This document shows positions 1-26,978 of a DNA stretch of 26,978 bases, piece after piece. The stretch is from a virus. Where the stretch lies: positions 1 through 26,978 of the IMG/VR virus record IMGVR_UViG_3300047469_000148; one strand, written 5' to 3'. The translations under genes and the position numbers were made by a program. The notes under the pieces are model-generated. The model was not told the origin of the DNA and searched no databases. It was given only the letters and a program-made list of their open reading frames with translations. Each line of letters begins with the position of its first letter. The stretch's first letter is position 1.

Positions 1-1
1 T

Positions 2-211
2 GAGGTTCATGGTGGCGCGCAATGGGGGCCGGCGCGGGTGGCCGACGGGATGCTCAAGCTGTATGGCATCACCATCGAGCCAAAGGTCTGGAATCGTGAC
101 TGGAAGGAGGTATGGGATTTCCTTCGTGATGCCATTGAAGAGGTTGATATTCAGGCTCAGGAGCCACTCTGGCGCGTAATTCATGCAGAAAATGCGGAAT
201 ATGCTGCATGA
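2..211 (+). CDS. 3' end of an unidentified phage protein (partial)
   Basis: The frame is open from the window edge to a TGA at 209-211 and encodes about 69 residues. It is acidic near the end, with a Trp-rich stretch (VWNRDWKEVWDF) typical of a folded C-terminal helix. I do not recognise the family. It is followed by a possible promoter and two strong terminators and then by lysis genes. In lambdoid phages the gene in this place encodes the late antiterminator Q, so an antiterminator is a reasonable guess from position only. The start and most of the protein lie outside the window. Confidence 0.6.
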   Translation, partial: EVHGGAQWGPARVADGMLKLYGITIEPKVWNRDWKEVWDFLRDAIEEVDIQAQEPLWRVIHAENAEYAA

Positions 212-215
212 ACTA

Positions 216-244
216 TTGCCATGTTGGGGTTTTTGGGGTAATTT
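216..244 (+). promoter_or_regulatory. Candidate late promoter upstream of tandem terminators
   Basis: TTGCCA (216-221) and TAATTT (239-244) are separated by 17 bases. The -35 box matches consensus well and the -10 box poorly. The site lies just after the stop of the partial gene and before two terminators, where a pR'-type promoter would be expected. This is a judgement from sequence and position; nothing shows that it is active. Confidence 0.3.
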
Positions 245-285
245 TCCCATAGTGCGCAACTCACCACCGACGCACGCAGATATCG

Positions 286-311
286 AAACCCGGCCATTGC
301 GCCGGGTTTTT
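286..311 (+). terminator. Rho-independent terminator (tR'-like)
   Basis: A perfect 9-bp stem AAACCCGGC/GCCGGGTTT closes a 6-base loop and runs into TTTTT. It follows the partial gene and lies upstream of the lysis cassette. Confidence 0.85.
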
Positions 312-368
312 GCGTTTCAGGGCCTCATAAGGCCCATCCAGATCCATCGCTGCTCCTCCAGCGCCTTT

Positions 369-391
369 GCCCGGATACATCGGGCTTTTTT
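369..391 (+). terminator. Second Rho-independent terminator just before the lysis cassette
   Basis: The stem GCCCG/CGGGC with a 7-base loop is followed by six T. It ends only 16 bases before the ATG at 408. Transcripts entering from the left would meet two terminators before the first late gene. Confidence 0.7.
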
Positions 392-407
392 ATTCCGGAC
401 ATTGCCT

Positions 408-716
408 ATGACCAGCATCGCTGACAGCACGATGTTTAAAGTCGTCGTGCCTGTATTGCAGACGATCATCTCGCTGGCTGCCGTAGGTGCGTTCACTTAT
501 GTAGTGTCGTCACTGTCGTCAATCCAGGTTCAGCTGGCGTCCTACCAGACCAGTTCAGCGTTGATCGCCCAGCGCGTTGACTCGCTTGAGCGATCACGGG
601 AGTCCACGGAGAAATTCGTGGACGGTCTTCGATCGGACACGCAACGGCAAGGATTTCTGATCATGCAGAACACAGAAGCCCTGAAGAATCTTGTGCTCAC
701 CGGGCGGCCAAAGTGA
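408..716 (+). CDS. Small membrane protein with periplasmic-type coiled coil (candidate inner-membrane spanin)
   Basis: The product is 102 aa. The start at ATG 408 was chosen because it lies after the second terminator; an upstream in-frame ATG at 183 would put the terminators inside the gene. There is one hydrophobic segment at residues about 11-34, then a polar helix-prone region (SLERSRESTEKFVDGLRSD) with coiled-coil character. The stop overlaps the GTG start of a lipoprotein gene (713). A single N-terminal TM plus coiled coil next to a lipoprotein is the architecture of a two-component spanin. I do not recognise a named family, so holin, antiholin or another small lysis protein remain possible. 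It is short for an Rz protein. Confidence 0.65.
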   Translation: MTSIADSTMFKVVVPVLQTIISLAAVGAFTYVVSSLSSIQVQLASYQTSSALIAQRVDSLERSRESTEKFVDGLRSDTQRQGFLIMQNTEALKNLVLTGRPK

Positions 717-931
717 ATCGCGCCCTGGTTGCGTTGCTCATGCTTGCCGGGTGCGCACAGACACAAGAGCCAGTACCGCCGCCAAGGGCGCACACCACGG
801 TCTACCACTACACCAGCGGCGCCTGCACTTGCCCCAAGGTCGACAGCGACGAACTCCGCAAAGCCCGGAAGGAAGCAGCCGATTGGAAGCGCTACGCCGA
901 AAGCCTCGAAAAGCTGCCTACTGCCAAATGA
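713..931 (+). CDS. Small lipoprotein (candidate outer-membrane spanin, Rz1-like)
   Basis: The product is 72 aa from a GTG start that overlaps the previous TGA (GTGA), indicating translational coupling. The signal sequence ends in a lipobox L11-A12-G13-C14. The residue after the Cys is Ala, which fits outer-membrane sorting. The mature N-terminus contains PVPPP, recalling the proline-rich region of Rz1 proteins. A CTCPK motif and a helical C-terminal tail (KARKEAADWKRYAESLEK) follow. With the TM/coiled-coil gene before it, this could be the outer half of a spanin. A classical Rz/Rz1 pair also exists at the right end of the window, so the role here is uncertain. Confidence 0.7.
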   Translation: MNRALVALLMLAGCAQTQEPVPPPRAHTTVYHYTSGACTCPKVDSDELRKARKEAADWKRYAESLEKLPTAK

Positions 932-945
932 AACCGGAGCTACCC

Positions 946-1161
946 ATGAAGCTGATTCAGAATGCCGGTAAATGGCATCAGCTGTGGTCGGTGCGGCTCG
1001 CTTTGGCTGGAGCAGTTCTGAATGCCGGTGCAATAGGCTGGACCGTATTCCAAGGCGCGGTTCATCCCCTGCTCTATGCCAGCATCAACATGGCGCTGGG
1101 AATAGGCGTTGCGGTAATGCGCGTATTGCAGCAGAAGCCGCCCGAAGGTGACCCGCAATGA
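946..1161 (+). CDS. Holin-like small membrane protein (DUF7940-like)
   Basis: The product is 71 aa. The start at 946 has GGAG at 935-938 at good spacing; an alternative ATG at 928 overlaps the previous stop. Two hydrophobic segments (about residues 16-35 and 40-60) are separated by a short turn, preceded by a basic and aromatic stretch (KWHQLWSVRL). The tail is polar. This matches small two-TM phage membrane proteins annotated as holin or DUF7940 in Pseudomonas phages, as I remember them. As a holin it would form holes in the inner membrane at the time of lysis. Its place in a small-membrane-protein cassette supports this. Confidence 0.65.
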   Translation: MKLIQNAGKWHQLWSVRLALAGAVLNAGAIGWTVFQGAVHPLLYASINMALGIGVAVMRVLQQKPPEGDPQ

Positions 1162-1436
1162 TCAAATCAATCCTCGCCTGGTTCGCCGGGCTATTCGCGA
1201 AGGGTACGACCATGACTGATGAAACTGTTGATACTGGCGCTCAGGCTGACATTGTCGCCGCTGCTGCGCCTGCTCCTACCGTCGTTGCCGCACCAGTGGC
1301 CGCTACTCCGGTCGCTCAGACTGAAGTGCCTACCCCCGACGTGATCGGCAAGCTGGAAACCATCCTCGCTGCTTTGGGTCACGAGCTTCCGGTGTTCTGG
1401 GATGAGGCTGTAGCACTGGCGAAGAAGGCCCTGTAA
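1158..1436 (+). CDS. Ala/Pro-rich small phage protein, unknown function
   Basis: The product is 92 aa and its ATG overlaps the TGA of the holin-like gene (ATGA). The N-terminus (IKSILAWFAGLFAKG) could be an amphipathic or membrane-associated helix. Residues about 30-60 form a low-complexity Ala/Pro/Val linker. The C-terminus (IGKLETILAALGHELPVFWDEAVALAKKAL) is a likely helical pair. I recognise no family. Coupling to the holin-like gene suggests a role in lysis or an envelope-associated function, but this is inference. An internal ATG at 1212 (MTDETVD...) is a possible alternative start that would remove the hydrophobic helix. Confidence 0.6.
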   Translation: MIKSILAWFAGLFAKGTTMTDETVDTGAQADIVAAAAPAPTVVAAPVAATPVAQTEVPTPDVIGKLETILAALGHELPVFWDEAVALAKKAL

Positions 1437-1477
1437 CTCGCGCCACAAATTCAGTTGCGTCCGCTTCGTGGCGCGAG
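1437..1477. repeat. Long inverted repeat after the lysis cassette
   Basis: CTCGCGCCAC (1437-1446) is perfectly complementary to GTGGCGCGAG (1468-1477), separated by 21 bases. It begins at the base after the stop codon. There is no T-run on the plus strand, so it is either a Rho-dependent or mRNA-stabilising hairpin, or an inexact terminator. Confidence 0.65.
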
Positions 1478-1527
1478 ATGCGTACAAGCAGGAATTGGTC
1501 GTGCGCCACGGGCCGGTATGGAAGTGG

Positions 1528-1556
1528 TTGTTCAGTTGTTAGGCAGATCGCATAAT
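1528..1556 (+). promoter_or_regulatory. Candidate sigma70 promoter for the orphan gene at 1583
   Basis: TTGTTC (1528-1533) is followed by a 17-base spacer and CATAAT (1551-1556, five of six matches to TATAAT). Predicted transcription would begin near 1563, about 20 bases before the ATG. It is a weak -35 but correctly spaced. Confidence 0.4.
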
Positions 1557-1582
1557 CCAGCCATCATCAAATGGGGGTGGTT

Positions 1583-2065
1583 ATGGATTTATTTGCTGTG
1601 ATACAGGACGAGAATCGCCTGGATTCTGTGCGGTATGTGGCCGACGATGCTGAAAGCATCTCTAAATATGCTGCAACCTTTATTCGAAGGCTTGCCGGCG
1701 TATTTTCGAATACCCACCTCCAAGAACGCTGGCGTACAGAGTTTCATGTTGGTGATGACGGCGTGAGCGTGATAATCACAAGCCCTTTTGGGCGAGCGAC
1801 GGGCGCTCTGTCTCTAGTCATTGCTGATGAGAACTATCACACAGAAGGACGTTGGGTTATTCGCAAGGATTTGCGAGATGACAATGGCGCGAGCGTAGCG
1901 ATCAAGGTGGCATCGTTGCGTGTTCTGAAGACGGGACACATATTTCTCGGCCCAACACAGCTTCACGCGCTAACTGCGGCCAACCGCATCTTTGGTGATG
2001 CGGAGGATGAAACTGCTTATAAAGTGGCTTTGGCCATCTTGCATTCGATTGGTCGGACTGAATAA
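1583..2065 (+). CDS. Orphan protein of unknown function (moron candidate)
   Basis: The product is 160 aa from ATG 1583, chosen because GGGGGTGG (1573-1580) is a plausible ribosome site for it; an in-frame ATG at 1571 would sit inside that site. The protein is soluble, with an N-terminal helical half and a mixed alpha/beta second half. There is no signal peptide, no TM segment, and no motif that I recognise. The DNA is somewhat more AT-rich than the neighbouring terminase genes. It is bounded by a candidate promoter upstream and a hairpin terminator downstream, so it could be transcribed alone in the lysogen. Function unknown. Confidence 0.7.
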   Translation: MDLFAVIQDENRLDSVRYVADDAESISKYAATFIRRLAGVFSNTHLQERWRTEFHVGDDGVSVIITSPFGRATGALSLVIADENYHTEGRWVIRKDLRDDNGASVAIKVASLRVLKTGHIFLGPTQLHALTAANRIFGDAEDETAYKVALAILHSIGRTE

Positions 2066-2073
2066 ACAGCAAT

Positions 2074-2103
2074 AGCGCTGCGTCATCCGGCGCGGCGCTC
2101 TTT
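2074..2103 (+). terminator. Hairpin terminator after the orphan gene
   Basis: AGCGCTGCG pairs with CGCGGCGCT (one G-U wobble) around an 8-base loop and is followed by CTTT. The U-tract is short, so termination may be partial. Confidence 0.5.
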
Positions 2104-2104
2104 A

Positions 2105-2120
2105 GTTGCGAGGTCGCAAC
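2105..2120 (+). promoter_or_regulatory. Hairpin holding the only Shine-Dalgarno-like sequence of the metallopeptidase gene
   Basis: GTTGCGA and TCGCAAC (7 bp, perfect) flank GG. The only purine-rich ribosome site before the ATG at 2125 is GAGG (2110-2113), which forms the tip of this hairpin. Translation of the metallopeptidase may therefore be reduced unless the hairpin is opened. A 2-base loop is tight, so the end pairs would fray. Confidence 0.4.
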
Positions 2121-2124
2121 CATC

Positions 2125-2748
2125 ATGACGCGGCCTGCGCCACCTCCTTCACTGTCTGGATTGTCTGAGCTATCCGATTTCGGTATTCGGTTGCTGCCTG
2201 CACCAGAGGTGTGGGAATGGGTTCAGGCCGAGATCCTTGCCGAGACTGGTAGCATCCATAACGAAGACCATGCTCACCTGATTGACGCTGACATCGCTGT
2301 GATGTGGGCATCGACCGGGTTCGAAAAGGCCGGTCGCTTCGTGCTGGGTCAGGCCGAGCAGGTTGCCTTCCGCGCAGGTGGTTGGCAGAAAGCCCGGATG
2401 GAACAGCAGATGCGCGACTGGTTCGGCGATGTGCCGACCTTCATCATCACCCTGGCCGCCGATCACTGCTCGACCTGCAGCGACACCGAGTTCTGTGCGC
2501 TCATCGAGCACGAACTGTATCACCTGGCCCAAGCGACCGATCAGTACGGCGCACCTGCCTTCACCAAGGAAGGGGCGCCCAAACTGAAACTGCAAGGTCA
2601 TGACGTCGAAGAGTTCGTCGGTGTGGTCCGTCGCTATGGTGCAAGCACTGAGGTGCAAGCCATGGTGGACGCTGCAAACAAACCCGCTGAGGTGGGGAAA
2701 TTGAATATTTCGAGGGCCTGCGGAACCTGTCTGCTCAAGTCTGCCTGA
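2125..2748 (+). CDS. Putative phage zinc metallopeptidase
   Basis: The product is 207 aa. A gluzincin-type HExxH motif is visible as HELYH at residues 129-133, inside ALIEHELYHLAQ, so two His ligands and the catalytic Glu are intact. It matches the putative phage metallopeptidase family (PhageMetallopep type) found next to terminase genes in many proteobacterial phages. Cys residues occur in two clusters, DHCSTCSDTEFC just before the active site and ACGTC at the C-terminus; these could bind a second metal, which is my inference. The substrate is unknown. It lies 31 bases upstream of the terminase small subunit. There is no signal peptide, so it probably acts in the cytoplasm. Confidence 0.75.
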   Translation: MTRPAPPPSLSGLSELSDFGIRLLPAPEVWEWVQAEILAETGSIHNEDHAHLIDADIAVMWASTGFEKAGRFVLGQAEQVAFRAGGWQKARMEQQMRDWFGDVPTFIITLAADHCSTCSDTEFCALIEHELYHLAQATDQYGAPAFTKEGAPKLKLQGHDVEEFVGVVRRYGASTEVQAMVDAANKPAEVGKLNISRACGTCLLKSA

Positions 2749-2779
2749 CCCCTGACAGACCAAAGACGGAATCTAGCCT

Positions 2780-3241
2780 ATGGCAACCCTGAGCAACGAG
2801 GTGAAGGCCTTTATCGTTCAGGCTCTGGCCTGTTTCGATACGCCATCTCAGGTGTCGGCCGCTGTCCGAGAGGAATTCGGCATCGAGGTGACCCGGCAGA
2901 AATGTGAGGCTCACGACCCAACGAAGCGCGCCGGGCGCGATCTGGCCAAGCGCTGGGTAACGCTATTCGAGGACACGCGTAAGCGATTTCGCGAAGAGAC
3001 CGCAGATATCCCGATTGCCAACCGTGCATACCGCCTGCGCGCCATGAATCGGTTCGTCGAGCGGGCAGAGGGCATGAAGAACATCGTTCTGGCCATGGCA
3101 ATCCTCGAACAGGCCGCGAAAGAAACGGGCGACATGTACGTCAATCGCCATCGGAAGGAAGAAGCAGGCGAAGAGCCGGCCGTGCCAACCCGCATCCAGG
3201 TCGACGTAGTGGATGCGAGGAAGCGCGATGCCGTCACTTAA
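2780..3241 (+). CDS. Terminase small subunit (DUF2280)
   Basis: The product is 153 aa. The N-terminal part (LSNEVKAFIVQALACFDTPSQV, then EEFGIEVTRQKCEAHDPTKRAG) is the typical DUF2280 signature, a helix-turn-helix-like region used to recognise phage DNA. DUF2280 proteins sit directly before the large terminase and act as the DNA-recognition subunit of the packaging motor. The C-terminal third is charged and may contact the large subunit. It overlaps the next gene by 14 bases, indicating coupled expression. A small Met-rich helix at residues 85-120 is consistent with oligomerisation. Confidence 0.85.
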   Translation: MATLSNEVKAFIVQALACFDTPSQVSAAVREEFGIEVTRQKCEAHDPTKRAGRDLAKRWVTLFEDTRKRFREETADIPIANRAYRLRAMNRFVERAEGMKNIVLAMAILEQAAKETGDMYVNRHRKEEAGEEPAVPTRIQVDVVDARKRDAVT

Positions 3242-4523
3242 CGTCCCGCAGGCCAACTTCCTGCAGATGGAGCACAAATTCCGGGCCTTCGTGGCCGGGT
3301 TCGGCTCCGGTAAGACCTGGGTGGGCTGCTCGGCGCTGAGCAAGCACTTCATGGAGTGGCCAGGCGTCAATGCTGGGTACTTCGCGCCAACCTACCCGCA
3401 GATCCGAGACATCTTTTATCCGACGATGGATGAGGTAGCCTTCGACTGGGGGCTGAAGACCAAGATCAACCAGGCGAACCATGAGGTCCACGTCTACAGC
3501 GGCCGCCAGTATCGCGGAACCGTGATTTGTCGCTCAATGGAGAAGCCCCAAACCATCGTGGGCTTCAAGATCGGCCACGCCCTGGTCGATGAGCTGGACG
3601 TGCTGACCGCCATCAAGGCCCAGCAGGCCTGGCGCAAGATCATTGCCCGGATGCGCTACAACGTGGCTGGGCTGAAAAACGGTGTTGACGTCACGACCAC
3701 GCCAGAGGGTTTCAAATTTGTCTACCAGCAGTTCGTAAAACAACTGCGTGAGAAGCCGTCGCTCAACGCCATGTACGGTCTGGTGCAGGCCAGCACATTC
3801 GACAATGAGCTGAACCTGCCGGACGATTACATCCCGTCGTTGATGGAGTCATACCCCGAGCAGCTGATTCAGGCATATCTCGATGGCCAGTTCGTCAACC
3901 TGACGTCCGGATCGATTTACCACGCCTACGACCGTAAGCTGAATCAGTGCTTCGACACGGTCCAGGCTGGCGAGCCGATATTCATCGGGATGGACTTCAA
4001 CGTCGGCAAGATGTCAGCCATCACGCACGTGAAGCGTGAAGGGCTGCCTCGGGCGGTTGATGAGCTGATGGACGGCTACGACACGCCGGACATGATCCGT
4101 CGAATCAAGGAGCGGTACTGGCGCCATGACGGCGACAAATTCGTTAAAACCTGCGAAATCCGCGTTTATCCAGACGCTTCAGGCGACTCCCGCAAGTCTG
4201 TAAATGCCAGCACTACTGACATTGCGCTGATGAAGCAGGCGGGCCTGGCTGTGATCGCGCCGGCGGCCAACCCGCCCGTTAAGGACCGGATCAACGCCAT
4301 GAACGCAATGTTTTGCAACGCCACTGGTGAGCGCCGCTACCTGGTCAATCCGCTCCGGTGCCCGACATATGCTGACAGCCTTGAGCAGCAAGTGTGGGGT
4401 CCGAACGGCGAGCCTGACAAAACACAGGGTAACGACCACCCGAACGACGCCGGCGGCTACTTCATCCACAAGGAATTCCCGATCGTGAAGCGCACCGTCT
4501 CCACTGAAGCCCTGAGTATCTGA
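3228..4523 (+). CDS. Terminase large subunit (packaging ATPase and nuclease)
   Basis: The product is 431 aa. ATG 3228 is chosen because GAGGA (3217-3221) lies at proper spacing; an upstream ATG at 3213 lacks this. The Walker A motif GFGSGKT is at residues 24-30 and the Walker B motif ALVDE at 118-122. The C-terminal nuclease shows its Asp residues in GMDFN (about residue 256), VYPDASG (about 316) and NDHPNDAGG (about 403). The complete set of motifs implies an active motor that translocates DNA into the prohead and cuts it. The length is normal for this family. It lies between the small subunit and the portal, as in most tailed phages. Confidence 0.95.
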   Translation: MPSLNVPQANFLQMEHKFRAFVAGFGSGKTWVGCSALSKHFMEWPGVNAGYFAPTYPQIRDIFYPTMDEVAFDWGLKTKINQANHEVHVYSGRQYRGTVICRSMEKPQTIVGFKIGHALVDELDVLTAIKAQQAWRKIIARMRYNVAGLKNGVDVTTTPEGFKFVYQQFVKQLREKPSLNAMYGLVQASTFDNELNLPDDYIPSLMESYPEQLIQAYLDGQFVNLTSGSIYHAYDRKLNQCFDTVQAGEPIFIGMDFNVGKMSAITHVKREGLPRAVDELMDGYDTPDMIRRIKERYWRHDGDKFVKTCEIRVYPDASGDSRKSVNASTTDIALMKQAGLAVIAPAANPPVKDRINAMNAMFCNATGERRYLVNPLRCPTYADSLEQQVWGPNGEPDKTQGNDHPNDAGGYFIHKEFPIVKRTVSTEALSI

Positions 4524-4524
4524 C

Positions 4525-5937
4525 ATGACTGATGACCCAAGCAAAACGCTGAAGGCTGTCGATGACATGCGCGAGAACTGGGACGTCGTCGATGCGCTTA
4601 TGGGCGGAACTCGGGCGATGCGCAAGGCTGGAGTGAAGCTCCTTCCGAAGTTTCCCAAAGAGGAGGACGACACTTACAGTCGCCGCCTCGCCAGCTCCAC
4701 GCTACTGCCCGCTTACAGTGAGACGGTCCAGAACAACACTGGGCGCGTTTTCGCGGAGCCAATCACCCTGGGCGACGATGTGCCAGCCGCGACAGTGGCC
4801 TACGCGGAAAACCTCGACCTGCAGGGCAATAACCTGCAAGTGTGGGGTCAGACGTTTTTTGCGTGCGGCCTATCGCATGGTTTGTGTCATGCGCTTGTCG
4901 AGTACCCGAAGACTGTCGATGAACAAGGTAATCCCCGCATACGGACCAAGGCCGACGAGAAGGCCGAAGGCGTGCGTCCTTACGCAGTGATGATCTATCC
5001 GGGCCAGGTATTGGGCTGGAGATCAAGCGCCTCAAATGGAAAGCACATCCTCACCCAGTTCCGCTATATGGAATCGGTTGAGGAGGACGATGGCGCGTTC
5101 GCAGTGAAGGCCATACTGCAAATTCGCGTCCTTGAGCCTGGCATGTGGTCCACTTACCGCGAGGTTGAGACACAGGACAGGCGCAAAGAATGGCAGCTGT
5201 ATGAGCAGGGCACCAACAGCCTTACCGAAATCCCGCTGACAACCTTCTACACCAAGCGCACCGGCTTCATGACCGCTGTTCCGCCGCTGATGGAACTGGG
5301 GCATCTCAACGTCAAGCATTGGCAGTCGCAGAGCGACCAGGACAACATCCTGCACGTTGCGCGGGTTCCAATGCTGGCAGTGATTGGCGTCGACGAAGAC
5401 ACCAAAATCACTGTCGGGACGAGCACGGCAACGCGCCTGCCTCATCAGGGCGATATGAAGTGGGTTGAGCACACCGGAAAGGCCATAACCGCCGGTCGCG
5501 ACTCGCTGAAGGACCTGGTCGACGACATGCGGATGTCGGGTGCCAAGCTGATCCAGAAAGAAAACACCGGGGTCAAGACAGCCACTCAGGCTGAAGACGA
5601 GGCCGCCGAGGAGCTGAGCCCGCTGCAAACCATGGCTGGGCAGTTCGAGGATGCGCTCGACCAGGTGCTGCAGTATTTCGCTCTGTGGACCTCTGAAGCA
5701 GAAGGCGGTCACGTCAAGGTCAATGGCAACTTCGACGTCGACTTCGCGCCTGAAATAACCATTCCAATGCTAGTCAACATGGCAACGAACGGACAGATCT
5801 CGGACGAGACATTATTCGGCGAGGTCCAGAGGCGCGGGATGCTGAAAGACGATCTGACCTGGGAAAAAGAGCTGGCAAAGCTCAAGGCGCAGCCGCCCAA
5901 GCCAGTACCGACCAAACAGCTACCCGTTCCCGAGTAA
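4525..5937 (+). CDS. Portal protein (DUF4055 family)
   Basis: The product is 470 aa, beginning one base after the terminase stop. The sequence matches the DUF4055 family, which acts as portal in P22-like-headed phages: an N-terminal region with RRLASSTLLPAYSETVQNNTGRVF, a central domain with IPLTTFYTKRTGF and PPLMELGHLNVKHWQSQSDQ, and a C-terminal helical region. The portal forms the dodecameric ring at one capsid vertex through which DNA enters. Its place after the large terminase and before the scaffold and coat genes supports this. No separate SPP1-gp7-like head-morphogenesis gene follows, which is compatible with DUF4055-type phages. Confidence 0.9.
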   Translation: MTDDPSKTLKAVDDMRENWDVVDALMGGTRAMRKAGVKLLPKFPKEEDDTYSRRLASSTLLPAYSETVQNNTGRVFAEPITLGDDVPAATVAYAENLDLQGNNLQVWGQTFFACGLSHGLCHALVEYPKTVDEQGNPRIRTKADEKAEGVRPYAVMIYPGQVLGWRSSASNGKHILTQFRYMESVEEDDGAFAVKAILQIRVLEPGMWSTYREVETQDRRKEWQLYEQGTNSLTEIPLTTFYTKRTGFMTAVPPLMELGHLNVKHWQSQSDQDNILHVARVPMLAVIGVDEDTKITVGTSTATRLPHQGDMKWVEHTGKAITAGRDSLKDLVDDMRMSGAKLIQKENTGVKTATQAEDEAAEELSPLQTMAGQFEDALDQVLQYFALWTSEAEGGHVKVNGNFDVDFAPEITIPMLVNMATNGQISDETLFGEVQRRGMLKDDLTWEKELAKLKAQPPKPVPTKQLPVPE

Positions 5938-5952
5938 GTGAACGCCGAACAC

Positions 5953-5980
5953 AAGCCCTGGCACCTGCCGGGGCTTTTTT
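5953..5980 (+). terminator. Terminator-like hairpin after the portal gene
   Basis: AAGCCCTGGC pairs with GCCGGGGCTT (one T-G wobble) around a 4-base loop and runs into TTTTTT. It is a strong intrinsic terminator placed inside the late gene cluster. Confidence 0.8.
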
Positions 5981-6058
5981 ATGGGTGCGATTCCTGATGG
6001 ATAGCGCCGCGCTGGGCCGGATGGCTCAACAAATGGGCGGATGCCCGGAGAAGCATCA

Positions 6059-6817
6059 ATGAAGCTGAAATTGGACGACCAAGGCAATGCAGTGCTGCAA
6101 GACGGCAAACCGGTTTACGTGCATGACGACGGCAAAGAGCTCGCTTTCGACGCTCCTGGCACTGTCGCCACCATCACGCGACTGAATGCCGAGGCCAAGA
6201 CCCATCGCGAAGGCAAAGAAGCGGCTGAAAAGGCCCTGAAGGCGTTCGATGGGATCGAGGACGGCGCTGCTGCCCGAAAAGCTCTGGAGCTCGTCGCAAA
6301 CCTCGATCAGAAAAAGCTGGTGGATGCCGGTGAGATCGACAAGGTGAAGGAAGAAATCGGCAAGGCCTACAAAACCCAGCTCGATGAAGCCAACACCAAA
6401 GCGACCGCGTTCGAAAAGCAGCTGTACGAAGAGAAGATCGGCGGCGCATTCAGTCGCTCGAAATTCATCGACGACAAGCTCGCCATTCCTGCAGACCTGG
6501 TTCAAGCCCGTTTCGGCACCGCGTTCAAGATCGAGGACGGAAAGACAGTCGCCTTCGATCAACACGGCCAGAAGATTTTCAGCCGCGCGCGTCCCGGTGA
6601 ACTCGCCGACTTCGACGAAGCACTGGAAACCCTTGTTGAGCAATACCCGCACCGCGATCACATCCTGAAAGGCAACGGCGCCAATGGCGGCGGGGCTCCA
6701 AACGGCGGTGGTAATGGCGGCAATGGCAAAAAGACCCTCTCTCGCTCCCAATTCGATGCGCTCGACCCAGCAGGGAAGCATGCGCACGCGGTGTCGGGCG
6801 GCGAGGTTACCGACTGA
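6059..6817 (+). CDS. Scaffold-like phage protein (DUF6651 type)
   Basis: The product is 252 aa from ATG 6059, supported by GGAG at 6047-6050; the upstream ATG at 6041 has no such site. The N-terminus binds a short beta region (KLDDQGNAVLQDGKPVYV), then a long charged helical/coiled-coil region (residues about 45-135, rich in Lys/Glu/Ala), then a small domain, then a Gly/Asn-rich linker (about residues 205-230) and a short C-terminal helix. This helical, low-complexity-tailed composition immediately before the coat gene is that of an internal scaffolding protein. The DUF6651 label is from memory of the sequence pattern. Scaffolds guide coat assembly and leave before DNA packaging. Confidence 0.8.
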   Translation: MKLKLDDQGNAVLQDGKPVYVHDDGKELAFDAPGTVATITRLNAEAKTHREGKEAAEKALKAFDGIEDGAAARKALELVANLDQKKLVDAGEIDKVKEEIGKAYKTQLDEANTKATAFEKQLYEEKIGGAFSRSKFIDDKLAIPADLVQARFGTAFKIEDGKTVAFDQHGQKIFSRARPGELADFDEALETLVEQYPHRDHILKGNGANGGGAPNGGGNGGNGKKTLSRSQFDALDPAGKHAHAVSGGEVTD

Positions 6818-6832
6818 CCTTAGGAGTCATCC

Positions 6833-7987
6833 ATGAGCAACACTCTCACCGGCCTTACCACCACGATCTATAACGCCCTGGACGTGGTGTCCCGTGAACT
6901 GGTCGGTTTTATTCCGGCCGTTTCCTCCGACATGACCTTCGCCCGTGCGGCTGTAGGTCAAACCGTCACCTCGCCAGTTGCGCCTGCCGCGACTGCGACT
7001 GACATCACTCCTGCGGTAACTCCGCCGAACGATGGCGACCAGACCATTGGCTCTGTGTCGATGACCATCCAGAAAGCGCGCCGCGTGCCTGTTCGCTGGA
7101 ACGGTGAGGAAAAGCGCGGCCTGGACAACAACGGCGCGTCGTACAACGTGATTCTGCGCGACCAACTGGCCCAGGGCATGCGTGCGCTGGTCAATGAAGT
7201 TGAGGCTGACATCGCCGCACTGTGCCTGAAGGCCTCTCGCGCCTACGGCACTGCCGGCACCACGCCGTTCGCCACCAACCTGGCCGACCCTGCGCAGATG
7301 CGCAAGATCCTGTCGGACAACGGCGCGCCGCTGAGCGATCTGCAAATGGTGATCGACACCTCTGCCGGCGCAAACATGCGCACCCTGGCGCAACTTACCA
7401 AGGCGAATGAGGCTGACGACAGCAGTCTGCTGCGTCGTGGTGTTCTGCTGGACGTGCACGGCTTCGCTATTCGTGAATCGGCGCAGGTGAAAACCCTCAT
7501 CGCTGGCACTGCCGCAGCGGCCACCACCAGCGCAGCAGGCTTCGCAATCGGCGCTACCTCCATCAGTCTGGCCTCGGCCGGCACCGGTGCCGTAGTGGCG
7601 GGCGACATAATCACCTTCGCGGGCGACACCAATAAGTACGTCATCGTGAGCGGTGATACCGACACCTCCAGCGGGGGCACCCTGGCCATCGCAGCGCCCG
7701 GCCTGCGTAAGGCTATCCCTGCTGCGGCCACCGCAATCACCGTGGTGTCGGCGTCCACTCGCAACATGGCGTTTGCGCGCTCGGCCATCGCGGTCGCTAC
7801 ACGTGCACCGGCGCTGCCGGACGGCGGCGACAGTGCATCCGACCGCATGATCATCACCGACCCGGTGAGCGGCCTGTCCTTCGAAGTGTCCCTGTACAAG
7901 CAATACCGCCAGATCCAGTACGAAATCGCGCTGGCCTGGGGTACTGCCATGGTCAAGCCCGAGCACAGCGCGATCCTGCTCGGCTAA
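6833..7987 (+). CDS. Major capsid protein (P22 coat-like)
   Basis: The product is 384 aa with a strong TTAGGAG ribosome site. It belongs to the P22 gp5-like coat family: N-terminal LTTTIYNALDVVSRELVGFIPAV, then a beta-rich domain with VRWNGEEKRGL, and a C-terminal HK97-fold part ending in YRQIQYEIALAWGTAMVKPEHSAILLG. A beta-strand-rich insertion at about residues 225-300 (GDIITFAGDTNKYVIVSGDT) corresponds to the accessory domain typical of this family. This subunit forms the icosahedral shell. It lies between the scaffold and connector genes. The combination with a contractile tail shows head and tail modules of different ancestry. Confidence 0.9.
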   Translation: MSNTLTGLTTTIYNALDVVSRELVGFIPAVSSDMTFARAAVGQTVTSPVAPAATATDITPAVTPPNDGDQTIGSVSMTIQKARRVPVRWNGEEKRGLDNNGASYNVILRDQLAQGMRALVNEVEADIAALCLKASRAYGTAGTTPFATNLADPAQMRKILSDNGAPLSDLQMVIDTSAGANMRTLAQLTKANEADDSSLLRRGVLLDVHGFAIRESAQVKTLIAGTAAAATTSAAGFAIGATSISLASAGTGAVVAGDIITFAGDTNKYVIVSGDTDTSSGGTLAIAAPGLRKAIPAAATAITVVSASTRNMAFARSAIAVATRAPALPDGGDSASDRMIITDPVSGLSFEVSLYKQYRQIQYEIALAWGTAMVKPEHSAILLG

Positions 7988-7993
7988 ATCCAG

Positions 7994-8016
7994 TGCCCGG
8001 CGCATCCGTCCGGGCA
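7994..8016 (+). terminator. Hairpin after the coat gene
   Basis: TGCCCGG/CCGGGCA, a perfect 7-bp stem with a 9-base loop, lies between the coat stop and the ribosome site of the next gene. There is no T-run, so it may stabilise coat mRNA or attenuate downstream expression rather than end transcription. Confidence 0.5.
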
Positions 8017-8036
8017 TAACATTTCAGGAGATCGAC

Positions 8037-8384
8037 ATGAGCGACAAGACGCTGAAAGTCCAGCCGTGGAGCGATGATCAAGGTGATTACGTCCTGATCG
8101 ACGCCGATAGCTTCGACGAAAACATCCACTCCCTTTACGACGATGGCACTTCGCAAGCCGCGCCTCGTGAGGGAACCATCCCGTTTCTGAAGGCGCGACT
8201 CGATGAGCTGGGAGTGTCGTACAAATCGACCGCCTCCAAGCCTGATCTGATTGCAGCGATCGAGCAGGCAGAGACTGCGCAGAAGCTGGCGTCGGTCAAG
8301 ACTGCGCTGGCCGAGAAAGGCGTGGCGTTCGAAGAAACTGAATCGCTGGAAGAGCTGCAGGCCAAGCTCGACGCGGCTGCGTAA
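8037..8384 (+). CDS. Small acidic protein with HeH/SAP-like domain
   Basis: The product is 115 aa with a good ribosome site (CAGGAG at 8025-8030). The central region (IPFLKARLDELGVSYKS...KPDLIAAIEQ, about residues 48-79) has the helix-extended-helix pattern of HeH/SAP-type domains common in small phage head-region proteins. The C-terminus repeats a similar helix pattern (KTALAEKGVAFEETESLEELQAKLDAA), suggesting two related copies. The stop overlaps the next start (TAATG). The exact role is unknown; its location after the coat protein suggests a head accessory or head-tail interface function. Confidence 0.7.
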   Translation: MSDKTLKVQPWSDDQGDYVLIDADSFDENIHSLYDDGTSQAAPREGTIPFLKARLDELGVSYKSTASKPDLIAAIEQAETAQKLASVKTALAEKGVAFEETESLEELQAKLDAAA

Positions 8385-8791
8385 TGGCTGCTGCATGGGC
8401 CGGATACCGGCAAGGGAAGGGCGGCTTCTACCGGGAGTCTGACGGTTCCGGCCCGTACAGCATCGATTCAGCGGGAACAGCAACGCTGCTGGGGTCGAGC
8501 AATACTGCGGCCTCGGTCGTCGGTCCAGCGAACGCAGCATCGACCAGCGTAGCCAGTGCGGCCACGTCAACGGTGCTGATCGCTGCAAACGCTTCGCGCA
8601 AAGGTGCCGCGCTGTTCAATGAGTCGACATCTGCGCTCTATTTGAAGCTCGGTTCGTCGGCGTCTGTGACCAGTTACACGGTTCAGGTCGTTGCGAACGG
8701 CTATTACGAGGTGCCATTTGGCTACACCGGAGTCATCACTGGCATCTGGGCTACGGCGAATGGCAATGCTCGCATCACGGAGCTGAGCTGA
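8384..8791 (+). CDS. Head decoration-like structural protein
   Basis: The product is 135 aa, overlapping the previous stop by one base. The N-terminal half is Ala/Ser/Thr-rich. The C-terminal half (RKGAALFNESTSALYLKLG... YYEVPFGYTGVITGIWATANG) is a beta-sandwich pattern that I recall from many small phage virion proteins downstream of the coat gene. It probably binds the capsid exterior or forms part of the neck. The role is inferred from pattern and position. Confidence 0.65.
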   Translation: MAAAWAGYRQGKGGFYRESDGSGPYSIDSAGTATLLGSSNTAASVVGPANAASTSVASAATSTVLIAANASRKGAALFNESTSALYLKLGSSASVTSYTVQVVANGYYEVPFGYTGVITGIWATANGNARITELS

Positions 8792-8792
8792 G

Positions 8793-9245
8793 ATGCCTCT
8801 CTATACGCCGCCCGGCCTGATCATTCTGCCGACCACCTACACGGTGGCCACGCTGCCCGATGCCTCTCAGTTCTACCGCCAATACGCGTGGGTGACCGAC
8901 CTGCACGATGCGCAGCCCGATTACGTGCTCAGTGACGGCGTCAACTGGAAGCCCGTCAGGCCGCTGGCGGCGCGCATCGTGGCTAATGCCGACTCGGCAA
9001 TGACACTTCAGGCGCTGGTCAACTCTCCAACGCAGGTGCTTCGAGGGGCGATCACCGCAAACAGAACGCTGACGTTGAGCACGACGCGTGCCTATAGCGG
9101 CGCAAAATTCAGGGTGAAGCGCGAGGCGACAGGGCTATTTGGCGTAGTGATCGGTGCGCTCGGCACCCTGGCCCTGAACAGTTGGATGGATATGGAATAT
9201 GACGGCACCCAATGGGTGCAAACGGCAAGCGGTGGCCTGCTGTAG
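8793..9245 (+). CDS. Putative virion protein, unknown function
   Basis: The product is 150 aa, beginning one base after the previous stop. It is beta-rich, with an N-terminal segment (LPDASQFYRQYAWVTDLHDAQPDYVLSDGVNWKPV) resembling the short domain seen at the base of several phage structural proteins, followed by a strand-rich region (NRTLTLSTTRAYSGAKFRVKRE). There is no TM and no catalytic motif. Its position in the head/connector block suggests a structural component. I do not assign a family. Confidence 0.65.
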   Translation: MPLYTPPGLIILPTTYTVATLPDASQFYRQYAWVTDLHDAQPDYVLSDGVNWKPVRPLAARIVANADSAMTLQALVNSPTQVLRGAITANRTLTLSTTRAYSGAKFRVKREATGLFGVVIGALGTLALNSWMDMEYDGTQWVQTASGGLL

Positions 9246-9260
9246 ACATGAGGGCGGGCA

Positions 9261-9653
9261 ATGCTTACTGACGAACAAAAGGCCGATGCGCGGCGCTTCT
9301 GCGGCTATCCGATGCAGGGTGACATAACGCTCGATGACCGTCGCGACACCGCCTGGGGTTGGGTTGCGCCGATGATCTGGCAAACGCTGAATCACCGACT
9401 GGGTTCGCTGCGCCCCGAAGAAGAGACGCGCATGACCGCGTTTCTGACGACACTAGCAGGGCTGGAAACCGACGTTCTATCGTCGACCGAGAACCTAGAC
9501 ACTGATCAGGCTGCAGTCTGGTATCACAACAAAGATGAGGTTCAGGACCGCATGCGTCTTTACCGGCTCTGGCGCCGTGAGCTGTGCGGCTTTCTCGGCG
9601 TTCCGCCAGGGCCATCACTTGGCGACGGCGGCATAAGCATGTCGAGGGGCTGA
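9261..9653 (+). CDS. Head-tail adaptor-like protein
   Basis: The product is 130 aa with a GAGGGCGGG ribosome site. It is mostly helical (MLTDEQKADARRFCGYP..., then LRPEEETRMTAFLTTLAGLE and VQDRMRLYRLWRRELCGFLG), a composition typical of the helical adaptor/connector proteins that dock under the portal. The C-terminal tail is flexible (PPGPSLGDGGISMSRG). The position between coat-associated genes and tail genes supports this. Confidence 0.7.
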   Translation: MLTDEQKADARRFCGYPMQGDITLDDRRDTAWGWVAPMIWQTLNHRLGSLRPEEETRMTAFLTTLAGLETDVLSSTENLDTDQAAVWYHNKDEVQDRMRLYRLWRRELCGFLGVPPGPSLGDGGISMSRG

Positions 9654-9654
9654 G

Positions 9655-10293
9655 ATGGACGGCGCAAAGCTTCAGGCCAAGATTTACAAGGGCTACGGAC
9701 AGGCAGCAAAGCGCATCGGGTACGACTACCAGCAATTCCGCGCACTGAGCGCGAACGATCCGCTGGCGACCAATGCGCTGCAAACGCTCCCCGCATCCTT
9801 CACTACCAAATTCAGCTACAACGCGCCGAACAAATACGGTGAGGCGACTTGGATTGGGCTGTTCGACGCCCGCCAGTTCGCACCCGGCGACTTCCTCGTT
9901 GGTCGCCAAGGAACATTCTTCATCGCTGCCATGCAGGACACGCTGCCAATCTACTGCGTGCAGACCAATCGCACCGTGGATGTGTTGCGGGTCGGCATGG
10001 CCGGCGGTGTTGGTCTCGGCGGCTGGGCGGGGGATACGGCAGCTACCGAAGCGCCAATCATGCAGGGCTGGCCCGCGAGCATCTTGCAGGGCACCAAGGG
10101 CGAGACGAATGAGGCGAAGCTTCCAGGAGACGTGAAAACGCCTTGGTGGGCGATCCTCTTTCCGGCATGTCCTGGAATCGTTCTGCGCACCAGCGACATC
10201 ATCCGCGATGAACTGGGTCGCAAGTATTTGATTTCCAGCGCTGAACTGACCGACATGGGCTGGCGCATCACTGCCATGCAAGCACAGGTGTGA
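9655..10293 (+). CDS. Putative neck/head completion protein
   Basis: The product is 212 aa, beginning one base after the previous stop. The N-terminus (KLQAKIYKGYGQAAKRIGYDYQQFR) is helical; the rest is beta-rich (GDFLVGRQGTFFIAAMQDTLPIYCVQTNRTVDVLR). It resembles phage proteins that lie between the adaptor and tail terminator genes and that form the neck or stopper. No enzyme motif was found. The role is from synteny; the family is not identified. Confidence 0.65.
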   Translation: MDGAKLQAKIYKGYGQAAKRIGYDYQQFRALSANDPLATNALQTLPASFTTKFSYNAPNKYGEATWIGLFDARQFAPGDFLVGRQGTFFIAAMQDTLPIYCVQTNRTVDVLRVGMAGGVGLGGWAGDTAATEAPIMQGWPASILQGTKGETNEAKLPGDVKTPWWAILFPACPGIVLRTSDIIRDELGRKYLISSAELTDMGWRITAMQAQV

Positions 10294-10294
10294 T

Positions 10295-10492
10295 ATGCGC
10301 ATCGGACAAGAGTTTCGAGACCATTTGGAGTCTTCGCCGAGCGCGATCGCGCACCGCGAATCATGGAATGGGCAAGCCTATATACGGTTTGGAGGCCTGG
10401 GCCTGACGATTCACCGCCATGAGGACCCTGAGAGCTATCCCTACGCATTCAGCTTTGACGATTTCGCGGCTGACGACTGGGAGATTGGCTGA
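10295..10492 (+). CDS. Small DUF2829/Tad2-like protein (candidate anti-Thoeris)
   Basis: The product is 65 aa. It shows the sequence frame of the DUF2829 (Thoeris anti-defence 2-like) family: IGQ near the N-terminus, then HRESWNGQAYI, and the C-terminal FDDFAADDWEI. In known Tad2 proteins similar motifs build a small oligomer that sequesters the cyclic nucleotide signal of the Thoeris system. The present protein is shorter than the roughly 80-90 residues usual for that family and lacks part of the middle region, so it could be a shortened version or only a look-alike. It is embedded between neck and tail terminator genes and overlaps the next start by one base. Confidence 0.55.
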   Translation: MRIGQEFRDHLESSPSAIAHRESWNGQAYIRFGGLGLTIHRHEDPESYPYAFSFDDFAADDWEIG

Positions 10493-11313
10493 TGGCGAGC
10501 CTGACCGACGTAATGAAACAGGTCGCAGCGCAGGTAGCAGCGATTATTTACCCAAATGGGACCGGCGAGCCCAGTGCCGCCGGCATACCGGTACGGGTTT
10601 ATCCGGGCTGGCCGGTGCCAAACGTCCTAGAAGCCGACATTCAGGCGGGAATGGCTCATGTCAGCGTCTACCCGCACGGCAAGGACCGCAAAACCACGAG
10701 ATTTCTGGGGAAAAACTGGGAGCCTCTTGAGGCGCCGACGTATTCGGTTGAGATGACCGTTACAGGGTCGGTAGTTACGCTGTCTGGAACGACCAGCAGA
10801 CAGAACTTGCTCATTAACTTCAATGGTACGAGTTACGTCTATGCAATGCAGTTGGATGACACGCTGACAACGGCCGCGACAGCCCTCGCTTCAATGATCC
10901 CAAACGCATCGAACGCCGGGCCGGTCATCACCCTGCCGGGTGCATACGAGGTATTCGCCCGGGTTGGTGGCTTCGGCACCTCAATCAAGGAAACCAAGCG
11001 CCAGGAGCAGATGGTTCAGATCATCATCTGGGCAAGAAACCCGGACGCACGAGCATCGGTAGCAGATCCAATCGACTCCGCGCTCTCCGACAGCAACAAC
11101 ATCACTTTTACGGATGGCTCGGCGGGGATCATCACATCTGGCGGGTCACTGATGACTGACCAGTTGCAGAAGTCCGATATATACCGATTGGACCTGTTCT
11201 ACATCATCGATTACGCAACAACGCAGACTCAGCAACAGGCCGAAGTCATCGCGCCGGTGTTGGGCATCAGTAATGCCCTCACCGGGCTCACAGACATCAC
11301 ACGAAACCCTTGA
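10492..11313 (+). CDS. Tail terminator-like protein
   Basis: The product is 273 aa. The N-terminal part (SLTDVMKQVAAQVAAIIYPNG ... VRVYPGWPVPNVLEADI) and the C-terminal part (TDQLQKSDIYRLDLFYIIDYATTQTQQQAEVI) resemble proteins annotated as tail terminator or tail completion in contractile-tailed phages. A middle beta-rich insertion (about residues 80-150, SVEMTVTGSVVTLSG...) makes it longer than simple terminators. It would cap the tail and join it to the head. It lies directly before the small 65-aa protein and the sheath gene. Confidence 0.7.
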   Translation: MASLTDVMKQVAAQVAAIIYPNGTGEPSAAGIPVRVYPGWPVPNVLEADIQAGMAHVSVYPHGKDRKTTRFLGKNWEPLEAPTYSVEMTVTGSVVTLSGTTSRQNLLINFNGTSYVYAMQLDDTLTTAATALASMIPNASNAGPVITLPGAYEVFARVGGFGTSIKETKRQEQMVQIIIWARNPDARASVADPIDSALSDSNNITFTDGSAGIITSGGSLMTDQLQKSDIYRLDLFYIIDYATTQTQQQAEVIAPVLGISNALTGLTDITRNP

Positions 11314-11321
11314 GGCCCGAC

Positions 11322-11519
11322 ATGAGCACCGACAAAAACGAATCGACAGAAGTAGCCGATGCAGAAACCGCCAAGGGCGCGCCGCCACCCATCGTACTGA
11401 CGGTGAAATATGCATTTGCCGACTACCAGATTGGCCAGCAGATCATCGACACCGCAACGGTGAACGAGATTCTCGCCGGAGAGTGCGCCGGAAACGTCCT
11501 GAAAGTCGCCAACGCCTGA
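11322..11519 (+). CDS. Small phage protein between tail terminator and sheath
   Basis: The product is 65 aa from ATG 11322, chosen because GAGG (11312-11315) is 6 bases upstream; an in-frame TTG at 11310 is less likely. The N-terminal third is acidic and disordered; the C-terminal part (VLTVKYAFADYQIGQQIIDTATVNEIL) suggests a small folded domain. Mu-like phages carry a small protein in the same place. The family is not recognised here. Confidence 0.65.
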   Translation: MSTDKNESTEVADAETAKGAPPPIVLTVKYAFADYQIGQQIIDTATVNEILAGECAGNVLKVANA

Positions 11520-11537
11520 CACGCGCATCCACAACCC

Positions 11538-11565
11538 AAAGAGCCGCCTACATGGGCGGCTTTTT
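11538..11565 (+). terminator. Intrinsic terminator before the sheath gene
   Basis: AGCCGCC/GGCGGCT, a 7-bp stem with a 6-base loop, is followed by TTTT. It ends 15 bases before the sheath ATG, with the ribosome site in between. It is likely to attenuate transcription into the sheath gene. Confidence 0.75.
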
Positions 11566-11580
11566 CATTAGGAGAAAGCC

Positions 11581-13134
11581 ATGCCCATCTATCCGGCAGG
11601 CAGCTTGAACACGGCGGCGCTTCAGGCACCGGATCTTTACGTCCAGATCGTTCCGCCAAAGACCCGTTACATCAACGGTGTAGCGACCGATATCCTTGGT
11701 ATCGTCGGTGTGGCGGACTGGGGGCCGGTGAACAGCGCAGTTCTGATCGGATCGCCTGGTGATGCCTCGCAGCGGTTTGGCACTCAAACCGTCCGCAAGT
11801 ACGACCTGTGCACCGCGATGGCGGTATCCATCCAGCTTGGCGCCTCCAACATCCGCGCTGTACGAGTGACAGACGGTACAGACACGGCAGCTACCTCAAG
11901 CCTGAAAGACACGGCTGCCGCCAATGGTGTGACACTGACGGCGTTCTACACGGGCACTCTGGGCAATTCACTCAGCGCCGTACTCAGCGCGGGTTCGGCG
12001 GCGTCGAGCTGGAAATTGATCGTCTCGCTGCCCGGCTTGGCGCCAGAAGTCTTCGACAACATCACTGGCACCGCGGCTGCACTGTGGGCGAACATCGTCA
12101 GCGCGGTGAACAACGGTCAGTCCGGCATTCGCGGGCCGTCTCAGTTGGTCATCGCGTCCGTAGGGGCGAGCGCCCTTGCCCCGGCTACCACGCAGACGGT
12201 CACGTTCACGTCTGGCACTTCCGGGAACACCACACTGACGGATGCTGTGCTGATCGGCGTGGATGGTGTGACTGGCGCAACCCGTAAGGGCATGTACGCT
12301 CTGCGCGGCTCGGGCGCTCAAACCGCCAACCTGATCGATGTGACTGACGCGACCCAATGGCCGACCATGCTGACCTTCGGCCTTTCCGAAGGGTGCTACA
12401 TGATCACTCAGGGCCCAGCCGGGGCGTCCTACGCAACCGTGCAGACCAGCCTGACCACTGCGGGCTGCGACAGCTATGCCTTGAAGGTCATGGTCGGGGA
12501 TTGGGTGTATTGGCAGGATCAAGTCAACGCCCAGCAGCGCATGATCGCACCGGCAACCTTCTCGGCGGCCGAAATTGCGGCGCTGTCGCCTAACCAGAGC
12601 CCGTTGAACAAGCCGCTCACCAATGCCGTCTCGACTCAGCGCAATCTGGCTCAGCAGACTTACAGCATTGCCGAGATTGGCGCGATCAATACCGCGCGCC
12701 TGGACGTCATCACCAATCCATGCCCGGGTGGCAGCTACTTCGGTCACCGATCCGGCCTGAACTGCTCGAGCAATGCGGCAGTGAATGGTGACAACTACAC
12801 CCGCATGACGAACTTCATCTCGCTGACAATTGCGGCTTCGTTTGGGGGCACTATTGGCCGCTTGCAAACGCCAGATGTTCGCCGCGAGACGAAATCGACC
12901 ATTGAGAGCTTCCTGCAAACGCTGGTTGAGCAAGGGATGATCGGTGACGTCAACGGCGGTGCTGCATTCTCGGTACAGCTCGACGCCGCCAACAACCCAG
13001 ACGCCCGGGTCGCGCTCGGCTACATGCAGGCTGACGTGCAGGTCAAATACTTGTCTGTGATCCGTTATTTCCTTGTAAACCTCGAAGCCGGTCAGTCGGT
13101 GTCGATCGTGGCGTCCGCCACTCCGCGCACGTAA
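11581..13134 (+). CDS. Contractile tail sheath protein
   Basis: The product is 517 aa with a TTAGGAGAAAGCC ribosome site. N-terminal (PDLYVQIVPPKTRYINGVATDILGIVG, then WGPVNSAVLIGSP) and C-terminal segments (RRETKSTIESFLQTLVEQGMIGDVNGGAAFSVQLD ... QADVQVKYLSVIRYFLVNLEAGQS) are characteristic of tail sheath proteins. It contracts on infection and drives the tube through the outer membrane. The length is normal. It proves that the phage is a myovirus. It sits immediately upstream of the tube gene. Confidence 0.93.
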   Translation: MPIYPAGSLNTAALQAPDLYVQIVPPKTRYINGVATDILGIVGVADWGPVNSAVLIGSPGDASQRFGTQTVRKYDLCTAMAVSIQLGASNIRAVRVTDGTDTAATSSLKDTAAANGVTLTAFYTGTLGNSLSAVLSAGSAASSWKLIVSLPGLAPEVFDNITGTAAALWANIVSAVNNGQSGIRGPSQLVIASVGASALAPATTQTVTFTSGTSGNTTLTDAVLIGVDGVTGATRKGMYALRGSGAQTANLIDVTDATQWPTMLTFGLSEGCYMITQGPAGASYATVQTSLTTAGCDSYALKVMVGDWVYWQDQVNAQQRMIAPATFSAAEIAALSPNQSPLNKPLTNAVSTQRNLAQQTYSIAEIGAINTARLDVITNPCPGGSYFGHRSGLNCSSNAAVNGDNYTRMTNFISLTIAASFGGTIGRLQTPDVRRETKSTIESFLQTLVEQGMIGDVNGGAAFSVQLDAANNPDARVALGYMQADVQVKYLSVIRYFLVNLEAGQSVSIVASATPRT

Positions 13135-13152
13135 GCGCTGAACCCTTACCCA

Positions 13153-13175
13153 GCCCGGCCTAGCGCCGGGCGTTT
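13153..13175 (+). terminator. Terminator-like hairpin between sheath and tube genes
   Basis: GCCCGGC/GCCGGGC, a 7-bp stem with a 5-base loop, is followed by GTTTC, a weak U-tract. It may set the sheath-to-tube ratio or stabilise the sheath mRNA. Confidence 0.5.
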
Positions 13176-13190
13176 CATTTGGAGAGCACC

Positions 13191-13622
13191 ATGCCAGGTC
13201 AAGGTGGTTACAACACGGGGAAGGACGTCTCGATCGACATCAACACCCCGACGGGGCCAATTCGGCTCAGCAAGATCATGAACTTCGATTCGAAGCCAAA
13301 AGTGACGAATCAGGAAATCACGCCGCTCAACGGCCAGACCGATGAGCTCATGATTCCCAAGGGCTGGACCGGCAGCTTCGACGCAATGCGCGTTGACTCG
13401 ACGCTGGATGACTGGTGGGCCCAGTTCGAATCTGACTACTTCAACGGCGTGAATCAGAGCCCCGCGACCATCACTGAGACCATTCAGGAAATCAGCGGCG
13501 GTATCACCACCTGGCGCTACACGAACGTCGTGCTGAAGCTGGAAGACGCAGGCAAAAAAGAAGGCGACAAGACGATCAGTCAGTCGGTTTCGTTCACCGC
13601 CCGCCGTCGCATCAAGGTTTAA
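13191..13622 (+). CDS. Tail tube protein
   Basis: The product is 143 aa from ATG 13191 with GGAG at 13181-13184; a TTG at 13179 in the same frame is not needed. The sequence (GKDVSIDINTPTGPIRLSKIMNFDSKPKVTNQEITPLNGQ... GWTGSFDAMRVDSTLDDWWAQFE) fits the tail tube family that follows the sheath in contractile phages. Tube hexamers form the inner conduit for DNA. The size and the position right after the sheath are typical. Confidence 0.88.
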   Translation: MPGQGGYNTGKDVSIDINTPTGPIRLSKIMNFDSKPKVTNQEITPLNGQTDELMIPKGWTGSFDAMRVDSTLDDWWAQFESDYFNGVNQSPATITETIQEISGGITTWRYTNVVLKLEDAGKKEGDKTISQSVSFTARRRIKV

Positions 13623-13629
13623 CCGTGTT

Positions 13630-13679
13630 TGCACGGCACCCCGGCAGGGGGCGGAGCTCGTCACTCCGCGCGCCGTGCA
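13630..13679 (+). promoter_or_regulatory. Nested inverted repeat in the tube-chaperone gap
   Basis: TGCACGGC (13630-13637) pairs with GCCGTGCA (13672-13679), and inside it GCGGAG (13651-13656) pairs with CTCCGC (13664-13669). It follows the tube stop. There is no T-run, so it could protect tube mRNA, terminate with Rho, or limit expression of the less abundant chaperones. Confidence 0.55.
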
Positions 13680-13713
13680 CCATTGACGACTCGCTGACGA
13701 GAGGATTTATCGA

Positions 13714-14112
13714 ATGACCAAAGTAACAGTGAAAGAACCGGCCGCGCCTGTCCATGTCGACAAGAAGCCGAAATTCGAATCTGTCGTTGACTCGCTCGGC
13801 CGCACGATTCAGCTTCGCCAGCTCGATCCGTTGCAGCAGGGTCGACTGGTTATGGCTGTAGGCGGTGACGTTTCCGCAAACAGCACCTACATGAACGGCT
13901 TCGCTCTGCCTGCTGCAATGGTGGCGCACATTGATGACCAGTTCTACGGATTCCCATCGAGTGTTCGTGAGATCGAGTCGATGCTCACCCAGTTGGGCGT
14001 CGAAGGGATGGCTGCCATCAACTCCTATCTCTACACCAAAATGCAGGCGCTTCAGGAAGAAGCCGACAAAGAGGCAGCTGCTCAAGCTGAAGTGGCCGCA
14101 GCAAAAAACTAG
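13714..14112 (+). CDS. Tail assembly chaperone G
   Basis: The product is 132 aa, with GAGGA (13701-13705) 8 bases before ATG. It is the short product of the frameshifted chaperone pair found between tube and tape measure in most long-tailed phages. The body is a small folded domain (SVVDSLGRTIQLRQLDPLQQGRLVMAV) with a helical, Ala/Glu/Lys-rich C-terminus. The last codons are GCA AAA AAC TAG, which form the slippery site. The chaperone coats the tape measure and recruits tube subunits; it is not part of the virion. Confidence 0.88.
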   Translation: MTKVTVKEPAAPVHVDKKPKFESVVDSLGRTIQLRQLDPLQQGRLVMAVGGDVSANSTYMNGFALPAAMVAHIDDQFYGFPSSVREIESMLTQLGVEGMAAINSYLYTKMQALQEEADKEAAAQAEVAAAKN

Positions 14113-14300
14113 CCGAGAACCCCGATTTTCGCAGCCGCTGCTGGCTGGTGAAGAACGGGGTTCCATTCGACCGGGTTTTTGATTGCGTCACGCTCGATGA
14201 CTACGAGCGATACGCCTTCTCGATCATGTTTTCCGAGTTTGAGGGGGCAGGCACTTACAACTGGAGCACCCAGCAGTTCGACAAACCTAAAGAGGGCTGA
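13714..14300 (+). CDS. Tail assembly chaperone G-T fusion by -1 programmed frameshift
   Basis: After the heptamer A AAA AAC (14103-14109) ribosomes that slip back one base continue at 14109 (CTA GCC GAG) and read 63 further codons to TGA at 14298-14300, giving a 195-aa fusion. The T part (NPDFRSRCWLVKNGVPFD..., then DDYERYAFSIMFSEFEGAG) has no start codon of its own at a suitable place and would be missed by ordinary gene calling. Coordinates given here cover 13714-14109 joined to 14109-14300. Frame, slippery motif, 7-base spacer and downstream stem all fit the lambda G/GT model. The T domain is expected to bind tube subunits. Confidence 0.85.
14103..14163 (+). promoter_or_regulatory. -1 ribosomal frameshift site (slippery heptamer plus stem)
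   Basis: The heptamer A AAA AAC occupies 14103-14109 in the correct phase (GCA AAA AAC). Seven bases later a perfect 8-bp stem GAACCCCG (14117-14124) / CGGGGTTC (14156-14163) can form, with an inner CAGCC/GGCTG hairpin (14132-14147). The zero-frame stop TAG directly follows the heptamer. Confidence 0.85.
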
Positions 14301-14302
14301 GC

Positions 14303-14788
14303 ATGGAATTCAACAGCATGGCCAAGCTCGGCCTTCATTTGGTGGCGCAGGAGGCTCTGCTGCTGAAAAGCCTGCATGAGGGGCTTGAAAAGTGCGCGGT
14401 TCGGATTGAAGCGACAGCGAAGGCCGAGATCGGCCACTACCAGGCGGCAGCTGGTCCATTCGCCGCCTGGGCTGACTTGGCTGATTCCACCGAAGAGCGA
14501 AAGGCAAAAATGGGGTATCCGGCCGATGCTCCGTTGGAGGCGTCCGGCGAGATGCGCGACAGCATCACGCACACCACCAGCATGCTTGAGTCGGTCATCG
14601 GCTCAACCGATCCCAAGATGTACTACCACGAATTTGGAACACCAAAGATGCCTGCGAGGGCCGTGATGGGCCCTGCAGTCTTCCGAAACAAGGAATACGT
14701 GCGGCGAACGCTGGGACTTGCGACGGTGTCTGGGTTGATCGGAGGCAAGGGGATTCATGCCTCGCTGGGGTACGACATCAAAAGTTGA
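14303..14788 (+). CDS. HK97 gp10-like virion morphogenesis protein
   Basis: The product is 161 aa with AGAGGG upstream and starts 2 bases after the T-frame stop. The helical N-terminus (LKSLHEGLEKCAVRIEATAKAEIG) and the C-terminal YYHEFGTPKMPARAVMGPAVFRNKE are characteristic of the gp10-like head-tail/virion morphogenesis family. Members usually lie between connectors and tail tube genes; here it lies after the chaperones, which is less usual. Its stop TGA is directly followed by the stop of a gene on the opposite strand. Confidence 0.8.
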   Translation: MEFNSMAKLGLHLVAQEALLLKSLHEGLEKCAVRIEATAKAEIGHYQAAAGPFAAWADLADSTEERKAKMGYPADAPLEASGEMRDSITHTTSMLESVIGSTDPKMYYHEFGTPKMPARAVMGPAVFRNKEYVRRTLGLATVSGLIGGKGIHASLGYDIKS

Positions 14789-15316
14789 TTAGTCCAGCTT
14801 GCCCGGACGTGCTTCAGCATTGATAACAGTCTTAGACCCAGGATCGTAGGTGCACTCATAAATGCTGTTCTGATAGGCGCCGAAGCCGTTCTGAAACTGA
14901 ATCTTGTCCCCGATATACGTGATCACGCCTCTGGATTGATCTGCCCATCGCATGTGGTCGAATTTGAACTCAAAAGTCGAGTCAGTCCACTTCGCTGAAT
15001 ATTTCGCCAACTTCTCCACTGCCTTCTGGCATGGGTAGCTAGCCTCAGGAAGCTTGCGCTCCATCCAGCATTGGATGTCTTTTTGGCATTCGGCATCGCT
15101 AACCTTTTTTGGAGCCTCAGCTGCGGGCGCCTTGTCGTCGGAAGAGCTTGAGGATCCGAAATAATGGATGGCTGCCCAAGTCATCCCCACAACGAACAGG
15201 AATCCGATCACCATCTCGCCAGCAGTCGTCGTTGGGTTGCTAATGCCGCAGTGCGGGCATGTTTTAGCGCTCGAAGAGACCTCTTTCTTGCATTCCTTAC
15301 ACTTCTTCAAAGCCAT
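14789..15316 (-). CDS. Membrane protein with N-terminal zinc ribbon, unknown function
   Basis: The product is 175 aa. ATG at 15314-15316 is the natural start; upstream extension is possible but unsupported. Four Cys (C6, C9, C20, C23) form a zinc ribbon (KCKECKK ... TCPHCG), followed by one TM at about residues 35-53, a Ser/Asp/Ala-rich linker and a Cys-containing C-terminal domain (ECQKDIQCWMERK ..., VITYIGDKIQFQNGFGAYQNSIYECTYDPGSK). That C-terminal domain is familiar from uncharacterised proteobacterial proteins. If the zinc ribbon is cytoplasmic, the C-terminal domain would be periplasmic and its Cys could form disulphides. It runs against the tail operon, so it is probably expressed separately, for example in the lysogen. 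Confidence 0.75.
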   Translation of the reverse strand: MALKKCKECKKEVSSSAKTCPHCGISNPTTTAGEMVIGFLFVVGMTWAAIHYFGSSSSSDDKAPAAEAPKKVSDAECQKDIQCWMERKLPEASYPCQKAVEKLAKYSAKWTDSTFEFKFDHMRWADQSRGVITYIGDKIQFQNGFGAYQNSIYECTYDPGSKTVINAEARPGKLD

Positions 15317-15342
15317 GTGGATTCCCTGTTCTTTTATAGCTA

Positions 15343-15531
15343 TCAACCAAAAATAAGCGCGTAAGCAATGAAGCAGAAAACGAACAGTGCGCCGCCGGCA
15401 AACACTAGCCCGAGACTGCTCAGCGTGAACAGCAGCAGTGCGTTTTGAATGCCAAGCTTGGCGGGCTCTTTCTGCCCATCTTCGACCAGCACCCGGCCGC
15501 GCCACTCAAACGTTCGATGCCCCTTTGCCAT
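15343..15531 (-). CDS. Small two-TM membrane protein of the inverted cassette
   Basis: The product is 62 aa from the Met at 15531 (MAKGHRTFEWRG); an in-frame ATG at 15561 would give 72 aa but lacks a ribosome site. After a polar N-terminal region, residues about 29-60 are almost entirely hydrophobic (ALLLFTLSSLGLVFAGGALFVFCFIAYALIFG), long enough for one long or two short TM helices. It ends 26 bases before the zinc-ribbon gene on the same strand, so the two probably form one transcription unit. The function is unknown; membrane location and placement suggest a superinfection-exclusion or other prophage-benefit function, as a guess. Confidence 0.6.
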   Translation of the reverse strand: MAKGHRTFEWRGRVLVEDGQKEPAKLGIQNALLLFTLSSLGLVFAGGALFVFCFIAYALIFG

Positions 15532-15559
15532 GTGATTCACCCACAAAATAGGAATTGTC

Positions 15560-15565
15560 ATTATG
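15560..15565 (-). promoter_or_regulatory. Possible -10 box of the inverted cassette
   Basis: On the minus strand CATAAT (five of six matches to TATAAT) lies here, overlapping the ATG of the tape measure gene. No good -35 is seen at 16-18 bases. If it is real, transcription would begin near 15553, which favours the 15531 start for the small membrane protein. Confidence 0.2.
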
Positions 15566-17587
15566 GCATTTGAGGCGTATTCCGTCGCCGTCAAGCTGTC
15601 GCTGATCAATCACGTCAGCTCTGGCCTGTTGATGATCAGCAAGAGCCTCGGCACAGCCAGCGCGGATGTCGACAAGCTCAATGCAAAGCTGGCATCGATC
15701 GGCAAGCAGGGCGCTATTGGCGGGCTAATGTTCGCCGGAGGGCTCGGCCTGGCCGCGATGTTCAAGGCGCCTTTGGAGGAAGCGAAGAAATTCCAGAACG
15801 AGACCGAGCGATTCCGGTCGCTTGGCCTGGGCGATGCGGTCACAGCCGACGCCGTGAAGTTCGCCAAGGGCATGAACACCTACGGAACGAGCGTTCGTGA
15901 AAACCTCGGCCTGCTACGTGATGCCCAGACTGTTTTTGGCGACTTCCACGAAGCCCAGATGGTTACACCGCTGCTGGCGAAGATGAAGTTCGCAAACGCG
16001 GCACTCTACGGCGAGGAAGGCGGATCCATGAAGGATAAAGCCTTCATGGATATGCTGAAGGTGATCGAGCTGCGTGGCGGCCTGTCGAGCGAGGCTGCAT
16101 TCCTCAAGCAGGCAAACATGGTCCAGCAGGTGCAGACAGCCACTGGCGGTCGGGTTGGGGCAAACGAATTCCTCAACTTCATCAAGACCGGTGGTGTGGC
16201 CGCAAAAGGCCTGAAAGACGAAAACTTCTACTACATGATGGAGCCGCTCATTCAGGAAATGGGTGGACAGCGTGTGGGCACGGGCTTGATGTCCGGTTAC
16301 CAAAACCTTGTGCAGGGCCGCACAACAATGCGGGCGGCCAATGAGCTGATGCGGCTCGGACTGCTCAACCCCAAGATGGTCGAATACAGCACCACCGGCA
16401 ACATCAAGCAGATAAAACCGGGGGCGCTGAAGGGGGCCGACCTGATGGTCAGCAACCCCATGGAGTGGCTGCAAAAGGTATTGCTTCCATCTTTCGCCGC
16501 GAAAGGCATTACCGGAAATCAGCAGATTCTCAACGAAATCGGTGCGATCTTCACCAACAGAACCGCTGCACAGCTGTATTCGACCATGTACCAGCAACAG
16601 GCGGTTATCGCAAAAAACTCCAAGCTTAACGCCGGTGCTGCCGGGATTGATGAACTGGATAGGAACGCGAAGAACACGCTGAGCGGTAAGGAGATCGAGT
16701 TCACCGCCAAATGGAAAAACCTGATGCTCAACCTTGGCGGCGTAGTGTTGCCGTTGGCTATCACCGCTCTCGATCGACTGAACCCTGCAATGGAGAAGCT
16801 CAACGTCTGGCTGGCTGCAAATCCCGGCGCGGTGTCGAAGCTGACTTACGCGCTCATCGGCCTGTCAGGCTTCCTCATTGGCGGCGGTCTGATCAACATG
16901 GTCATAGCCGCTGGGCGTGGATTTCTACTCCTCGGGCAGGGCATGGCGTTTCTCATGTCGAGAGCGTTAGGCCCTCTGATACCGATTGTTGCGCGTTTTG
17001 GAACCTACCTGGTGATGATCGGAGCCAGCATCGCAAAAGGTGTACTCCTCCTGAGTAGAGCACTCCTGGCCACTCCTGTCGGATTGGTGATCACCGCGAT
17101 AGCCACAGCGGCATTCCTACTCTGGAACAATTGGAAGGAGATCAAGGGCGCGCTGATCGGCATGTGGGCAGGCATCAAGACCGGGTTCATCCAGCTTTTC
17201 AGTGGGGATATCGGTGGGGCCTTCAAATCGTTCAAGCACGTATTTCTCCTGGGCTGGCAAACGATCTTCAACACCCTGATTGCTGGTGCTAACACCATCC
17301 TTCCGGCCTCATGGCAGATTTCGAAGACGACATTTGCCGATGACGCGCGCGCCGCCGGATCTGGTCGGGCTGCCTGGTCCCCGCTCGTGGCGCCGGTCCC
17401 GGGAAAAGGTAGCGGCGGGGGAGATCAGAACATCAACCTATATGTCGACGGCAAGAAAATCTCAGACGTCGTGATTCAGCGCATGGCCAAGGAGGCGGCC
17501 AAGCCGCAGACCGGAACCCAAGGCTTTGACCCTACCCGCAGCATGCTGAGGCCTGGAACCTCCAGCCTCGTCGTTCCGAGGAACTAA
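15563..17587 (+). CDS. Tail tape measure protein
   Basis: The product is 674 aa with AGGAA 8 bases before the ATG. It is the longest gene in the window. The N-terminal half is helical and charged; hydrophobic, membrane-like segments follow at about residues 425-525 (LIGLSGFLIGGGLINMVIAA, VGLVITAIATAAFLLW), then a region rich in Trp/Gly (MWAGIKTGFIQLFSG) and a flexible tail. This is the usual plan of tape measure proteins, which set tail length and pass through the cell membrane. By the rule of about 1.5 Å per residue it would give a tail of about 100 nm; this is an estimate only. Confidence 0.9.
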   Translation: MAFEAYSVAVKLSLINHVSSGLLMISKSLGTASADVDKLNAKLASIGKQGAIGGLMFAGGLGLAAMFKAPLEEAKKFQNETERFRSLGLGDAVTADAVKFAKGMNTYGTSVRENLGLLRDAQTVFGDFHEAQMVTPLLAKMKFANAALYGEEGGSMKDKAFMDMLKVIELRGGLSSEAAFLKQANMVQQVQTATGGRVGANEFLNFIKTGGVAAKGLKDENFYYMMEPLIQEMGGQRVGTGLMSGYQNLVQGRTTMRAANELMRLGLLNPKMVEYSTTGNIKQIKPGALKGADLMVSNPMEWLQKVLLPSFAAKGITGNQQILNEIGAIFTNRTAAQLYSTMYQQQAVIAKNSKLNAGAAGIDELDRNAKNTLSGKEIEFTAKWKNLMLNLGGVVLPLAITALDRLNPAMEKLNVWLAANPGAVSKLTYALIGLSGFLIGGGLINMVIAAGRGFLLLGQGMAFLMSRALGPLIPIVARFGTYLVMIGASIAKGVLLLSRALLATPVGLVITAIATAAFLLWNNWKEIKGALIGMWAGIKTGFIQLFSGDIGGAFKSFKHVFLLGWQTIFNTLIAGANTILPASWQISKTTFADDARAAGSGRAAWSPLVAPVPGKGSGGGDQNINLYVDGKKISDVVIQRMAKEAAKPQTGTQGFDPTRSMLRPGTSSLVVPRN

Positions 17588-17590
17588 CCG

Positions 17591-18577
17591 ATGAGTTTCA
17601 CCAGCTTCCTGGACAATTTCGCTCCGGGCGGGGATCCCTTTGCCACTCGCTTGATTTTGGGCGAATTCGAATTCTCCGGCCTTGAGGTTCCCGAATCGGT
17701 AACAGCCGGCGCCGGCAAGCAGAAGCTTGTCGTGCATCGACTCGTCGGAGGAAAGCGCGTGATCGACGTGATGGGCGTTGATTACGACCAGATCGGATGG
17801 TCAGGATGGTTTGTTGGTGCGACCGCTGGGGAGCGGGTTACCGAACTTGAGACCATGCGCGATCAAGGGTTGCCGCTGTCGTTCAACGTCGACGGTTACT
17901 ACTTCAGCGTGCTGATAGAAGGCTTCACGCCACGCTTCGAGCACGTCTACAGGCGTGGATACAGCATCGAGCTCACCGTCATCGAGCGGCTGGACGCCCC
18001 GGTCACCGAAAATGCGCTGTCGGGTACGCTCGACTCCTTGATCAATAGCGATGTCGGCCAGTCGCTAGGCCTTGCAAGCATCATCAATTCGGATGCCGTG
18101 ACCGATGCGATCAATACCGTCAAGGACGCTGTATCACAGGTTCAAGGGTTCGCGAACGCAACCATCGATACAGTGCAGAGCGTAATCCGGCCGCTGGTAG
18201 CTGCGCAGGCCGTTGTGCAGTCAGTTATCGCCCAAGTCGGGGCATCTGTGAACGACATCACCACCCTGGGCGGCTTGGTGCCGGGAAATCCCGTTGCCAG
18301 GGCGGCGAACAACGTCCTGCGCCAAGGCGCCGCCCTGACCCAGCTGGCCCCGCTGTATCAGATGCAGAGCGTTCTCGATCGGATGCAGAAAAATGTTTTG
18401 GCCGGGCCACTGGCCAACGGCACGTCAAGCGTAACGACAAGCAACACCTCTCTACAGCAGATTGCCGCTGACAGTTACGGCGATCAGTCGAGATGGACCG
18501 AGATCGCGGCCGCCAACAACATCCACGACCCGATGCTTGGCGAAATCCAGACCATCAAAATTCCGATAGGTGAGTAA
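17591..18577 (+). CDS. Baseplate/tail adaptor with LysM-like C-terminus
   Basis: The product is 328 aa with a GAGGAAC ribosome site overlapping the previous stop region. The N-terminal domain (FATRLILGEFEFSGLEVPESVTAGAGKQKLVVHRLVGGKRVIDVMG) is found in tail proteins between tape measure and hub. A middle helical Ala/Val-rich region (about residues 150-260) follows. The C-terminus (TSLQQIAADSYGDQSRWTEIAAANNIHDPMLGEIQTIKIP) has the pattern of a LysM domain, as in T4 gp53 and related proteins that link tube to baseplate. It is followed without a gap by the hub gene. Confidence 0.8.
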   Translation: MSFTSFLDNFAPGGDPFATRLILGEFEFSGLEVPESVTAGAGKQKLVVHRLVGGKRVIDVMGVDYDQIGWSGWFVGATAGERVTELETMRDQGLPLSFNVDGYYFSVLIEGFTPRFEHVYRRGYSIELTVIERLDAPVTENALSGTLDSLINSDVGQSLGLASIINSDAVTDAINTVKDAVSQVQGFANATIDTVQSVIRPLVAAQAVVQSVIAQVGASVNDITTLGGLVPGNPVARAANNVLRQGAALTQLAPLYQMQSVLDRMQKNVLAGPLANGTSSVTTSNTSLQQIAADSYGDQSRWTEIAAANNIHDPMLGEIQTIKIPIGE

Positions 18578-19684
18578 TTGGACGTCAACGCAGCAGATGT
18601 CATTCCGGCTGCGCGGCAAGTGCTTGGGCGCGTGCTGCTAAATGGGGTGGAAGTGCCATTTCTGTCCGTTGATGTGGACAGTAACTCCTTCTACTCGGCT
18701 GATACATTCTCGGCGGTATTCGCCCCAAGCGCGATGCCCGCCGATACAGGGACGCTCGACTGGTGGAGCTCGCAGACGGACATCGAAATCGAGATATCCA
18801 TCGGCCTGATAGACCAGAGCGTCACCGACTGGCGGACTCACATCGTTGGGGTTGTTGATGAGTGGGAGTACCACCCGGCCAGGTTTGAGGTGAGCGTCAC
18901 CGGCCGGGATTACACGGCGAAGTTGATCGACACAAAGACCAGTGAGAAGTTTTCGAACTACACCACCAGCCAAGTGGCGACTTTGCTTGCGAAGCGGCGC
19001 GGCCTGGTCCCGGTTGTCACTGCAACCAAGACCAGCGTTGGCGGCATTACCAAATTCGACCACACCCACGTCAACGACGAGCGATCGGAGTGGGATCTGC
19101 TGTCTTATTTCGCAGGCATTGACGGTTTTCAGGTGTATGTCTCGGGTGACGAGCTGCATTACGAGCCTGCGCTGGACCCTGACAAGGCCGAACAGTATCT
19201 CGTTCGCTGGGTCGCGCCAGGCACCTACGCCTACCCGATCGCGAACGTGGCTGATGACCTTTCATTTGGCCGTGCGCTGACCCTTGCAAAGGGGGTTACC
19301 GTCCAGGTCAGGTCGTGGAAAGGCGGAAAGGCCTATACCGAGACCTATCCGACCAACTCGGCGCGCGGTATCGCCCCTGGACAGTCATCCTCGAAGAGAC
19401 AGGTCTACAGCGTCGTGCGCAGCGGCCTTGACCGGCAAGCGGCCCAACTGCTTGCCCAGAAGTTGCACAAGCAGATTACTGACCACGAGATGCGCATGAA
19501 CGGCTCGATGCCCGGCGACAACTCGCTGACTCCTAAAACCATCATCCGGGTGGAAGGGACGCAATCGGCTTTCGATCAGCTGTATTACGCCGACTCGGTG
19601 CGCCGCTCATTGAGTTACGAGAACGGCTACACGATGAGTTTTTCGGCCAAGAATCACAACCCGAACTCTATGGTGCTTACATGA
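18578..19684 (+). CDS. Baseplate hub protein (gpD/gp27-like)
   Basis: The product is 368 aa. The start appears to be TTG at 18578, directly after the previous stop TAA, with AGGTGAG upstream; no in-frame ATG is available nearby. Sequence features (GRVLLNGVEVPFLSVDVDSN ..., DEWEYHPARFEVSVTGRDYTAKLID, VRRSLSYENGYTMSFSAKNHNPNSM) fit phage late control D-type hub proteins. The hub trimer holds the spike under the tube. It overlaps the spike gene by ATGA. Confidence 0.82.
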   Translation: MDVNAADVIPAARQVLGRVLLNGVEVPFLSVDVDSNSFYSADTFSAVFAPSAMPADTGTLDWWSSQTDIEIEISIGLIDQSVTDWRTHIVGVVDEWEYHPARFEVSVTGRDYTAKLIDTKTSEKFSNYTTSQVATLLAKRRGLVPVVTATKTSVGGITKFDHTHVNDERSEWDLLSYFAGIDGFQVYVSGDELHYEPALDPDKAEQYLVRWVAPGTYAYPIANVADDLSFGRALTLAKGVTVQVRSWKGGKAYTETYPTNSARGIAPGQSSSKRQVYSVVRSGLDRQAAQLLAQKLHKQITDHEMRMNGSMPGDNSLTPKTIIRVEGTQSAFDQLYYADSVRRSLSYENGYTMSFSAKNHNPNSMVLT

Positions 19685-20241
19685 CCGCAATGGGCAATCT
19701 GCTGAATGCGCAGCGTCAGTTCCAGAACGACGGCAGCACGTACACCCGGTCGGGCACTATTTCAGGCTATGACCCAGGCAGTCACAGCGTGAAGGTCACC
19801 ATTCAGCCGGAAGGGTTCGATACCGGCTGGATTCAACTGGCTGCACTAGGGGTGGGGAGCGGGTGGGGGGTTTTGGTGGGGCCTCAACTCGGTGATGAAG
19901 TCTCGGTGAGCTTTGACGACGGCGATCCCAACCTTGGAAAGGTCACGGCGCGACACTTCAACGACGCCAGTCCTCCACCATCTGTTCCTTCTGGCGAGAC
20001 ATGGATAGTTCACCAGTCAGGATCCTTGCTGAAATTCCACAATGACGGTTCGGTAGAGATTAGCGCCGCTGCACAGGCCACCTACACGGCCACACTCCAC
20101 CAGTTCCACGGACCCATTGCCGTTGACGACAACATCACGGTCACAGGCGGCGACGTCAAGGCCGACGAAATCAGTCTGAAGCTGCATAAAACCAGCCAGG
20201 TTCAATCCGGCAGCGGCACGTCAGGAGCTCCTGTGCCATGA
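19681..20241 (+). CDS. Baseplate spike protein (gpV-like)
   Basis: The product is 186 aa. The N-terminal OB-fold region (TRSGTISGYDPGSHSVKVTIQPEG ... IQLAALGVGSGWGVLVGPQLGDEVSVSF) is typical of gpV/gp45 spike proteins, followed by beta-helix repeats (GSLLKFHNDGSVEISAAAQATY, HGPIAVDDNITVTGG). The tip (SLKLHKTSQVQSGSGTSGAP) aligns with the usual NHTHGGVQSGGG-like tip, but only the first His is retained and the second is Thr. In P2-type spikes the HxH of three chains holds an iron ion. Here the metal site would be altered. It is coupled by overlaps to both neighbours. Confidence 0.85.
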   Translation: MTAMGNLLNAQRQFQNDGSTYTRSGTISGYDPGSHSVKVTIQPEGFDTGWIQLAALGVGSGWGVLVGPQLGDEVSVSFDDGDPNLGKVTARHFNDASPPPSVPSGETWIVHQSGSLLKFHNDGSVEISAAAQATYTATLHQFHGPIAVDDNITVTGGDVKADEISLKLHKTSQVQSGSGTSGAPVP

Positions 20242-20603
20242 AAGACCTGAACCATTATGTGGGTGACGACTTTTCGCTCTCGCCGACTGGCAGCCTTTCG
20301 CCGGTTGAGGGCCTGGACCGCGGTAAACAGCGGATCCTCAGGAGACTGATCACAAACCCCGGTGAATACCTGTTTCATCCTGAGTACGGCGCGGGCCTGG
20401 GCCGATATGTAGGGGCGCTCATGAACATCCCCGAAATCATCGCTCTGGTTCGCGGGCAGATTCTTCTTGAAGACTGCGTTTCCAAAAGTCCGAAACCGGT
20501 GATTTCCGCCACGCCGGCCAATGATTCCCTCTCCGTCAATATCAGCTACACCGATGCTCCATCAGGGGAGCCGGTGACGCTTTCTTTTGAGGTAAACCGC
20601 TGA
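20238..20603 (+). CDS. Baseplate wedge protein (gp25/gpW-like)
   Basis: The product is 121 aa, overlapping the spike stop (ATGA). The motif GKQRILRRLITNPGEYLFHPEYGAGLGRYVG matches the gp25/gpW family (RL.T..GE...PEYG.GL). This protein links the sheath to the baseplate. Its C-terminal part is beta-rich. The position between spike and J-like protein is as in P2-like and Mu-like gene orders. Confidence 0.85.
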   Translation: MKDLNHYVGDDFSLSPTGSLSPVEGLDRGKQRILRRLITNPGEYLFHPEYGAGLGRYVGALMNIPEIIALVRGQILLEDCVSKSPKPVISATPANDSLSVNISYTDAPSGEPVTLSFEVNR

Positions 20604-20604
20604 T

Positions 20605-21732
20605 ATGGCATCCCTAAACGTAAAAGACTTCACCACCCTAGTCAGAGATCAGGTCACGGCCATTCAAGGCAGGGCCGCAGGGCTCGTGGACTTCACCATT
20701 GGCTCGCTACTGAGAGCCATCTGCGAAAGCAACGCCAGCGTGCTCCAGTGGCTACAACAGCTGATCGTCACGCTGCTTGCTGCAACCCGCGCAGCTACGT
20801 CTTCGGGGGCTGATCTGGACACATGGATGGCAGATTTCGGATTCATCCGGTTGTCTGCCAGCTTTGCAACCGGGAGCGTGACGTATTCACGATTCACCGC
20901 GACCACCTCGGCCCTGATCCCAATCGGTGCTTTGGTTGGCTCGACGGACGGCTCGCAGCAGTATTCGGTGACGGTAGACACCACCAACTCACTCTATAGC
21001 GCAGACCTTGGCGGCTATCTGGTCCCGGCAGGAACGGCATCGGCTACCGTCCCGGTAATCGCGAGTACCGCTGGAGCGGCAGGCAATGCCCTGGTCGGCA
21101 CGGTGACGGTAATAGTCGGCAGCATCAGCGGCATCGATACGGTGACTAACAGCGCTGTTTTCGCTAACGGCGTCGATCCTGAAACTGACTCAGCCTTCCG
21201 GGCTCGCTTCATTTTGTGGGTCCAATCGCTTTCCAAGGGCACCAAGGCCGCCATCGGTTACGCGTTGTCGTCCATGCAGCAGGGCGTCACCTACACGCTG
21301 ACTGAGAACCAGGACTATAGCGGCGCCACGCTCTATGGCTACTTCTATGCGGTGGTGGACGACGGTAGCGGGGCGCCATCAAGCCAGTTTTTGGTCAGTG
21401 CAGGGGCGGCGATCGAGTCGGCCCGGGCGTTCACCACGCGATACGGTGTGTTTGCTCCAGTTCTCGTGACTGCAAACGTGGGAATGACTATCGCGACAGA
21501 TTCGACAGTCACTCATAGCGTGGTCGTCGCACAGGTCACGGCGGCAATCCAGTCCTACATTTCAACCCTGCTTCTGGGGCAGATCTTGCCTTACACGCAG
21601 TTGGCATCGATTGCTTACGCAGTATCGCCAGCAATCACCAATGTTTCAGGTGTTCTTTTGAATGGCGGCACGGCCGACCTTGGCGCGAGTAACAAGCAGG
21701 TGATCCGGCCCGGCACAGTGACGGTGGCCTAA
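20605..21732 (+). CDS. Baseplate wedge protein (gpJ/gp6-like)
   Basis: The product is 375 aa. Features are an N-terminal helical part (FTIGSLLRAICESNASVLQWLQQLIVTLLAATRAATSSGADLDTWMADFGFIRL), then a beta-rich centre with VPAGTASATVPVIASTAGAAGNALVGTV, DPETDSAFRARFILWV, and a C-terminal domain beginning near YGVFAPVLVTANV. These are the marks of the baseplate J family, which makes the wedge ring. It follows the gp25-like gene and precedes the I-like gene in the usual order. Confidence 0.9.
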   Translation: MASLNVKDFTTLVRDQVTAIQGRAAGLVDFTIGSLLRAICESNASVLQWLQQLIVTLLAATRAATSSGADLDTWMADFGFIRLSASFATGSVTYSRFTATTSALIPIGALVGSTDGSQQYSVTVDTTNSLYSADLGGYLVPAGTASATVPVIASTAGAAGNALVGTVTVIVGSISGIDTVTNSAVFANGVDPETDSAFRARFILWVQSLSKGTKAAIGYALSSMQQGVTYTLTENQDYSGATLYGYFYAVVDDGSGAPSSQFLVSAGAAIESARAFTTRYGVFAPVLVTANVGMTIATDSTVTHSVVVAQVTAAIQSYISTLLLGQILPYTQLASIAYAVSPAITNVSGVLLNGGTADLGASNKQVIRPGTVTVA

Positions 21733-22389
21733 ATGAGCGTTGGCGATCAGAACGACATGCTTTCAAGGCTGCAGCGGCTTCTGCCGGGCGGCTGGTTTGG
21801 TGACGACAATCCTATTCGTGATGCCGTTCTTTGGGGATATTCGCAGGCACTGGCATGGGGATACACGCTTTACCTCTATGCGCAGGCCCAAACACGGATC
21901 AAAACCGCAACCGATGGTTGGCTCGACATGATCGGGCTGGACTTCTTCGGTAGCAGCCTGATTCGGTACTCGGATCAGGCCGATTCAAGTTATCGCAATA
22001 GGATATTGATCAACATCTTTCGCGAACGCGCAACACGGCTCGCAATGGAACAGGTCCTTTACGACCTAACTGGGCGCATGCCTGTGATTGTTGAACCTGC
22101 AAAACCGGATGACTGCGGCTGTCTTGGGCAAACTCTAGGTCTTGGGGTGTCTGGTCCCCTTGGGTCAACCAGTTGCCCCTATCAGGCATTCGTCACCGCC
22201 TATCGCCCTGCTGGCAGCGGGGCAGCCAATTGGCCGGGCATCAAAACTAGCGTGTTTGGTCTCGGCCAGACCAGTGGACTGATTCCGCAATCCCAGCTTT
22301 TTTCCGAAGTCTCAGACGATGACATCGTCGCCGCAATCGAAGCTAACAAGGCCTACGGCACGACCGTCTGGTACCGCATCGCCAGCTGA
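21733..22389 (+). CDS. Baseplate/tail protein I-like
   Basis: The product is 218 aa, abutting the J-like stop. The N-terminal region ([44 protein letters not shown]) and [15 protein letters not shown] are reminiscent of proteins that follow J in contractile tails and link fibres to the baseplate. The C-terminal half has Cys residues ([13 protein letters not shown]) and Gly-rich segments. The identification as gpI-like is from synteny and general pattern. It is the last gene before a strong terminator and the fibre gene. Confidence 0.7.
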
Positions 22390-22409
22390 CCTTATTCATT
22401 TCATTCAAT

Positions 22410-22432
22410 GCCCGCCACTGAGCGGGCTTTTT
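22410..22432 (+). terminator. Intrinsic terminator before the tail fibre gene
   Basis: GCCCGC/GCGGGC, a 6-bp GC-only stem with a 6-base loop, is followed by TTTTTA. It ends 12 bases before the fibre ATG. Confidence 0.78.
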
Positions 22433-22444
22433 ATTGGGGAACCC

Positions 22445-23854
22445 ATGGACAGACAGATCGTTTACCCAGGCCAGATCCTGCCGGAAACCAGCCTGCTCCA
22501 AATGACGAAAGACTGCATGATTGGCACAGCGAAACTGGCTTCCGCATTGCTTGGCACTAACACTTATGCCACTGGGTTCGCCGTATCGCCGACCGGCCCC
22601 GCCTCATTGCAAGTGGTCTACGCGCCCGGCGAGATTTACAGCCTGTCGACTATCGACGCATTGGCGTTCTCCACACTGCCAGCAGACACCACTCATTCGA
22701 TCCTGAAGCAGGGGATCTTGCTCGATGGGGGTACCTTGAGTTGCCCTGCACCAGGTACGACCGGGCAGTCCATTAACTATTTGGTGCAAGTCACCTATCA
22801 AGACGTCGATGCGACGCCGGTGCTGCTGCCCTATTACAACAGCGCCAACCCGGCGCTCCCATATAGTGGACAAGGTAACAACGGGCTCACGCAGAATACC
22901 GTGCGCAAGGGAGGCGCGGTTATCACCGTGAAAGCTGGAGCGTCGGCGTCGACCGGCAGCCAGGTCACTCCGTCGCCAGACGTTGGCTACATCGGCCTTT
23001 GGGTGGTCACTGTTGCCTTCGGACAGACCACTATCACCGCCGGCAACATCATCCAGGCCCCTTCCGCGCCGCTGATCAACCCAACGCTGCACGGTTTGTC
23101 GCCCGCATTCAGTGTTCCGCTGACGATTGTCCCTGCCACTCAGGGGCAGCACGCCGTACAGGCCTCTCAAGTGCAGGGGATGAGCTTGACGGCTTTCACA
23201 ACTGCTGGCGCCTCACCAGCGCTCACGTTGACGCCGACACCTGCTGTCGCCAGCTACTCTACGAACCTGCGATTTACGGTGACCTTCAGCGCGGCCAGCA
23301 CCGGCAGCGATACGCTTAACATCTCAGGCAAAGGAGCCAAAAACCTCAAGCAGTACGACGCGAGCGCCGCAAAGGTCGCGGCCGTTTTTGCAGCTGGGCA
23401 AATCTCCGATGTGGTTTATGACGGAACTGACTTTGTATTGTTGGATCAGTTGCCAGCATTAGGGCAAGCAACGGAAACGGTATTGGGTGGAGGAAAGATC
23501 GCAACCCAAGCATTAACTAATGCTGGAACTGATGACACTACAATAGTCACCCCAAAAAAGTTACGTGCAGGGTTTTCCTATTCTTTGTCAGCTAATGGCT
23601 TTATAGCGTTTCCCAGCTGGCTAGGGGGGATGATTTTTCAATGGGGAACCGTAACGAGAAGCGGGACTGGTTCGATAAGCTACCCGCTTCCTACAGCATT
23701 TCCTAATGCAGGATTACAGGGGGTAGTTTGTAACACTGACGTCAATGGTGTCGCAGATATCGGACTGGCCGGACTTAGCACGACGCAAGTGACGATAGCT
23801 TACGACACGTCAAGCACGGTTGCAGGTGCAAGATATTTTGTAGTTGGATACTAA
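22445..23854 (+). CDS. Tail fibre protein (receptor binding)
   Basis: The product is 469 aa with ATTGGGGA upstream of ATG 22445. The N-terminal part ([21 protein letters not shown] ... [14 protein letters not shown]) attaches to the baseplate. A beta-rich shaft and a linker motif ([35 protein letters not shown]) lead to a C-terminal tip ([37 protein letters not shown]) of the type found in gp53-like fibre ends. Trimers of this protein recognise the host surface. From about 23460 to the end the DNA becomes more AT-rich than the 5' two-thirds, which suggests that the tip was exchanged. It is partnered with the chaperone gene immediately downstream. Confidence 0.88.
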
Positions 23855-24135
23855 AACAGGATATATAAATGTCTAATTATTACTCGTTTACAGATCGTTG
23901 TTTTTACAACGATGTAATTAGCCCAAGGTCCGTTATTGGCGATGCGCATAAGCTAGATGATGCGGATTACCTTGCGCTGCTGGATGGGGTTGCTTCAGGG
24001 AAGTTAATAATAGAAGGCATTGATGGGTCTCCCGTATTAACCGATGCCGAGGTAAAACCTGAAGATATTAAAAATAATATATCAGCAACGCGTTACAATC
24101 ATGAGATTTTAGGGATAAACATTAATGGTTTTTTT
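23455..24135. other. AT-rich exchanged segment across the fibre tip and chaperone N-terminus
   Basis: The composition changes near 23455, becoming richest in A/T around 23855-24130 (runs such as ATATATAAATG and GATATTAAAAATAATATATC). It returns sharply to high GC at about 24135. The segment covers the distal fibre and the first half of the fibre chaperone. The pattern indicates replacement of a receptor-specificity module by recombination. Borders were judged by eye. Confidence 0.7.
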
Positions 24136-24387
24136 GTCGATACTGGACGTGACAGTCAGGCGCTGATCACCGGCGCGGCCCTGTCCGCCTTCATGGACGA
24201 CACCTACGTCTGCAACTGGAAAACCCCTGACGGTTTCGTCGAGATCGATGCGCCCACGCTGATTTCGGTTTCCAAGGCGGTGCGCGTGCATGTGCAGGCC
24301 TGCTTTGACCGCGAGGCTGCATTGCTGAAGGCGCTCGCCGCTGGCACCTACACCGATGCCATGCTCGATGAGGGTTGGCCAGCATGA
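23869..24387 (+). CDS. Tail fibre assembly chaperone (DUF4376)
   Basis: The product is 172 aa with AACAGGATATATAA upstream. The N-terminal half (YYSFTDRCFYNDVISPRSVIGDAHKL) is specific to the paired fibre. The C-terminal half (RDSQALITGAALSAFMDDTYVCNWKTPDGFVEIDAPTLISVSKAVRVHVQACFDREAALLKAL) is the DUF4376 domain of fibre assembly proteins. It probably folds or trimerises the fibre tip. The DNA of the first half is AT-rich and that of the second half GC-rich, with the switch near 24135, so the gene is itself a mosaic. Its stop overlaps the next start. Confidence 0.85.
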   Translation: MSNYYSFTDRCFYNDVISPRSVIGDAHKLDDADYLALLDGVASGKLIIEGIDGSPVLTDAEVKPEDIKNNISATRYNHEILGININGFFVDTGRDSQALITGAALSAFMDDTYVCNWKTPDGFVEIDAPTLISVSKAVRVHVQACFDREAALLKALAAGTYTDAMLDEGWPA

Positions 24388-24896
24388 TGCCTGCCATTGG
24401 TAAGTTCGGCGCCGGCGTGGCGACTCGGCAAATCAGCCGTTGGGGATTCCAGGCCCTTGAGGACCTGGTGTTCAACGATCCGGTCAACGGGCTGCGCATC
24501 GTCCCGACAGGGTTCACCAGCAATCTCGCCTCGATCCGGATCCTGCGGGAGATCTGCCGCTGGGCAGCCATCGCCGCGATCATTGGCGGCCTGTTCCTGC
24601 CGGGCTGGTTCAGCACGCTGTGCTGGGTCGTCTCCGTCATCGCGCTGGCGCTTTACGGCCTGGTTGTCGGGTACGGCATGCGAGCTGCGATTCTGCATGA
24701 TTATGAGTACACCGTTGGCGAACTGTCGCGCGCGGCCTGTGACGCGATGTTCGAGCGAGCGCTGCACACCGGCGACGGCACGGCGCGATGGCGATCACTG
24801 GGCCTGTTCTACCCGGCAGTCCGAATATTCGGCGCAAGTCACTACACCAACACCCCGACGAGTTCGGGGTCTTCTGTTTCTGGGGAATCGAAATGA
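24384..24896 (+). CDS. DUF1353 membrane protein
   Basis: The product is 170 aa from ATG 24384 (overlapping the previous TGA) with GAGGG upstream; ATG 24387 is also possible. The family marks are VPTGFTSNLASI and AAILHDYEY. Two hydrophobic helices (about residues 52-95, WAAIAAIIGGLFLPGW and VVSVIALALYGLVVGYG) are inserted between them, so the protein is membrane-bound. DUF1353 proteins often accompany phage tail or lysis genes; their role is not established. A 7-bp hairpin (24852-24870) lies inside the 3' end of the gene. It overlaps the endolysin start by 4 bases. Confidence 0.78.
   Translation: MMPAIGKFGAGVATRQISRWGFQALEDLVFNDPVNGLRIVPTGFTSNLASIRILREICRWAAIAAIIGGLFLPGWFSTLCWVVSVIALALYGLVVGYGMRAAILHDYEYTVGELSRAACDAMFERALHTGDGTARWRSLGLFYPAVRIFGASHYTNTPTSSGSSVSGESK
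24852..24870 (+). terminator. Hairpin in the 3' end of the DUF1353 gene
   Basis: ACCCCGA/TCGGGGT, 7 bp with a 5-base loop, is followed by CTTCTGTTTC, a broken U-tract. It may reduce read-through into the endolysin gene. Confidence 0.35.
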
Positions 24897-25318
24897 CTGT
24901 GACTGAACAAGATCGCGATGTGTTGGCGCGCACCCTGTGGGGCGAAGCGCGCGGGGAAGGGCCGGCAGGGATGGTGGCCGTGGCCTGGTCAATACGCAAT
25001 CGCGTGGAGGACGGGAAGGATAAATCATGGTGGGGCGAGGGCTACACCGGCGTCTGTCAGAAGCCCTACCAATTCAGCTGCTGGAACGAGGGCGACCCGA
25101 ATCAACCTTACCTGATCAGCATGAAGCAGATCCCGTTCCGCGAACTGGCGCAATGTCGAATCGCTGCTGACCAGGTTATCGACGGGAAGGTGGTAGACCC
25201 AACCGGCGGCGCCACCCACTATTACGCGACCACTATGTTGTCACCACCGGCCTGGGCGAATCATGCAAAACGCACGCTGACACTTGGGCGTCATGCCTTT
25301 TTTACTGACGTCCCTTAA
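24893..25318 (+). CDS. Endolysin: SleB-like cell wall hydrolase
   Basis: The product is 141 aa from ATG 24893 with GGGGAA upstream. The sequence LARTLWGEARGEGPAGMVAVAWSIRNRV is the signature of the SleB/cell wall hydrolase family, with the candidate catalytic Glu at residue 18. Other family marks are KPYQFSCWNEGDPN and GATHYYATTMLSPPAWA. It would cleave the glycan strands of peptidoglycan. There is no signal peptide, so it needs a holin to reach the wall. It is coupled with the DUF1353 gene (ATGA). Confidence 0.88.
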   Translation: MTVTEQDRDVLARTLWGEARGEGPAGMVAVAWSIRNRVEDGKDKSWWGEGYTGVCQKPYQFSCWNEGDPNQPYLISMKQIPFRELAQCRIAADQVIDGKVVDPTGGATHYYATTMLSPPAWANHAKRTLTLGRHAFFTDVP

Positions 25319-25341
25319 TTTCGGGCACCGCTACCGTCAAG

Positions 25342-26421
25342 TCAGCTACCAGAGGCTAACACCTTATTCGATTTATCTGACCTTCGTCGTCCAAATTGTA
25401 TAAAAGGTTTTTCTATGTAAGTGTAGCAATAGAACGCCAACAAGATAACCGCTGGATACACAATGCCAAAAGAGAACTCTGTCGGCGACAGCCCTTTAAA
25501 TATGCCCTTATAAAGAAATTTAGGTATCGCGAAAAAGAGGGCGCCATGCAAAATGTAAAGCGAGTATGAGATCTCTCCTAGCTTTCTTAGAACTTTCTCA
25601 GCTAATTTATCGCCCGAAACCTGTAAATTCATACATGCATAGCACGCAGCAATACAGAAAGCTGACATAGCTATCCTGGTGTTTCCAGAAACCAGATCTG
25701 TAATGGATGATTGGGGGAGCGCTAGCCAAATCCCGACAAGGGATGCGCCAAGTAAAGCCCAAAGATAGGTGTTCTTTGGCCGCGCTTCGGTAATGAAGTG
25801 AATCTTGGAAATAAACATTCCCGCCACGAAAAAGAATATTTGGTTTGCAGGATGGATATATAGAGTCCATTGTTTCGAAAGCGACTTATCGCTATCGATC
25901 ATGAACCAAGCAAAATAAAACAGTATTGCAGCCGATGCCAATGCGACAATTATTGAGATATATGTTCTACGTAAAGGTATTATCAATATCGGAAATGCTA
26001 TATAAAAACAAACCTCGTTACCTATCGACCATGCGCCAGCCGGAATTCCTTTTGTGTAGTTAAGGAAGCCGAAGGTAATGGTTATGTTGGTAATTATCGA
26101 CCACGCGTCATAGTGTTTCCATGCCTTTAGAATTACTAAATACAAAAAGCACGCAATTAAATATGCTGGCGCAATTCTATATATTCGTCTTTTGAAGAAT
26201 GATAGGATCTGATCTGTTTTAAGTGAAAATTTCCTATGCGCAGTGAACAGTGATGCGCCGCTTATGAGATAAAACATTGGAACGCCATATATCCCAAAGC
26301 GGCCTAGCAGGGTATCAGGCCCAACTGCAATGCCAGACCATGAGCAAAAGTGGTAGGTCATAATGGAAATCGCCATTAAACCTCTAAGATAGTCTAACGC
26401 CTCAATCCGTTGGGTCTGCAT
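25342..26421 (-). CDS. Acyltransferase-3 family membrane protein (O-antigen acetylase-like)
   Basis: The product is 359 aa. The start at 26421 was chosen because AAGGA precedes it at good spacing on the minus strand; a longer frame to 26520 lacks such a site. The N-terminus (RIEALDYLRGLMAISIMTYHF) has the R-x10-H pattern (R13, H24) of the acyltransferase-3 family. About ten hydrophobic segments follow. Such proteins move acetyl groups to O-antigen or other surface sugars. The DNA is much more AT-rich than the phage, indicating a separate origin. It lies between endolysin and Rz on the opposite strand. In temperate phages similar genes change the receptor and block reinfection. Confidence 0.85.
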   Translation of the reverse strand: MQTQRIEALDYLRGLMAISIMTYHFCSWSGIAVGPDTLLGRFGIYGVPMFYLISGASLFTAHRKFSLKTDQILSFFKRRIYRIAPAYLIACFLYLVILKAWKHYDAWSIITNITITFGFLNYTKGIPAGAWSIGNEVCFYIAFPILIIPLRRTYISIIVALASAAILFYFAWFMIDSDKSLSKQWTLYIHPANQIFFFVAGMFISKIHFITEARPKNTYLWALLGASLVGIWLALPQSSITDLVSGNTRIAMSAFCIAACYACMNLQVSGDKLAEKVLRKLGEISYSLYILHGALFFAIPKFLYKGIFKGLSPTEFSFGIVYPAVILLAFYCYTYIEKPFIQFGRRRSDKSNKVLASGS

Positions 26422-26462
26422 GAGTATCCTTAATATTTCAAGTTTGTATCGAAAATTCATGG

Positions 26463-26468
26463 ATTGTA
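26463..26468 (-). promoter_or_regulatory. Possible -10 box for the acyltransferase gene
   Basis: On the minus strand TACAAT (five of six matches) lies 42 bases before the ATG at 26421. No convincing -35 is found at 16-18 bases. The call is weak. Confidence 0.2.
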
Positions 26469-26575
26469 TCAGATCGGCTGCGATTAGGTATTTCGCTTTT
26501 TTACTTTGAAACTGAGTCACCGGTCGTCGTGTAACGAGCGTTGACTCTGGGTCATCACGATCTCACGGGTATGCC

Positions 26576-26978
26576 ATGACACAAGATCAATTGAAGCTCA
26601 TAGGCGTAGCAGCCATTTCTGTGAGTATTTTTATTGCAGGCGTTACGGTCGCGTGGTTCTGGCAGGCCAATGCCTACGGCAAGGTCATCGCGACCAACGA
26701 GGCCAATCGCCAATCCGATCTGGCACTGATCGCCAACGCCGGGGCAAAGCAGGCCCGCGAAGCCATGGACAAACAGCAAGACGCCGAGAAGCGCCTCGCG
26801 ACCCTGGACCAGACCGCAACAGAAGAGAAGGTGAAAGCCAATGCTGAAAACGAAACTCTGCGCCGCGCTGTTGCTGACGGGACTCGCCGGTTGCGCATCG
26901 CGGGAAGTTGTCGTGCCGGTGGCAGCAACGTGCCCAGCACCGCCAGCACCGCCGGCGTGGGTGATGCAGGCACCGTCG
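26576..26978 (+). CDS. Rz: Rz, inner-membrane spanin (partial, runs off the right edge)
   Basis: From ATG 26576 the frame stays open to the window end, giving at least 134 residues. One N-terminal TM (about residues 7-28, GVAAISVSIFIAGVTVAWFW) is followed by a long charged helix (NEANRQSDLALIANAGAKQAREAMDKQQDAEKRLATLDQ) and a tail (RRLRIAGSC). This is the standard Rz i-spanin plan, spanning the periplasm. The last part of the gene encodes Rz1 in another frame. An ATG at 26571 lies in a different frame. No strong ribosome site is seen; GGG at 26567-26569 is the nearest. Confidence 0.85.
   Translation, partial: MTQDQLKLIGVAAISVSIFIAGVTVAWFWQANAYGKVIATNEANRQSDLALIANAGAKQAREAMDKQQDAEKRLATLDQTATEEKVKANAENETLRRAVADGTRRLRIAGSCRAGGSNVPSTASTAGVGDAGTV
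26841..26978 (+). CDS. Rz1: Rz1, outer-membrane spanin lipoprotein nested in Rz (partial)
   Basis: An ATG at 26841 in the +1 frame relative to Rz starts a lipoprotein: signal sequence MLKTKLCAALLLTGLAGC with lipobox L15-A16-G17-C18, Ala after the Cys, then a proline-rich part (CPAPPAPPAWVMQAP). It is open to the window edge. A short Pro-rich lipoprotein inside Rz is the hallmark of Rz1. With Rz it fuses the inner and outer membranes at the end of lysis. Confidence 0.85.
   Translation, partial: MLKTKLCAALLLTGLAGCASREVVVPVAATCPAPPAPPAWVMQAPS

Follow-up and report, generated by a model that had tools for sequence, protein, structure and literature searches.

A conserved −1 frameshift signal directly abutting a stop codon in a putative G/GT tail assembly chaperone gene of contractile-tailed phages

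The virus record IMGVR_UViG_3300047469_000148 carries in its tail module a gene that most probably gives rise to two tail-assembly chaperones, both begun at a single start codon, through a programmed −1 ribosomal frameshift, a reading to which we give a probability of about 0.93. The predicted fusion product GT is 195 residues long (132 + 63). The record was analysed over its whole stretch of 26,978 bases (57% G+C), called here the window. The slip site, the adjacent stop, the T frame, a covarying hairpin and the gene neighbourhood are conserved in its relatives. A preliminary description of this DNA had proposed a −1 frameshifted G-T tail chaperone; the conserved signal supports that proposal, and the chaperone role is one that we infer.

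Survey of related loci

IMG/VR was queried with G, T and the tube protein, and bacterial genomes in one further search, which together led to 105 distinct loci (77 and 28 added), many of which are closely related, so that the counts given below are not independent events. Codon and covariation tests were carried out on 65 representatives below 92% identity. Neither G nor T has nucleotide or protein similarity in deposited phages. One relative is found in Aquitalea and, among 369 scanned genomes of its class, that genome alone matched. The search with the sheath was the only one to reach deposited phages, phiKX1 and phiKX2.

Genetic organization of the tail module

Genes for the sheath, tube, G-T, a gp10-like protein and the tape measure follow one another in the window (Table 1), an order that is maintained in most relatives. 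The sheath assignment implies that the tail is contractile. A terminase upstream of the sheath gene is indicated by a weak match to TIGR01547.

Table 1. Features of the tail module and of the frameshift signal in the window
Feature	Position	Strand	Basis
Tail sheath gene	11581..13134	+	phrog_23 tail sheath, E 7e-44
Tail tube gene	13179..13622	+	phrog_12993 (function unknown); 147 aa; named from synteny and from lying between the sheath gene and G
G part, 0-frame putative tail assembly chaperone	13714..14112	+	ORF, 132 aa, end ...AAAKN-stop
Slippery heptamer A AAA AAC, −1 phase	14103..14109	+	Sequence, conservation, zero synonymous differences
T part, −1 frame extension	14109..14300	+	Open frame, 63 codons and TGA
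0-frame stop TAG, abutting the heptamer	14110..14112	+	Sequence; immediate stop in 102/105 loci
Putative stimulatory hairpin	14117..14163	+	Folding, pairing conservation, compensatory changes
gp10-like / neck1 tail-completion gene, directly 3' of T	14303..14788	+	phrog_26, E 7e-12; TIGR01725, E 6.5e-6
Zinc-ribbon protein gene	14789-15505	−	phrog_13160
Tape measure gene	15563..17587	+	phrog_28, E 2e-43

The positions given in the preliminary description are all correct on direct reading. Its placement of the locus between the tube and tape measure genes holds for the window, with the reservation that the gp10-like gene and the minus-strand zinc-ribbon gene separate T from the tape measure gene. 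The latter opposes the direction of the tail operon, homology suggests that it starts near 15316, and it looks like an inserted cargo gene. Additional DNA is found at other places of the module in relatives: about 1.5 kb separates T from gp10 in locus L001 (6400-8050) and about 0.7-1 kb separates the tube gene from G in L030 and L032, which suggests that the tail module of these phages tolerates insertions.

Slip site and adjacent stop codon

The G reading frame terminates with GCA AAA AAC TAG, and the heptamer lies in the X_XXY_YYZ phase for −1 slippage, as described earlier. A bare heptamer of this kind is not unusual (four in the window versus 2.3 expected). We considered chance as the source of the signal: the heptamer count alone proves nothing, and conservation excludes chance. 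A AAA AAC is found in phase in all 105 loci. Heptamer and −1 frame, whose loss in related phages had been named as a possible refutation, are kept in every related locus. Among the loci drawn by G or the tube protein, and not by T, 77 of 77 have the in-phase heptamer with an immediate stop; the conservation is thus not a product of T-based searching. The heptamer takes its first A from a codon that ends in A in every case, and AAA AAC is invariant, with zero synonymous differences over these three codons against about 2500 expected in pairwise comparisons. In the window, AAA makes up only 35% of the lysine codons and GCA 21% of the alanine codons.

The stop directly abuts the heptamer as TAG in 82 loci, TGA in 16 and TAA in 4, and the base that follows it is C in 93 of these 102. 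The only loci with the 0-frame stop two codons past the heptamer (TCG CCC TGA) are L109, L111 and L115 (near position 4001). These three loci serve as a natural control for what the abutting stop contributes and show that it is not strictly required. Outside these three loci the first codon of T is CTA or CTG (synonymous ratio 0.52), as the abutting stop starts with the second and third bases of this codon.

The absence of any base between heptamer and stop is unusual when compared to phage lambda, where the slip heptamer G_GGA_AAG lies 15 nt ahead of the G stop, to phage P2, where 18 nt separate T_TTT_TTG from the stop, and to the PRFect paper, which gives mean distances of 26 nt for SEA-PHAGES and 36 nt for the phages of Xu et al. 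(PMC10885494). A search of the literature for stops placed directly at slip sites gave no result, which does not by itself prove that the zero gap is novel. The heptamer is not new for G/T genes, since A_AAA_AAC was named as the G/T slip site of the archaeal virus HCTV-2 (PMC5009743). In E. coli it is reported to be much less shift-prone than A_AAA_AAG (PMC5009743) and the rate of shifting may therefore be low.

A covarying hairpin downstream of the slip site

An 8-bp stem, GAACCCCG/CGGGGTTC (14117-14124 / 14156-14163), begins after a 7-nt spacer from the heptamer, in agreement with the preliminary description. It is followed by a 1x1 mismatch and an upper stem (14126-14136/14143-14154). Folding of positions 14103-14170 gives -31.5 kcal/mol versus a mean of -17.7 for dinucleotide shuffles (z -4.7). 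The lower stem has 8/8 pairs in 96 of 103 loci and 7.92 of 8 pairs on average, while sliding one arm by at least 1 base leaves 5.1 or fewer. Compensated states of the lower stem replace CCCC/GGGG by CTCC/GGAG in 5 loci and by CGCT/GGCG in 3 loci, and doubly changed cells over 19 pairs amount to 22 versus 7.3 in shuffles.

In the proposed check on synonymous substitution, the heptamer and the two arms of the stem are frozen, and the other positions are free to change. T codons 4-5 and 16-18, which form the stem arms, have observed/expected synonymous ratios of 0.09, 0.27, 0.24, 0.10 and 0.00. Codon 3, just before the 5' arm, has a ratio of 0.16 and codon 14, in the upper stem, of 0.34; the remaining T codons are mostly near or above 1 (about 1.1 elsewhere in T). 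The synonymous freeze together with the compensatory stem changes indicates that the shift signal is constrained beyond the protein sequence.

Upstream of the heptamer, relatives have a purine-rich GAGCAGG stretch at 7-20 nt (e.g., L004 4970-4994) with synonymous ratios of 0.31 and 0.12. Pairing of this region to the anti-Shine-Dalgarno sequence has a mean of -5.0 kcal/mol in relatives versus a background of -2.5, and GAGCAGG is possibly a 5' stimulator. A Shine-Dalgarno-like stimulator was dropped as part of the signal of the window, where the pairing is weak (-2.4 kcal/mol).

The T part, a protein domain encoded in the −1 frame

The −1 frame, entered at C14109, stays open through 63 codons until the TGA at 14298-14300, two bases ahead of the gp10-like gene and its ATG at 14303, as noted before. 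T has about 60-65 codons in relatives, and its frame is free of stops in 65/65 representatives, whereas the two alternative frames have on average 2.9 and 4.0 stops per 60 codons. Among these representatives, differences between pairs by codon position of the −1 frame are 0.37/0.28/0.57, most of them at the third. Fourteen residues are invariant across 43 diverse sequences, and T forms a conserved protein family present in more than 100 loci. AlphaFold2 models were made of G and T apart, and that of T has a pLDDT of 92. Comparison of T with known families, a check also suggested by the preliminary description, gives no match in Pfam, PHROG and NCBIfam, while its conservation in the −1 frame is that of a protein; its fold gives nothing above Z 2.3 against the PDB. 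The statement that T is invisible to gene calling based on start codons was too strong, since an internal GTG at 14148 opens a truncated ORF of 50 codons. The corresponding codon 14 of T is ATG, GTG or TTG in 53 of 65 relatives.

Assignment of G as a putative tail assembly chaperone

The G part belongs to phrog_20383 (E 3e-14), whose function is unknown, and matches no named chaperone family in Pfam, PHROG and NCBIfam. Sequence searches of the PDB with G and T profiles gave no meaningful match. The G model (pLDDT 84) yields weak structural hits. The first row of the Foldseek search is the tail assembly chaperone of HK97 (2ob9, E 0.51), and VIA places YqbN (3klu) and 2ob9 within its first three rows (Z 4.5 and 3.4), values below confident homology. 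In the BFVD, G matches the tail assembly chaperone of Bacillus phage Gemini with an E of 0.015. Sequence similarity is low across the G/GT class (PMC5009743), so membership does not require homology to a named chaperone family. The tail-chaperone role is deduced from gene order, the G-GT architecture and the weak fold match, and not from homology to lambda G/T; the argument from position and architecture was laid out for lambda (PMC5009743).

Komagataeibacter phages phiKX1 and phiKX2

These phages are distant homologues of the window phage, with 41% identity in the sheath and 30% in the gp10-like protein; their G and T have diverged beyond the reach of tblastn searches with the proteins of the window. 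They share the same gene order, A_AAA_AAC followed directly by TGA, a −1 T frame and a long hairpin. In phiKX1, an isolated phage, the matching place reads GGC AAAAAAC TGA in the same phase with an open −1 frame, and the stem GGCACCCCG/CGGGGTGCC pairs with bases that differ from those of the window. The T part of phiKX1 was deposited as a separate hypothetical gene, PhiKX1_590 (BCZ76064.1; positions 9866-10045 of our locus L128), of 59 aa with an internal ATG start and no annotated frameshift. This gene appears to have been misannotated and to be the C-terminal extension that frameshifting adds to PhiKX1_580, not a separate gene. Both phages are temperate, and the mitomycin-induced particles of the source study all had contractile tails (PMC8566455).

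Comparison with known G/GT systems

Like lambda G/GT, the locus has the architecture of two products from one start with a −1 shift close to the 3' end of G, the same heptamer phase, and a position between the tube (V in lambda) and tape measure (H) genes. It differs from lambda in the gp10-like gene that follows T ahead of the tape measure gene and in the length of T, 63 codons versus an annotated 144, with no sequence similarity detected between the two. P2 E/E+E' shares with it the setting of a contractile-tailed temperate phage and a −1 product encoded between the tube (FII) and tape measure (T) genes; G and T give no sequence match to a P2-type family. The mechanism of G/GT frameshifted chaperones is already known, and the data essentially support a G/GT pair in a previously unnamed protein family.

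Proposed mechanism and alternatives

We infer the occurrence of the shift, its efficiency, its tandem-slip mechanism and the chaperone roles of its products as follows. Most ribosomes would terminate at TAG 14110 to give G (132 aa). A minority would pause at the hairpin, which begins 7 nt past the heptamer, and the tRNA-Lys and tRNA-Asn bound at A AAA AAC would together slip one base back onto AAA AAA. Decoding would restart at CTA (Leu) and add the 63-codon T domain, giving GT (195 aa). By analogy to lambda, G would coat the tape measure protein and GT, present in small amounts, would recruit tube subunits through T; both would leave before virion maturation.

The fusion could also arise if RNA polymerase slipped on the six-A run, present in every locus, to give mixed mRNAs without any ribosomal slip; slippage of this type has been established as an alternative for other genes (PMC5009743). 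The run is invariably A6C in X_XXY_YYZ phase, and a covarying hairpin at a fixed 7-nt spacing is a requirement of ribosomal shifting. Six A are also short for slippage by a bacterial polymerase, and we consider this origin very improbable. We judge it just as implausible that T is a separate small protein started within the hairpin at codon 14 (GTG 14148) with no fusion. The frequent start codons at this place, which make some T-only product possible, and the separate gene called by the annotators of phiKX1 speak for it. However, the start called in phiKX1 is a different codon, and the strongly conserved LAxNPDFR precedes codon 14 in the same frame. No Shine-Dalgarno is found before codon 14, where pairing is -1.5 kcal/mol in the window versus -5.8 for G and -6.3 for gp10, and the mean in relatives of -2.5 kcal/mol equals background. 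The start-like codon is also explained by a Val/Met/Leu residue combined with upper-stem pairing, and independent initiation leaves the frozen heptamer unexplained.

If the shift is real, its product might still be some other tail factor, as the lack of a named family match by sequence and the weak fold match would allow. The location between the tube and tape measure genes, the two-product architecture with a −1 shift and the presence of the HK97 tail chaperone 2ob9 among the best-ranked PDB folds argue against this, and we hold it to be unlikely. We favor the programmed ribosomal frameshift in a tail chaperone gene, within which the abutting stop might either aid the slip or do no more than trim G. 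A tentative variant, to which we give a minor share of credence, makes the stop itself part of the frameshift mechanism: standing in the A site and usually followed by C, it would slow release while the peptidyl-tRNA on AAC slips. If this variant is true, the G:GT ratio would be set by termination efficiency, through release factor supply, and by the hairpin.

Significance

The analysis gives a name to a putative pair of G/T chaperones shared by a widespread group of phages and prophages with contractile tails, among them about a hundred unannotated relatives. As T has no model in three family libraries, tail-assembly genes of this group are likely misannotated. The 105 loci form a compact, naturally occurring collection for the study of a −1 shift signal in which the A6C heptamer and the spacing are fixed, the hairpin covaries and, in nearly all members, the stop is fused to the slip site. 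How termination contributes to −1 shifting becomes directly testable by exchange or relocation of the stop.
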